Source of the DNA: Pseudomonadota bacterium | Lineage (GTDB): Bacteria; Pseudomonadota; Gammaproteobacteria; Steroidobacterales; Woeseiaceae | Reading direction: 5' to 3' | DNA length: 64,000 nucleotides | NCBI GenBank assembly: GCA_022573655.1 | Contig: JACZTO010000002.1 | Coordinates: forward strand, 1 to 64,000 | Shown: positions 1 to 64,000 of the stretch, piece by piece | Layout of the letters: every line of letters begins with the position of its first letter | Position numbering within the stretch: the stretch's first letter is position 1 | The notes under the pieces: generated by a model | Told to the model about the DNA's origin: nothing | Database searches by the model: none | What the model saw: the letters and a program-made list of their open reading frames with translations, nothing else | Made by a program: the position numbers and the translations under genes

Positions 1-1202
1 AGCGGTCCGATAGTGGTAGCACCTTCCGCCAGCTGAGGATCCCAGGCCAATAGCGGCACCAAGTCGGAAGTAATCCGGCTGCCAAAAAAAGTCTCCCCGC
101 CCAGCAGCGCCGGCTGGTAATCAGCGGCCAGCCGCACCTCCATCGCGGCGAGCGGGTCGCCCAACTCATAGCCCGCTGCGAAGAGTTGCCGCACATCAGG
201 CATCGCCCGCGATTTCGTGTACCACGGGTGCGTAGAAGGGAAACTCGTGCCCAACTGCGTGACTGCAACCTCCAGGTTCTGGCCAGCAGGGGCCTTTGTG
301 ATGAGGCGCGGGGCATACGCGCCCCAGAGTTCCTCTACATCGACGCCGTGACGCTGCTCAGCTCGGACCAAGTTCTCGAAGATGTCATCGTACTCATCGA
401 GTGCAGCCCGCTGTTCTGGGGTGATGATGTAGTCGTCTGGATGCTCGATGATGTCGTTCAGGTGCTGACGGGCCTTCCTCGGGATCTTTGCGCCTGTGCG
501 CACTTCCACGGCGAGAGCATAGCCGCGCTTCTGCTGGCCTACGACACGGCCCAGGAGTGGGTCTAGCTCACCCGTCACCAGACCCAGCGTACTTCGGTGC
601 CGCCCGATCCACTCCCGTGCGGACAGGCGCATCCGGTTACCCTGCCGGGCGACATACACGTCCCTGGCGACGAAGATGTTGCGCACCGTCTTCTGGAGTT
701 CACGGTTCCTGCCCAGGAGCGGCTGGAGGAAATCGTCCAGCTTCGTGAACCAGTTGCCCTCGTAGCGCGGGGCCTCACGAGCCACGACAACATCGAAGTC
801 TTCAATCGGCGCGCAGCCCAAGTGCGTACAGGAACCTTCCACGATCAGATACTCGCGTTTCCGCGAGCGCGTCTCGTTAGCCGCGTAACCCGGTTGCTGT
901 TCAGCATTCTCTGAATGAGGATCTTTGAGGCTATCGTCGTGGTCGCCGAGCCGGCCCAGCATATCCTCCGTTCTACGCAATACGAAAACGAGCCGGCCGC
1001 GCCATAACACACGAATCATCTCACCAGGATCCAGGAAGCCCAGCGGGATTTCAACAGGCGCACCGAGTGCCTGAGCGCGAGCGCTAGGCTGCAAAGACGA
1101 CAAAAATGGCACAGCGACGAAGCCCGCACCGACGGCGCCGGTTACAGCTGTTGCTATTGCGAGAAAATGACGCCTGTTACCATCAAGGTCGTCTTCTGTC
1201 AT
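1..1202 (-). CDS. petA: Chimeric frame: truncated Rieske protein (PetA) joined to phage virion-like sequence, partial
   Basis: The frame starts at an ATG at 1202 and has no stop down to base 1, so it is 3' partial. Residues 1-132 are a typical N-terminus of the bc1-complex Rieske subunit: a twin-arginine RRHFL motif, a hydrophobic anchor, an AVPFLSSLQPSARA segment, and the first cluster-binding box CTHLGC followed by AP. The second box (CPCHGS type) that must follow is absent. From about base 806 leftward the sequence is unrelated to Rieske proteins: it has an EYDDIFENLVRAEQRHG stretch, a YAPR motif and PDVRQLFAAGYELGDP, a style I associate with large phage internal-virion or tape-measure proteins. 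The petB and petC genes expected downstream are not seen. The Rieske part is certain; the family of the second part is an impression. The join may be an assembly chimera. As written, the protein could not hold a 2Fe-2S cluster. Confidence 0.7.
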   Translation of the reverse strand, partial: MTEDDLDGNRRHFLAIATAVTGAVGAGFVAVPFLSSLQPSARAQALGAPVEIPLGFLDPGEMIRVLWRGRLVFVLRRTEDMLGRLGDHDDSLKDPHSENAEQQPGYAANETRSRKREYLIVEGSCTHLGCAPIEDFDVVVAREAPRYEGNWFTKLDDFLQPLLGRNRELQKTVRNIFVARDVYVARQGNRMRLSAREWIGRHRSTLGLVTGELDPLLGRVVGQQKRGYALAVEVRTGAKIPRKARQHLNDIIEHPDDYIITPEQRAALDEYDDIFENLVRAEQRHGVDVEELWGAYAPRLITKAPAGQNLEVAVTQLGTSFPSTHPWYTKSRAMPDVRQLFAAGYELGDPLAAMEVRLAADYQPALLGGETFFGSRITSDLVPLLAWDPQLAEGATTIGP

Positions 1203-1497
1203 CAGGCACTCCCTTACGCCCGGCTGAAGAAAAGGTCTTGTGAACGGTGACCAAGTCCTGCCCGAGAATCGGGTCAGGATCGCCTTACCCCGGCATATAT
1301 TGTCGCGTTCTTTTTACGGCCTCTTCGACAGCGCGTTATTGCTTTGATCGAAACTGGTAGATTTGCAGCAGGCCCGGTTTGCCGTCAGGATGACGATTGC
1401 ACCGGGTTCAGGTGCGGAACCACGGCGCATTATACACGGGGTCGATCGAAATTGGCTAGGTGCGCGAAACTACATTGGAGAAATACAGGAACATCAC

Positions 1498-2568
1498 GTG
1501 GCCGGTCTAAAGTCAGCTCTGATCTTCTTATTACAGTCGATAATCGTCGGTCTGGCGGTCGCTTTTGTCGTCGTGCTCGTGCGCCCGGACCTGATGCCGG
1601 GTATCGCCGGCGGCGGCGAGCCCGCCAGCTACGCTGATGCCGTAGATCTCAGTGCTCATGCCGTAGCCAATATCTATACCAAGCGGCTGGTTCAAGACAG
1701 CGATGCGCCAAATGACAGAGCTCGATTTCGCGTCAATACGAGTTTCGCCTCGGCGGTCATTATCGATCCAGCAGGTTATCTGGTTACCAATTATCACGTC
1801 GTTGCGGAGGCCGCCGAAATCCGTGTACAGCTCAGCGACGGACGAATTGCAGAACCTGTCACCATTGGTGTGGATGCCGAGACAGATCTGGCGTTATTGA
1901 AAGTCGACCTCGGGCCACTACCCGCCATCAAGCTCGGCAGCTCCGCACAACTGCGTATTGGTGACGTGGTACTCGCCATAGGCAATCCATATGGCCTCTC
2001 GACGTCAGTGACGCAGGGCATCGTCAGTGCCACAGGCCGCGGACTGCTAAACCTTGTCACGTTTGAAAATTTCATTCAGACCGATGCGGCTATCAATGCC
2101 GGAAATTCCGGCGGTGCACTGGTCAACAGCCGCGGCGAACTCGTCGGCATTAACACTGCAGTGCTTGCGCAAGACCCGGGAACAGAGGGTATCGGCTTCG
2201 CAATTCCCGTCGACCTGGTTCGCGGCGTAGTTGCACAAATAATGGAAAACGGACGTGTCATTCGTGGCTACATGGGTCTGGTACCCGATGACCTGACTGA
2301 TTCTGAGCGCAGGGCGATGGGCATTGAAGGCAGCGCGGGAATATTGCTCGTCGAGACATTTGACGGCGGTCCTGCCGACGCCGCCAATCTGCGTCCCGGC
2401 GATGTCATCCTCGAGATGAACGGCGAGCCGGTCTATTCGCGAAGACAGGCATTGCTAATCTCAGCGAGTACAAGACCTGGGGACACAGTGGCCATAGTGG
2501 CCCTGCGAGATGGTCAGCGATTTGAGACGGAAGTTACCGCTACGGAGAGGGGTGAAGTTCCCCAATAG
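1498..2568 (+). CDS. degS: DegS/AlgW-type periplasmic serine protease
   Basis: Trypsin-like HtrA-family protease, anchored in the inner membrane and facing the periplasm; the family cleaves the anti-sigma factor RseA in envelope stress. An N-terminal membrane segment (LIFLLQSIIVGLAVAFVVVLV) is followed by the protease domain with His in TNYHVV, Asp in ETDLALLKV and Ser in INAGNSGGALVN, then one PDZ domain at the C-terminus, as in DegS rather than DegP. I chose the GTG at 1498 because it has an AGGA-like site 7 bases upstream and gives 356 residues, the usual DegS length; a longer in-frame start at 1363 adds a tail with no family resemblance. It is divergent from petA, a neighbourhood known from pseudomonads, and convergent with murA across a palindromic repeat. 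Confidence 0.9.
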   Translation: MAGLKSALIFLLQSIIVGLAVAFVVVLVRPDLMPGIAGGGEPASYADAVDLSAHAVANIYTKRLVQDSDAPNDRARFRVNTSFASAVIIDPAGYLVTNYHVVAEAAEIRVQLSDGRIAEPVTIGVDAETDLALLKVDLGPLPAIKLGSSAQLRIGDVVLAIGNPYGLSTSVTQGIVSATGRGLLNLVTFENFIQTDAAINAGNSGGALVNSRGELVGINTAVLAQDPGTEGIGFAIPVDLVRGVVAQIMENGRVIRGYMGLVPDDLTDSERRAMGIEGSAGILLVETFDGGPADAANLRPGDVILEMNGEPVYSRRQALLISASTRPGDTVAIVALRDGQRFETEVTATERGEVPQ

Positions 2569-2569
2569 A

Positions 2570-2637
2570 TAGGGGGACAGTGACCCTAACTAAGGGAGCT
2601 AGAGCATTCACTGGTAGTTAGGGTCACTGTCCCCCTA
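2570..2637. repeat. REPIN-like inverted repeat, family 1, copy 1
   Basis: Two perfect 22-base arms (2570-2591 and 2616-2637) built on GGGGACAGTGACCC and its complement, with a 24-base loop. It fills almost the whole gap between the stop codons of degS and murA, which converge here. The same arm sequence recurs at 61771-61867. A hairpin at this position could end transcription from both sides. No transposase is present. Confidence 0.85.
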
Positions 2638-2638
2638 A

Positions 2639-4148
<1,510 letters not shown>

Positions 4149-4233
4149 ATTGAGAATTTATCGCGCATATTCAGTGGGGCGCGAAGTGTAACCATAAAGC
4201 ACACGGTATTCCCAACGCCCTGCCATGTTTGTG

Positions 4234-4239
4234 TATTAT
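4234..4239 (+). promoter_or_regulatory. Candidate -10 element for the CaCA-kds-lpt run
   Basis: TATTAT in an AT-rich patch of the ibaG/antiporter divergent gap, about 90 bases before the antiporter ATG. No good -35 hexamer is seen at 16-18 bases upstream, so this is weak. Confidence 0.3.
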
Positions 4240-4327
4240 AGCCGGCCGTTGTCGGTCAGTCGGTCGGGTGCCAGAAATGCCCAATCGCTGGCCCAGCGCA
4301 TCAATTATCCACGTCACACGATTTTCT

Positions 4328-5293
4328 ATGCTTGAGAATATTGGTTATATGGTTGCTGGCCTCGTACTCCTGATCTTGGGTGCGGAGCGTTTCGTACACG
4401 GCGCTGCAGCGACGGCACGAAATTTCGGAATTGCGCCACTGTTGATCGGGCTGACCGTAGTGGCGTTCGCAACGTCTGCTCCAGAAGTCCTCGTGTCTGT
4501 GGTCGCAGCCTCGCGCGGCGAACCAGGACTTGCCATTGGCAACGCAATAGGTTCAAACATCGTAAATATTGGTTTGGTACTCGGCATGACGGCTATTGTC
4601 AGGCCGATCAAGCTGGAGTCGGCAACCTTGAGACGTGAAATGCCAGCGTTGCTGGCAGTGACCTTGCTGACGGTGTCGCTGTTTCTCGACGCGCGCCTGA
4701 CCCATATCGATGGTTACGTCATGCTGACAGGGCTCGTGATCGTCATGATCTGGCTTGCGCGACTGGGTAGTCGATCTGCCGCTAACGACCCAATCAAGAA
4801 AGACTTCGAAGCGGAGATTCCCGACGATGTCAGCATGAAATCAGCAGTCCTCTGGGTTGTCGTTGGCCTGAGTGCGCTGCTGTTAGGGGCCGAATGGCTG
4901 GTAACCGGCGCCATCGGAATCGCCCAGACTCTCGGTGTCAGTGAAGTGGTCATCGGCATCACTATTGTCGCGTTCGGCACCAGCCTGCCCGAGCTGGCCG
5001 TGTCGTTGATCAGCGTTCTCAAGGGCGAGTACGGCCTCGCGATTGGCAATATTGTGGGTTCCAATATATTCAATCTGCTCGCAGTCATTGGTATAGCCGC
5101 AGCTATCGAACCGATGACGCTACATCCGAGCGTGTTGTCACTGCACATATTCGTCATGGTGGCATTCACGCTCGTATTGTTCGCGATGACTTACGATTAC
5201 GATGGCAAGGCGAGGCTTTCGCGCCTGGAAGGCGTAGCACTGTTGGCCGCCTTTATCGCTTACGATTCCTACGTCATCATGCAAAACATATAG
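4328..5293 (+). CDS. yrbG: Calcium/sodium antiporter, CaCA family (YrbG-like)
   Basis: Inner-membrane cation/Ca2+ exchanger, 321 residues, about ten membrane helices. The two inverted alpha repeats are plain: FATSAPEVLVSV with GSNIVNIGLVLG in the first half and FGTSLPELAVSL with GSNIFNLLAVIG in the second, which hold the acidic ion ligands. I chose ATG 4328 because it starts just before the first helix (IGYMVAGLVLLILGAERF); the longer frame from 4229 adds a polar tail not found in the family. It lies at the head of the kdsD-kdsC-lptCAB run, the same order as in E. coli. It is not essential in E. coli and its physiological ion there is uncertain. Confidence 0.9.
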   Translation: MLENIGYMVAGLVLLILGAERFVHGAAATARNFGIAPLLIGLTVVAFATSAPEVLVSVVAASRGEPGLAIGNAIGSNIVNIGLVLGMTAIVRPIKLESATLRREMPALLAVTLLTVSLFLDARLTHIDGYVMLTGLVIVMIWLARLGSRSAANDPIKKDFEAEIPDDVSMKSAVLWVVVGLSALLLGAEWLVTGAIGIAQTLGVSEVVIGITIVAFGTSLPELAVSLISVLKGEYGLAIGNIVGSNIFNLLAVIGIAAAIEPMTLHPSVLSLHIFVMVAFTLVLFAMTYDYDGKARLSRLEGVALLAAFIAYDSYVIMQNI

Positions 5294-5326
5294 AATGTGA
5301 CCAGACTGCAACGCTGAGGGCCTTCT

Positions 5327-6325
5327 TTGCCTGACAAGCTAACAAATCAGAAAGTATCGAATGACGAATTGCTCGCACTGGCACGCGAGGTTCTCGAAAT
5401 CGAATCTCGCGCCGTCGACGCGTTGCGATCCCGGCTTAATGAAGACTTTGTCGCAGCCTGCCAGCTATGCCTGAATACGCGCGGCAGGGTCGTTGTGACG
5501 GGCATGGGTAAGTCGGGACACGTGAGCAACAAGATCGCGGCAACTCTGGCATCTACAGGCACGCCTGCTTTTTTTATGCACCCGGCTGAAGCCAGCCACG
5601 GCGACCTCGGCATGATCACGGGTCAGGACCTGTTGCTCGCGATCTCATATTCCGGTGAAACCACTGAAGTTGTAACCATCCTGCCCTTGGTCAAGCGCAT
5701 GGGCGCCAAGCTGCTGTCGTTCACCGGCAATCCGGACTCAACCATGGCCCAGGCCGCCGACGTACATCTCGACGTCAGCGTTACCGAAGAGGCTTGTCCT
5801 TTGAATCTCGCGCCTACCGCCAGCACGACCGCAACGCTCGCCATGGGTGATGCGTTGGCCGTTGCGCTGCTGAAGAGTCGCGGATTTACGGCTGAAGACT
5901 TCGCCCGTTCACATCCGAGCGGTATGTTGGGCAAGCGCCTGTTGCTGCGAGTCGCAGACGTCATGTGCAGCGGTGACCGTATTCCTGCCGTGAGAGCCGA
6001 CGCCAGCCTCAGTGACGGTCTGATGGAAATGACCGAGAAAGGCCTCGGCATGACCGCGATAGTTGACAAGAACAACAGGATTCAGGGCGTTTTCACAGAC
6101 GGCGACCTGCGTCGTACGCTCGACACAGGCATAGACATTCACAAGACAGTGATTAGCGACGTCATGCACGCTAACTGCAAAACTACGACGGCCGATGTGC
6201 TCGCTGCGGAGGCACTGCACATACTCGAGGAAAACAAGATTACGTCACTGCTTGTCGCCGACGACGACAACAGACTCATAGGTGCGCTCAATATTCATGA
6301 CCTCTTCCGTGAGGGTCTGATGTGA
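5327..6325 (+). CDS. kdsD: D-arabinose 5-phosphate isomerase
   Basis: Converts ribulose 5-phosphate to arabinose 5-phosphate, the first step towards Kdo for LPS inner core. A SIS domain fills residues about 40-180 (GMGKSGHVSNKIAATLASTGT, SYSGETTE, HPSGMLGKRL) and two CBS domains fill the C-terminal third. Length 332 is normal. The start is TTG at 5327 with a GAGG site upstream; the next residues PDKLTNQKV lead straight into the first helix. It overlaps kdsC by four bases (GTGA), so the two are translationally coupled. Confidence 0.95.
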   Translation: MPDKLTNQKVSNDELLALAREVLEIESRAVDALRSRLNEDFVAACQLCLNTRGRVVVTGMGKSGHVSNKIAATLASTGTPAFFMHPAEASHGDLGMITGQDLLLAISYSGETTEVVTILPLVKRMGAKLLSFTGNPDSTMAQAADVHLDVSVTEEACPLNLAPTASTTATLAMGDALAVALLKSRGFTAEDFARSHPSGMLGKRLLLRVADVMCSGDRIPAVRADASLSDGLMEMTEKGLGMTAIVDKNNRIQGVFTDGDLRRTLDTGIDIHKTVISDVMHANCKTTTADVLAAEALHILEENKITSLLVADDDNRLIGALNIHDLFREGLM

Positions 6326-6816
6326 GCGGCGGCAAGCTAGCCGATATCCGCTTGGTCGCTTTCGATATTGACGGCGTGTTTACGGACGGCCGCTTCTATT
6401 TGTCCGATGAAGGAGTCGAAACCAAGGCGTTCCACACGCAGGATGGTTTCGGCGTGCGGCAACTGTTGAACGCGGGCATCGACGTCGCCGTGATCAGCGG
6501 CCGCAAGTCAAACGCAGTGGAAAAGCGTATGGCAGAACTGGGTGTAGCGCACATCTTGCAAGGCTGCGAAAACAAGGTCGCCGCGCTGGACAGCATCATC
6601 GCCGAGCTGGGTATCACGCCAGCCGAGTGTGCTTACGTTGGCGACGATATCCCGGATCTGCCATTGCTGGCCCATGTCGGCGTTTCAGTCGCCGTCGCCA
6701 ACGCTGTGCCGGAATTGCACGATCAGTGTGATATGTCCACGTCAGCCGCAGGTGGATTTGGAGCGGTCCGCGAGGTTTGCGACCTTGTTTTGGCCGCACA
6801 AGATCGTCACGATTAA
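6322..6816 (+). CDS. kdsC: 3-deoxy-D-manno-octulosonate 8-phosphate phosphatase
   Basis: Hydrolyses Kdo 8-phosphate to Kdo. C0-type HAD phosphatase with no cap domain, 164 residues. The catalytic FDIDGVFTDG motif holds the nucleophile Asp15 and acid/base Asp17; the SGRKS motif and GDDIPDLPLL (metal-binding Asp pair) complete the active site. It starts with a GTG inside the kdsD stop and ends directly before the lptC ATG with no spacer. Confidence 0.95.
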   Translation: MSGGKLADIRLVAFDIDGVFTDGRFYLSDEGVETKAFHTQDGFGVRQLLNAGIDVAVISGRKSNAVEKRMAELGVAHILQGCENKVAALDSIIAELGITPAECAYVGDDIPDLPLLAHVGVSVAVANAVPELHDQCDMSTSAAGGFGAVREVCDLVLAAQDRHD

Positions 6817-7374
6817 ATGAGTCCGCGCAGCATCACGTTTATTGGAATTCTGACTATCGGCGCGCTCAGCAGCTGGTACTTGGCGCGCTCAAACCAAACT
6901 GCGTATGACGACGAGCTACCCTACGATCCGCTGCACCGTGGCTATTACCTGAAAAAAGCCCGCATCCTGGGCACTGGTGAAGACGGCAGTCTGCTCTACG
7001 AGATCGAGGCAGAATATGCCGAACAAATTGAAAACGACCAGATAGAGTTTACCGACGTCAGTATTCGGTATTCGCCGGGCAGCGACGTAACCTGGATTAT
7101 TAGCGCGGATCAGGCGACCTTAAGCGAAGGTAGCCCAAGAATTTTGCTGCGCGGCCATGTCCGCGCCATAAACAACGCTGTCTCAGCAGAAAATGTCATG
7201 GAAATTCGGACTCAATATCTTGAACTCGATCCAGAGCGCTTTGTGGCAGAAACCAACCAGCGAGTTCAACTGCGGATCGGCGCGCGAAGTCTTACCGCGA
7301 CAGGCATGCTAGCATCGCTGCACGATGACAAGATTGAACTCAAGTCTAATGTTAGTGGCAAGTTCGTTCCCTGA
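6817..7374 (+). CDS. lptC: LPS export protein LptC
   Basis: Bitopic inner-membrane part of the Lpt bridge that hands LPS from the LptBFG transporter to LptA. One N-terminal membrane helix (about residues 6-23) is followed by a periplasmic beta-jellyroll domain with the typical YEIEAEYAEQ and later HDDKIELKSNV features. 185 residues, close to the 191 of E. coli. It abuts kdsC and lies nine bases before lptA. Sequence conservation in this family is low; the call rests on context plus fold-like features. Confidence 0.9.
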   Translation: MSPRSITFIGILTIGALSSWYLARSNQTAYDDELPYDPLHRGYYLKKARILGTGEDGSLLYEIEAEYAEQIENDQIEFTDVSIRYSPGSDVTWIISADQATLSEGSPRILLRGHVRAINNAVSAENVMEIRTQYLELDPERFVAETNQRVQLRIGARSLTATGMLASLHDDKIELKSNVSGKFVP

Positions 7375-7383
7375 CTGACCGAT

Positions 7384-8046
7384 ATGTTTACTCACAAATC
7401 AAAGATTTACATCTTGGCCATCGCATTGTGGCCGGCATTGACTATTGCGCAGGTCAGCGAACTGGACTTGCGCTTACCCATGTCGTTGGATGCCGAAACG
7501 ACCTCTTACGACGGCAAGAATTCGATGTTGATGTTCACCGGTCTGCGCCTCTCTCAGGGCCATATCGGTATTGAGGCGGATGAAGGCCGGGCGACGAGAA
7601 TGGATTTCGAAGACAGCGTCTGGCGATTCACCGGCAATGTGATCATCGATATCGAAAATGGGCGAATCGAATGTGACGCCGCAGAATTGCAATTCCATGA
7701 CTTTCAATTAAAGCTGGCGACGGTGACAGGATCTCCGGCAACCTTTGAGATAAGACGATCCGAAACCGGAGACGTGACCTACGCCGAGGCCGGCAAACTT
7801 ATTTACGATATTGCATCGGGCGTCATCGAGTTTTCGGAGAATGCGACGATTACGGAAGGCGGCAGCCAGATTTCGTCCAACTTTCTGGTTTACAACATTG
7901 CAGAACAACGCATCAACGCCGAGTCGTCCGGAAGCGAAGACGGACGAGTTCGTATCACCTACACACCGACCAATGGCGTGCGCCGTAAGGACGGCGATGC
8001 ACCAGCTACTGCATCGAGTTCCGAGGAAGAAAACGAGAATCCATGA
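7384..8046 (+). CDS. lptA: Periplasmic LPS-binding protein LptA
   Basis: Forms the periplasmic filament that carries LPS to the outer-membrane LptDE translocon. An N-terminal Sec signal peptide (about residues 1-22, ending ALTIA) precedes an OstA-type beta-jellyroll with the [17 protein letters not shown] stretch and repeated D/E-A-x-L patterns. The last 20 residues are acidic and likely disordered. 220 residues, somewhat longer than E. coli LptA (185), mainly through this tail. The ATG of lptB overlaps its stop (ATGA). Confidence 0.92.
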
Positions 8047-8768
8047 GTATTCTCAGCGTGCAGGGCATTTCCAAGAGCTACAAACTGCGCAAGGTCGTCA
8101 AAAGTCTTTCTCTGGAAATCAAGAGCGGCGAAGTGGTCGGTCTTCTTGGGCCCAATGGTGCCGGCAAAACGACCGCCTTTTATATGATTGTTGGCCTGAT
8201 CGCCTCGGATAGCGGCAATATCATGCTGGACGGCAAGGACCTGACGACCAAGCCCATGCACCAGCGCTCAAAACTCGGCCTGGGATATTTGCCGCAGGAA
8301 GCATCTATTTTTCGCAAACTGACGGTAGAGCAGAATATTCTGGCAATACTGGAAATTCGCAAAGATCTGGATCGCGCCGGGCGCGAGCAGGAACTGGAAA
8401 AACTGCTGGATGAACTGCATGTCGGCCATGTACGCACAAATATGGGCATAACCCTCTCGGGCGGTGAACGACGGCGTGTCGAGATCGCGAGAGCGCTGGC
8501 CGCCGATCCGCTTTTCGTGCTACTCGACGAACCCTTCGCGGGCGTCGATCCGATTTCGGTACTGGACATCCAACGCATCATCCGGCACCTCTGCGAACGT
8601 GATATCGGCGTATTGATTACTGACCATAATGTACGGGAAACGCTCGGAATCTGCGGCCATGCATATATACTAAGTGACGGCAGCCTGATCGCATCAGGCT
8701 CTCCGGCAGAAATTCTCGAGAATCAACACGTTCGAGAAGTGTATCTCGGACAGGAGTTCAAGCTCTGA
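8043..8768 (+). CDS. lptB: LPS export ABC transporter ATPase LptB
   Basis: Cytoplasmic ATPase that powers LPS extraction by LptFG. All ABC motifs are intact: Walker [11 protein letters not shown]-loop LPQEAS, signature [15 protein letters not shown], Walker [13 protein letters not shown] and the switch His in ITDHNVRE. 241 residues equals the E. coli length. It is coupled to lptA and followed 64 bases later by rpoN, the order conserved across many gammaproteobacteria. Confidence 0.97.
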
Positions 8769-8832
8769 GGCAAACTCTACACAGGACAGAGGCTTGTGTG
8801 AGTAGAAATTGCCCAGGAAGCATCAGTAATCA

Positions 8833-10227
8833 ATGTTGAAACCTTCGCTGCAGCTAAGACTAGGTCAATCGCTAACGATGACACCGCAATTGCAACAGGC
8901 AATTCGTCTGTTGCAATTGCCAATCCTCGATCTGAATGCAGAAATTCAGGAAGCGCTAGAAGAAAACATCATGCTCGAGGTGGAGGATCTGCCCGACGTT
9001 CCCCGGACAACGTCGGATTCGACTGCTGAAGTCGAAACCATCAAGGCGGACGAAAACTGGCAGACCCGCGCAGCGGAACGCATACAGGACGGCGGTTGGA
9101 ATGGTGAAGGCCGACCGATTAGCGAATATGCGGATCAGTCCGGGCAGACGCTGCGTGAGCACCTGCTATGGCAGTTGGAGATGGAGCATTTCACCGCACG
9201 CGAAGCCGTGATCGGGGAGGCACTTGTCGATTCGATCAATGATGATGGCTACCTGATCGCAGACACAGCTGAAATCGTTCAGATTCTTGACGAACAACCC
9301 CCGGTGACGGAAGAGGAAGTAGCGCAGGCACTAGCCAAGGTACAACGGCTTGACCCCGTTGGAGTCGGTGCTCGCTCACTCTCCGAATGCATCGTTTTGC
9401 AAATTTCTCAACTCGATTCAGATACGCCCGGATTGCAGCTGGCAATCAATATTGCGGAAGACCACCTGGACCTGGTTGCAAGCCGGGATTACGGCGAACT
9501 TCGGCGCGGACTTGGAACCTCAGAGGAGAACCTCCACGAAGCACTCGCGCTGGTACGCGGTTGCCACCCGAAACCCGGCCAGGCCGTCAGCCCAGCGGCC
9601 ACAGAATACGTTATCCCCGACGTATTTGTGCGCAAAATCGACGGGCGCTGGCAAGTCGAAGTCAGCGCCACAGGGCTGCCGCGATTGTCGGTCAACCAGC
9701 AATACGCCAGATTGTTGCGCGGCAGTAGCGAGCACGCGGTCCTGAAGACTCAACTGCAGGAGGCGCGTTGGTTAATTCGCAGTCTTGAAATTCGTAACGA
9801 GACACTGCTGAAGGTCGCGACCAGTATCGTCTCGCGCCAGACCGATTTTCTGGAAATGGGCGATGAGTCCATGAAGCCTATGGTGTTACGCGACGTTGCC
9901 GAAGAAATCGGCATGCACGAATCAACGATTTCTCGTGTAACTACAAACAAGTACATGCATACGCCGCGCGGCGTCTTCGAATTCAAATATTTCTTCTCCA
10001 GCCACCTGTCCTCGGCAAGTGGCGAGGATCAGTCGTCAACCTCAGTTCGCGCAAAAATCCGCAAGCTAATCAGCGCCGAGAACCCGGCCAAACCACTTAG
10101 TGACAGCAAGATCACGAACTTACTGAAAAACGATGGAATTTCAGTTGCCAGAAGGACGGTCGCAAAGTACCGTGAAGCCATGAGCATCCTGTCTTCCAGC
10201 GATCGCAGGAATCGTGAAACGAGGTAG
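8833..10227 (+). CDS. rpoN: RNA polymerase sigma-54 factor
   Basis: Alternative sigma factor that binds -24/-12 promoters and needs an AAA+ enhancer-binding protein. Region I is the Gln/Leu-rich start (LQLRLGQSLTMTPQLQQAIRLLQL), an acidic region II follows at about 50-90, the core-binding and helix-turn-helix parts (HESTISRVTTNKYM, FEFKYFF) come next, and the C-terminal RpoN box ARRTVAKYRE is present near residue 445. 464 residues, normal length. Its neighbours hpf, ptsN and rapZ are the standard rpoN cluster, tied to nitrogen and envelope signalling. Confidence 0.97.
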   Translation: MLKPSLQLRLGQSLTMTPQLQQAIRLLQLPILDLNAEIQEALEENIMLEVEDLPDVPRTTSDSTAEVETIKADENWQTRAAERIQDGGWNGEGRPISEYADQSGQTLREHLLWQLEMEHFTAREAVIGEALVDSINDDGYLIADTAEIVQILDEQPPVTEEEVAQALAKVQRLDPVGVGARSLSECIVLQISQLDSDTPGLQLAINIAEDHLDLVASRDYGELRRGLGTSEENLHEALALVRGCHPKPGQAVSPAATEYVIPDVFVRKIDGRWQVEVSATGLPRLSVNQQYARLLRGSSEHAVLKTQLQEARWLIRSLEIRNETLLKVATSIVSRQTDFLEMGDESMKPMVLRDVAEEIGMHESTISRVTTNKYMHTPRGVFEFKYFFSSHLSSASGEDQSSTSVRAKIRKLISAENPAKPLSDSKITNLLKNDGISVARRTVAKYREAMSILSSSDRRNRETR

Positions 10228-10319
10228 CAAAGCCAGATATCAGCAACGAAATCAGGGGGACAACCGTTCTGCTGCTCTGACTCCGGCAGTCAGCGGAACA
10301 TTAACAATGGGAGACCACT

Positions 10320-10640
10320 ATGCAATTGAGTGTTTCAGGCCATCACGTCGAAATAACCGATTCGTTGAGAGGATATGTAGAATCGAAAATCCAAAAAACT
10401 GCCCGACATTTTGACCTCGTGTCTGACGTCCATTGTATCCTGACCGTCGAAAAACTTCGGCACAAAGCCGAAGCCACAGTTCACGTAAATGGCAATACAA
10501 TTTATGCGGATCAGACGGAAGAGGACATGTACGCCGCCATTGACGGCCTCGTCGACAAACTCGAACGACGAGTAAGGAAGTACAAGGAAAAACTCGTCGA
10601 CCACCACGCCAGAGAGAAACAAAAAAACCGGTACGCCTGA
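10320..10640 (+). CDS. hpf: Ribosome hibernation-promoting factor, short form
   Basis: Binds the 30S subunit and favours inactive ribosome dimers in stationary phase. A single beta-alpha-beta-beta-beta-alpha S30AE domain spans the protein (MQLSVSGHHVEITDSLRGYVESKI, ADQTEEDMYAAIDGLVDKLERRVRK). At 106 residues it is the short type, lacking the dimerising C-terminal domain of the long form. A GGGAGA ribosome site lies just before the ATG. A strong hairpin follows. Confidence 0.95.
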   Translation: MQLSVSGHHVEITDSLRGYVESKIQKTARHFDLVSDVHCILTVEKLRHKAEATVHVNGNTIYADQTEEDMYAAIDGLVDKLERRVRKYKEKLVDHHAREKQKNRYA

Positions 10641-10650
10641 ACCCGCATAT

Positions 10651-10678
10651 GATCCGTGCGGCCGCCAGGCCGCACGGA
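10651..10678 (+). terminator. Hairpin after hpf
   Basis: A perfect 12-base stem (ATCCGTGCGGCC with its complement) closes a four-base loop, followed by TTCT rather than a long T run. It lies 10 bases after the hpf stop and 28 before ptsN, so it may reduce read-through into ptsN or protect the upstream mRNA end. Confidence 0.6.
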
Positions 10679-10706
10679 TTTCTGCTATTCAAACAAGAAC
10701 CCGCTT

Positions 10707-11195
10707 ATGTTGCTCGAAGAACTCATCAAGCCCGATGCCGTTTTGTGTAATGCCACAGCCCGTAGCAAAAAACACTGCCTGGAAATTCTCAGCGAACTGC
10801 TGATACGGTCCAATCCAGACATTGCCAGCGAAAATATTTTCGAGGGTCTTGTCGAGCGTGAACGGCTTGGCTGTACCGGCCTGGATAAAGGCGCAGCGTT
10901 TCCACATTGCCGGGTCAAGGGTATTGACACCAGCCACGCAGCATTGATCAAGCTTTCCGAAGCTATCGATTTCGACGCCGCCGACGGCGAATCCGTCGAT
11001 CTGATCTTCGGCATGATGGTGCCGATTAATCTCGACAGCAGTCACTACGATGACATCAAAATGGTGACACAAGTGCTTCGTGACGAAGGCCTGCGGGCGC
11101 GCTTGCGAAGTATGAACAACAGTAAAGACTTGTACGACGCCCTGCTCAATGGCTCAGAACTGGTGGCGCCCGAACAATCGCACGCCGCGCGATGA
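10707..11195 (+). CDS. ptsN: Nitrogen PTS enzyme IIA
   Basis: EIIA-type regulator of the nitrogen phosphotransferase system; its phosphorylation state affects K+ transport and other targets in the family. The phospho-accepting His67 lies in LDKGAAFPHCRV. I chose the ATG at 10707 (MLLEELIKPDAV, matching the family start) over an earlier in-frame ATG at 10656 that lies inside the upstream hairpin. 162 residues. It sits between hpf and rapZ as usual. The partner NPr gene (ptsO) normally found after rapZ is missing here. Confidence 0.95.
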   Translation: MLLEELIKPDAVLCNATARSKKHCLEILSELLIRSNPDIASENIFEGLVERERLGCTGLDKGAAFPHCRVKGIDTSHAALIKLSEAIDFDAADGESVDLIFGMMVPINLDSSHYDDIKMVTQVLRDEGLRARLRSMNNSKDLYDALLNGSELVAPEQSHAAR

Positions 11196-11227
11196 TCCTG
11201 ACTCCTGCGGGTTCGTGACTGCGTTCC

Positions 11228-12118
11228 ATGTCCAACGCACTTCGACTGATAATCGTTAGCGGCCTGTCGGGGTCCGGCAAGAGTGTCGCACTGCATGTGT
11301 TGGAGGACCTTGGTTACTACTGCATCGACAACATCCCGGCCGCGCTTATCAAAGCGGCTATAGACGAGGTCCATACGGGTGACGGACGCTCCGAGGAATT
11401 ACTTGCCATCGGCGTCGACGCGCGCAATCGACCTCAGGATCTGGAAGCACTGCCCAGCCTGATCGACGCACTTCGCGAAGAGAATGTTCGCACCGAAATC
11501 GTCTTTTTGCATGCAACTGATGAAATTCTATTGCAGCGTTACAGCGAATCGCGTCGCCGACATCCGCTCGCCGAACATGGCACACAGCTTCGAGCCGCGA
11601 TAAAAGCCGAACGCGAGATTCTCGCCGAGATCAATAACTGCGCTGACTTGATCATTGATACTTCCCAGACCAGTGTTCATGAACTCGCGGACGTGATACG
11701 CGAACGCGTTGACAGACGTCAGACGGAATCGTTGTCGGTGTTGATCGAGTCATTCGGGTTCAAGTATGGCATTCCGGCAGACGCGGATTTCGTGTTCGAC
11801 CTGCGCAGTCTGCCGAATCCATACTGGACGATCGAGTTACGCGGTTTGAACGGCCTGGACAAGGAAGTAATCGATTTTCTCAATGCAGAGGATTCGTTCA
11901 TTGCCATGCACGATGACATACTCAGTTTTTTGGGTCGCTGGATTCCGCATTTCGAAGATGCACACCGCGGTTATCTCACCGTAGCCGTCGGCTGTACCGG
12001 CGGTCAACATCGCTCGGTGTGCATGGCAGAAAAACTCAGCGCTGAATTGCGAAAGCACCATGAACCTGTACTAACCCGGCACAATAGCCTGCCGGACCAT
12101 CGGCTCCATCCGAAGTAA
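11228..12118 (+). CDS. rapZ: RNase adapter RapZ (P-loop protein)
   Basis: In E. coli this protein binds the sRNA GlmZ, hands it to RNase E and so tunes glucosamine-6-phosphate synthesis. The N-terminal Walker A GLSGSGKS (residues 11-18), GVDARNRP and the DLIIDTS segment mark the kinase-like half; the C-terminal RNA-binding half ends with the conserved GCTGGQHRSV. 296 residues, slightly over the usual 284. It starts 32 bases after ptsN and stops 19 before mgtE. Confidence 0.95.
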   Translation: MSNALRLIIVSGLSGSGKSVALHVLEDLGYYCIDNIPAALIKAAIDEVHTGDGRSEELLAIGVDARNRPQDLEALPSLIDALREENVRTEIVFLHATDEILLQRYSESRRRHPLAEHGTQLRAAIKAEREILAEINNCADLIIDTSQTSVHELADVIRERVDRRQTESLSVLIESFGFKYGIPADADFVFDLRSLPNPYWTIELRGLNGLDKEVIDFLNAEDSFIAMHDDILSFLGRWIPHFEDAHRGYLTVAVGCTGGQHRSVCMAEKLSAELRKHHEPVLTRHNSLPDHRLHPK

Positions 12119-12137
12119 GCTGTTAAACTCCGCGCCC

Positions 12138-13496
12138 ATGGACGTGCGGGAACACACAAAGGCCAACTTGGATCTCCTGCGCGAGCAGCTCGACAGCGGG
12201 CGTATGCGTTCTGCAAGGCTACTGGTTAACAGCCTGCACCCGTCTGAGCTCGCCCGGCTACTCGAGTCTCTACCTCTCAAAAAACGCGCCGTGCTATGGG
12301 AAATCGTCGATCCGGAAATCGAAGGCGATGTCCTCGTCGAAGTCGCTGAAGAAGTGCGCGACGGTCTGATCGCAGGTATGCCGACAGAGGAATTGATTGC
12401 GGCTGCCGAAGGCATGGAGGTGGACGACCTGGCTGACTTGCTGGTCGACTTGCCGGAAACGCTGACAAAGGAAGTTCTGCAGTCGCTCAACAAACAGGAT
12501 CAGGAACGTCTGCAACAGGTGCTTGCCTACGACGAGGAAAGCGCCGGTGGTTTGATGAACGTCGACATTGTGACAGTGCGTCCCGACGTTTCGCTCGAGG
12601 TGGTAGCACGTTACCTGCGTCTGGTCGGCGAAATACCTGATGGTACCGACTCAATTTTTGTCGTCAGTCGTGACAACAGCTACATCGGATCCTTATTCTT
12701 GTCGCGCCTCCTGACCTCCGACCCCAACGAAATGGTAGCCAACGTCATGTCAACGGACATCATGCCGATTCCAGCGCATACGCCGTCGACCGAGGTTGTC
12801 TGGGAATTCGAGAATCGTGACTTGTTGTCTGCACCAGTAGTGGATGGCGATTTCAGGGTACTTGGCCGCATTACAGTCGATGATGTCGTCGACGTCATCC
12901 GAGACGAAGCCGAACATTCACTGATGAGCGCCGCGGGCCTCGACGAAGAAGACGACATGTTCGCGCCTGTCGTGAAGAGCGCGGGCCGAAGAGCACTGTG
13001 GCTGGGCGTCAACCTTTGCACCGCATTTCTGGCCGCAGCGGTCGTGGATCTCTTTCAGGCGACACTGGAGCAGCTTGTGTTGTTCGCCGTTCTCATGCCC
13101 ATCGTCCCCAGTATGGGCGGCGTTGCCGGGACACAGTCACTGACAATCATTACCCGGGCCATGGCCCTTGGCCAGATCAACAGTGCAAACATCAGCGGCA
13201 TTCTGCGTAAGGAAATGCTGGTCGGAGTCTTAAACGGTATGGGTTGGGCTGTTGTCGTCTCGGCATTCACCTATATGTGGTTCGGCGATGGCTCGATCGG
13301 CATCATCATCGGTGCTGCCATGATTATTAACCTCGTGGTCGCTGCGGGTGCCGGCTTCAGCATTCCGCTGATTTTGCGCCGACTCAATGTGGACCCCGCC
13401 CTCGCCGGCGGCGTAGTGCTGACAACAGTGACGGACGTTGTCGGCTATATGTCGTTTCTCGGCCTCGGCGCGATCTTCTTGATGCAAAATACCTAA
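12138..13496 (+). CDS. mgtE: Magnesium transporter MgtE
   Basis: Mg2+-gated inner-membrane channel. Order: an N-terminal superhelical domain (about 1-130, with LHPSELARLLESLP repeats), a tandem CBS domain pair (about 135-255, MSTDIMPIPAHTPSTEVV), a linking helix, and five membrane helices from about 285 to the end with the pore segment MPIVPSMGGVAGTQSL. 452 residues, typical. It closes the rpoN cluster in place of ptsO and converges on the patatin gene with only 15 bases between the stops. Confidence 0.95.
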   Translation: MDVREHTKANLDLLREQLDSGRMRSARLLVNSLHPSELARLLESLPLKKRAVLWEIVDPEIEGDVLVEVAEEVRDGLIAGMPTEELIAAAEGMEVDDLADLLVDLPETLTKEVLQSLNKQDQERLQQVLAYDEESAGGLMNVDIVTVRPDVSLEVVARYLRLVGEIPDGTDSIFVVSRDNSYIGSLFLSRLLTSDPNEMVANVMSTDIMPIPAHTPSTEVVWEFENRDLLSAPVVDGDFRVLGRITVDDVVDVIRDEAEHSLMSAAGLDEEDDMFAPVVKSAGRRALWLGVNLCTAFLAAAVVDLFQATLEQLVLFAVLMPIVPSMGGVAGTQSLTIITRAMALGQINSANISGILRKEMLVGVLNGMGWAVVVSAFTYMWFGDGSIGIIIGAAMIINLVVAAGAGFSIPLILRRLNVDPALAGGVVLTTVTDVVGYMSFLGLGAIFLMQNT

Positions 13497-13511
13497 GGGA
13501 TTGCTGCCCCC

Positions 13512-14732
13512 CTAACTTTTCCGGGACAGTCGAAATCCGCTCAAGTCTTTCTTGATCCAGCTCGGCGCGAATAATCGCGGCACCTCGGCGCCCGTCACGA
13601 AGTCGAGCAACTGATCTTTGACCTCCATCGCGTCTTGGTAACCAAGCTTGATCAATTCCCGTGTGTACGCTTTTTCGAACAGGAGGAAGCTAAGCAGGCG
13701 ATTTTCACCGGGGTTTTGGCCACCGACGCCACGCAACAATGCGCGAATCGCGAATGGCAGCTCCTGCCGGTGCTTGTACGCGATAACACGCAGGTCTTTG
13801 CTCGGTACGATCAACATTGTATCTATTGCCCGCAGCTGAGCGAGCGGCCCGCTTATCTCTTTCGCCGGCACAGCGTCGATGAATTGATTGATGCGTATTA
13901 TGCGTTCCAGGTCTGTATACAGACCGTCCATAAACAAGGTGTCGAGCATGTAGCCTGCTATTTGCCCGAAACTGGGCGGACTGTCGACATGTTTCTCTGG
14001 CGCATCTCCTGTTTCGTCACGAATGCCCAAAACCAGAATTCGATCGGCACCGAGGTGTATTGCCGGACTCAGAGGCGTCGCCTGCCGCATCGCGCCATCG
14101 CCGAAGAACTCGCCGCCGACGCGAACAGGAGGGAAAATCATGGGCACCGCGATGCTGGCCATCACATGATCGAGATTCAGGTCGCCGCGTTTGCCGAGCC
14201 GGCGCGTGCGTTCCCAGCTACGATGTTCCGCGGCAGCCTGAAAAAAAGATGTTGAACGTGCTGACCCATATCCGGCAGCTGTAATTGCTACCGCGTCGAG
14301 ACAACCCGAATCAATCGCTTCCTGAATTTGCGGAAAATTTACGTTTCGCCGCAGCAGTTCGCGTAACGGCGCGTTGTCCAGCAGGGACCGCGGCGCACCG
14401 ACCAACCAGCCACCAAACACTATCGCAAACAGCCAGTGCAGGCTGCTTTTCAACATTGTCAGATGATCTGTCTTGTACACATGGTGACAGCGAAAATGGC
14501 CCCAAACCCGTTCCAGTTCTGCAATTGCGGTACGGTAGTTTTGTGCCCTCGCAGCCAACACTATGGAATTGACTGCTCCCGCTGACGTGCCGCTGATGAC
14601 TGAAAACGGATTTGCGCTGCCCTTGGGCAGGAGTTCCGCCAGCGCCTTGAGGACACCAACCTGAAAAGCCCCGCGCGCACCGCCGCCGGGCATAACCAGT
14701 GCGGTTTTGCAGCGTTCAGAATTATTATTCAT
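13512..14732 (-). CDS. Patatin-like phospholipase
   Basis: Serine acyl-hydrolase with a Ser/Asp dyad. The glycine-rich oxyanion motif PGGGARGAFQVG is at residues 15-26, the nucleophile elbow GTSAG follows near residue 48, and the catalytic Asp lies in FGDGAMRQATPL near 220. No signal peptide is seen, so a cytoplasmic or membrane-associated role is likely. The C-terminal 150 residues contain a region seen in bacterial patatins of about 400 residues. Substrate unknown; phospholipid turnover is the family-level guess. It is divergent from the peroxiredoxin gene. Confidence 0.85.
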   Translation of the reverse strand: MNNNSERCKTALVMPGGGARGAFQVGVLKALAELLPKGSANPFSVISGTSAGAVNSIVLAARAQNYRTAIAELERVWGHFRCHHVYKTDHLTMLKSSLHWLFAIVFGGWLVGAPRSLLDNAPLRELLRRNVNFPQIQEAIDSGCLDAVAITAAGYGSARSTSFFQAAAEHRSWERTRRLGKRGDLNLDHVMASIAVPMIFPPVRVGGEFFGDGAMRQATPLSPAIHLGADRILVLGIRDETGDAPEKHVDSPPSFGQIAGYMLDTLFMDGLYTDLERIIRINQFIDAVPAKEISGPLAQLRAIDTMLIVPSKDLRVIAYKHRQELPFAIRALLRGVGGQNPGENRLLSFLLFEKAYTRELIKLGYQDAMEVKDQLLDFVTGAEVPRLFAPSWIKKDLSGFRLSRKS

Positions 14733-14840
14733 ATGGCCTATAATAAAGAGTTACGAACATTCGAACACAGAGTATTATACTTCGCCAAGGCTGGCCCAAT
14801 CGAAAACACATCGCCGGCACCAAGAACGTGGATCCGAATA

Positions 14841-15389
14841 ATGAGACGTTTTACCAGCATCGCCCTGATACCCTTATTTGCGCTTGTCCTCGCGTTGAAC
14901 TTTGCGTCGCCAGGCATTGCCGACGAACAAGTTGCGGTCGGCGATCCGGCGCCCGAATTCGAGCTTTCCGACCAGAATGGGCAACTGCATTCCCTGGAAG
15001 ACTACCGCGACCAGTGGGTCGTTTTGTACTTCTATCCGAAAGACGAGACGCCTGGGTGCACGACTGAAGCCTGTGAGTTCCGCGACAATATTTTCGCGTT
15101 TAAAGACCTGCATGCGCAGATCCTCGGCGTTAGTCTGGACAACGTCGAATCACACAAGAAATTTGCAGAGAATCACAGTCTGCCGTTTCCGCTGCTGGCC
15201 GACACAGAAGGTGAGACATCAACAGCCTACGGGGTAAAGACGCGAATGTTCGGCATGACGGTCGCCAAGCGCCAGACATTCATCATCGGCCCCGATGGCA
15301 AAATTGCGAAGCATTACGCAACCGTTAACCCAGATGAACATTCGGCCCAGGTACTCGCCGACCTCAAAGAGCTGGGTGCGGGATCGTAG
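14841..15389 (+). CDS. Exported peroxiredoxin, Bcp/PrxQ type
   Basis: Thiol peroxidase of the AhpC/TSA superfamily. The peroxidatic Cys and the resolving Cys five residues later are in TPGCTTEACEF, the PrxQ arrangement. I chose ATG 14841: it begins a clear Sec signal peptide (MRRFTSIALIPLFALVLALNF, cut near GIADEQ), whereas the frame from 14733 starts upstream of it with a polar tail. With the signal the protein is 182 residues and would act in the periplasm or attached to the membrane, unlike the cytoplasmic E. coli Bcp. A periplasmic thiol reductant would be needed. It converges on the CoxE-like gene. Confidence 0.88.
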   Translation: MRRFTSIALIPLFALVLALNFASPGIADEQVAVGDPAPEFELSDQNGQLHSLEDYRDQWVVLYFYPKDETPGCTTEACEFRDNIFAFKDLHAQILGVSLDNVESHKKFAENHSLPFPLLADTEGETSTAYGVKTRMFGMTVAKRQTFIIGPDGKIAKHYATVNPDEHSAQVLADLKELGAGS

Positions 15390-15399
15390 CGGCCCGCCT

Positions 15400-16575
15400 C
15401 TAACGCAGAGCTTTGATGCCCTCATCCAGACCGGCGATCGTCAACGGGTACATACGCCCGCCCATAATTTCTCGCACAATCTTCACTGACGGCGTGTAAT
15501 CCCAGCGGGCCCTGGGTTCAGGATTCAGCCAGATCGCTTTTGAATATGTTCTGAGCAAGCGCTTGATCCAGACGGCCCCCGACTCTTCATTCCAATGCTC
15601 GACGCTGCCACCCGGATACACAATTTCATACGGGCTCATCGTGGCATCGCCGACAAGAATGAGTTTGTAGTCGGATGCATACTTGTGAATCATGTCGAGC
15701 GTCGGCGTTTTCTCCGCATGGCGCCGGCGATTGTCCTTCCACAGACCTTCGTAAATGAAATTGTGAAAGTAGAAATACTCCAGGTGTTTGAACTCGCTAC
15801 GCGCTGCCGAGAACAATTCTTCGCAAATGCGCACGTGGTCGTCCATCGATCCGCCGATATCCAGGCACAGCAGAACCTTAATCGCGTTGTGGCGCTCAGG
15901 GACCAATCGTATATCGAGCAGACCAGCGTTTCTCGCCGTCTTGTCGATGGTGTCCTCGAGGTCGAGCTGATCGGCAGCTCCCTCGCGAGCAAATTTTCGC
16001 AAACGCCGCAACGCCACTTTGATATTGCGTGTGCCTAGCTCAACTGTGTCATCCAGATTACGATACTCGCGCTTGTCCCAGACCTTTACTGCACTACGAT
16101 TGCGCGAGCCATGCTGCCCTATACGCACGCCTTCCGGATTGTAGCCATAGGCACCAAATGGCGATGTGCCGGCAGTGCCTATCCATTTGCTGCCACCCTC
16201 GTGGCGCTCATCCTGCTCGTCGAGGCGCTCACGCAGCGCCTTCATCAGCTCCTCAAATCCGCCCATTGCCGCTATTTTTTCGCGCTCCTCCGCGGAAAGC
16301 GATAACTCTGCCTGGCGCTGCAGCCACTCTTCCGGGACCTCCTGCATCAGGTCGGACAACGAGTCATCAACGCCTCTGAAATACGCACCGAAAATACGAT
16401 CAAAACGATCGAAGTGCATCTCATCCTTGACCAGCGTTGTTCTGGCCAGGAAATAAAAATCGTCAACACTTTGACCTGCCAGGCCGCTCTGCATCGCCTC
16501 GTGAAGGCTCAGCAGCTCCGTGATAGAAGTCTTCATGCCACCTTCCCTGAGCATGTAGAAGAACGGAATCAGCAT
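15400..16575 (-). CDS. CoxE-like von Willebrand factor A domain protein
   Basis: 391 residues. The C-terminal half is a VWA domain with a MIDAS metal site (DIGGSMDDH, a DxGxS motif, and GDATMSPYE). The N-terminal half is charged and helical. Such proteins pair with MoxR-type AAA+ ATPases, which together act as chaperones that insert cofactors or mature complexes; the target is unknown here. It lies three bases after the MoxR gene, so the two are one operon. No cytoplasmic dehydrogenase client lies nearby. Confidence 0.88.
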   Translation of the reverse strand: MLIPFFYMLREGGMKTSITELLSLHEAMQSGLAGQSVDDFYFLARTTLVKDEMHFDRFDRIFGAYFRGVDDSLSDLMQEVPEEWLQRQAELSLSAEEREKIAAMGGFEELMKALRERLDEQDERHEGGSKWIGTAGTSPFGAYGYNPEGVRIGQHGSRNRSAVKVWDKREYRNLDDTVELGTRNIKVALRRLRKFAREGAADQLDLEDTIDKTARNAGLLDIRLVPERHNAIKVLLCLDIGGSMDDHVRICEELFSAARSEFKHLEYFYFHNFIYEGLWKDNRRRHAEKTPTLDMIHKYASDYKLILVGDATMSPYEIVYPGGSVEHWNEESGAVWIKRLLRTYSKAIWLNPEPRARWDYTPSVKIVREIMGGRMYPLTIAGLDEGIKALR

Positions 16576-16578
16576 GAT

Positions 16579-17439
16579 TTATTGCGGGTTGGTGCGCCGA
16601 TCGAGAAACACAAGTTGCTCGAACAGATGCACATCCTGCTCGTTCTTGAGTAACGCACCGTAAAGTGGCGGGATCGCGTTGCGGATATTGTCACTCCTGA
16701 GTGCCTCCGCAGGAATATCTTCGGCAAGCAGTAGCTTGATCCAGTCCAGCAACTCCGACGTGGACGGTTTTTTCTTCAGGCCACGCACATCACGAATCTT
16801 GTAAAACGCGTTCAGCGCCTCACTGAGCAAGTCCTTCTTGAGATTCGGAAAGTGCACGTCGACAATCCGCGTCATTGTCTCTACATCAGGAAACTTGATG
16901 TAGTGGAAAAAACAGCGCCGCAGAAACGCATCCGGAAGTTCTTTCTCATTGTTACTGGTGATTACAATAATCGGACGGTGTCGAGCTGAGATCAGCTGCT
17001 TGGTCTCGTAAACGTAGAATTCCATGCGATCGAGTTCGCGCAGCAGGTCGTTGGGAAACTCGATATCGGCCTTGTCGATCTCGTCGATCAGCAATACCGG
17101 CTGTACCTCGGAATCGAACGCCTCCCAGACTTTGCCACGCATGATGTAATTCGCGATATCGTGAACCTTGTCATCGCCAAGCTGCGAATCGCGCAGACGT
17201 GCGACAGCGTCATACTCATACAGGCCCTGTTGTGCCTTCGTTGTCGACTTGATGTGCCACTCATAGAGTGGCTTGCCGAGTGACCCCGCAATCTCAATGG
17301 CAAGCTGCGTCTTGCCCGTACCGGGCTCACCCTTGATCAGTATGGGGCGCTGCAGCGTAACCGCCGCGTTAACAGCCATACTCAGATCATCAGTCGTAAT
17401 GTACGAACTAGTGCCGTTAAATTTGTTGTCTGCCATCAT
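16579..17439 (-). CDS. MoxR-family AAA+ ATPase
   Basis: Walker A GEPGTGKTQ, Walker B LLIDEIDKA and sensor 1 VITSNNEKELPDAFLRR are intact; the C-terminal lid follows. I chose the ATG at 17439 (MMADNKF); an in-frame TTG at 17457 would add six residues. About 286 residues. It works with the CoxE-like VWA protein just downstream in what is known for the family as an ATPase/adapter pair. The acylase gene ends 32 bases upstream on the same strand. Confidence 0.92.
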   Translation of the reverse strand: MMADNKFNGTSSYITTDDLSMAVNAAVTLQRPILIKGEPGTGKTQLAIEIAGSLGKPLYEWHIKSTTKAQQGLYEYDAVARLRDSQLGDDKVHDIANYIMRGKVWEAFDSEVQPVLLIDEIDKADIEFPNDLLRELDRMEFYVYETKQLISARHRPIIVITSNNEKELPDAFLRRCFFHYIKFPDVETMTRIVDVHFPNLKKDLLSEALNAFYKIRDVRGLKKKPSTSELLDWIKLLLAEDIPAEALRSDNIRNAIPPLYGALLKNEQDVHLFEQLVFLDRRTNPQ

Positions 17440-17470
17440 GGTGTCCGGTTTGAGCAACTACTGCGCTATC

Positions 17471-19855
17471 TTACAACCTGTCAGGCGTCAGCGTCAGCGT
17501 ATGAACCGTCTCACCCGGCAGAAACGGGCTTGGCAGACCCTCTACCCAATCCACGTGGCCCGCGCTGTAGAACTTCGATAGCGGGTGCCCGCTCTGCCCG
17601 GTCGGCATGTGTAGCAGGCTGTTCTCTTCGTCGCCGGGCGATACCGAAAATCGCTCCGCTGCGCCGAATGCCGGACCCTGCGCTTTAGGCATGTCCAGGT
17701 CACCGTTCAAAGCGTCTGCCGGCATGTCGAGATACTTACCCAGAAACGGAATACTGAGGCTTAGCGGATGGCGGATCGCTGCCGTGTTGATTTCTCCCCA
17801 GGTCCGCTGTGCAAGCGGGCCCTCGAAATTCTCGGTAAAGTATTCGATATTCTGCACTACGGCGGCCAGCATGAAATCGCTCCAGGAATCGTAGCCCGCG
17901 GGCAACATATGCATTGGCTGAGTCGTAACCAGCGACCAGAGAGGTGACTCGAATTGATTGCTCTTGCGCAGGAGCACGTCTTCACCGTAGACGTCTCGTA
18001 CGGGTGCCATTAACGCATGAAATACCCGGCGCTCAATCTCCAGCCGGAACGCGCGCACAAGACGATAGCCAACCGATTCTGGCGCCGCCCTTGGTATCCA
18101 GTCGCGCACCAGTTGCCGGTATTCAAGCAGAACAGGGTCCGCTGCAACCACGCTGTCATCCAGGAGATCCAGCAACAGTTCCCGCCATGGCATCAGGAAC
18201 AGCGCACGATCGTCGTATTGAATCGACAGCATGTCCCCGGGCGCAAATGTGTCGCGCGCAAACAGCGCGTCTCGAATCTGCCGGGCTCGCGCGCCGAGGG
18301 CGTAACTGCCATCGCCGACAACCTGCAGTGCTTCCGCATCCGTCACTCGCGCATTGGCTGTCCAGAGACGACCGCTTGTTGGATTGACAACTCGCGGATA
18401 ATCGCCGCTGTCCACCCAGCCTTGCCAACCATGCTCAGCGCTCCAGTCCGCCGGTAGCATGGGATCGAATGATGCTTTGGCCGGAATCTTTCCCGCAATA
18501 GTCCAGCCAATGTTGCCGCCGGCATCGCCCGTTACAAAATTCTGTGGCGGCATGCCTATCGTGTTTGCGATATCGAGCGCTTCTGACACAGACCGGGCTG
18601 TCTCAAGCGCAAGCAGGCGTAGATTGATCGATTCTGGCTTGTGCGCGATCCAGCTTACGACGACATCACCCTGCGGATACTCGATGTCATCCAGTACTGG
18701 CCCCCAGATTGTCTCGCGTATCTCTAAATTAACCGGGTCTTCGCCTTTGATTTTGATGACTTCGTCATAAATCTCGAATGGCATGTCGCCATCAGGAGTC
18801 TTGTATGTGCCGTCCTGCGAACCCGGTTGCAAAACGACGGCGTCCGTGTAGTCGCCATAACTGTTGGTAAATCCCCAGGCGACCTGCGTATTGCTACCGG
18901 CGATTATGAACGGCGTGCCCGGCAACGTGACGCCCGAAACGTCAAGCCGACGATCATTATCGCCATTGCCATCGACTACCAATCGTGCCCGGTAGTAGAT
19001 ATTCGGCGTGCTCAGTCCGAGATGCATATCGTTGGAGACGATTGCGCGCCCATTTCGTGTCAGGCTTCCCGACACGGCCCAGTTGTTGCTGCCACGAAGC
19101 GCGAAGCGGCCACGCTCATTGGCCGGGGGAGCCGCGTCCTCAACATCGCGTAACGAGATACTGTTCGCATCGGGGATCGCTGCGACCTCACGTGGCACAC
19201 CCATTAATGGTGCGTCCCAGGGCGTTCCCTGCGGGTACATCCAATCGTAGACTTCACGTGGCAAAACGCTGTGCGCCAGCCCTCGACGAAGCTCTTTCCC
19301 GGCACGCGAATCGTTGAGCTGCAGAAACAATGTGTAGACGGCCAGGATCGAATCCTCTGCTCGCCAGGGCTCGGGATTGACACCCAGAACGAAGTATTCG
19401 AACGGGCGCGCGCCAAGTGACTTCAAGCCAGCATTAACGCCGTCGGTATAGTGCTGCAGTAACAGCTGATCCGCGGCTGGGGCAGTTTGCAATACCACTT
19501 CAGCCCGCGTCCGAAAGCGATGAAAGCGATAACGTTTGTCAGCGTTGATCGCAACAGCGCCGAAGATCTCGGACAGTTCGCCAGCAGCCTGGCGCCGAAT
19601 CAAGTCCATCTGGAAGTAACGATCCTGACCGTGCGCGTAACCCGTGGCGAAGGCAAGATCGAGTCTGTTGGCTGCCGTAATGACAGGAATGCCTGCGTCA
19701 TCGCGCTCAATTGTCGCGACGTGACTTAAATGTTGCGTTGCGATTTCGCCGTCCAGCTCAGGCAAGCTCGCTCGCAAGGCCAACCAGCCGAGCAAAGAAA
19801 GTACGACAAGGATGACGATGGCGCCGCCAGACAGGCGCAGAGCAATTTTTCTCAT
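17471..19855 (-). CDS. Penicillin acylase-family N-terminal nucleophile hydrolase
   Basis: 794 residues, made as one chain and, by family rule, cut by itself into alpha and beta chains. An N-terminal membrane/signal segment (IVILVVLSLLGWLAL) sends it to the periplasm. The beta-chain nucleophile is Ser256 in RGSNNWAVSG; the AWGFTN and Asn oxyanion regions follow. Family members cleave amides such as penicillin G or acyl-homoserine lactones; which applies here cannot be told from sequence. Its ATG overlaps the pyruvate kinase stop (ATGA), an unusual partner. Confidence 0.88.
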   Translation of the reverse strand: MRKIALRLSGGAIVILVVLSLLGWLALRASLPELDGEIATQHLSHVATIERDDAGIPVITAANRLDLAFATGYAHGQDRYFQMDLIRRQAAGELSEIFGAVAINADKRYRFHRFRTRAEVVLQTAPAADQLLLQHYTDGVNAGLKSLGARPFEYFVLGVNPEPWRAEDSILAVYTLFLQLNDSRAGKELRRGLAHSVLPREVYDWMYPQGTPWDAPLMGVPREVAAIPDANSISLRDVEDAAPPANERGRFALRGSNNWAVSGSLTRNGRAIVSNDMHLGLSTPNIYYRARLVVDGNGDNDRRLDVSGVTLPGTPFIIAGSNTQVAWGFTNSYGDYTDAVVLQPGSQDGTYKTPDGDMPFEIYDEVIKIKGEDPVNLEIRETIWGPVLDDIEYPQGDVVVSWIAHKPESINLRLLALETARSVSEALDIANTIGMPPQNFVTGDAGGNIGWTIAGKIPAKASFDPMLPADWSAEHGWQGWVDSGDYPRVVNPTSGRLWTANARVTDAEALQVVGDGSYALGARARQIRDALFARDTFAPGDMLSIQYDDRALFLMPWRELLLDLLDDSVVAADPVLLEYRQLVRDWIPRAAPESVGYRLVRAFRLEIERRVFHALMAPVRDVYGEDVLLRKSNQFESPLWSLVTTQPMHMLPAGYDSWSDFMLAAVVQNIEYFTENFEGPLAQRTWGEINTAAIRHPLSLSIPFLGKYLDMPADALNGDLDMPKAQGPAFGAAERFSVSPGDEENSLLHMPTGQSGHPLSKFYSAGHVDWVEGLPSPFLPGETVHTLTLTPDRL

Positions 19856-21288
19856 GAAGGCGATATTATTTTGACAATTTTCATTTCGTTGGTACTACCC
19901 GAAACGCCGTCAAGATCGCCTTTGGTGACGATTGCCAATTCATCGATTTCGACCAGATTATTCGCTAGCAACGTATCGAAAATATCCTGATACAAGCGCC
20001 GTGGTTTACCCGGGTCGATCACAAATGAGACCGGGTAGACGCCACGATACATCGCAACTCGGCGACTGGTCTCCACATGCGGTGTGAACGCGTAGATCGG
20101 GATGTCCGAGCGAATGCGCGACATCCAGCGAGTTGTCGAACCCGTTTCGGTCAACGCGATAATCGCCTTAACTGACATGTGGTTCGCAGTGTACATAACA
20201 GCCATCGCGATCGCCTCGTCGACGAGCTCAAAATGATCGTCGAGTCGATGACTCGTCCTGCCGACGGCCAGCGGAAACTTTTCCGCACCGATACAGATCT
20301 CGCCCATCGTTCGGATTGCCTCAACAGGGTACGCCCCAACAGCCGTTTCGCCCGACAGCATGACCGCATCGGTGCCATCCATAACCGCGTTCGACACGTC
20401 CGACACCTCCGCACGAGTCGGCACCGGGTTTTGAATCATTGATTCCATCATCTGCGTCGCAGTAATGACGATTTTGTGTTGCTTGCGGGTATTTCGAATG
20501 ATTTTTTTCTGGATCCCGGTGAGTTCGGCATAGCCCATTTCAACACCGAGGTCGCCACGCGCGACCATGACAACATCGGCCGCTTCGATGACGGCATTAA
20601 TGTTCTCTACAGCCTCTACACGTTCGACTTTCGCGACAATCACACCGTGGCCGCCCGCCTCGTGGAACAATTCCCGCGCTTCTAAAACATCGTCGCCATT
20701 GCGGACAAACGACACGGCCAGAAAATCCAGACCCAGCTCGGCGGCCAGTTCGATATTCTTTTTATCGACATCTGTCACGGCAGCCGCAGACAATCCGCCG
20801 CCCTTAAGGTTGATACCCTTGTTATCGGACAAAATGCCGCCGTGGACGATTTTCGTATGAATTCGTGTACCGTCGATTCGATCAACTTCGAGTGTAATCA
20901 GACCGTCGTTCAATAAAAGAACATCGCCGGCAGTGATATCTTCGTGCAGCGAGTCCAGTGCGACACTGACTCCATTCTGATCACCATCCGTGGGCCCTAG
21001 CGCGTTGTCGAGGAAAAAGGCGTCGCCGTCAGTGAGCTCAACACTGTGATTCCTGAAACGTCGAATGCGGATTTTCGGGCCTTGTAAATCCCCCATAATC
21101 CCGATTTCGCGACCGCAGGATTTGGCTGCAGCCCGCAGCGTTCTTACTTGCCGCCGATGATCGTCTGCACCACCATGTGAAAAATTAAGACGAGCAACAT
21201 CCATACCGGCGTTAATCATGCTGCACATCGTATCCTTGTCAGCCGACGCCGGTCCCAGCGTCGCGACAATTTTTGTTCGTCTCAGCAT
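19852..21288 (-). CDS. pyk: Pyruvate kinase
   Basis: Converts PEP and ADP to pyruvate and ATP in the cytoplasm. Starts MLRRTKIVATLGPAS at ATG 21288, the family start; an earlier in-frame codon at 21342 adds an unlikely tail. The A domain has NFSHG, the catalytic Lys motif MVARGDLGVEMG and TATQMMESMI; the lid B domain spans about 70-170; the C-terminal allosteric domain ends the protein. 478 residues. It is coupled to the acylase gene downstream. In relatives pyk follows pgk directly; here an opposite-strand gene stands between them. Confidence 0.96.
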   Translation of the reverse strand: MLRRTKIVATLGPASADKDTMCSMINAGMDVARLNFSHGGADDHRRQVRTLRAAAKSCGREIGIMGDLQGPKIRIRRFRNHSVELTDGDAFFLDNALGPTDGDQNGVSVALDSLHEDITAGDVLLLNDGLITLEVDRIDGTRIHTKIVHGGILSDNKGINLKGGGLSAAAVTDVDKKNIELAAELGLDFLAVSFVRNGDDVLEARELFHEAGGHGVIVAKVERVEAVENINAVIEAADVVMVARGDLGVEMGYAELTGIQKKIIRNTRKQHKIVITATQMMESMIQNPVPTRAEVSDVSNAVMDGTDAVMLSGETAVGAYPVEAIRTMGEICIGAEKFPLAVGRTSHRLDDHFELVDEAIAMAVMYTANHMSVKAIIALTETGSTTRWMSRIRSDIPIYAFTPHVETSRRVAMYRGVYPVSFVIDPGKPRRLYQDIFDTLLANNLVEIDELAIVTKGDLDGVSGSTNEMKIVKIISPS

Positions 21289-21360
21289 GGCCGCGATTAT
21301 TGCACAGCCAAGTCGCGTTCGCTGGTATGTTACCCTGAACAAAATTCAAGAAGAATCGGA

Positions 21361-22740
21361 ATGATCAATCGCCGCCGTTTCCTGCAAAGCATTGCCGCTG
21401 CCGCGATCACGCCCAGCCTGGCCCAATCCTGTCGCTACGGCGCATTTCATATGCCAGCGTTGTTGCCGGATCCGGACGGCATCATCCAGGTTCCCGATGG
21501 CTTTTCCTATACCGTCGTATCCAGACGGGGCGAGACAATGAGCGACGGACTTCGCGTCCCGGGCTCTCATGACGGCATGGCAGCGTTTGAAGGCAACGAC
21601 GGCAGAATCGTGTTGATCAGCAATCACGAACTTCATGCTACTTGGGGAAACGACGGACCTTTCGATGAGAATTTCCATCAGCTGCCTGAATCCTTTAAGG
21701 CGCGTGTCTATGACCGCGGCGCGGACCGCACGCCGGGCATCGGCGGCACGACCACCACTATTTACAATCCGGCAACCCGAGAAACGGAACGACAGTTCCT
21801 GAGCCTCTCCGGCACCCTGGTCAACTGCGCCGGTGGCATGACGCCATGGGACAGCTGGCTTAGCTGCGAAGAGTGGTTCGAGAATCCTGGCGACGCGATG
21901 AACGAAGCGCAGGCCAAATTTCGACGCGATCAACGCCACGGTTATGTCTTCGAAGTTCCGGCCAGCGCGACAGAGTTGGTCGAACCCCGGCCTCTGCAGG
22001 ACATGGGACGTTTTTTGCACGAAGCTGCCGCTGTCCACGAATCGACAGGGATTGTGTACCTGACCGAAGACCAATGGCACAGTCTTTTCTATCGCTTCGT
22101 GCCGCATGTACCCGGACGCCTTCACGAGGGCGGGCAACTGCAAGCGCTTTCGATCTCCGGCCAGCCGGCCAAGAAAACTCATAACTGGGAAACACAAGAT
22201 ATTCGACTGAACACGTCGCTGCCTACGCAATGGATCAACCTTGAGAACGTTGACCCTGACGAGGACGATCTGCGAATGCGCGGCGCCGAAATGGGCGCGG
22301 CAACATTCGCTCGCGGCGAGGGGCTGACTGTCGCAGGCGACCGATTTGCGTTTACCTGTACGAATGGCGGGCCAGCGCGACTGGGGCAGGTATTTACCTA
22401 TACGCCGAGCCCGTTCGAAGGAACCCCCAGGGAACAATCTGCTCCGGGCAAGCTCACCTTGATCGCCGAGTCGGACCAGGACTCTCTGCTCAAGAACGCT
22501 GACAACCTCACCATTGCACCCTGGGGAGACCTGTTGCTCTGCGAAGACGCAATAAAGGAAGTTGGCAACTGCGCGCTTGTGGGCATTCGGCCGGATGGAA
22601 GTCAGTACCTGGTCGCCAACAATACCTACTCGACTTCAGAGCTCGCCGGCGTGTGCTTCTCCCCAGATGGAAAGACCATGTTCGTCAACATTCAGTATCC
22701 TGGCATGACGATCGCGATCACCGGACCCTGGCCTACCTGA
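21361..22740 (+). CDS. PhoX-like Tat-exported protein (DUF839 family)
   Basis: 459 residues beginning with a twin-arginine-like NRRRFLQSIAAAAI signal, so likely exported folded. The PhoX/DUF839 hallmarks are present: NCAGGMTPWDSWLSCEEW, FLHEAAAVHESTGIVYLTED and a late LLCEDA segment. PhoX enzymes are Ca2+/Fe3+-dependent alkaline phosphatases; many DUF839 members have no tested activity. It is a lone plus-strand gene set between pyk and pgk, followed by a REPIN-like element. Confidence 0.85.
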   Translation: MINRRRFLQSIAAAAITPSLAQSCRYGAFHMPALLPDPDGIIQVPDGFSYTVVSRRGETMSDGLRVPGSHDGMAAFEGNDGRIVLISNHELHATWGNDGPFDENFHQLPESFKARVYDRGADRTPGIGGTTTTIYNPATRETERQFLSLSGTLVNCAGGMTPWDSWLSCEEWFENPGDAMNEAQAKFRRDQRHGYVFEVPASATELVEPRPLQDMGRFLHEAAAVHESTGIVYLTEDQWHSLFYRFVPHVPGRLHEGGQLQALSISGQPAKKTHNWETQDIRLNTSLPTQWINLENVDPDEDDLRMRGAEMGAATFARGEGLTVAGDRFAFTCTNGGPARLGQVFTYTPSPFEGTPREQSAPGKLTLIAESDQDSLLKNADNLTIAPWGDLLLCEDAIKEVGNCALVGIRPDGSQYLVANNTYSTSELAGVCFSPDGKTMFVNIQYPGMTIAITGPWPT

Positions 22741-23080
22741 ACCCACCACCCACTAACCACCAACCACTTGATCTGATTGGCCGGCGGGCAACATCATTCC
22801 CTAACAAGATCGTAGGAGCGCGCCTTGCGCGCGAATTCGGTCTAGCTACCGGCAAGGGCGTCATCCTCATGCAGCCTTGTGGCTGCCGCTTCGCTTCGCG
22901 CGCAAGGCGCGCTCCCACGCTACGAGCATCCAAGCGCCAGCTTGATCTCACTGCCCGCGCCATGGACGGCCGGTCGGCGGGCGAGATATTCCGTAGCGAG
23001 ACCTAAAGCTCGCTAAAGCGAGCAGTCCGCTAGGGAATGATGTCGACCGACGACCAGCCTGGTAAATGTGGGTGGTGAAA
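22741..23080. other. Convergent intergenic region with repeat
   Basis: 340 bases between the PhoX-like stop and the pgk stop. It holds the family 2 REPIN-like element (22811-22919) and a small GCTCG/CGAGC hairpin at 23008-23023 that could help end pgk transcription. I see no gene in it. Confidence 0.6.
22811..22919. repeat. REPIN-like inverted repeat, family 2
   Basis: Two 25-base arms (22811-22835 and 22895-22919) in inverted orientation with one mismatch, built on GGAGCGCGCCTTGCGCGCGA. Each arm folds on itself (GCGCGC-CTT-GCGCGC), and the centre has its own GCAGCC/GGCTGC hairpin (22871-22886). Two inverted REPs around a variable core is the REPIN layout. Sequence differs from family 1. Confidence 0.85.
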
Positions 23081-24253
23081 TCAGGAACCGCGTTTTTCGA
23101 GGATGGCCACCGCTGGCAGCGTTTTGCCTTCCAGGAATTCGAGGAAAGCACCACCACCTGTCGAGATATAGGAAATTCCGTCGGCAACGCCGTACTTGTC
23201 TATCGCCGCAAGCGTATCGCCGCCTCCGGCGACAGAGAACGCATCGCTGGCCGCTATTGCTTCGGCCAGCGCCCTGGTGCCAGCAGCGAACTGATCGAAC
23301 TCGAAAACTCCGACCGGACCGTTCCAGATTATCGTGCCCGCGCCAGCCAGAATGTCCGCAAACCTCGCCACCGTCTCCGGTCCGATATCGAGAATAAGCT
23401 CGTCGGCCGATACCGCTGCGACGGTCTTGATCGTTGCCGCCGCTGCGGCGGAAAATTCATCTGCTACCACTACATCACTCGGAACCGGAATCTCCGCGCG
23501 GTCGTCCCGATTGACGGCCAGTTTGCGAGCGATATCGAGCATGTCCGCCTCGTACAAAGATTTGCCAACGTCGTAACCGGCTGCCGCAATGAATGTATTG
23601 GCGATGCCACCACCAACGATCAGGCAATCTACAATCTCCGCCAGCGCACCGAGGACGGTCAATTTGGTCGAGACTTTCGACCCGCCGACGATCGCGACGA
23701 ATGGTCGCGCCGGGTTGTCCAATGCCTTCGCCAGAGCCTCAAGCTCTGCTAACAACAGTGGTCCCGCGCAAGCAACCGCTGCATGTTCGGCAACACCGTA
23801 CGTGCTCGCTTGCGCACGGTGCGCCGTACCGAATGCGTCCATAACATATACATCACAAAGCGCAGCCATTTTTTTCGCGAGATTTTCAGCGCACGCTTTT
23901 TCGCCCTCCAGAAAGCGCACATTTTCGAGCAACACGACATCGCCCGGCGCGACATCGACACCGTCAATCCAGTCTTTGACCAGCGCTACGTTCGTATTCA
24001 ACAATTTCGAGAGTTGCGTCGCGACCGGCTGCAAGGAAAATTTATCTTCTGGCGCTCCCTCGGTCGGTCGGCCAAGGTGCGACATCACCATGACAGCCGC
24101 GTTCGCAGCGAGAGCCGCTTTGATCGTGGGCACGGCTGCCCGAATACGTGCATCGCTGGTCACTTTGCCTTCAGCGACAGGCACGTTCAGGTCTTCGCGA
24201 ATCAAAACACGCTTGCCCGACAATTCGACGTCGGTCATTTTGATGACGGACAT
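23081..24253 (-). CDS. pgk: Phosphoglycerate kinase
   Basis: Transfers phosphate from 1,3-bisphosphoglycerate to ADP. The N-terminal domain has [11 protein letters not shown] and [10 protein letters not shown] (substrate-binding Arg and His); the nucleotide domain has [12 protein letters not shown] and ends with the [20 protein letters not shown] glycine loop. 390 residues, full length. It follows gap by 27 bases on the same strand, forming a tkt-gap-pgk operon. Confidence 0.97.
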
Positions 24254-24280
24254 TACGGCTCTCGGCAGATTGCTGGCGGC

Positions 24281-25294
24281 CTAGCTGGCATTCATGAGTG
24301 CGATAGTCACATCGAGCATGCGATTCGAGAAGCCCCACTCGTTGTCGTACCAGGAGCACACTTTCACCAGCGTTCCCTCCATTACCTTCGTCAGAGTTGC
24401 ATCATAGATAGACGACGCCGGATCATGATTAAAGTCGATCGATACCAATGGCTCGTCGTTGTAAGCGAGTATGCCCTTTAGCGGGCCCTCACTCGCTGCC
24501 TTGAGCACCGAGTTGATCTCTTCAACACTGGTTTCACGTTTGGCAACGAAGGTCAGGTCGACAACCGAAACATTGATCGTCGGCACGCGCATCGAGAACC
24601 CATCGAGCTTGCCATTGAGTTCGGGCAGCACCAGGCCGACCGCGGCAGCCGCACCAGTACTCGTCGGAATCTGTGACATTGTGGCCGAGCGGGCACGACG
24701 TAGGTCGGAGTGGTAAACGTCTGTCAGCACCTGGTCATTCGTATAGGCGTGTATCGTGGTCATGATGCCGTGTTTCACTCCAATGGCCTCATGGAGCGGC
24801 TGCACCAGCGGCGCGAGACAGTTCGTCGTGCACGATGCGTTTGAAATGATGTTGTGGTCCGCGGTCAAGGTGTCGTGATTAACGCCGTAGACGATAGTGC
24901 CGTCGATATCCTTGCCACCCGGCGCCGAAATGATAACCTTCTTCGCGCCGGCTTCAATGTGCTTGCCAGCGGTGTCGCGCGTGCGGAAGAAACCGGTGGA
25001 CTCGTGCACGACGTCAACACCGAGTTCACCCCAGGGCAGCTTTGCGGGATCGCGTTCAGCCAACACGCGAATCCTGTCGCCATTTACGATCATGTAGTCG
25101 CCATCAACTTCCACTGTTCCCGGGAATCGGCCGTGTGCTGTGTCGCGACGCGTCAGGTGTGCATTTGTATTGGCGTCGCCAAGATCATTGATAGCAACAA
25201 TCTCAATTTCAGAACGCATGCCGCTCTCGTATAGTGCGCGCAGGATATTGCGGCCAATGCGGCCATAGCCGTTGATGCCAACCTTTATCGTCAT
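24281..25294 (-). CDS. gap: Glyceraldehyde-3-phosphate dehydrogenase, type I
   Basis: Oxidises and phosphorylates GAP with NAD. The Rossmann start [16 protein letters not shown], the catalytic Cys in [12 protein letters not shown] and the C-terminal [14 protein letters not shown] are all present. 337 residues. It could also be the closely related erythrose-4-phosphate dehydrogenase (epd), which sits between tkt and pgk in E. coli; the SCTTNC box and absence of another gap in the window leave this open, but GAPDH is favoured. It is between tkt and pgk in one transcription direction. Confidence 0.93.
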
Positions 25295-25319
25295 GGTTTT
25301 CTCCAGAAAAAATTAATTC

Positions 25320-27347
25320 TTAAGCCAATACTTCTTTCGCAACCGCGACTACATTGTCAGTCGAGAAGCCAAAATGTTCGAATAAGACATCTGCCCTTGC
25401 CGATGCGCCATAGCAATCGAGCCCGATGACACGACCCTGCGGACCGGCATGGCGCCACCAGGTTTCGGTAACGCCTGCTTCAATGATGACTCTAGCGGTA
25501 ACCGCAGCAGGTAAGACCGCCTCTCGATAATCTGCGTCCTGTGCGTCAAAGAGGTCCGTGCACGGCATTGATACGACGCGCACCTTGATGCCATCGCCGC
25601 TCAACACCGCGGCGGCCTCTACTGCCAGCGGCACCTCAGAGCCGGTCGCAAGCAGGATAATATCGGGCGTGCCGTCAGACTCCTGCAATACATAGCCACC
25701 GCGGGCGATGTTCGCAATCTGATCGCTCGAACGCTCCTGAAACGGCAAACCCTGACGCGTCAGTATCAGGCTGGTAGGCCCGTCCTGGCGTTCGATTGCG
25801 CAGCGCCAGGCGATGACTGTTTCGACGCTGTCGCATGGTCGCCAGACACTCATGTTCGGCATCAGTCGCAACGATGCCGTGTGCTCAACCGCCTGGTGTG
25901 TCGGGCCATCTTCGCCCAGTCCGATCGAGTCATGGGTATAGACCAGGATGATCTGTATCTTCATCAGCGCGGCCATGCGCAGTGCATTGCGGGCGTAATC
26001 TGAAAAGGTCAGGAACGTACCGGCGTACGGAATCAGACCGCCGTGCAAGCGCAGGCCGTTACATACTGCGGTCATGCCGAATTCGCGGACACCGAACCAG
26101 ATGTAATTACCAGCGGCATCGTCACCCGAAATCGGCGTTGAAAGATTGTGTTTTGTCAGGTTGGAGCCCGTCAGGTCGGCGGAACCCCCCGCGAGCTCGG
26201 GCAAGACTGGCGCGAAAGCATTCAGAGCGACCAACGATGCTTTCCGGGTCGCCATGTTCTCTCCTGCCGCATTGATCTCAGCAATGGCCTTGTCTGCAAA
26301 TTCGCTCCAATCGGCGGGTAGCTGCCCGGCCATACGTCGTGCAAATTCGGCCGCAAGCTCGGGGTGCGCAGTGTTGTAAGCGGCAAATACCTCGCTCCAG
26401 GCATTTTCCTCGGCAACGCCTCGCTCTCTACCGTCCCATGCTGATGCAATGTCGGCCGGAATCTCGAATGGTGCGGACTCCCAACCCAGTTCTTTACGCG
26501 CGGCAGCAACTTCTTCTTCACCAAGTGCCGCGCCATGCGTCGACGCCGTGCCTTGCTTGTTAGGGGCGCCGAAGCCAATGATCGTCTTGCAGCAGATCAT
26601 CGTTGGGCGCTGCAGGTCCGTCGTCGCCTGCTCAATAGCGGCAGCGACAGCCGCGGCATCGTGGCCATCGACATTGGCAATGACCTGCCAGCCGTAGGAC
26701 TCGAAACGCTTTGCCGTGTCATCCGTAAACCAGGCACCCACTTCGCCATCAATCGAAATGTTGTTGTCGTCGTAGAAACAAATCAGCTTGCCTAGCTTCA
26801 AGGTGCCCGCCAGCGAGCAGGCCTCGTGCGAAATTCCTTCCATGAGGCAACCATCGCCAAGAAAAACCCAGGTCTTGTGATCGACAATATTGTGGCCCGG
26901 CCGATTAAAATCGGCCGCCAGCATTCTCTCGGCCAAGGCCATGCCCACGGCGTTTGTCAGCCCCTGCCCCAGCGGCCCGGTGGTTGTTTCGATCGGCCCG
27001 CCTGCCTCATATTCCGGATGTCCGGCAGTCCTGGAGCCAAACTGGCGGAAGTTCTTGAGTTGGTCGATTGGAAAATCTGCATAACCCGTCAGGTGCAACA
27101 AGCTGTACAGCAACATAGAGCCGTGCCCGTTCGAGAGTACGAAACGATCGCGGTTGGCCCATTGAGGGTTCTCCGGATTATGTCGCAAGTAATCGTTCCA
27201 CAAGACCTCAGCAATGTCGGCCATTCCCATGGGCGCGCCTGGGTGGCCTGAGTTTGCGGCTTGTACCGCATCCATGCTCAGGGCTCGAATCGCATTCGCG
27301 AGATCACGCCGGGCTGGTTGGCCCGCGTTCGATACTTTATGTGACAT
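25320..27347 (-). CDS. tkt: Transketolase
   Basis: Thiamine-diphosphate enzyme of the pentose phosphate pathway, 675 residues. N-terminal [19 protein letters not shown], the ThDP-binding [13 protein letters not shown] to [10 protein letters not shown] segment, the central [14 protein letters not shown] motif and the C-terminal domain are intact. It heads the tkt-gap-pgk operon and is divergent from metK across 141 bases; its own leader contains a short GGCC-GTCA-GGCC hairpin. Confidence 0.97.
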
Positions 27348-27404
27348 GTGACCTATCTTGTCTTGGGGCCTGACGGCCTCTATTTATGAAGGGTGTGGTT
27401 TACA

Positions 27405-27470
27405 TTGTTGAACTGCGCATTTTCCCTGTTATAGGGGGCCGCATCAAGGGTACAATGCGCCCCCAAGTTT
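27405..27470 (+). promoter_or_regulatory. metK promoter and possible leader hairpin
   Basis: TTGTTG (27405-27410) and GTTATA (27428-27433) with a 17-base spacer form a plausible sigma-70 promoter. Just after lies a hairpin: GGGGG-C-CGCAT (27434-27444) against ATGCGCCCCC (27455-27464), followed by AAGTTTTT, which looks like an intrinsic terminator 20 bases before the metK ATG. If transcription starts at about 27440 the left arm would be mostly untranscribed, so the two readings compete. Confidence 0.4.
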
Positions 27471-27488
27471 TTCGATGAGCTCTACACA

Positions 27489-29986
<2,498 letters not shown>

Positions 29987-29997
29987 GGACGCAGCAA

Positions 29998-30780
29998 ATT
30001 CACGCGACCGCTGACGCAGTTAACAGTGATTCGATTCGGGTCTTACACCTGACGGATCCTCATTTGTTTGCCGACGCCGACGGCGAACTGCGCGGCGTAA
30101 CGACCGCCACCTCGTTGCAGAGAGTTCTTGAGCATTACCTTGCGTCCGACTGGCACGCAGACCGCGTGTTTATCACCGGCGACATTATCCAGGACGATAC
30201 GCCCGCTGCTTATGAGCGATTTCGCGACCTCATGCTGCCGTTAAAATTGCGTATGCATTGCTTGCCCGGAAATCACGACGTTCGTGACCTGATGCGCAAA
30301 GTATGTAGCGTGCCGCCATTTTCCTATTGCGCGTATGAAGAGGTTCACAATTGGCTCATGATCAGCCTCGACAGCTGTATTTCAGGCGAGGCCGGCGGAA
30401 AAATCACCGCCGACGAACTCGACAGACTTACCGACACCGTAAACTCCAGCTCGGCGCAACACGTCGCAGTTTTTTTGCACCACCCGCCGGTAGCCCTGGG
30501 CAGCGTCTGGCTCGATTCCGTAGGACTGGAAAAAGGCGACGAATTTCTACAACACCTGCAATCGCTGGCCAAAGTCAGGCTCGCCGTTTTCGGTCACGCT
30601 CATCAGGCATATGATGGCGAGCACAACGGCATCAGGGTCATTGGCACACCGTCGACTTGCCGACAATTCATGCCCGGTAGCGAGGAATTCGCTGTCGATG
30701 ATTGCCCGCCCTCCTACCGGCGAATCACGCTGCACAGCGATGGTCATATAGACGACGAATTGATCCCGGTCGATGCATGA
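29998..30780 (+). CDS. cpdA: CpdA-type cyclic-nucleotide phosphodiesterase
   Basis: Calcineurin-like metallophosphoesterase with the CpdA motifs: DPH in LHLTDPHLF, GD in FITGDIIQDD, GNHD in CLPGNHDVRD, the HHPP segment and GHAH in VFGHAHQ. In E. coli CpdA degrades cAMP. The first ordinary start codon, TTG at 30064, would remove the DPH metal ligands, so translation must begin earlier. In the open frame upstream the best site is an ATT at 29998 preceded by AAGGA at proper spacing, giving 260 residues with 12 residues before the first strand, like known CpdA. Its stop overlaps the next start (ATGA). Function is secure as a phosphoesterase; cAMP as substrate is inferred. Confidence 0.82.
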   Translation: MHATADAVNSDSIRVLHLTDPHLFADADGELRGVTTATSLQRVLEHYLASDWHADRVFITGDIIQDDTPAAYERFRDLMLPLKLRMHCLPGNHDVRDLMRKVCSVPPFSYCAYEEVHNWLMISLDSCISGEAGGKITADELDRLTDTVNSSSAQHVAVFLHHPPVALGSVWLDSVGLEKGDEFLQHLQSLAKVRLAVFGHAHQAYDGEHNGIRVIGTPSTCRQFMPGSEEFAVDDCPPSYRRITLHSDGHIDDELIPVDA

Positions 30781-31670
30781 TCATTGCACGCCTTTTGCCA
30801 TTGCTGATACTGCTTGCGGCGGCGACCCGGGCGGACAATGCAGCACATCCCGTTACGCTCTGGGAAATTCAGGGAGCGCATAACTCAGTTTACCTGTTGG
30901 GATCGATTCATATGCTCAGGGCCGAGGACTATCCGCTGCCCACTGTGATCGAATCGACGTATGCAAAGGTCGAAATTCTGATCATGGAAATCGACATGGA
31001 TGACCTTGACCCAGTTGCCTCGCAGATTGCTTTTGTTGACGCAGGCGTTTTGCAGGATGGCACAACGCTGCGAGACCTGATGGGCGATGCTCTTTACGAT
31101 CAGGCGTTGAACGCGGCAGCGGCAGTCAATATTCCGCTCGACATGCTGGATAAGACTGAACCCTGGTATGCGGCTATGATGATCGAAGTCATGTTGCTGA
31201 ACAGAATCGGCTTCGATCCCGGCAGGGGTGTCGAAATGTATCTGCTAAAAAAGGCCATCGCCGACGGCAAGCCGATAGAGGGCCTTGAAACACTCGCGCA
31301 GCAAATCGGCTTTCTGGACGGACTGTCCATTGCTGCGCAACGCGACATGCTACTGACAGCTCTCGTCGATGGTGCAAAGATCGAGGATCTGATGGACGAG
31401 ATTATTCTCGCCTGGCGTCACGGTGATATTGATTTTCTCGAATCCAGCTTGCTGGAAAGTTTCGCCGAGCACAAAGAACTCAACAAAGTACTGGTCTCGG
31501 ACCGCAACCGGCGTTGGGCCAAGCATATAAACACACTGCTGACTGACGATGACGACTACCTGATCATCGTCGGCGCATTGCACCTTATCGGTGATGGCAG
31601 CGTGCCGAATCTACTCGCCCGCCAAGGCTTCGATATTCGCCAGTTGAGTGAGCCTGCATCGATCCGGTAG
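30777..31670 (+). CDS. TraB/TIKI (GumN) family protein, exported
   Basis: 297 residues with an N-terminal Sec signal (MIIARLLPLLILLAAATRA). The two GxxH signatures of the TraB/TIKI/PrgY superfamily are present: LLGSIHML near residue 40 and VGALHLIGDGSV near 277. Some relatives are metal-dependent proteases; the GumN name comes from a xanthan cluster, but no such role is implied here. I chose ATG 30777, which overlaps the cpdA stop and begins the signal peptide. It is 27 bases ahead of hemL. Confidence 0.85.
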   Translation: MIIARLLPLLILLAAATRADNAAHPVTLWEIQGAHNSVYLLGSIHMLRAEDYPLPTVIESTYAKVEILIMEIDMDDLDPVASQIAFVDAGVLQDGTTLRDLMGDALYDQALNAAAAVNIPLDMLDKTEPWYAAMMIEVMLLNRIGFDPGRGVEMYLLKKAIADGKPIEGLETLAQQIGFLDGLSIAAQRDMLLTALVDGAKIEDLMDEIILAWRHGDIDFLESSLLESFAEHKELNKVLVSDRNRRWAKHINTLLTDDDDYLIIVGALHLIGDGSVPNLLARQGFDIRQLSEPASIR

Positions 31671-31697
31671 CATGCACATCACTTCTGGAGAATTTTC

Positions 31698-32966
31698 ATG
31701 AGTCTTTTTAGCAAGGCGAAGCAGGTGATTGCCGGCGGCGTCAATTCACCTGTTCGTGCTTTCGCAGCAGTAGGCGGCGATCCGATATTCTTTAAGAGCG
31801 CAAGCGGCGCATGGCTTGAGAGCGAGGATGGCCGCAAGTACATCGATTATGTCGGGTCCTGGGGGCCAATGATTCTTGGCCACGGACACCCGGCTGTCAT
31901 TGCTGCCGTAATCGAGACAGCAAAACAGGGTCTGAGCTTCGGCGCACCCTGCGTCCTCGAAACAGAACTTGCCAACAAGATTTGCGCCCTGATGCCGTCG
32001 ATCGAAAAAATACGCATGGTGAGCTCCGGCACCGAAGCGACCATGAGCGCAATTCGTCTCGCGCGTGGACATATCGGGCGCAACAAAATAATCAAATTTG
32101 AGGGTTGTTACCACGGCCATTCCGACTCTTTGCTGATCAAAGCAGGATCGGGAGCCCTGACGCTGGGAGTGCCGAGTTCGCCGGGTGTTCCGCCTGGCGT
32201 TGCACAGAACACGATCACCCTGACCTTTAACGACAGCGATGCAATTACCAGCGTGTTTGCGGAAATCGGTGAACAAATAGCCTGTGTCATCGTTGAACCG
32301 ATTGCCGGCAATATGAACATGGTTCCGCCCGAGCCGGGGTTTCTCGAGACGCTGCGTACGCTGTGCACTGACGCTGGCGCGATTCTTATTTTTGACGAAG
32401 TCATGACCGGATTCAGGGTCGCCAGGGGTGGTGCGCAGTCCGTGTTCGGTATCACGCCGGACCTGACCACGATCGGCAAGATTGTTGGCGGCGGTATGCC
32501 AGCCGCAGCGTTTGGCGGGCGTGCGGACATCATGGCAAGCATAGCGCCCGATGGCCCGGTCTATCAGGCCGGTACTTTATCCGGCAATCCAGTGGCCATG
32601 GCAGCGGGTCTTGCCACTCTCGAGCAGCTGGACGAACCCGGATTCTATGCAGCATTGGGCAAGAAAACCGCGCAACTGGTCGATGGTCTCGCTGCCGCAG
32701 CGCTGGATGCCGACATTCCGCTTGCGACGGAATGCCTCGGTGGTATGTTCGGCTTTGTATTTACAGAGGCCAGGTCAGTGCGACGCTTTGACCAGGTCGC
32801 GGCTGCAGATACAGACCGATTCAGGAAGTTTTTTCACGGCATGCTAAACGAGGGTGTGTATCTGGCGCCGTCGGCATTCGAGGCCGGCTTCGTATCCGCT
32901 GCACATGGCGACGACGAAATTGCCGCGACCATCACCGCGGCACGAAAGGTCTTCAACACGCTGTAA
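31698..32966 (+). CDS. hemL: Glutamate-1-semialdehyde 2,1-aminomutase
   Basis: PLP enzyme that makes 5-aminolevulinate for tetrapyrroles by the C5 pathway. Start [19 protein letters not shown], the [19 protein letters not shown] contact, [11 protein letters not shown] and the Lys-bearing [17 protein letters not shown] are intact. 422 residues, normal. It converges on the LON-domain gene with 17 bases between. Confidence 0.97.
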
Positions 32967-32983
32967 GAGCGCAATCAATAATC

Positions 32984-33589
32984 TTATGGTCCGCGCACGC
33001 TGTCGAGCAGTTCATGGACGAGTTCCAATCGTGCACACGTATCACTGCTCTCCAGGCATTCCTGTTTTTGCTCAAGATCGATCGGCAGAATCTCAACAAA
33101 ACGATACGTTACCCAGACCGCATCGTCGAAATGCCGCTCCAGTGACTCGTACAAACGACCAAGATCGTCGAGTACGTTGCCGAGAATATGTGGCATCGCC
33201 CCGTATTCATCGGGCAGGGCCATGTCGGCTTCCGGTGGAATCAAGTCAATCTCGCCGATATTCAGGCCATCGTGCTGGCGCTCGCTGGACAGCAAGCGGA
33301 AGCGCTGCTCGCCCATCGCGGTAACGCCCAGGAGTCCGTCGCTGCCCTGGTACCAGTCCGATATCTGAGCCAGCGTACCAACGTCGAATGTGCTCGCCTG
33401 ACCCGCCTCCTCACCGTGCCGGATCAGGAGCACGCCAAAAGGTGTGTCGCTTTTCATGCATCTGCTGATCATGTCCAGATAACGAGGCTCGAAAATTCTG
33501 AGGGGCAGCGGGCCGCCCGGAAACAAAACTGTACTCAAAGGAAATAAAGGTATCTGCACACCAGGCAGTATAGATGCTAGAGCATCCAA
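32984..33589 (-). CDS. LON N-terminal substrate-binding domain protein
   Basis: 201 residues made only of the N-terminal domain of Lon: IPLFPLSTVLFPGGPLPLRIFEPRYLDMI and GVTAMGEQRFRLLSS. The AAA+ and protease parts are not present, which is normal for this stand-alone family. Role unknown; it may bind unfolded protein. It lies 34 bases after mpl on the same strand. Confidence 0.88.
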   Translation of the reverse strand: MDALASILPGVQIPLFPLSTVLFPGGPLPLRIFEPRYLDMISRCMKSDTPFGVLLIRHGEEAGQASTFDVGTLAQISDWYQGSDGLLGVTAMGEQRFRLLSSERQHDGLNIGEIDLIPPEADMALPDEYGAMPHILGNVLDDLGRLYESLERHFDDAVWVTYRFVEILPIDLEQKQECLESSDTCARLELVHELLDSVRGP

Positions 33590-33623
33590 TGGGCATGAAC
33601 GCGCTGTTGCGCGCGCAAGGAAT

Positions 33624-34994
33624 TCAGGCTCCGCGCGTCCGTTGCAAAAGCGCCGTCAAGGTCTGACGTGCTGACCCGAAGCCACCATTGCTCATGAAGA
33701 CAACCTGGTCTCCCGAGAGCACCCGTATCGACATGTCATTGACAAGTTTGTCGTAGTCATCGAACAGGCGCAGCTTACTGCCCAGTGCCGCTACGGAAGC
33801 ATCGAATTCGGCGCCCATGTCGTCCGGACGATACATCCAGATCAGATCGGCGCCTTGCAACGCATCTGCGAGCGTGTCGTTGTGGACGCCGAGTCGCATC
33901 GAATTGGACCGCGGTTCGAGTGCCACAACCACACGATGGCCTGGATAACGGTTTCTGACCGACTCGATTGTTCTGTAGATCGCCGTTGGATGGTGTGCAA
34001 AGTCATCGTAGATGGCGATATCTGCAACAGTCGCTGTACGTTCCATGCGACGTTTCACACCCTCGAACCTCGACAGGGCATCGACAGCTTTTCTGAATGA
34101 CACACCAACGGCCGATGCCGCAGCAACCGCAGCAAGAGCGTTTTCAAGATTGTGGGCACCGCCCATCTGCCAGCGTGTCTCTACTGTCGTGCCTGACGGA
34201 CTTCGCATACTGATTTGGCGCTCGACTTTGTCGGCAAAGTTTGCGGTCCAGTCTGCCTCGTCTTCGATGCCGAATGTTTCGACCGGAGTCCAGCAACCCA
34301 TATCGATCAGTCGCCGCAAATTCTCGTCGGCACGATTAACGATAACGCGGCCTTTGCCCGGCACCGTGCGCAGGAGTTGATGAAACTGCCAGAGGATCGC
34401 ATCAATATCCTTGTATATGTCAGCGTGATCAAACTCCAGATTGTTCAGAATTACCGTTTGCGGTCGGTAATGGACGAACTTGGCGCGCTTGTCAAAGAAA
34501 GCGGTATCGTACTCGTCAGCCTCTACCACGAAGAATTCTGATTCTCCGACTCGAGCAGATTCACCGAAATTCCCGGGAATGCCGCCAATCAGAAAGCCCG
34601 GGGCGAGGCCCGCATCTTCAAGAATCCAGGCAAGCATGCTCGCTGTTGTCGTTTTGCCGTGGGTCCCGGCAACGGCCAGAACATGTCGACCATGCAATAC
34701 ATTCTCGGCCAGCCATTGTGGGCCTGATGTGTAACGCTGTCGACGATCCAGCATGGCTTCGACAACCTCGACTCCACGGCTCATTACATTGCCGACAACG
34801 ACGCAATCCGGATTGAGATCAAGCTGCGCCGCATCAACACCCTCATGAATATCAATGCCGATTTTTTTGAGTTGCGTGCTCATGGGAGGATAGACGTTGC
34901 GATCGCAGCCCGTCACTTTGTGGCCCGCCGCCCGCGCCAGGGCGGCAATGCCGCCCATGAATGTTCCACAAATTCCTAGTATGTGTACGTGCAT
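33624..34994 (-). CDS. mpl: UDP-N-acetylmuramate:L-alanyl-gamma-D-glutamyl-meso-diaminopimelate ligase
   Basis: Murein recycling enzyme that joins recovered tripeptide to UDP-MurNAc. It starts MHVHILGICGTFMGGIAALARAAG, the Mpl form of the Mur ligase N-terminus, has the ATP loop AVAGTHGKTTTASM, VEADEYDTAFFDKR, EFDHADIY and the C-terminal IAIYDDFAHHPTAI typical of the family. 456 residues. It follows a small membrane-protein gene by six bases. Confidence 0.96.
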   Translation of the reverse strand: MHVHILGICGTFMGGIAALARAAGHKVTGCDRNVYPPMSTQLKKIGIDIHEGVDAAQLDLNPDCVVVGNVMSRGVEVVEAMLDRRQRYTSGPQWLAENVLHGRHVLAVAGTHGKTTTASMLAWILEDAGLAPGFLIGGIPGNFGESARVGESEFFVVEADEYDTAFFDKRAKFVHYRPQTVILNNLEFDHADIYKDIDAILWQFHQLLRTVPGKGRVIVNRADENLRRLIDMGCWTPVETFGIEDEADWTANFADKVERQISMRSPSGTTVETRWQMGGAHNLENALAAVAAASAVGVSFRKAVDALSRFEGVKRRMERTATVADIAIYDDFAHHPTAIYRTIESVRNRYPGHRVVVALEPRSNSMRLGVHNDTLADALQGADLIWMYRPDDMGAEFDASVAALGSKLRLFDDYDKLVNDMSIRVLSGDQVVFMSNGGFGSARQTLTALLQRTRGA

Positions 34995-35000
34995 GGGGTC

Positions 35001-35522
35001 TCAGGGCGTCTCGAGTGGATTCACAGCCAAATCCACATATATCTGAAAAAACAATGCAGCCAGCGCCAATGCAAGACCGAACAAAAAATGGCGATCGATT
35101 GCCCTGGAGATGATATGACCTTCGACGGGCACGGACCAGAGGAAGATCAGGAATACGATGTTGCCTGTCAACCCGGCACCAACAAGCGGAACAAGAATTA
35201 GATTGCCAGCCGCCATGGCGAATGTCAGCAACGCGCCACAACCGACTATCGCCGAGAGCGTCTGAATCGTTCGCTCAGCCTTGCCGCAAAAATTCAGGAT
35301 TGCCGCATAGCAGAGCAGTACGGTCACGCCTGTCAAAATGCCGACAATGAAGTCTTTCATGTCAAACCCTTCGATCATCAGAACAAACGCAATGCCGCTG
35401 GCCAGCCACAGAGCGACCGCCAAAGCAAAAACCACCGGCGATCGCGGAACTGCGTCCGGTCCCTTGCGCAGGCGAATGATGTCAAACCAGGTTTCGAGTA
35501 GAGCTCGCACGTGCACGATCAT
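35001..35522 (-). CDS. Small polytopic membrane protein, function unknown
   Basis: 173 residues with about five hydrophobic helices (near 30-50, 58-80, 90-118, 122-140 and 146-168). The layout recalls Yip1-type proteins, but I see no firm family motif. It lies six bases upstream of mpl in the same direction, so it is probably co-transcribed and may relate to peptidoglycan recycling. It starts 43 bases from the divergent rnd start. Confidence 0.7.
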   Translation of the reverse strand: MIVHVRALLETWFDIIRLRKGPDAVPRSPVVFALAVALWLASGIAFVLMIEGFDMKDFIVGILTGVTVLLCYAAILNFCGKAERTIQTLSAIVGCGALLTFAMAAGNLILVPLVGAGLTGNIVFLIFLWSVPVEGHIISRAIDRHFLFGLALALAALFFQIYVDLAVNPLETP

Positions 35523-35565
35523 CGCATGTTAGTCTCTGTTTCTGAATATCGATTGCACTTAACCC

Positions 35566-36639
35566 ATGCCCGATTACCTCCTCGTCGATCAACCCGACTC
35601 CATTACCGAAAATATTACAGGCCATGGCCAACTCGGTGTTGATACAGAATTCGTGCGCGAGAAAACCTATTTCGCACAGCTTTGCCTGGTACAGGTATCC
35701 ACGCCTGAGCAGATCTATTGCGTCGACCCGCTCACTGATAACAGCCAGGATAAATTCTGGCGGGAAATGCTGGCGAGCAGTTGGGTCGTACATTCGGCGC
35801 GCCAGGATATTGAGGTCGTACTGCAAACCGCCGGCGCGATGCCGCGAGAGATATTCGATACGCAAGTCGCTGCCGGCCTGCTCGGCTTCCCTGCGCAGAT
35901 GGGTTACGCCGGGTTGATTAAGGAATTGTTCGACATCGACATGGCCAAGACACACACACGCGCTGACTGGACACGGCGTCCATTGCCCGAGGCGTTTCTC
36001 CAGTATGCCGCCGAAGACGTGGAATACCTTTTGCCTGCTGGCGAGGCATTGGCCGAACGTCTGGACAAAGAAAGTCGTCTCGACTGGGCTAAGGAGGACT
36101 CGATGTTGCTACTGGATCCAGCCCTTTACGAAGTCGTGGGTAATCAGGCTGTAGAACGGCTTAAAGGCGCCAGAAATTTTCGCGGGCAAAAACGCGCGGC
36201 GGCGGTACGACTTGCACGATGGCGTGAATCCGAAGCCATTCGCCGCAATCGCCCACGGCAATGGATTCTTCGCGATAGCGTGCTGCTTGACGTCGCGTAT
36301 AACCTGCCCACGTCGGAAAAGCAGTTGGCCAGCATTGCGGGGCTGCCGTCCAAACTGGCTAAGCGGATTGGCAAACAGCTTCTGGATGAAGTCGCCGCGT
36401 CATCCGGCGATGATGACGACTATCAGCCGCCGAAACCGCCCGACGAGGCGCAAAAAGCGTTGCTGAAAGAAATGCAGGCCCAGGTCGCCGCATGTGCCAA
36501 TGATCTTGGGCTGGCTGCTGAAACCGTCGCGCCCAAACGGGAGTTGTCGGCCGTTATAGCCTCCGGCACTCGAGAATCGCGAGTCTTCAGTGGCTGGCGC
36601 GGGACGCTAATCGGCGAGCAGCTGATGGCATTTTTATAG
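35566..36639 (+). CDS. rnd: Ribonuclease D
   Basis: 3'-5' exoribonuclease that trims tRNA and other stable RNAs. DEDD exonuclease residues appear in LGVDTEFVREKTY (Exo I), WVVHSARQDIEVV (Exo II) and FLQYAAEDVEYLLP (Exo III); a helical HRDC domain follows (LLDVAYNLPTSEKQLASIAG). 357 residues, close to the 375 of E. coli. Its last six bases overlap the end of adk on the other strand. Confidence 0.94.
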   Translation: MPDYLLVDQPDSITENITGHGQLGVDTEFVREKTYFAQLCLVQVSTPEQIYCVDPLTDNSQDKFWREMLASSWVVHSARQDIEVVLQTAGAMPREIFDTQVAAGLLGFPAQMGYAGLIKELFDIDMAKTHTRADWTRRPLPEAFLQYAAEDVEYLLPAGEALAERLDKESRLDWAKEDSMLLLDPALYEVVGNQAVERLKGARNFRGQKRAAAVRLARWRESEAIRRNRPRQWILRDSVLLDVAYNLPTSEKQLASIAGLPSKLAKRIGKQLLDEVAASSGDDDDYQPPKPPDEAQKALLKEMQAQVAACANDLGLAAETVAPKRELSAVIASGTRESRVFSGWRGTLIGEQLMAFL

Positions 36640-37272
36640 CGCTTCCAGCAAACGCGCGTAGACCGTGTCGATCTCGCCTTCTGCGTCAATTGTCGTCAGC
36701 TTGCCGCGGTTGCGGTAAAAATCGATTAGCGGCTCGGTATTCTTGCGGTACACCTCGAGGCGATTGGCGATCGTCTCCTCATTGTCGTCTTCGCGTTGAA
36801 TCAACTCGCCACCCGCATTGGTGCACTCGTCCAGTTCTTCCTGCGAGGACGAATAGACGTTAAGGAGCTTCCCCGTCAATGAGCAGGTACGACGGCCGGT
36901 GAGGCGCTGCATCAGGACTTTGAAGTCGATATCCAGGAGCACCGCCGTATCAAGAGGCGTGCCGACCTGATCCAGCAAGTCGTCCAGATCCAGCGCCTGC
37001 TGTTTCGTACGTGGAAATCCATCGAGGATAAATCCCTCTCGAGCATCGGGCTGCGCGATGCGCTCGCTGATGATACCGAGCACGACATCATCAGGCACGA
37101 GATTGCCTGCATCCATAATGGATTTGGCTTTCAACCCGAACTGTGTGCTGGTCGCCACAGCTTCACGCAGCATGTCTCCGGTGGACACCTGCGGGATATT
37201 TTTGTCCGCCATCAACCTCTTGGCCTGAGTGCCCTTACCCGATCCGGGCGCACCCAGTAATACAATTCGCAT
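36634..37272 (-). CDS. adk: Adenylate kinase
   Basis: Interconverts 2 ADP with ATP and AMP. P-loop GAPGSGKGTQAKRL at residues 7-20, the AMP-binding STGDMLREAV, FILDGFPRTKQQA and the lid GRRTCSLTGKLLNVY are intact. 212 residues, the long-lid type. Convergent with rnd (6-base overlap) and divergent from the PPi-PFK gene, which has metabolic sense since both handle adenylate and phosphate energy. Confidence 0.97.
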   Translation of the reverse strand: MRIVLLGAPGSGKGTQAKRLMADKNIPQVSTGDMLREAVATSTQFGLKAKSIMDAGNLVPDDVVLGIISERIAQPDAREGFILDGFPRTKQQALDLDDLLDQVGTPLDTAVLLDIDFKVLMQRLTGRRTCSLTGKLLNVYSSSQEELDECTNAGGELIQREDDNEETIANRLEVYRKNTEPLIDFYRNRGKLTTIDAEGEIDTVYARLLEAL

Positions 37273-37406
37273 TTCTAAATTCTCTCTGGCTATGGCGGTC
37301 GTAAACCCGGTTCACGACCGGGCGAGGTACGCTACCGAGAAAGGACATTGAGGTCAATGCGGGGTATTCTCTCTCGCTTCAAAAGCAGGATCCGGGAATC
37401 AAGACC

Positions 37407-38669
37407 ATGTCTGCAAGGAATGCCTTTTACGCCCAGTCGGGCGGTGTTACGGCCGTCATTAACGTGACCGCTTGTGCCGTCATCGAGACCGCCCGCAAGC
37501 ATCCGAACAAAATCGCCAACGTCTATGCTGGACGTAACGGCATAATCGGCGCGCTAACAGAGGACATGATTGACACGAATAAGGAAAGTGCAGCGGCAAT
37601 ATCCGCACTCATGTATACGCCCGGCGGTGCGTTCGGTTCCGCACGCTACAAACTCAAAAGTATTGCGGAAAATCGCGCCCAATACGAGCGTCTGATCGAG
37701 GTTTTCAAAGCACACGATATTGGCTACTTTTTTTACAACGGCGGCAACGACTCTATGGATACCGCACTGAAGGTGTCGCAATTTTCGAAGACCATGGGTT
37801 ATCCGGTCACCTGCCTTGGCGTGCCCAAAACTGTCGACAACGATCTGCCAGTTACCGACAACTGCCCCGGCTTTGGCTCTGTTGCAAAGTACGTGGCGAT
37901 ATCGACTCAGGAAGCCGCGCTGGACGTCCTGTCCATGGCCAAGACTTCGACCAAAGTGTTCGTACTAGAAGTCATGGGTCGGCATGCAGGGTGGATAGCT
38001 GCAGCAGCGGGTCTGGCAGGCAAGAATCCCGAGGACGCACCGCACATCATTCTGTTCCCTGAAGTCCCGTTCCGGAAGCGCGACTTTCTGAAACGTGTGC
38101 GTGAGTGTGTCACGCAGCACGACTATTGCGTAATAGTCGTCAGCGAAGGCGCGCAATACGCAAACGGCAGATTTCTGGCCGAAGCGGGTACGCGAGATGC
38201 CTTTGGCCATGCGCAACTGGGTGGCGTAGCACCCGTAGTCGCCAATATGGTTCGCGAGAGTCTCGGCTACAAGTATCACTACGCTGTTGCCGACTATCTG
38301 CAACGCTCGGCGCGCCACATCGCTTCAGATGTCGACGTGAAGCAGGCCTATGCGGTAGGCAAGGCAGCAGTGCAATATGCCTTGCAGGGCAAGACAGCCA
38401 TCATGCCGGTCATCAAGCGTATTTCGAATTCGCCTTACCGCTGGAAGATTGAATCAGCGCCACTGGGCCGCATTGCCAACAAGGAAAAGATGTTGCCGCG
38501 CCGTTACATTCGCAAAGACGGCTTCGGCATCACCGAGGCGGGCCGCCGTTACCTTGAACCTTTGATCAAAGGCGAGAATTACCCTCCATATATCAATGGC
38601 TTACCGAAAACGGCCAAACTAAAATTCAAGCCGGTCAAGCCGCAGGTGGGCACAAAATTTATGGTATGA
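37407..38669 (+). CDS. pfp: PPi-dependent 6-phosphofructokinase
   Basis: Phosphorylates fructose 6-phosphate with pyrophosphate, reversibly. Residues that set donor choice point to PPi: Asp115 in GGNDSMDT, where ATP enzymes have Gly, and Lys141 in PKTVDNDL. PGFGSVAKYVA and MGRHAGW complete the active site. 420 residues, normal for this clade. The GGND box has Asn at the usual first Asp, seen by my recollection in some PPi clades. The H+-pyrophosphatase gene follows, a pairing known from methanotrophs, linking glycolytic flux to the PPi pool. Confidence 0.93.
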   Translation: MSARNAFYAQSGGVTAVINVTACAVIETARKHPNKIANVYAGRNGIIGALTEDMIDTNKESAAAISALMYTPGGAFGSARYKLKSIAENRAQYERLIEVFKAHDIGYFFYNGGNDSMDTALKVSQFSKTMGYPVTCLGVPKTVDNDLPVTDNCPGFGSVAKYVAISTQEAALDVLSMAKTSTKVFVLEVMGRHAGWIAAAAGLAGKNPEDAPHIILFPEVPFRKRDFLKRVRECVTQHDYCVIVVSEGAQYANGRFLAEAGTRDAFGHAQLGGVAPVVANMVRESLGYKYHYAVADYLQRSARHIASDVDVKQAYAVGKAAVQYALQGKTAIMPVIKRISNSPYRWKIESAPLGRIANKEKMLPRRYIRKDGFGITEAGRRYLEPLIKGENYPPYINGLPKTAKLKFKPVKPQVGTKFMV

Positions 38670-38670
38670 T
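38663..38670 (+). promoter_or_regulatory. Candidate extended -10 promoter for hppA
   Basis: TGG followed by TATGAT forms an extended -10 overlapping the pfp stop codon, 168 bases before the hppA ATG. No convincing -35 is seen, which extended -10 promoters can do without. Confidence 0.4.
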
Positions 38671-38684
38671 GCGCGGCCTGTCGC

Positions 38685-38730
38685 GGGCAGAACCTGTAAT
38701 TAAAGGGTTCGGGAGCGCTCGCTACTGCCC
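38685..38730 (+). ncRNA. Possible structured leader of hppA
   Basis: GGGCAG (38685-38690) can pair with CTGCCC (38725-38730), closing a region with an AACC/GGTT stem and a weak AGC/GCT stem, a small branched fold. It lies between the candidate promoter and hppA. It may be chance; no known riboswitch class is recognised. Confidence 0.25.
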
Positions 38731-38838
38731 TGAACAACAACAATGAGATTTAAACAAACGATGCCCGGACGCCTGTCTATTTGAATCGGCGATGGCGGCT
38801 TCGTTTGAATTTTCGCTACACAGTCTGGAGACAATCTG

Positions 38839-40884
38839 ATGACAAACGAGTTTGCCCTGTGGTTCTCGATCTTTGCGGGTGCACTCGCGATACTGTTCGG
38901 AGTATTTTCGACACGTTGGATCCTCAAACAACCTGCAGGCAACAGCCGCATGCAGGAAATCCAGGCCGCGATTCAGGAAGGTGCAAGTGCCTACATGAAT
39001 CGTCAATACCTCACAATAGGCATCGTCGGTGTCGTATTGTTCCTCGTAATTGGACTGACACCGGCAATCGGCTGGGCAACCGCGATCGGCTTCGCTATCG
39101 GCGCAATACTGTCGGCGCTTGCTGGTTACATCGGCATGTACGTTTCGGTTCGCGCAAACGTTCGCACCGCCGAAGCGGCAACAAAAGGCGTTAACCCGGC
39201 ACTCAACATCGCGTTCCGTGGCGGCGCCATCACGGGCATGCTCGTGGTGGGACTCGGAATCATTGGCGTTGCCGGTTACTACCTGATTCTGCGCAATTCA
39301 GGTGCCAGCGCTACTGACGCAACCCATGCGTTGATTGGTCTCGCTTTCGGCGGCTCGCTGATTTCCATCTTCGCCCGACTGGGCGGCGGTATCTTCACCA
39401 AAGGCGCAGACGTTGGCGCCGACCTCGTTGGCAAAGTCGAAGCTGGCATTCCAGAAGACGATCCACGCAATCCTGCCGTTATCGCGGACAACGTTGGTGA
39501 CAATGTCGGAGACTGTGCGGGAATGGCTGCCGATTTGTTTGAAACCTATGCGGTTACGATCATCGCCACCATGTTGCTTGGCGTACTTATCGCGGCGAAT
39601 TACGGCGCTAGCGCCATTGTGTATCCTTTGGTGCTCGGCGCTGTATCAATCGTCGCGTCTATCATCGGTACGTTTTTCGTTAAGACATCGGACGGCGGCA
39701 AGGTCATGGGTGCTCTTTACAAGGGCATGATCGTTGCAGGTGGTCTTGCAGCTATCGCGTTCTACTTCGTCACAGACATGATGTTCGCGGGCAACGCCGC
39801 TGCGATGAGCATCTACTATTCGACCCTGATCGGTCTCGGACTGACCGCGGCTTTGGTTGTCATCACCGAATACTACACCAGCACCGAATACAGTCCTGTC
39901 AGAACGATTGCTGCGGCGTCGCTTACGGGTGCTGCCACCAACATCATCGCCGGCCTCGGCGTATCGATGAAAGCGACAGCATTGCCCGTCATTGCCATTT
40001 GCGCCAGCATCTGGGGCGCATTCGCCCTAGCGCCGGCTGGGGTTGAATTGGGTGGCCTTTACAACATCGCGATTGCGGCAACAGCCATGTTATCAATGAC
40101 CGGTGTGATCGTAGCGCTCGATGCTTTCGGTCCAATCACGGACAACGCTGGCGGTATCGCCGAGATGGCCGAGCTGCCATCCGACGTACGCAAGATAACG
40201 GATCAACTCGACGCTGTTGGTAATACGACCAAGGCCGTAACAAAGGGCTACGCCATTGGTTCTGCCGCCCTCGCCGCACTCGTGCTTTTTGCTGACTACA
40301 CCCACGCGTTGGAATCGGCCGGCATCGACGCCGTGTTCCACCTCGACGAGCACATGGTCATCATCGGCCTGTTTATCGGCGGCATGGTGCCGTTCCTGTT
40401 TGCCGCGATGGCGATGGAAGCCGTCGGCCGCGCAGCGGGTGCTGTCGTAGAGGAAGTACGTCGCCAGTTCCGCGAGATACCAGGCATCATGGAAGGTACC
40501 GGCAAGCCTGATTACAGCCGTGCTGTTGACCTCCTGACAAAGGCCGCGATTAAGGAAATGATCGTGCCGTCACTGCTGCCGATCCTCGTGCCGCTCGCCG
40601 TTGGCCTGCTGTTGGGTCCGCAAGCACTCGGCGGATTGCTTCTCGGTACGATCATCACCGGCCTGTTCCTCGCTATCTCAATGACAGCCGGTGGCGGCGC
40701 CTGGGACAACGCGAAGAAGTATATCGAAGACGGTCACTGCGGTGGCAAAGGCTCGGATGCCCACAAAGCGGCGATCACAGGCGACACAGTCGGCGACCCG
40801 TACAAAGATACGGCCGGTCCTGCAATCAACCCGTTGATCAAGATCATCAACATCGTGGCACTCTTGATGGTTCCGCTGCTATAG
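38839..40884 (+). CDS. hppA: Membrane-bound H+-translocating pyrophosphatase, K+-independent type
   Basis: Pumps protons using PPi hydrolysis; very hydrophobic, about 16 helices, 681 residues. The PPi site is in [44 protein letters not shown]. The segment [16 protein letters not shown] has Lys where K+-dependent enzymes have Ala, a known marker of the K+-independent H+ pump. The late [14 protein letters not shown] and [22 protein letters not shown] motifs are intact. It follows the PPi-PFK gene, so PPi made in biosynthesis could feed both glycolysis and proton motive force. The end overlaps the opposite gene by six bases. Confidence 0.97.
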
Positions 40885-43224
40885 ACGCTCAACTGGGATA
40901 ACATGGCGGCCGCGGCCGCCATGAGCATGGGACCCTAGCCTGGTTGGTACGTCGATGAAGTAACCCTGTACGAAGTCGACGCCGATATCTCGCAGCCAGT
41001 CAAAGTCTTCCTTTTGCTCGACCTGCTCAGCGACAACACGGAATTGCATCTTGCGCGCTAGTTTGATCATTGCGGCGACGATTTCCTGATTGACTCCGTC
41101 AGTCTCCAGATTGCGCGTGTAGGTGCCATCTATTTTGAGATAGTCGAGCGGCAGGTGCTTGAGGCTCGAAAACGATCCCAGGCCGCTACCGAAGTCGTCC
41201 AGGGAAAATTCGCAGCCGATGCCATGCAGCACTTCAATAAAGCGTTGTGCGTGCTGTACATTGGCGAGGATTGCTGCCTCCGTAACTTCAAAACATATCG
41301 CTGACGGGACAACACCCGATCTGTCCAGCGCATCGACAACGAAACCAAGAAACAATTCATCACCTAGCGTCTGACTGGACAGGTTGATCGCGCAACTGCG
41401 ATGAGCGGGCAGTTTGATTTCGCCGGCCGCGATCGCACCGAGGGTGGCATTGATCACCCAACGATCGATTTGCGGCATCATTTGATAGCGCTCCGCCGCC
41501 CGCAAAAACTCGGCCGAATTCGAACTGCGTCCTCCGCGGCCATCGTCGAGACGAATAAGCACCTCGACGGACGGTCCCGAACTCGCTTTAGCGCTCATCG
41601 CAATGATTTGTTGCACGGCAAGTTCGAAGCCGTCCTCATGCAATGCGGTCTGTAGTTGCCGCAGCCACTGGATATCGCCACGCTCTCTGGCGATAACCTC
41701 ATCGCGTGTCGAGTAAATGTGCACCTGGCCCCTGCCCTGTTGTTTCGCCATGTAACACGCCGAGTCGGCCGCGCTCAAGATATCCTGCCACGTACCACTG
41801 GCATGGCTGATCTCGACCAGGCCAATCGATATGCCGATATTGAATATCTTGTCCTTCCAGACGAAACGATAGTTGGCAACCGCGTTGCAGATATCGGTCG
41901 CGATTTGTCGCGCTTTCTCGATCGGACAACCAATCAGCAGACCGCCAAACTCATCGCCACCCAATCGCCCAATGGAATCAGAATCGCGAATCTGGTCTTT
42001 GATCAGTGCAGCAACCTCGCGCAACATGTTATCGCCCGCCAAATGGCCACAACTGTCGTTCACTGCCTTGAACCGATCGAGGTCCATGTAGAACATCATG
42101 TGCACGGCTTCTTCCGCATGTGCGGAATCCATCGCCTCATCAAGGCGACGCTCGAATTCGCGTCGATTGATTAGCCCCGTCAATGGGTCATGCGTCGCCT
42201 GGTAGGACATCTTGCGCGTCAGTCCACGTAACTCACTGACGTCGTGGAATACAACCACGGTACCGGAAATACTGTTGCCAGGTCCGCGTACCGGCGATGC
42301 GGTGATCTCCACGGAATGCTCTTGCTCGCCGTCCTTATTGACCATGACAGCACGCCGCCCCATGTTGACACGGCGTCGCATTGCCAGGCAGCGCTCGACC
42401 GGGTCGCCCAGCGGACGTCGGTCGGCATCGTCCACGAGCGTAAAAAGTTCGCCGACTTTGTGCCCAACAGCGTCAGCCCGGCTTGTGCCCACAATCGTTT
42501 CCGCGGCCAGGTTCATGTAGTCGATGCGGCCATTATTGTCGGTCGTAATTACGCCTTCGGAAATCGACTCCAGCGTGTATTGCGCCTGACGTTTGCTGCG
42601 CGACAATGAAACATCCAGACTCTTGCGATGACTGATATCTCGCGCGACAGTAAGGATCGCCGGGTGGCCGCGGAATTCGATGTTCGAACTCTGCGCTTCA
42701 ACCCAAAGTCCTGTCTGATCGCCGTTTATCAACTGCATCTCGATCCGACGCGGCGCATCCTCGCCTCGCAATCGCTCGGCGACCGTCTTGCGAAACAACG
42801 CGCGATAGGCCGGTTTTACGAGGTCCGCGATTTCGCGACCGATCAGCTGGTCCGGCTCCAGTCCGACGAGACTCGCTGCAGACTCGTTGGCCAGCAAGAT
42901 TTTTTCGTTATGGATTACGACAATCTCGGGCAACGTTCTGGCGAAATCCCTGAACAACCTGTCCCGGCCCTGTATTTTTTCGTCGCGTTCGCCCAATGCA
43001 TCAAACAATCGATTAATGGTTTGCGCTAGCTGAGCAGTATCCGGGTCATCGGGTATGGCCAGGCGATGACCGACCGATGCGTTACGTGATGCTTCATGCA
43101 TTTCATCATTGAGTCTGCGTATTCGTCTGGCGAGCCTGACTCGTGAGACCCACAACGCAACGCTGGTTCCGACTGCCAGTACAGCCAGCAACATGAGTAC
43201 GGAAATGATGCTAGTTGGTGTCAT
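40879..43224 (-). CDS. Membrane GGDEF/EAL protein with PAS domains
   Basis: 781 residues: a membrane helix (about 5-27), two PAS domains (about 88-195 and 212-330), GGDEF (about 340-500, motif GGDEF at 422-426) and EAL (about 515-770). The RDSD at 413-416 fits an inhibitory c-di-GMP site, so cyclase activity looks possible. In the EAL domain the signature is EVLIR (554) in place of EALLR; the metal and catalytic residues in INLS, FEVTE, DDFGSG (676) and LKIDG remain, while the AEGVE motif reads AEQVE. It may make, break or only sense c-di-GMP. It converges on hppA with a perfect palindrome in its last codons. Confidence 0.92.
40902..40923. repeat. Perfect 22-base palindrome
   Basis: CATGGCGGCC-GC-GGCCGCCATG reads the same on both strands. 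It lies 17 bases after the hppA stop and inside the last codons of the GGDEF/EAL gene. It could fold into a strong hairpin at the hppA mRNA end or bind a dimeric protein; no T run follows. Confidence 0.7.
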
Positions 43225-43401
43225 TCAGAGCCCATATCCAGATACAGCCAAGTTTGAGATGATCATTTGTTATTATTGGGCTCAACATGTATCTCCAAGC
43301 GCGGAGATTCGATGCTTTAAAAGCTTACTTAAACCGAGGAACTGTAAGCATATCCCAGCAACGTGAGCGCGCTGCGGCGATTCACCATAATTCAGGAAGA
43401 G

Positions 43402-43419
43402 CTGCCCGGCAACGGGCAG
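43402..43419. other. Hairpin with GCAA tetraloop before the PCMT-family gene
   Basis: CTGCCCG, loop GCAA, CGGGCAG: a seven-base perfect stem with a GNRA loop in the 267-base gap upstream of the methyltransferase. No T run follows on the plus strand. Nothing else in this gap is recognised beyond AT-rich patches near 43270. Confidence 0.4.
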
Positions 43420-43491
43420 TGAAAATTCGCTCCAGAGAGCCTGATACAAGGCTAGAATTAGTCGGATCAAGGACTTACAGGCAATACCAGT

Positions 43492-44142
43492 ATGAATATA
43501 GATTTCGCGCGCCAACAGATGGTCAAGCAGCAGGCCCGAGCCTGGGCGGTACTGGATGGAAACGTCCTTGCAGTACTCAGTGAGGTTCCGCGCGAGCGGT
43601 TCGTGCCGGCTGGTTTTGAGTCTCTGGCATTCGCCGATACCGAAATTCCCATTGGGCATGGCCAAAAGATGATGACGCCGACCATTGAGGGGCGCGTACT
43701 GCAGGCCTTGCAACTCACGGGGAATGAAAGAGTCCTGGAGATTGGTACGGGAAGCGGTTTTCTGACAGCGTGTCTGGCGCAACTCGCGGCACATGTCACG
43801 AGTATCGACATCCATGACGATTTTCTTGCTGCAGCACAAAAGTGTCTGACCGACAACGGTTCTGAAAACGTTGACCTGGTGGGGATGGACGGCACACAGG
43901 AACTGCCGCAAGGGCCGTTCGACGCAATTGCAGTAACCGGATCTGTTCAGACCCTTGACCAACGCCTGGTTGACGCCTTGACTGCAGGAGGCAAACTTTT
44001 TATCGTCATTGGTGACGCGCCAGCAATGCGCGCTACGCTTGTGCAGCGTGGCGGGGAAGATGACTGGCACAATGAGACCTTGTTTGAAACCGAACTCACA
44101 CCATTATTGAACGGCGCATTGCCGCCGCAATTCTCGTTTTAG
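43492..44142 (+). CDS. Protein-L-isoaspartate O-methyltransferase family protein
   Basis: 216 residues, SAM-dependent methyltransferase of the PCMT family: RERFVPAGFESLAFADTEIPIGHGQKMMTP is the family's front part and VLEIGTGSGFLTACLAQLA the SAM loop. True Pcm has a fuller active-site PISQP-like motif; here it reads MMTPTIEG, so repair activity is uncertain. This paralogue class is commonly found just upstream of tolC in gammaproteobacteria, as here (141 bases). Confidence 0.85.
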   Translation: MNIDFARQQMVKQQARAWAVLDGNVLAVLSEVPRERFVPAGFESLAFADTEIPIGHGQKMMTPTIEGRVLQALQLTGNERVLEIGTGSGFLTACLAQLAAHVTSIDIHDDFLAAAQKCLTDNGSENVDLVGMDGTQELPQGPFDAIAVTGSVQTLDQRLVDALTAGGKLFIVIGDAPAMRATLVQRGGEDDWHNETLFETELTPLLNGALPPQFSF

Positions 44143-44283
44143 CGAAGAAAATTGTGAATCAGCCGAAACCAGTTACCCGGCTGTTGCATCTAAGAAGCGA
44201 CATTTGATATACCAACTGATTTAGTGATGTAGTAGACTATAACACCTTGGCCTCATGGCAACCCAATTCCGGAACAGGAAACG

Positions 44284-45699
44284 ATGAAAAAAGTAATAAT
44301 TATCAATGCATTACTGTTAATTCTTGGCGTGATCGCGTTTTCAGGTACAGCTGACGCAGCGTCGCTACTCGAGATCTACCAGCAGGCTCTGCAAAGCGAC
44401 CCACGAATTCATGAGGCCGAAGCACGGCGTTTGGCCGCCCTCGAAGCCAAGCCCCAGGCACGCGGAGTGCTATTGCCACAGCTGAGTTTTGCTGGGGCCT
44501 ATACCAAGTCCAGTTCCTCCGGCACCACTGTTGTACCGCCTTCGACCACCCCGTTCACAAACGATTCGGAGTCGGAGGGAACCACCTGGCGTTTCACCCT
44601 GCGCCAGTCTTTGTTTCGCTGGGACCAGATTGTAAACCTGAAACGCGCCGATAAGACCGTCGCCAAAGCCGAAGCGCTACGCGAATCGGCACAACAGGAC
44701 CTTATCGTCCGTGTCGCGGCACGTTACTTCAATGTACTGGCGGCCGAAGATGTTCTGACCTCGGTCCACGCAGATCGTCAGGCAATTGCGCGACAACTGG
44801 AGCAGGCCAAGCAGCGCTTTGATGTCGGCCTGATTGCCATTACCGACGTCCAGGAATCCCAGGCCGCCTATGACCAGTCCACTGCGGATGAGATCGGGGC
44901 CAAACGCTCTCTCGCAACCGCGCGGAATTTGCTGCGGGAAATTACGGGACAGTACGTAACCGAACTGTCTGCGCCGGACGACGACTTCCCGTTGCTGACA
45001 CCGAACCCCAACAATGAGGCAGACTGGGTCGAGCTATCGCTGAGCCAGAACCTCGCGCTCGTGGCGAGCCGTCTTGACGAGCAATTGGCACGTGACGAGA
45101 TTTCGTTTCGCCGCAACGGCTACTACCCAAGTATTGATCTGGTGGCAACCAGCAGCGAGCAAGACACGGAAGACACCAATATCATCAACGGGGGTTTTCC
45201 CAGTACGTCCGATGTCAATTTCACGGGCAACAGCATCGGCATCCAATTCAGCATCCCGATTTTCGCCGGTGGCACCAACACTTCCCGCGTCAAAGAGGCC
45301 ATCTACCTGCACCGCGCCAGCCGCGAAGTGCTGCAGCGTATAACTCGTGAGACCGAGCGCCAGGCACGCGACAGTTATCTGGGCGTTCTATCGGAGATAA
45401 GTCGAGTAAGAGCACTTGATCAAGCTGTGGCATCAAGCCGCACAGCACTCGAAGCAACGCAGGCCGGCTATGAAGTTGGCACACGAACCATCGTGGAAGT
45501 CCTCAATTCGCAATTTTCACTCTATGCAGCGATTACGAATTACTACCGCAGCCGTTATAACTACATTCTGAACGCGCTGCTTCTGAAGCAAGCTGCCGGA
45601 ACATTGCAGATTCAGGACCTGGAGAGAATTGATCAGTTTCTCAAAGAGCGCGCTACACCGGAACAGATAATCGCCGAGGAAGAGGCGTCAAAGTCTTAA
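44284..45699 (+). CDS. tolC: TolC-family outer-membrane channel
   Basis: Trimeric exit duct for type I secretion and drug efflux. A Sec signal (about 1-25, ending ADAAS) precedes two repeated outer-membrane-efflux domains; LLEIYQQALQSDPRIHEAEARRLAALE and the second-half QAVASSRTALEATQAGYEVGTRTIVEVLNSQFSLY show the paired coiled-coil helices. 471 residues. No acidic or PDxx ending is notable. An AT-rich stretch with TATAAC at 44238 may be its -10. It converges on waaA with a 4-base overlap. Confidence 0.94.
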   Translation: MKKVIIINALLLILGVIAFSGTADAASLLEIYQQALQSDPRIHEAEARRLAALEAKPQARGVLLPQLSFAGAYTKSSSSGTTVVPPSTTPFTNDSESEGTTWRFTLRQSLFRWDQIVNLKRADKTVAKAEALRESAQQDLIVRVAARYFNVLAAEDVLTSVHADRQAIARQLEQAKQRFDVGLIAITDVQESQAAYDQSTADEIGAKRSLATARNLLREITGQYVTELSAPDDDFPLLTPNPNNEADWVELSLSQNLALVASRLDEQLARDEISFRRNGYYPSIDLVATSSEQDTEDTNIINGGFPSTSDVNFTGNSIGIQFSIPIFAGGTNTSRVKEAIYLHRASREVLQRITRETERQARDSYLGVLSEISRVRALDQAVASSRTALEATQAGYEVGTRTIVEVLNSQFSLYAAITNYYRSRYNYILNALLLKQAAGTLQIQDLERIDQFLKERATPEQIIAEEEASKS

Positions 45700-46967
45700 G
45701 TCCTGACATCGCCGAGCAGCGGCTCCAGCAAGACCAGGAGCCGCTGGAGTGCGCCGCGATTTTTTTCCAGCAGGTCCAACCCATTTTGACCTAGTCGAGC
45801 GGCTTCATCCGGGTCCGCGATAAGTCCTGCGACCGTCGCTGCCAGATCATTGGCGTCTTCAACCACGCTACACGCGCCAAGCTCAACGAACATATCTGCG
45901 ATATCCTGTAGGTTGAATACGTGTGGTCCGAAAATTATCGGCAGACCCTGAGCCGCAGGTTCGAGCAAGTTGTGCACACCGACCGGTACCAGGCTACCAC
46001 CGACGAATGCGATATCACTGGTCGCATAAAACAGTGGCACTTCACCCATGGTGTCCACCAGGAAAACGTTGGTAGACGGATCGCAGGGTGACTGATCCGT
46101 TCGCGAGACCACGCTGAAGTCCCGATTCTTAATCAGGTTACGAACGCCTGCGAATCTCTCCGGATGCCGTGGCACGAGAATCAGCAACAGATCTGGATGT
46201 TTCTCCAGCAGACTTCGGTGCGCATCGAGTACCTGCTGTTCTTCGCCATCATGTGTACTGGCAGCAATCCAGACAGGCCGTTCGCCAAACAACTCGTGGC
46301 GCAGTTGCTTGCCTTGTCCTGTCACTTCGGGGTTCAGGTCGACGTCGAATTTGATATTCCCCGTCACCCAGGTGCGCCTGGAACTCGCGCCCAGCGCAAG
46401 GAACCTGTCAGCATCGGCCTGACTTTGCGCCGCAATGATGATGCCATGCGACAGGGTTTCGCGAATGAGCGGCAGCAGCCTTCTGTAACCGGGCACCGAC
46501 TTTGGCGAGATCCTGGCACTGACCAGAACTAACGGTATTTTGCGAACGCCGCAGGCACGATAAAGATTGGGCCAAATTTCGGTTTCCATGATCAACGCCG
46601 CTTCGGGATTGACGGTCGCAAAGAATCTGCGCACGGCATGAGGAAATTCGAACGGTATGTAACAGTGCTGAACGCTGTCGCCGAACAAGGCCCTGACGCG
46701 TGCAGCCCCTGTCGGCGTGACTGTCGTTATCAACAATTGCTGTTCCGGGAATCGCTTTGCGAGCGCATGAATCAGCGGAACTGTCGCCTGGACCTCACCG
46801 ACAGAGACCGCGTGAATCCAGATGCATCCACCGATGTGCGGAAAACTAAATCCGAATCGCTGCCCGAGCCCATCAAGATAGCTGCGATTGCCAATGCCCC
46901 GAACGATCCAGTAGCAACCGAAGGGTATCAACAACAGATAGGTAAGCAGGTTATAAAGTATGCGCAC
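45696..46967 (-). CDS. waaA: 3-deoxy-D-manno-octulosonic acid transferase
   Basis: Adds Kdo to lipid IVA on the cytoplasmic side of the inner membrane. N-terminal anchor (YNLLTYLLLIPFGCYWIVRG), then GT-B glycosyltransferase features: WIHAVSVGEVQATVPLI, LIMETEIWPNLY, and the C-terminal GGSLVPVGVHNLLEPAAQGLPIIFGPH donor site. 423 residues, typical. It follows hldE by 22 bases, so inner-core genes are together. Confidence 0.96.
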   Translation of the reverse strand: MRILYNLLTYLLLIPFGCYWIVRGIGNRSYLDGLGQRFGFSFPHIGGCIWIHAVSVGEVQATVPLIHALAKRFPEQQLLITTVTPTGAARVRALFGDSVQHCYIPFEFPHAVRRFFATVNPEAALIMETEIWPNLYRACGVRKIPLVLVSARISPKSVPGYRRLLPLIRETLSHGIIIAAQSQADADRFLALGASSRRTWVTGNIKFDVDLNPEVTGQGKQLRHELFGERPVWIAASTHDGEEQQVLDAHRSLLEKHPDLLLILVPRHPERFAGVRNLIKNRDFSVVSRTDQSPCDPSTNVFLVDTMGEVPLFYATSDIAFVGGSLVPVGVHNLLEPAAQGLPIIFGPHVFNLQDIADMFVELGACSVVEDANDLAATVAGLIADPDEAARLGQNGLDLLEKNRGALQRLLVLLEPLLGDVRT

Positions 46968-46989
46968 CGAAGTCTCTGAACTTCATGCT

Positions 46990-48408
46990 TTAGTCACGAA
47001 GCTTGTCGATGATCCGGCTCGACGATTGTCCGTCGCGATAGGCGAGAACACGAACTTCTCCGCCGTTTTGAAGCACATCTTTCGCACCCACGATTTCCTC
47101 GGCCTTGTAATCGCCACCTTTAACGAGAACGTCGGGAAGAATGTCTGCAATCAATTCTGCCGGCGTATCGTCTGCGAACGGGACAACCCAATCAACCGCC
47201 GCAAGACCGGCAAGAACCAGCATTCGATCCGCAAGTCCGTTAATGGGCCGGGACTCGCCCTTCAGCCTGCGCACGGAGTCATCGTCATTCACCGCAACGA
47301 TGAGCCGGTCGCCCAGACTTTTCGCTTCTTCAAGATACGTCACATGCCCGGCATGCAATACATCGAAACAACCATTGGTCATGACGACACGCTCATTGCG
47401 GTTGCGCGACTCGACGACCATCGCTTTGAGCTCAGAGCGTCCAACAAGACCCAACCCGCCCTGTCCGCGCTGGTGCAACGAGACGCTGATTTCACCCGGC
47501 GTAACTGTCGCGGCACCGATTTTGCGAACCACCAGTCCTGCAGCAATGTTAGCGAGAGCTGCGGCCGATTCAAGGTCTTCACCACTGGCCAGCGCCCCGG
47601 CAAGGGTCGCAATAACCGTGTCGCCGGCACCTGTCACATCGAAAACCTCGCGTGCCTGTGTGGACAGGAACACCGGGTCCGCGTCTGCCCTGAGCAACAA
47701 CATGCCCTTCTCGCTGCGTGTAATCAGCAGTCCATCCAGATTCAGTTCGTCGATCATCGCCATGGCCCTGGTGACCAATTCTTCATCCGTTGCGCAAGCA
47801 CCTGCTACGGATTCAAATTCAACTTGATTCGGCGTAATGACAGATGCACCGCGATACTTCGTGAAGTCCGTACCTTTCGGGTCAACCAGGGCCGGTACAC
47901 CCGCATCCCGACACACCGTGATCATGGCCGCAACGTCGCTCAGTGCACCTTTGCCATAGTCGGACAATACGACAGCCCTGGCACCATCGATGCACTTCTT
48001 CAATGCACCTGTCAACGCGCCACCCGGCATTGCCAGTATGGTTTCCTGATCCAGTCTGATGAGTTGCTGACCACGACTCTGGACACGCGTCTTGGTGATC
48101 GTCGGGCGGTCTTCCACACGATGAAATTCGCAGACGATTCCTCGTCCGTTCAAGATTTCCTGCAACGATTCCGCTGCCGCGTCCTGGCCCACGACACCGA
48201 CCAGTTGAGTGCTTACGCCCAGACTCGCGAGATTTACGGCAACATTGGCCGCACCACCAGGCCTCTCGTCCGTTTCGTGAACATGCACTATCGGCACCGG
48301 AGCCTCTGGAGAGATCCGGCTGGTTGAACCGAACAAGTAACGATCAAGCATCACGTCGCCGACCACGACAACATGAGTTTTGGAAAAATCCGGGATCGAT
48401 ATGGTCAC
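46990..48408 (-). CDS. hldE: Bifunctional heptose 7-phosphate kinase / heptose 1-phosphate adenyltransferase
   Basis: Makes ADP-heptose for LPS inner core. The N-terminal ribokinase-like domain (about 1-315) has VVVGDVMLDRYLFG, ERPGGAANVAVNLA and DVTGAGDTVIATLA; the C-terminal nucleotidyltransferase (about 340-472) has MTNGCFDVLHAGHVTYLEEA. I chose GTG 48408 because VTISIPDF matches the E. coli start (MKVTLPEF); a GTG at 48456 would add 16 residues. 472 residues against 477 in E. coli. Confidence 0.94.
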   Translation of the reverse strand: MTISIPDFSKTHVVVVGDVMLDRYLFGSTSRISPEAPVPIVHVHETDERPGGAANVAVNLASLGVSTQLVGVVGQDAAAESLQEILNGRGIVCEFHRVEDRPTITKTRVQSRGQQLIRLDQETILAMPGGALTGALKKCIDGARAVVLSDYGKGALSDVAAMITVCRDAGVPALVDPKGTDFTKYRGASVITPNQVEFESVAGACATDEELVTRAMAMIDELNLDGLLITRSEKGMLLLRADADPVFLSTQAREVFDVTGAGDTVIATLAGALASGEDLESAAALANIAAGLVVRKIGAATVTPGEISVSLHQRGQGGLGLVGRSELKAMVVESRNRNERVVMTNGCFDVLHAGHVTYLEEAKSLGDRLIVAVNDDDSVRRLKGESRPINGLADRMLVLAGLAAVDWVVPFADDTPAELIADILPDVLVKGGDYKAEEIVGAKDVLQNGGEVRVLAYRDGQSSSRIIDKLRD

Positions 48409-48479
48409 GGAGCGAAATCTATCATGACCGCGTACCCCAAGTCCTAAGAGTGCCACTGCTGTCGACGAGACAAGGCAAG

Positions 48480-48533
48480 AATTCGCAAAAACGCGCAGCG
48501 TACACGTTAGTACGTGAGCATTTTTTGCGAATT
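48480..48533 (-). terminator. Long hairpin terminator after nrdJb
   Basis: Twelve-base perfect outer arms AATTCGCAAAAA (48480-48491) and TTTTTGCGAATT (48522-48533) enclose an inner CGTAC/GTACG stem. Read on the minus strand it is an A run, hairpin and T run, 34 bases after the nrdJb stop and before hldE; it can work on both strands. Confidence 0.65.
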
Positions 48534-48566
48534 GTTAACGCCGTATCGCGGCAGTCAGGGGCGTTC

Positions 48567-49274
48567 TTAGCCGCATTTCGAGTCACCACAATTAAGGCAG
48601 GTCATACACCCGTCCATCGTAATAACAGCGGCTGTGCTGCATTTGACGCACAGTTGAGCACCTTCGGGATAATCGCTTTTCGCGAATGCGTCCCGCTGCT
48701 TCTTCGACTCTTCGAACTCGGCACGTTTTTGAGCAAGCATCTGCTTCTGCCGTTCATCAAGTTCGGGCACTACGAGCAGGCCAATCATAACCAGGTGCTT
48801 CTCAATGACATGCCCAAGCTCCGCGATAATTGACGGCATGAATCGGCCACCCGGCTGCCAGTAGCCGCCGCGCGGGTCAAAAACGGCTTTGAGTTCTTCA
48901 ACGAGGAACGTAACGTCACCACCTTTGCGAAACACGGCGGATATGATGCGCGTCAACGCGACGATCCACTGATAGTGATCGAGGTTCTTCGAGTTAATGA
49001 AAATCTCGAACGGTCGGCGTTTCTCGTACTCCGTTCCTTCGTTGAGGATGATGTCGTTGATCGTGACATACATCGCGTGGTCCGAGATGGGTGTTTTGAC
49101 CTTGTACGTTGAACCAATGAGAACTTCCGGGCGCTCCAGTTTCTCGTGCATGCGAATAACTTCGGCGCGTTTGCCTCCACCACCCTCGCGTTTGAAGTCT
49201 CGCTTGGTCCCTTTTTCATCGGCTGCAGGCCGCTTGACTGCGTAGCCGACGATTTTCTTGTCAACTTTGATCAT
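48567..49274 (-). CDS. nrdJb: Class II ribonucleotide reductase small subunit NrdJb (TSCPD domain)
   Basis: 235 residues. It corresponds to the C-terminal part of one-piece class II reductases, split off as in pseudomonads. A TSCPD-type domain (NLDHYQWIVALTRIISAVFRKGGDV) is followed by a helical charged stretch and a Cys-rich tail CVKCSTAAVITMDGCMTCLNCG, whose cysteines are expected to re-reduce the active site of NrdJa. It starts on the base after the nrdJa stop, so the two are tightly coupled. Confidence 0.9.
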   Translation of the reverse strand: MIKVDKKIVGYAVKRPAADEKGTKRDFKREGGGGKRAEVIRMHEKLERPEVLIGSTYKVKTPISDHAMYVTINDIILNEGTEYEKRRPFEIFINSKNLDHYQWIVALTRIISAVFRKGGDVTFLVEELKAVFDPRGGYWQPGGRFMPSIIAELGHVIEKHLVMIGLLVVPELDERQKQMLAQKRAEFEESKKQRDAFAKSDYPEGAQLCVKCSTAAVITMDGCMTCLNCGDSKCG

Positions 49275-51431
49275 CTAGAACTTTCCGTAGTAGCCTTCTT
49301 TCAAGGCGTCGAACAAATTAGCTGCCGTATGGATTTCGCCGTCATACTCGATTTCTTCATCGCCCTTCAGGTCAACAGTAGAACCGTCGTCGAGCGTGAA
49401 TGTATACAGCGTATTCTTGAGGTCTTTTTCCTTGACCAGCACGCCCTGGAACACCTCCGGGTTGAAACGGAAGGTGGTGCATCCCTTTAACCCCTGCTGG
49501 TACGCATACAAATATATGTCCTTGAAGTCGTCATACGCATAGTCGGTCGGGACGTTTGCGGTTTTTGAAATTGACGAATCGATCCACTTCTGCGCTGCCG
49601 CCTGAATATCCACATGCTGCTTCGGAGACACTTCATCGGCCGTTATGAAGTAATCCGGCAGGCTGTTGCCGACGACTTTGTCGTTAGCATCGGGTGGCAT
49701 CGCCTTAGCATCAATTGTTGCGCGATAGGCGAGCAGCTCGAATGAATAGACGTCCACTTTTTCCTTGGTCTTCTTGCCCTGGCGAATCACATTCCGAAAG
49801 TAGTGATGCGCAAAACTGGGCTCGATGCCGTTGCTGGCGTTATTTGCCAATGACAGCGATATCGTACCGGTAGGAGCGATGGAGGTATGATGCGTAAAGC
49901 GCGCACCCGTCTTGGCCAGTTTTTCGACCAGTTCCGGCGACTCAGCCGCAATACGCTGCATATAGCGGCTATAGCGTGCATGCAGAATACGACCCGGCAC
50001 CTTATCGCCAACCTTGTAGCCGTCCGCCTTCATCTCCGGGCGCCGGCGCAGCATCTCTTCGCTGACTTCGAAGGTCTCGTTCATGATCGGCGCCGGCCCC
50101 TTTTCCTCGGCGAGTTCCAGGGCTTCTTCCCAGCCTGCCAGTGCCAGTTGCCGCGATACCTCTTCGGCAAATTCGACCGCCGCGGGTTCGCCATACTTCA
50201 TGCGCAACATCGTAATACTCGATCCGAGACCCAGAAAACCCATGCCGTGGCGGCGCTTTCTCTGGATTTCGTTACGTTGCTTCGGCAACGGCAGACCATT
50301 TATTTCAACAACGTTGTCCAGCATGCGCGTGAATATCTTCACGACCTTGCGGAATTTGTCCCAGTCAAAACAGGACTCGTCGGTAAACGGCTTGGAAACA
50401 AAGCGCGTCAAATTAATCGAACCCAGCAAACAGGAGCCGTATGGCGGCAGTGGTTGTTCGCCACACGGATTGGTTGCGCGGATGTTCTCGCAGAACCAGT
50501 TGTTGTTCATCTCGTTGACCCTGTCGATCAACACAAAGCCTGGTTCCGCGAAGTCGTAAGTCGACGCCATGATGACATCCCAGACCCGACGGGCCGGCAG
50601 CGTCTTGTAAATCTTGCACGCTACAAGGCCCTCGCTGTTCGTCACATAATTGCCGGGCTCCGGCCAGTCCCGCCAGATGAACTGCGTTTCGTCTGAAAGA
50701 TCGAGCGCATCATCTTCGACTTCTTTGGATGTGATGGGAAACGCCAACTTCCAGTCGTCTTCCTTGATAACCGTCTGCATGAATTCGTCAGTAACCAGCA
50801 GCGACAGGTTGAACTGGCGCAAGCGACCGTCTTCGCGCTTGGCATGTATGAACTCCATGACATCAGGATGACCTATGTCGAAGGTGCCCATTTGTGCGCC
50901 GCGTCGGCCGCCAGCCGATGACACGGTGAAACACATCTTGTCGTAGATATCCATAAACGACAGCGGACCGGATGTGTAGGCACCAGCGCCGCTCACATAG
51001 GCCCCTTTCGGGCGTAGTGTCGAAAATTCGTAGCCTATTCCGCAACCGGCTTTGAGTGTCAGGCCGGCCTCATGCACCTTATCGAGGATGTTGTCCATTG
51101 AGTCCTCAACCGTACCCGACACGGTACAGTTGATCGTCGACGTCGCAGGCTTGTGCTCGCGCGCGCCCGCATTCGAAATAATGCGGCCAGCCGGAATCGC
51201 GCCGGAACGCAATGCCCAGAAAAATTCGTCGAAATAATGTTCGCGCTTGGATTCGACTTCGACGTCCGCGATGGCCCGGGCCACACGCTGGTAGGTAGCG
51301 TCGATATTCTCGTCGATCTTTGCGCCGTTTTTGGCTGTCAGCCGATATTTAGTATCCCAGATGTCCAGGGATGTCGGTTGAAATTCAATGTCTGTGACCG
51401 TGTGTGTATCCAGACTTACGGCAGACTTCAT
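49275..51431 (-). CDS. nrdJa: Adenosylcobalamin-dependent ribonucleotide reductase NrdJa
   Basis: Reduces ribonucleotides to deoxyribonucleotides using a B12 radical, with or without oxygen. Catalytic core motifs include SGTVEDSMDNILDKVHEAG, SSAGGRRGAQMG and ATNPCGEQPLPPYGSCLLGSINL with active-site Cys. I chose the ATG at 51431 (MKSAVSLDTHTVTDIEF), which has GGGGAG upstream; a TTG at 51470 would add 13 residues. 718 residues, the size of the split type. A consensus promoter and NrdR box lie upstream; no B12 riboswitch is seen in the leader of about 165 bases. Confidence 0.95.
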   Translation of the reverse strand: MKSAVSLDTHTVTDIEFQPTSLDIWDTKYRLTAKNGAKIDENIDATYQRVARAIADVEVESKREHYFDEFFWALRSGAIPAGRIISNAGAREHKPATSTINCTVSGTVEDSMDNILDKVHEAGLTLKAGCGIGYEFSTLRPKGAYVSGAGAYTSGPLSFMDIYDKMCFTVSSAGGRRGAQMGTFDIGHPDVMEFIHAKREDGRLRQFNLSLLVTDEFMQTVIKEDDWKLAFPITSKEVEDDALDLSDETQFIWRDWPEPGNYVTNSEGLVACKIYKTLPARRVWDVIMASTYDFAEPGFVLIDRVNEMNNNWFCENIRATNPCGEQPLPPYGSCLLGSINLTRFVSKPFTDESCFDWDKFRKVVKIFTRMLDNVVEINGLPLPKQRNEIQRKRRHGMGFLGLGSSITMLRMKYGEPAAVEFAEEVSRQLALAGWEEALELAEEKGPAPIMNETFEVSEEMLRRRPEMKADGYKVGDKVPGRILHARYSRYMQRIAAESPELVEKLAKTGARFTHHTSIAPTGTISLSLANNASNGIEPSFAHHYFRNVIRQGKKTKEKVDVYSFELLAYRATIDAKAMPPDANDKVVGNSLPDYFITADEVSPKQHVDIQAAAQKWIDSSISKTANVPTDYAYDDFKDIYLYAYQQGLKGCTTFRFNPEVFQGVLVKEKDLKNTLYTFTLDDGSTVDLKGDEEIEYDGEIHTAANLFDALKEGYYGKF

Positions 51432-51576
51432 CGCCTTTTTACTCCCCTGAACTCCCTGCGGAGACCCCAAATTATGATGTTATGCCCAACTTTCCTGAGG
51501 GTAAAGAACCCCGCTCGTCGGCGGCTGAAGCGCGCGCGGCGAGTGCCGTTACCGGCCTCTTTTCCTCGTTGATTAG

Positions 51577-51592
51577 ACACAAGATATAGTGT
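51577..51592 (-). promoter_or_regulatory. NrdR box upstream of nrdJa
   Basis: On the minus strand ACACTATATCTTGTGT matches the NrdR operator consensus (acaCwAtATaTwGtgt) at nearly every position. It lies just after the predicted transcription start of nrdJa, so bound NrdR would block initiation. The usual second box about 31 bases away is not seen. Confidence 0.8.
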
Positions 51593-51605
51593 CTGAACGC
51601 GAACT

Positions 51606-51634
51606 AGATTATGCCCGTAACGGACAACTGTCAA
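51606..51634 (-). promoter_or_regulatory. Sigma-70 promoter of nrdJa-nrdJb
   Basis: Minus-strand TTGACA (51634-51629), a 17-base spacer, and TAATCT (51611-51606) make a near-consensus promoter, with start expected near 51599. Confidence 0.8.
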
Positions 51635-51755
51635 GCGTTTTGTTGTTTTCTGCCCTAGGGTCTTTTTCAGTATGAATCAATAAGTTACGAGATATTCACG
51701 AGTAAGTGCTTTAAAAATAGACGAAAAAAAATAGCACTTTCGCTAAATTTCTAAT

Positions 51756-51771
51756 CCACTACATATAGTGG
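51756..51771. promoter_or_regulatory. NrdR-like palindrome
   Basis: CCACTA-CATA-TAGTGG is a perfect six-base-arm inverted repeat in AT-rich DNA. It agrees with the NrdR consensus at about 13 of 16 positions, 179 bases from the first box. It could be a second operator or the operator of another regulator for the hsp20 side. Confidence 0.4.
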
Positions 51772-51838
51772 CAGCAGGCACCTGGTCATTATGCCCTCCA
51801 ATGTGCGCAAAAGTCGCCAATTCGGCTGGCCAGGATGC

Positions 51839-51866
51839 CTTGAAAAGCAATTTTTCGACCTTACTT
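51839..51866 (+). promoter_or_regulatory. Candidate heat-shock promoter of hsp20
   Basis: CTTGAA (51839-51844) and CCTTAC (51859-51864) with a 14-base spacer resemble a sigma-32 promoter; an overlapping sigma-70 reading (TTGAAA and TACTTT) is also possible. 45-70 bases before the ATG. Confidence 0.45.
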
Positions 51867-51910
51867 TAGCGTCTATCGACCCCCTCGATAACCCATTTTT
51901 GGAGAAAGTC

Positions 51911-52324
51911 ATGAAAATCACACATTTCGAACCCTGGTCTTTTGTAGGCCAGCTGAACCGCGACCTCAACACGGTCGCCAACCGCAACCCAGGGAACTGG
52001 ATACCGGCCGTGGACATCATTGAAGAGCCGGACCGTTTCCTGCTGCGTGCCGACGTTCCCGGCGTCAATCCAGCCGATATTGACGTATCGATGGATAACG
52101 GCGTTCTGAGCGTATCGGGAGAACGCCATGCTGCCGATCATAAGGAAAATACCGGCCGGCAGCGCATTGAGCGCACAACCGGCCGCTTCGTGCGGCGCTT
52201 CACGCTGCCCGAGACTGTGGACGCCGAGGGTATTACGGCAAAGAGCCACAATGGCATACTCGAAGTGGCCATCCCCAAGCTGCCAGAGATTCAGGCGCGG
52301 CGCATAACCGTTGAGGCGGCCTGA
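51911..52324 (+). CDS. Small heat-shock protein, Hsp20/alpha-crystallin family
   Basis: 137 residues; holdase chaperone that binds unfolding proteins in the cytoplasm. The alpha-crystallin domain spans about 35-130 with VPGVNPADIDVSMDNGVLSVSGER and the end motif NGILEVAIPK. I chose ATG 51911 with GGAGA just upstream; the longer frame from 51791 carries no family sequence and overlaps the likely promoter. The C-terminal IxI/V anchor may be ITVEA. It stands alone between its promoter and a terminator. Confidence 0.93.
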   Translation: MKITHFEPWSFVGQLNRDLNTVANRNPGNWIPAVDIIEEPDRFLLRADVPGVNPADIDVSMDNGVLSVSGERHAADHKENTGRQRIERTTGRFVRRFTLPETVDAEGITAKSHNGILEVAIPKLPEIQARRITVEAA

Positions 52325-52341
52325 ACACGACACGTGGCGTT

Positions 52342-52380
52342 TGCCCGGACGGCGACCATTCATCGTATCCGGGCATCTTT
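52342..52380 (+). terminator. Terminator after hsp20
   Basis: TGCCCGGA (52342-52349) pairs with TCCGGGCA (52368-52375), followed by TCTTT. It lies 18 bases after the hsp20 stop. Confidence 0.6.
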
Positions 52381-52389
52381 GTAAAGGCC

Positions 52390-52395
52390 TATAAT
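52390..52395 (+). promoter_or_regulatory. Candidate -10 element for degQ
   Basis: Perfect TATAAT about 95 bases before the degQ start; no good -35 is seen because the region overlaps the hsp20 terminator. No clear sigma-E type motif was found. Confidence 0.4.
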
Positions 52396-52489
52396 TGTCT
52401 GTAGGTTGCGTATGCACGTAACTGCAGGTTTCATATTCACGGGCGATTCAGCTCTGTGACCTTAACCTGAATAAGATCTGGAGCATCGA

Positions 52490-53851
52490 TTGAGACCACA
52501 AATGATCACAAAAACACGAATGACCGTTGCGAGCGTGCTGCTGGCACTGCTGTCGTTGGCTCCCACCCAGGCCGCCTTGCCGCAGAGCGTCAGGGACAAG
52601 CCCGTTACCAGTCTCGCACCGCTGGTCGAAGAGGTTGCCCCAGCCGTCGTCAACATTCGCGTCAGCCAGACCGTCGCCCGCCGCTACCCGTTTGGGGACG
52701 ACGCTTTTCGCCGCTTCTTCAGTTTGCCGGATTCGCGAAGCGGTCCACGGGAGGTCGCCAGCGCAGGCTCAGGAGTCATCGTCGATGCCGAGCGCGGCTA
52801 CATACTGACGAATCATCATGTCGTTGGCGATGCCGATACGATCCGAATATCCCTGATGGATGGCACTATTCTGGACGCCAAATTAGTCGGCTCTGATCCT
52901 GCAACTGATATCGCGGTCATCAAAGTTGAGGCTACTGGCCTGACTGAAATGGCCATTGGTGACTCGACTAACGCGCGTGTCGGTGATTTCGTTATCGCGA
53001 TAGGCAACCCCTTCGGCCTGGGTCACACCGTGACGTCGGGCATCATTAGCGCACTGGGACGTACCGGCATCAGCCGCGATGCATACGAGGACTTCATACA
53101 GACCGACGCATCGATTAATCCCGGCAACTCAGGTGGCGCCCTCGTCAACATGAATGGTGAGCTGATCGGCATTAATTCAGCAATCATCAGCCGATCGGGT
53201 GGCAATGTCGGTATCGGCTTTGCCGTGCCAACCGAAATTGCCAGCTCCATCATGCGCCAGATTCTGGACTTCGGCGAAGTACGCCGCGGTTTGCTGGGCG
53301 TGAATATAACGACCATAGATGCAGAAGCTGCGGAAGCACTGGGCAATGACATCGACAGTGGTGCCCTCATCACGCTTATTCAGGCGGAGTCGGCAGCTGA
53401 GAATGCAGGCTTACAAGTTGGAGACATTATTGTAGCGGTCAATAGCAAGAAGGTAGACGGCGCAGCGGAACTCAGAAACCGGATTGGTTTGCTGCGCTCC
53501 GGCGACGAAATCAGCATCCAATACGTTCGCGACAATGAAACATATTTGACCAGCACTGAGCTCGGTCGGGCACAAGACCAGAAGGTTCTTGGGGAGGAAA
53601 TACACCCCGGGCTGTCGGGCTCGGTATTTGCCCCTGCATCTGCCACCAGCGACGAGGGGGTGGAGATCGACGAGGTTCAAGACGGCAGCCCTGCCGCGCA
53701 GCGCGGCTTGCGCGCTGGTGACCTCATCACACACGTCAATCGGGAACCCGTACGGAGCCTGCAGGACCTCAGAGAGATCGCCGGCAATAAACGTATTTTG
53801 TTCTTGAATGTGCGACGTGGTGATCGGTCACTCATGCTGCAGATTCGCTAA
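52490..53851 (+). CDS. degQ: Periplasmic Do-family serine protease (DegP/DegQ type)
   Basis: Quality-control protease/chaperone of the periplasm. A signal peptide (MTVASVLLALLSLAPTQA) leads to the protease domain with His in LTNHHVVGD, Asp in ATDIAVIKV and Ser in INPGNSGGALVN, then two PDZ domains (about 275-365 and 375-453). 453 residues and a short LA loop favour DegQ over DegP. The start is uncertain: TTG 52490 has GGAG six bases before it, while ATG 52502 lies further on in the same frame. It is 35 bases before slt. Confidence 0.92.
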   Translation: MRPQMITKTRMTVASVLLALLSLAPTQAALPQSVRDKPVTSLAPLVEEVAPAVVNIRVSQTVARRYPFGDDAFRRFFSLPDSRSGPREVASAGSGVIVDAERGYILTNHHVVGDADTIRISLMDGTILDAKLVGSDPATDIAVIKVEATGLTEMAIGDSTNARVGDFVIAIGNPFGLGHTVTSGIISALGRTGISRDAYEDFIQTDASINPGNSGGALVNMNGELIGINSAIISRSGGNVGIGFAVPTEIASSIMRQILDFGEVRRGLLGVNITTIDAEAAEALGNDIDSGALITLIQAESAAENAGLQVGDIIVAVNSKKVDGAAELRNRIGLLRSGDEISIQYVRDNETYLTSTELGRAQDQKVLGEEIHPGLSGSVFAPASATSDEGVEIDEVQDGSPAAQRGLRAGDLITHVNREPVRSLQDLREIAGNKRILFLNVRRGDRSLMLQIR

Positions 53852-53886
53852 GATGAGGGCTCTTAGCTGAGATTCGCAATTGCTCA

Positions 53887-55878
53887 ATGACCCAATTGTT
53901 CGCTTCCAGTCGTGCCCCGATGACCGCCGGATGTTTATTTCTTGCGATGCTCGTGGCGACGCCCGTAACGGCATCGGGTATAGAGGAACAACGCGAATTA
54001 TTTAATCAGGTATTCGCGACAGTCGAACGTGGCGACTGGGGTCCTGTTGATAAGCTATCCGCGACCGACCGTCTACTGCTGCAGCAATACGTCCTTTGGC
54101 CCGACCTGCGAGCAACCTGGCTACGCGTCAACCTCAAGAAAACCCCGGCAGCGGACGTTGACTCCTTCTTACATGAATATGGCGCGTTGCGGCCAGCTCG
54201 CGAACTACGCTATCGCCACGCGTTGAATCTCGCCCGTAACGGCAATCTTGCCGGTTACTTGCGCATCTACGAGCAGTACTACCAGGGGCTGGGTTTTGCA
54301 AAACTCGACTGCCTCGCACTGCAGGCGGAACTGGCAGTCGGGCGAACCCGGCGTGTGAATCGACGCGCGATCGATCTGTGGCTGGTCGGCACGAGCCAGG
54401 TCAGTGAGTGTGACTCAGTATTCAAGTACCTGGCCGACAAAAAGCTGCTTGGACCGATCGAATATCTCAATCGATACGATCTCACAATCGAGAAACGCAA
54501 CTTCACGCTCGCGCGCTGGCTCGCGAAGGAAATCGACCGGAAGCACATTGACGAAGCATCGCAGTGGCAGAGAGCGCTGGCGCATCCCGAAGATTTTCTA
54601 AAGCGCAAGCGCCGCCAGGGTGACAGCGAAGTATTACGCGAGCAACTTGTCTACGCAGCGCAGCAACTCACCTACCGAGATCCCGAACTGGCGCTCAGGC
54701 TGTGGAACAAAGTTACGAAGAAGTACAAATTCGCGGAAACGCAGAAATTACGCACCGCGCGACATATTGCATTGTGGACAGCACGTGACGAATTGCCGGG
54801 TGCTTACGACCTGCTCGCCCGTTTGCCGGTCGCCGCTCAAAGTGACGAAGTATTACGCTGGCGCGCTCGCATCAGCCTGCTCCATTCACATTGGGCTAAT
54901 TTATTAACAGATCTCAGCATGATGTCCGACGCCGAACGCGAGAGCGAGGAATCGCGCTATTGGCGGGCGATCGCCTTGCAACACTCGGGGCAGATAGTGG
55001 CGGCGCAAGACGACTTCGAAAAGCTGAGCGTTGCGCGCAGTTACTACGGTTTCCTGGCAGCAGACGAGCTCGACAAACATTATGCGCTTGACCACGTGAG
55101 CCTTGTAGCCGACGAGATTGCCATTACAGCGCTCGTCGCGCGCCATGCGATCATCCGCGCGCGAGAACTTTTTCTGGTTGGCCAGGAAGGTCGTGGCCGT
55201 TCCGAATGGGACGCAGTCACGCGGGCTTTCGCCGATGAGCAAAAAATTCAGGCGGCGATACTCGCCGATCGTTGGGGCTGGCATTCAAGAGCGATTTCCA
55301 CTGTCGCGAGTCTCGACGAAATCGACGATCTGTCACTGCGTTATCCATTGCCCTACCAGGCGACATTCGAACATTCGTCCTCGCTGGCAAACATTGCGCC
55401 AACCTGGGCATACGGTGTCGCGCGCAGCGAAAGCCTATTCATGCGTGATGTTCGATCCAGCGCCGGTGCGGTTGGGTTGATGCAAGTGATGCCAGCAACC
55501 GGCCGCAAGGTGGCGAAAGCAATCAGCCTGCCCTACTCGGGCCTGGCCACGCTCACCAATCCTGTCAGCAACATTCGTTTGGGCACGAGCTACCTGGGCC
55601 AGATGGCAAAGCGTTACAGCGGCAATCAGGTCCTTGCTACGGCTGCGTACAACGCCGGCCCGCATCGTGTCGATCGCTGGTTACCCGAAAACGGCAGTCT
55701 CGACGCCCGCGTCTGGATCGAAAACATACCGTTCACCGAAACCCGAAAGTATGTGAAGCGTGTGCTTGCCGCGCAGGCGATCTTCCACTGGCGCATGACC
55801 GGCGAGATGCGTCGGCTCAGTGATGAATTGCGGGTCGTTCAATCAGAACCGGGGGCGCAACAGGTGGCTGTACGTTAA
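53887..55878 (+). CDS. slt: Soluble lytic murein transglycosylase
   Basis: Cuts the glycan strand of peptidoglycan with anhydro-muropeptide formation. A signal peptide (cut near TPVTASG) precedes a long alpha-superhelical U domain (to about 470) and a C-terminal goose-type lysozyme domain with catalytic Glu in ARSESLF, SSAGAVGLMQVMPATG and ATAAYNAGPHRV. 663 residues, like Slt70. The last 62 bases overlap the end of the aminopeptidase gene on the other strand. Confidence 0.95.
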   Translation: MTQLFASSRAPMTAGCLFLAMLVATPVTASGIEEQRELFNQVFATVERGDWGPVDKLSATDRLLLQQYVLWPDLRATWLRVNLKKTPAADVDSFLHEYGALRPARELRYRHALNLARNGNLAGYLRIYEQYYQGLGFAKLDCLALQAELAVGRTRRVNRRAIDLWLVGTSQVSECDSVFKYLADKKLLGPIEYLNRYDLTIEKRNFTLARWLAKEIDRKHIDEASQWQRALAHPEDFLKRKRRQGDSEVLREQLVYAAQQLTYRDPELALRLWNKVTKKYKFAETQKLRTARHIALWTARDELPGAYDLLARLPVAAQSDEVLRWRARISLLHSHWANLLTDLSMMSDAERESEESRYWRAIALQHSGQIVAAQDDFEKLSVARSYYGFLAADELDKHYALDHVSLVADEIAITALVARHAIIRARELFLVGQEGRGRSEWDAVTRAFADEQKIQAAILADRWGWHSRAISTVASLDEIDDLSLRYPLPYQATFEHSSSLANIAPTWAYGVARSESLFMRDVRSSAGAVGLMQVMPATGRKVAKAISLPYSGLATLTNPVSNIRLGTSYLGQMAKRYSGNQVLATAAYNAGPHRVDRWLPENGSLDARVWIENIPFTETRKYVKRVLAAQAIFHWRMTGEMRRLSDELRVVQSEPGAQQVAVR

Positions 55879-56902
55879 TGTGCTTTGCCAACGCATCAAG
55901 GTGCCGGTCGCGCTCTTGCTTCCCGAGTCCGGCGAGCTCCTTCGCTTCCGCATAGAAACACTGCACGTCCATTGAGCAGTTTCGCAACAATACCCTGAAT
56001 GCGGGTAAACGCCCTTCGTAAAGCGTCATTGAGATCAGGCGCGCGTTGTTTAGCTCGCCGCTGAGCCAGCTAGTCGGGTCGCGACCGCTGCGTTCGAGTT
56101 CTGCGCCAATATCACGAGCCAGGTACTCCAGTCGCTTGCGCTTCAGAATCTCCTTGTATTTTTCTTCGATGTTCGATGCATAGATAGGCCGCAATGTGTC
56201 TCGAGCGGTTGCGACAAGCGCCATCAATCGCTGCTGCAATGCGCGGCTTTTCTGATACGCGATGTAGTCATCCCCCTGACCGCGCGACTCGAGCCAGCGC
56301 TTGACCCCATATTCCTCAACCGCTGTCGCAAACGACTCGTTGAAACCCGAATCGCCCTTCACATAAACAACCTGATGCGCCAACTCATGGAAGAGCACTG
56401 CAACCAGTCGAACGTCGTCCCAGCGCAGCATTGTGCTAAGCAGCGGATCGCTGAATTTTCCAAGTGTTGAATACGCGGCGACACCACCGATCGCAACATC
56501 GAAACCCTTGTCGGCGAGTCGCTCTGATTCCCGGACAGCGCTCTCTTTCTTGAAATAGCCCCGGTAGCTGACGCAACCGGCAACCGGGAAACACCACTGC
56601 TTCGCCTGCAATGAAAACTTTTCGGCAGCAAAAACGTTCCATACGACGAAGTCGCGTTCAAGCTCCGTGTAGCTGCGATAACTCTTGTTGTCCGGAAGCC
56701 CAAGCTGTTCGATTGAAAAATCCCTGGCTGCAACGACAATGCGGAGACGCTGCGCGAGTTCCGGCGACGTATCAGAGGCGTTAATTACATCGCTCAGCGG
56801 CTCACGTTTTCGAATCACCTCCCACTGGCCTGCTGCAGCCTGCAGGTAGTAACAACCGCCCAGTGGCGCGATGAAAATAATCAGGAACAGAATTCTCGCC
56901 AT
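55817..56902 (-). CDS. Predicted zinc aminopeptidase, lipoprotein
   Basis: 361 residues. The N-terminus is a lipoprotein signal with lipobox LGGC ([17 protein letters not shown]), so it is probably attached to a periplasm-facing membrane. The zinc motif HELAHQ with a downstream FNESFA Glu matches a family of predicted aminopeptidases (COG4324). I chose ATG 56902, where the lipoprotein signal starts; the open frame extends to 57142 but overlaps cca. It is divergent from cca with 62 bases between starts. Substrate unknown. Confidence 0.87.
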
Positions 56903-56964
56903 CCTTTTACTCTGCGGGCACGGCGACCGAAACGTCAACCAATAATGTCGGTTACTATTGCTCA

Positions 56965-58185
56965 ATGAAGGTGTATCTAGTCGGTGGTGCTGTTCGTGAT
57001 GAGCAGCTCGGCATTCCGCACTCGGAGCGGGACTGGTGCGCCGTGGGCGCCACACCGGCTGAGCTTCTCGACGCTGGCTATCGACAGGTCGGCAAAGACT
57101 TCCCGGTATTCCTGCACCCGGAATCCAATGAGGAATACGCACTCGCCCGAACCGAACGCAAGACAGCGCCTGGCTACCACGGGTTCGAGTTCGACTTTTC
57201 GCCGAACGTCTCTATAGAAGATGATTTGTTGCGGCGCGACCTGACAATCAATGCCATTGCCAAAGACGCTGACGGCACGCTCATCGATCCTCATGGCGGT
57301 CGGGGCGATATCGACCAGCGTATTCTGCGGCATGTCTCCGACGCTTTCTCAGAAGATCCCGTTCGCATTTTGCGAGTCGCGAAGTTTGCGGCGCGCTTCC
57401 GTCACCTCGGTTTCAATATCGCCGACGAAACGATGACCTTGATGCAAGAAATGGTGGCGAACGGCGAGGTCGACGCACTGGTTCCTGATCGTGTTTGGAA
57501 AGAGACCGAAGAGGCACTGTGCGGGTCCGACATTCGTGTCTACTTTGACGTGCTGCGCGAGTGCGGTGCGCTTGAGGTGCTGTTTCCGGAAGTTGACGCC
57601 CTGTTCGGCGTACCACAACCGGAAAAGTGGCACCCGGAAATTGATACGGGCGTGCACACGTTGATGGTTCTCGAGCAAGCCGAAGCACTCAGCAAGGATC
57701 TTGCGGTTCGTTTTGCCGCACTCACTCATGACCTGGGCAAGGGGACGACCCCAACCAACAAGTTGCCCAGCCATCCAGGACACGAGATTCGCGGCTGCAA
57801 ACTTATTCGCAAGATGGCAGAGCGCCTGCCAGTGCCAAAAGCCGCTCGCGATCTCGCCATAATCGTTGCGGAATTTCACACCCATTGTCATCGAGCACTC
57901 GAACTTCGCGAAAAGACCATTGTGAAGGTTCTTGAGAAAACCGACGCGTTTCGGCGCCCGGAACGCTTCGAACACTTCTTGTTGGCCTGTGAATCCGACG
58001 CCCGGGGCCGCAAGGGTCTGGAGAACAGAGAGTATCCCCAGGCTGACTTTCTGCGCGGGGCGTTCGCAGCTGCACTAAAGATTGACGCCGGCGCGATCGC
58101 AAAACAACATGAGGCATCGAAGATTCCGACGGCGATCAGGAAGGCACGGCAACAGGCTGTGCGTGAGTTTCAGAAAACGGTTTAG
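56965..58185 (+). CDS. cca: CCA tRNA nucleotidyltransferase, multifunctional
   Basis: Adds or repairs the CCA end of tRNAs without a template. [15 protein letters not shown] and the metal-binding ERDW (residues 21-24) open the catalytic head; [10 protein letters not shown] and [16 protein letters not shown] follow; the C-terminal HD domain has HDLGKG, giving the phosphatase/phosphodiesterase activity of the enteric type. 406 residues (412 in E. coli). The first catalytic carboxylate is Glu21 where E. coli has Asp21. It overlaps the next gene by four bases. Confidence 0.96.
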
Positions 58186-59018
58186 CTGCCACCGTAGAAA
58201 TACATGAATACGGACAGGAATGTGGTGTTGCCGTAAACATCCGATTTGTCGATCCCCAAACCAAATTCGATGTCGCTAGCCTGGCCGAGCGGTGTAATAA
58301 ATCGAATGGTCGCCGACTTTGTTATTTCCTGATCTGCCTCACCTTGCCAGGTTGCAAGCTCCAGCTGCCATTGTCGCTTGCCAACATCCAGGCTGAGGGA
58401 GGCGCCCACACGATAGTCGACGAGGCTATTGAGCAGGCTGAGGCGGGACACGGACAAAAGCTCGCGAATCCTGTCATTTTCATCTAATCGAAAATTCACG
58501 TCATATTCGTAATTCATCCCGTAAATGCTGAGGTCGGTCCTGTCCGATAGTTTGAACCGCGTCGAGAGCCCGAACCCTGTCGCACCAAAAGTCGTCTTGC
58601 GTACAGGAAACCTGTCAGTTGCAGGAAAATCCAGCTCGAAATCACGGTACTCGACATCGCCCGATATTCTCACTTTTGCAGAGCGCCAATACACTGAAGC
58701 ACGGTAATTGACCGAATCGAGGATGTTGTGATCGCCCCAATAGGCGAGCGAAGCGCTGATCCCTACAGGCTTAAACCAGTGATCAATGCCGACATCGCCG
58801 AAGACTGTGTCGAGAGTAAGATCGCGCGGTAGTTCTGCAGTACTCTTCGCTATTGCAGCAGACAGCCAGGTCTCGTCTGCAATCTTGAGCTCGCCAATGA
58901 TTGAGGCCGCATATCCGTCTGCGGAATCCGACTCCAATCCCCCGCCAATGATGTAGCCCTCGACGGCCCAGGCGGGCGCTGCAAGCAGCAGAATAATTAA
59001 GGCTCTAAACAAGAACAT
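58182..59018 (-). CDS. Probable outer-membrane beta-barrel protein, function unknown
   Basis: 278 residues with a clear Sec signal ([18 protein letters not shown]). The mature part is a string of alternating polar/hydrophobic stretches ended by aromatic residues, and it ends [12 protein letters not shown], a beta-strand-like finish; I read it as a barrel of about 12 strands. No family is recognised. Its start lies 14 bases inside the end of uppP, so it is likely co-translated with that cell-wall lipid gene. It converges on cca. Confidence 0.75.
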
Positions 59019-59802
59019 AAAATATAACGATCGCCAGTATCAATCGGTAAATCGCGAACGGCGCCAACCCGATTCGGGTCACAAAGCGCATGAAAAATTC
59101 AATGCTGAAGTATGCCACCACGCACGCGACAAATGCGCCCAGACCCAATTGTCCCCATGCCACAGGCGCATCACCCAGTATCAGCCCGATGAGCTTGTAC
59201 ACAGCAGCCAAAAAGATCACAGGAGCCGACAGGAGAAACGAGAATCGTGCTGCATCCTGCCGTTCGAAGCCCAGAAATCGCGCCGCCGTGATCGTTACGC
59301 CGGACCGGGATGTTCCCGGCACCAAAGCCAGCGCCTGGGCAAGACCGATGATCACCGCATCACGTATTCCGATGCCGGACATAGTGCGCTCGCGGCGGCC
59401 AATGCGGTCCGCAATTGCCATCAGGATGCCGAAGCCCGACAACGTAAACACGATAACCCCGGGATCCCTGAGGTTGGCCTCGATCCAGGACGCCAACAAC
59501 AGTCCGGCAAGTGCTGCGGGAACCGTTCCAATTGCGATCGCCAGCGCCAGCTGAGACTCAGGCGACTCAACCTTGCCGCCCAGGATTTGCATCCCACCGG
59601 ACAGCAACGAAACAATGTCCTTGCGAAAGTAAATGCACACTGCCGCCAGGGATCCGAAGTGCACAGCGACATCAAACGCGAGCCCCTGGTCGGTCCACGC
59701 AAACAAGTACGGCACCAGGATCAGGTGACCGGAGCTCGACACCGGCAGGAATTCTGTAAGCCCCTGAACGATGGCGAGAATAACGATTTGTAGTAGGGTC
59801 AA
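59005..59802 (-). CDS. uppP: Undecaprenyl-diphosphatase UppP (BacA)
   Basis: Recycles undecaprenyl pyrophosphate, the carrier for cell-wall and LPS precursors, and confers bacitracin tolerance when overproduced. 265 residues, eight or so helices; the family boxes GLTEFLPVSSSGHL and LVPGTSRSGVTITAARFLG are intact. It overlaps the MidA-type gene upstream by ATGA and the barrel gene downstream. Cca and UppP are neighbours in E. coli too. Confidence 0.96.
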   Translation of the reverse strand: MTLLQIVILAIVQGLTEFLPVSSSGHLILVPYLFAWTDQGLAFDVAVHFGSLAAVCIYFRKDIVSLLSGGMQILGGKVESPESQLALAIAIGTVPAALAGLLLASWIEANLRDPGVIVFTLSGFGILMAIADRIGRRERTMSGIGIRDAVIIGLAQALALVPGTSRSGVTITAARFLGFERQDAARFSFLLSAPVIFLAAVYKLIGLILGDAPVAWGQLGLGAFVACVVAYFSIEFFMRFVTRIGLAPFAIYRLILAIVIFYVLV

Positions 59803-60983
59803 AGAGTTCGAGTCCTGTCAGCGTTTTGAAATGCGGACGGCGTAGGAACCTCGCCACGCCCAAGTGCAATGCATTTGAAATTCTCGCCCATTTCACCGGG
59901 GAGAGTAAGTGTTTTGATCTGGCTGGACAATTCAAGCTGCTGTGGCAATGGCAGCGCCGCGAAATTCTCCATCTCGACGTTCAGCCCGCCGCCCGTGAGG
60001 AATTGTGACTGCGTGACATAGCCGACTATGTCCAATCCATTTGACACCGCAGCACCGGCCACGGCGGAAAAATCGACCCAGGTCGTGATGTCCTGGATGC
60101 CGGGATAGATATACGGGTCGTTGTGCGCATGGTGTCTGAAATGGCATCGCAGCCATCCGTCCGATCGATCCGGTGCGTAATACTCGCGGCGCGATAATCC
60201 ATAGTCGAAAAGAAACGCCACGCCCCGCCGTAAGCAGTCGCCAATATCAGCAATCCAGGCTGGCACCGCCAGCGACACTTCGGAAACGAATCCATCGGCG
60301 AACCTGGCGCCCATGTCCGCTTCAATGTCCGCGACGGCCGCTGCAAGCAACGCTGCTGCCGGCCTCTCGACAGGTACGAATTCGTTATTCTGCAACCCGA
60401 CACCGAGCTGAAATATTGCGTCGCTACGGCGTACAAAGCGTTCGACCGGCAGAGCATCAAGCACCTCATTGGCGACAATGACGCCACGATGATTCTCGGG
60501 CATGTCAGTCAGCCAGCTGACCTTGTCGACAAATTGCGGAACCTCGCGCCGCAGCAGCGACTCCTGGCGCTCGCGCAGATCCGCTGAGACTTCCAGGATC
60601 TTATACGCCGTTGGCATAGCTCCCAGACGAGCAAACGCTTGCAACATATCTGCGGCAAGTTTGCCGGTGCCGGCACCAAACTCCAGCACGCCACCAGCAT
60701 CGATGCCAGCAAGAACCTCTGCACACTGACGCGCAACTACATTCCCATACACTGTGGACACTTCGGGCGCCGTTATGAAATCGCCATCGGCACCGAACTT
60801 CGTTGCACCGGCGCTGTAATATCCCAGCCCGGGCGCGTACAGCGCCTCATGCATGAACTCGGCGAAACTGATCTGTCCGCCAGCCGAGCGAATGCTGTCG
60901 CGAATATGATCGGCGACGCGGGCACTGTGCGCGGCACTGGATTCATCGGGAATGGGCAAAGATGGCGTCTGTTCGTATTGCAT
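59799..60983 (-). CDS. MidA/NDUFAF7-type SAM-dependent methyltransferase
   Basis: 394 residues. The front (ISFAEFMHEALYAPGLGYYSAGATKFGADGDFITAPEVS) is the family hallmark, followed by a SAM site VLEFGAGTGKLAADML and IVANEVLDALPVERFV. The mitochondrial relative methylates an arginine in complex I; the bacterial target is not established. I chose ATG 60983 since the longer frame to 61127 overlaps the divergent reductase gene. Only 30 bases separate the two divergent starts, so promoters must overlap coding sequence. Confidence 0.9.
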   Translation of the reverse strand: MQYEQTPSLPIPDESSAAHSARVADHIRDSIRSAGGQISFAEFMHEALYAPGLGYYSAGATKFGADGDFITAPEVSTVYGNVVARQCAEVLAGIDAGGVLEFGAGTGKLAADMLQAFARLGAMPTAYKILEVSADLRERQESLLRREVPQFVDKVSWLTDMPENHRGVIVANEVLDALPVERFVRRSDAIFQLGVGLQNNEFVPVERPAAALLAAAVADIEADMGARFADGFVSEVSLAVPAWIADIGDCLRRGVAFLFDYGLSRREYYAPDRSDGWLRCHFRHHAHNDPYIYPGIQDITTWVDFSAVAGAAVSNGLDIVGYVTQSQFLTGGGLNVEMENFAALPLPQQLELSSQIKTLTLPGEMGENFKCIALGRGEVPTPSAFQNADRTRTL

Positions 60984-61013
60984 GTGTGCGACAAAGTCTT
61001 TAAGAATGATCCC

Positions 61014-61763
61014 ATGCCACAACCGACACTCGACAGCAAAATCTTTCTTGTTACCGGTGCAGCCCGGCGCATAGGGGCCGCTATTGTGACACGCCTTCAC
61101 GAAAACGGCGCGCGCGTCGCCATTCATTACCGCGGCTCAGCCGAAGATGCCGAATTGCTGGCCGCAGGTCTCAATGGGGTTCGCGAAGACTCGGCAAAGA
61201 CGTTTCAGAGCGACCTGCAAAATACCTCTGGTCTGATCAGACTCATTGAGTCTGTCGTCGCATGGGGTAATCGCCTGGACGGCCTGATCAACAATGCGTC
61301 GAGCTTTTACCCCACACCCGTCGGCAACATCACGGAAGAGCAATGGGACGAGCTAATTGGCACAAATCTCAAAGCCCCGCTTTTTCTGTCGCAGGCCGCG
61401 GCGCCACATCTACAAAAATGCGGCGGTTCAATAGTGAATATTGTCGACATTCACTCGCAACGTCCGTTGCGAAATCATGCCGTCTACGGATCCGCCAAAG
61501 CCGGGCTTGCGATGCTGACGCGCTCATTGGCCAGGGACCTGGCACCCGATGTGAGGGTGAACGGGGTTTCGCCAGGAGCCATTCTCTGGCCCGAAGACGG
61601 AATGACGGACAAAATCCAACAAACAATCTTGCAGCAAATTCCATTGCAGCGCACAGGTGAACCAGAAGACATCGCCGCGTGCGTGATCTATCTCCTGCGC
61701 GATGCAACCTATGTCACGGGACAGATCATCGCTGTCGATGGCGGCCGCTCGACCGGCTGGTAA
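61014..61763 (+). CDS. Pteridine reductase (FolM/PTR1-like short-chain dehydrogenase)
   Basis: 249 residues, SDR fold. The nucleotide loop TGAARRIG with Arg-Arg is typical of pteridine reductases; NNASSF and the catalytic YGSAKAG (Tyr-x3-Lys) are present, with the C-terminal GGRSTGW. The family reduces dihydromonapterin or dihydrobiopterin and can assist folate reduction. Nearby folK and folB support a pterin role. I chose ATG 61014; the open frame runs further upstream but over the divergent gene. Confidence 0.9.
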   Translation: MPQPTLDSKIFLVTGAARRIGAAIVTRLHENGARVAIHYRGSAEDAELLAAGLNGVREDSAKTFQSDLQNTSGLIRLIESVVAWGNRLDGLINNASSFYPTPVGNITEEQWDELIGTNLKAPLFLSQAAAPHLQKCGGSIVNIVDIHSQRPLRNHAVYGSAKAGLAMLTRSLARDLAPDVRVNGVSPGAILWPEDGMTDKIQQTILQQIPLQRTGEPEDIAACVIYLLRDATYVTGQIIAVDGGRSTGW

Positions 61764-61770
61764 CTGGGGC

Positions 61771-61867
61771 AGATAGGGGGACAGTGACCCTAACCAGGGG
61801 GACAGTGACCCTAACTGAGAGTTCAGTAGTTTCTGTATTGACAGTTAGGGTCACTGTCCCCCTATCT
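61771..61867. repeat. REPIN-like inverted repeat, family 1, copy 2
   Basis: Outer arms 61771-61794 and 61844-61867 are perfectly complementary; an additional direct copy of the GGGGACAGTGACCC arm lies at 61796-61816. The 21-base core is identical to that at 2571-2591. It fills the gap between the convergent pteridine reductase and S41 protease genes. Confidence 0.85.
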
Positions 61868-61870
61868 GAG

Positions 61871-63187
61871 CTAGTAGGCGTCGGCGAATTCGCGCTCAGG
61901 CGGGCCACGCCTGTCCCGCTGACGAACGGCGCGTTCGCTACTGACTTTGAATTGCCCACCCGGTACTGCGGCAACCGGGCAAGCGCCTGTACTCAATAAT
62001 TCCATCGCCGCGATCATATTGGGATCCGCATCTTCGCCAACGAGAATACTGAGGTCGTCCGGCGCCGTGCAGTCCACCGGCAAGCCGTCGAAATAATCGC
62101 CCTCATCATTCGCGTTTACAGTTTGAAATGACGTGGGCCGCAATATCTTGTCGCAGAACGTGAGGCCGATCTGGCCAACCGGCTTGCCGAACGTCCGGTC
62201 ACCAACAATAGAAACGTCCACATGCGGCATCATGCTGTTGGTCACAAGTTCGCTCGCTGACGCCGTCCCCTGAGTCGCCACAATGACAAGTTGCGAAAGG
62301 TTAATCGAATTTCCAAGCCGTTCGAAAAATTCCGTGCTGTTGTTCACGGCAGCACGATCGGCATTGAATTCAGTCTTCGAGAAAATGAGGTTTTCTGCCA
62401 CGAACCCGCCCAGGTAATCGCCCAGCAGCTCAGCCGTACGTACCAGGCCGCCGCCGTTATAGCGCAGGTCGATAATGACTTCGCTGACATTCGCGACAGC
62501 GAAAGCCGAAAACACAGCGTCAAACACCGGGTCGGCGGTGCTGATGAACGTGGCAAATTCCATATAGCCAACATTTCGACCGTCGCCGGCGTCGATAATG
62601 CGCCATTGCGGTACTGGGGCAATCGTGACGATGGCCTGGGTGATCGTACGAAAGTAAGGTGGGTTGTTGTCGAGATCAAGCATCTCGAACGTGACGGTTG
62701 GATTGTTGAGAACGGCACCAACACCCTCATTCGCCTGAATTTCGGCAATACTCCGCCCGTCGAGACTGAGAATTCGGTGCCCTCGAAGAAGCCCTGCGTC
62801 AAATGCCGGGCTGATAGTGAATACGCGTGTCAGGCGCAGGTCATCCGCAGCCAGAAACCGGCTACTGAAGCCGAATCCTTCGTATTTTCCCTCGCCAAAA
62901 AACTGCGCATCCGCTTCTGCAGAATTGATGAAGCTGAAGTGATCCAACGGTTGAAAAGAGCTCAGGTAAGCCAGAAAGTCTTCCGCAGATGCGTAGTCAT
63001 CGATATTGACTGATTCGGGCAACAAATCGTTCCACAAGTACCACGCATACATGTTGTCCAGGACAAATTGCTTTTGACCAGCAACGTCGCATGCGTCGGT
63101 GCCCGTTTGCGGCGGCCCCGAGTCGCCGTCGCTACTGCTACAGGCAGCCAGACCGATAACAACAAAAATGCTCAGTAGTCCGCGCAT
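61871..63187 (-). CDS. S41-family peptidase, lipoprotein
   Basis: 438 residues starting with a lipoprotein signal (lipobox LAAC, ATG 63187). A PDZ-like part (about 100-190) is followed by the C-terminal-processing-protease core: IDLRYNGGG, the nucleophile Ser in TQGTASASELV and Lys in DRTFGKPVG. Relatives cleave damaged or tailed proteins in the periplasm. The longer frame to 63244 overlaps the folK stop region. It sits between pteridine reductase and folK without clear functional link. Confidence 0.9.
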   Translation of the reverse strand: MRGLLSIFVVIGLAACSSSDGDSGPPQTGTDACDVAGQKQFVLDNMYAWYLWNDLLPESVNIDDYASAEDFLAYLSSFQPLDHFSFINSAEADAQFFGEGKYEGFGFSSRFLAADDLRLTRVFTISPAFDAGLLRGHRILSLDGRSIAEIQANEGVGAVLNNPTVTFEMLDLDNNPPYFRTITQAIVTIAPVPQWRIIDAGDGRNVGYMEFATFISTADPVFDAVFSAFAVANVSEVIIDLRYNGGGLVRTAELLGDYLGGFVAENLIFSKTEFNADRAAVNNSTEFFERLGNSINLSQLVIVATQGTASASELVTNSMMPHVDVSIVGDRTFGKPVGQIGLTFCDKILRPTSFQTVNANDEGDYFDGLPVDCTAPDDLSILVGEDADPNMIAAMELLSTGACPVAAVPGGQFKVSSERAVRQRDRRGPPEREFADAY

Positions 63188-63197
63188 GATATCTGCT

Positions 63198-63686
63198 TTA
63201 TAAATCAACGCTGAAAACCTCCAGTGGGTGACTCGCCGCATCAAATTGCTGCCAATGCGAAAGCATGGTGATACCCGTCACGGGATGCACCAGGTCGGGT
63301 GCCAGTTCGGCCAGAGGCCGCAACACAAAACTGTATTCCAGTATGTCGCATCGTGGCACCCGCACGGCCCCATCATCCATGACCAGATCATTGTAAAGCA
63401 ATATATCGATATCCAGAGAACGCGCCTCCCACTTACTGCCTCGGTTCTCGCGGCCTGCGAGATTATGTATAAGCTCTATCTCCTCGCAGATAGTGTGCAT
63501 GGACTTTTCTGAGCGAAGCTGGACGACGACATTCAGAAAGTCATCGCCGTCGAAGCCGTACGCCGTACTCTTGTAAACGGCAGAGACCTGCAGATCGCCA
63601 TAACGACGTCGCAATTCCGACACGCCGATTCGCAGATTTTCTTCAGGCGATATATTGCTACCAAGCCCGAGATAAATGTTGGCCAT
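63198..63686 (-). CDS. folK: 6-hydroxymethyl-7,8-dihydropterin pyrophosphokinase
   Basis: Transfers pyrophosphate from ATP to hydroxymethyl-dihydropterin in folate synthesis. YLGLGSNISPEENLRIG opens the protein; the catalytic loop region NRGSKWEARSLDIDILLYND holds the two Asp metal ligands; VPRCDILEYSFVLRPLAELAP ends it. 162 residues (159 in E. coli). It follows folB by 21 bases. Confidence 0.96.
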   Translation of the reverse strand: MANIYLGLGSNISPEENLRIGVSELRRRYGDLQVSAVYKSTAYGFDGDDFLNVVVQLRSEKSMHTICEEIELIHNLAGRENRGSKWEARSLDIDILLYNDLVMDDGAVRVPRCDILEYSFVLRPLAELAPDLVHPVTGITMLSHWQQFDAASHPLEVFSVDL

Positions 63687-63707
63687 GCTGATTACGAGGA
63701 CACGAAC

Positions 63708-64000
63708 CTACTTGGGCCGTTCGCCCCGCTCTATGACGACGCCCACATCCCGTGAGCCACGAATGGCACCCGGTTTATTGACGCGGACTTGCACCCACGC
63801 CACATCAAACTCGTCTCGAATAATCGCCGCGATATTCTCCGCCAGCGTCTCAACGAGCTTAAAACTCGAGTCTGATACGAATTCCTGAACTCGCTTGGCG
63901 ACGGACTTGTAGTTGAGCGTGTCCGCAACATCATCGGTCGCTGCCGCTTTCGCGATGTCGGCACTCATTTCCAAATCGACAACAACAGTCTGCCGAATCC
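63708..64000 (-). CDS. folB: Dihydroneopterin aldolase, 5' partial
   Basis: 97 residues are in the window, the C-terminal four fifths of a protein of about 120. The frame reads in from the right edge as IRQTVVVDLEMS, then YKSVAKRVQEFV, the catalytic-site segment FKLVETLAENIAAIIRDEF and VRVNKPGAIRGSRDVGVVIER. The active-site Lys in NKPGAI and Glu in LVETLAE are present. Makes hydroxymethyl-dihydropterin, the FolK substrate, so the two genes run consecutive steps. Confidence 0.95.
   Translation of the reverse strand, partial: IRQTVVVDLEMSADIAKAAATDDVADTLNYKSVAKRVQEFVSDSSFKLVETLAENIAAIIRDEFDVAWVQVRVNKPGAIRGSRDVGVVIERGERPK

Follow-up and report, generated by a model that had tools for sequence, protein, structure and literature searches.

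Does the left end of contig C70 record the breakage or refashioning of an essential respiratory gene in a living cell, or was the break made when the genome was assembled? The window, i.e., the whole stretch of 64,000 nucleotides analyzed here, comprises bases 1-64000 of C70, and its start is C70 base 1, a contig end. C70 belongs to a bin (G000) of 94 contigs and 2.27 Mb, with a completeness of 80.1% and a contamination of 0.19%. As described in the initial annotation, a minus-strand frame runs without a stop from an ATG at position 1202 to the window edge, over 400 codons. It begins as petA, the gene for the Rieske iron-sulfur subunit of the bc1 complex, and continues as unrelated sequence that had been described as phage virion-like. 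A prophage-type insertion or rearrangement and a chimeric contig had both been considered, and the chimera had been thought the likelier. The analyses below also lead to the conclusion that the end of C70 is most likely an assembly chimera.

The 5′ part of petA and the place of the join

The petA 5′ part (789..1202, minus strand; codons 1-138) amounts to the first two thirds of the gene and carries the TAT signal and the N-terminal region expected of PetA. The N-terminus of the frame matched Pfam UCR_Fe-S_N (PF10399) with an E value of 1.9e-12, residues 9-133 matched NCBIfam TIGR01416 with 126.9 bits, above the cut-off of 97.4, and the first cluster box, CTHLGC, starts at residue 125, all of which bears out the normal PetA N-terminus reported earlier. 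CTHLGC and CPCHG are presumably the cluster-binding motifs of the bc1 Rieske subunit. The second of them and the remainder of PetA are absent from the frame, which is therefore not a two-box PetA, while a second box was found in all 22 translated comparison loci (as CSCHG in one). The initial annotation was thus right about the missing second box. Its report that petB and petC do not follow cannot be taken as their loss, because the window edge is the contig end. It should be noted that this frame would be annotated as a Rieske protein that is fused or broken, and that C70, viewed alone, could be misread as bc1-deficient.

Twenty-four relatives of the same genus were found, and the stretches around petA were compared for 23 of them (G022 was left out). 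The petA 5′ part shared 66-78% protein identity with petA of 23 same-genus genomes, with dN of 0.16-0.25 and saturated dS, and is under strong constraint. Compared with intact copies, its dN values are slightly higher, with overlapping ranges, and there is no clear decay. Each of the 24 same-genus genomes had one petA match, except G015, in which a second, distant petA (L032, contig C27 of G015; 44% identity) was found besides the usual copy.

Divergent from petA on C70 lies a gene for a DegS-type serine protease (1363..2568, plus strand; start codon uncertain), recognized by trypsin-like and PDZ domain matches and here assumed to be degS. The next native neighbor is an open reading frame (2639..3844, minus strand) that we take to be murA, with a match near petA in relatives; its presence shows that C70 carries the left arm of the locus, which reads kdsD-caxA-murA-degS-petA 5′. 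In most same-genus stretches, degS, murA, caxA, and kdsD lie on one side of petA, and petC, sspA, sspB, and gmhA on the other, most of these gene names being our assumption. A degS match was found beside petA in 20 of the 23 stretches and a murA match near petA in 16; four of the other seven stop at a contig edge first and three continue without murA. Directly after petA, petB was found in 23 of 23 stretches, and petC followed in 20, the remaining three being cut by contig ends. The gaps in the locus lie at contig ends, plus a few real absences. The degS gene was apparently missing between murA and petA in the sister relatives G011 (L040; no match) and G004 (L030; a match of only 48 residues). 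We also noticed a second stretch of the window (52997-53176) whose DNA is 70% identical to the degS gene on contig C37, described below, and which is possibly part of another HtrA/Deg-type protease gene.

The join was mapped by base-by-base comparison with 22 petA loci of the genus, including that on C37 of the same bin. Before the break, 122 of 160 twelve-base blocks agreed in at least 8 bases with the 20 closer loci (mean 8.5, lowest 3), and after it none of 60 did (mean 3.5, highest 7). Because block agreement collapses there, and because the BLAST match between C70 and C37 stops at C70:790, the join, i.e., the end of petA homology, is placed at about 788/789, give or take a few bases (786..791), and lies 788 bases from the contig end. 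The in-phase switch proposed earlier is therefore real, but its place lies about 18 bases further on than 806/807: similarity to petA of the relatives runs through ...CAPIEDFDV, six codons past 806/807, and the six residues formerly assigned to the foreign part are still PetA. The phase itself would be expected to be kept once in three when two coding pieces of the same strand are joined.

Character and source of the tail

Beyond the join lies a foreign coding fragment (the tail; 1..788, minus strand) in phase with petA and open to the contig end. Its 262 codons contain zero stops, and its G+C content at the three codon positions is 69/45/75%, the pattern of a gene, for which reasons we regard it as a real coding fragment in the phase of petA. 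This pattern is present from the first codons past the join, where each block is offset by one base and the codon-position columns rotate accordingly. We therefore read the tail as part of a gene that was severed at the join; it does not look like the terminus of an element.

The composition of the tail is foreign to the bin. Its G+C content is 62.9%, compared to 55.5 ± 2.1% in 159 half-overlapping window pieces of equal length, none of which reaches 62.9%, and its tetranucleotide distance exceeds those of all 159 window pieces and of all 145 pieces from parts of C37, C35, and the next C70 stretch. It also lies 2.4-8.5 s.d. off each of the 25 compared loci (3.3 for G007 and 4.7 for G021). A compositional break of the kind expected of a chimera is therefore found at the join, near a contig end. 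It is by this composition only that the tail is taken to belong to another organism.

The open, in-phase frame across 262 foreign codons would also be expected if the tail were a new C-terminal domain in the host, belonging either to a true fusion protein or to another petA copy that has diverged. We consider this the least probable of the readings weighed here, given that the second cluster box is absent, that the composition changes at the join, and that none of 38 other genomes with a petA match (39 searched) showed an extension into the tail; when these 39 relatives were searched with the frame, no match was found past residue 164. A structure prediction for the tail gave a mean pLDDT of 37.

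Searches for relatives of the tail found none. The initial annotation had suggested that the residues after the join be searched against phage profiles; a search of the tail, whole and in three pieces, gave no match up to E 10 in PHROGs or, by tblastn, in phage records. Pfam, NCBIfam, PDB sequences, and plasmid records (the latter in protein mode) likewise gave no match. Four scans of IMG/VR contigs returned 2, 20, 6, and 7 stretches that fit a peptide pattern, and two scans of genome contigs returned 48 and 142 pattern matches, with zero confirmed in any of them, although these scans were seeded by exact short peptides and distant relatives may escape them. Among 398 genomes of the phylum searched with the tail, its own genome was the sole match and the 397 others gave none; nothing in the rest of the bin resembles bases 1-788. 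The label "phage virion-like," which included a likeness to tape-measure proteins, is consequently unsupported.

The sole DNA match was one of 30-32 bases to 30 Gordonia phage records (best E 0.02), located in minor-capsid genes and in phase in the one record checked. The proteins aligned no better than shuffles (local alignment score 44, against a shuffle mean of 40.6 and reached by 49 of 200 shuffles), and the match was rejected as chance.

An interrupted gene followed by DNA of foreign composition is also what a prophage or transposon inserted in petA would leave. Such an insertion is very unlikely: significant phage or plasmid matches were absent, the tail is coding right up to the join, and the Gordonia phage match stands at shuffle level. 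The repeats within 1-1300 are two-copy, 12-15 bases long and chance-like, with no repeat pair at the join, and no terminal repeat, att site, integrase, or transposase was seen at the join on the one side of any insert that C70 covers. The prophage-type insertion put forward initially accordingly found no support.

The petABC copy on C37 and its mosaic ancestry

An intact petABC elsewhere in the assembly had been proposed as the finding that would remove the physiological puzzle. Contig C37 of the same bin (66.7 kb) starts inside degS and continues through petA, petB, petC, sspA, sspB, and gmhA, the names petB and sspA being our own from sequence, and its PetA frame is whole, with 197 aa from its ATG. 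A petABC copy is therefore present, but the 5′ part of its petA belongs to another lineage, as described below, and C37 is no simple proof of an unbroken native copy. More generally, a copy that looks intact on another contig of a bin can be mosaic too.

Where C70 and C37 overlap, in degS and the petA 5′ part, their DNA identity is 71%, roughly what separates species within the genus. Trees were restricted to genomes with the required genes in the stretch, with 21 of 25 rows for DegS+PetA, 21 for PetB+PetC+SspA, 18 for MurA+CaxA+KdsD, and 14, without G007, for PetC+SspA+SspB+GmhA+LpoA; G022 and the distant second petA of G015 were omitted. In the DegS+PetA tree, C37 grouped with G007/G021 (96/89) and C70 with G006 and the G016 and G023 groups (86/96). 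Constraining C37 to group with C70 and the G016 group was rejected (AU p 0.0027), and a recent duplication of degS-petA that gave rise to the C37 and C70 copies was rejected as well, as their sister relation had an AU p of 0.0032. In the PetB+PetC+SspA tree, C37 grouped with G023/G024 (99/97), not as sister to the G016 group, and its grouping with G007/G021 was rejected (p 0.008). In the PetC+SspA+SspB+GmhA+LpoA tree, C37 was sister to the G016 group (95/96), and C37 with G021 had an AU p of 0.0001; C70 took the same place, sister to the G016 group (95/93), in the MurA+CaxA+KdsD tree. All of these AU p values are somewhat generous, as the groups were chosen after a quick tree had been viewed.

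Two further observations concern the same switch. A 3-residue N-terminal insert in PetA was found in C37 and in 7 of 22 readable relatives (G001, G003, G007, G012, G013, G020, and G021; the N-terminus of G019, the 23rd, is cut off), and was absent from C70 and 15 relatives, including 12 of 12 of the G016 and G023 groups. In a sliding comparison by 150-base blocks, G007 was nearest in 7 of 9 blocks before C37:1350, with an eighth a rounded tie with G021, and after it neither G007 nor G021 was nearest in 19 blocks (one rounded tie with G021).

These comparisons show that the left end of C37 (L025 1-1500; degS-petA 5′) stems from a lineage of the genus other than that of the remaining contig. The switch in ancestry lies in or near petA, not sharply placed and close to the break in C70, which corresponds to about C37:1515, while C37 leaves G007/G021 after about C37:1350. 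The later genes of C37 place it in the part of the genus to which the host belongs, apart from G007/G021, with an exact place that differs between the two trees. The tree of the right part of C37 makes it less likely that the contig comes wholly from another species, although a sister species would still be compatible with that tree.

Two families of dispersed repeats were also observed in the bin. Between degS and murA (2566-2641), and again at 61777-61861 of the window, lies a palindromic, REP-like repeat with the core GGGGACAGTGACC; a search of the bin for the 13-base pattern GGGGACAGTSACC gave 76 occurrences, distributed over 21 contigs, compared to 2 for a reversed control. A second family (TGTAGGAGCG...) was noticed on C37 (L025 4316-4376); in the bin its pattern matched 25 times, across 15 contigs, and the reversed control once. 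An attempt to split the bin into two organisms by these repeats failed: the two families have 6 contigs in common and therefore do not mark two organisms.

Origin of the join and comparison with known systems

An assembly chimera at the contig end is favored because the join lies 788 bases from that end, the bin is fragmented, the tail is compositionally foreign, and C37 is mosaic. The judgment made earlier from C70 alone, that a chimera is the likelier reading, is supported by these observations and by the petABC genes on C37 and the change in ancestry there. The native petA has probably been split between the two contigs, each of which carries foreign sequence beyond the break, and the native gene is best read as the petA 5′ half of C70 plus the petA 3′ end of C37. 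The assembly would have broken petA just past the first cluster box; the C70 side would then have been extended by 788 bases into unrelated coding DNA of another organism in the sample, and the C37 side (petA 3′ end, petB, petC, and sspA) by about 1.4-1.5 kb into the degS-petA region of a species that is a cousin of the host. We infer that the joins were made in assembly rather than in the cell, and neither a Rieske-X fusion protein nor loss of the bc1 complex follows from the join.

Several observations run against a chimera. One real insertion would likewise be expected to leave two foreign extensions that meet near the same point of a gene, the searches did not find the source of the tail, and PetB+PetC+SspA place C37 with G023/G024 rather than as sister to the G016 group. 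In addition, C70 and C37 have no exact stretch longer than 12 bases in common around the break, and the two were therefore not confused via a shared k-mer.

The single insertion that could account for both odd contig ends is a one-sided one by homology-facilitated illegitimate recombination, in which DNA of a G007/G021-like cousin entered by a homologous crossover in petA at one end and an illegitimate join at the other; we regard this as unlikely. The chromosome would then read, as a correspondingly doubtful arrangement, murA, degS, and the native petA 5′ part, followed at the join by foreign DNA and, further on, by the cousin's degS and petA 5′ part joined to the native petA 3′ part, petB, and petC. 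The hybrid PetA of C37 might in that improbable case keep the bc1 complex working, with the native 5′ half stranded and fused in phase to foreign coding DNA. The whole PetA frame of C37 and the same place of the right part of C37 and of C70 in their trees are consistent with such an event. The composition of the tail, unlike DNA of the genus and of G007 and G021 in particular, argues against it, as do the lack of matches past residue 164 in relatives and to bases 1-788 in the rest of the bin, and the lack of clear decay in the petA 5′ part of C70. If it were true, the locus would be a natural snapshot of interspecies one-sided homologous integration within a genus, in an essential respiratory operon.

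The native petA part of C70 is like the PetA proteins of TIGR01416 in residues 1-138, with the TAT signal, CTHLGC, and a divergent degS-type neighbor as in most relatives, and differs in that the second box and C-terminus are replaced by unrelated sequence and the contig ends before any petB or petC. Recombination of the kind just discussed was described for three species with natural competence and, at low frequency, for E. coli (PMC3240628). One homologous and one non-homologous join, as in its products, would give the C70/C37 arrangement, which is known, however, from two separate contig ends and not from continuous inserted DNA. For the preferred reading, i.e., an assembly chimera, the nearest parallel is found in the chimeric contigs of short-read metagenomes. 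According to PMC7299287, metagenome assemblers make such contigs along graph paths common to related species, or when sequencing errors link graphs. The end of C70 resembles them in holding sequence of more than one genome in one contig, and differs from them in that its foreign side was found in no relative of the genus.
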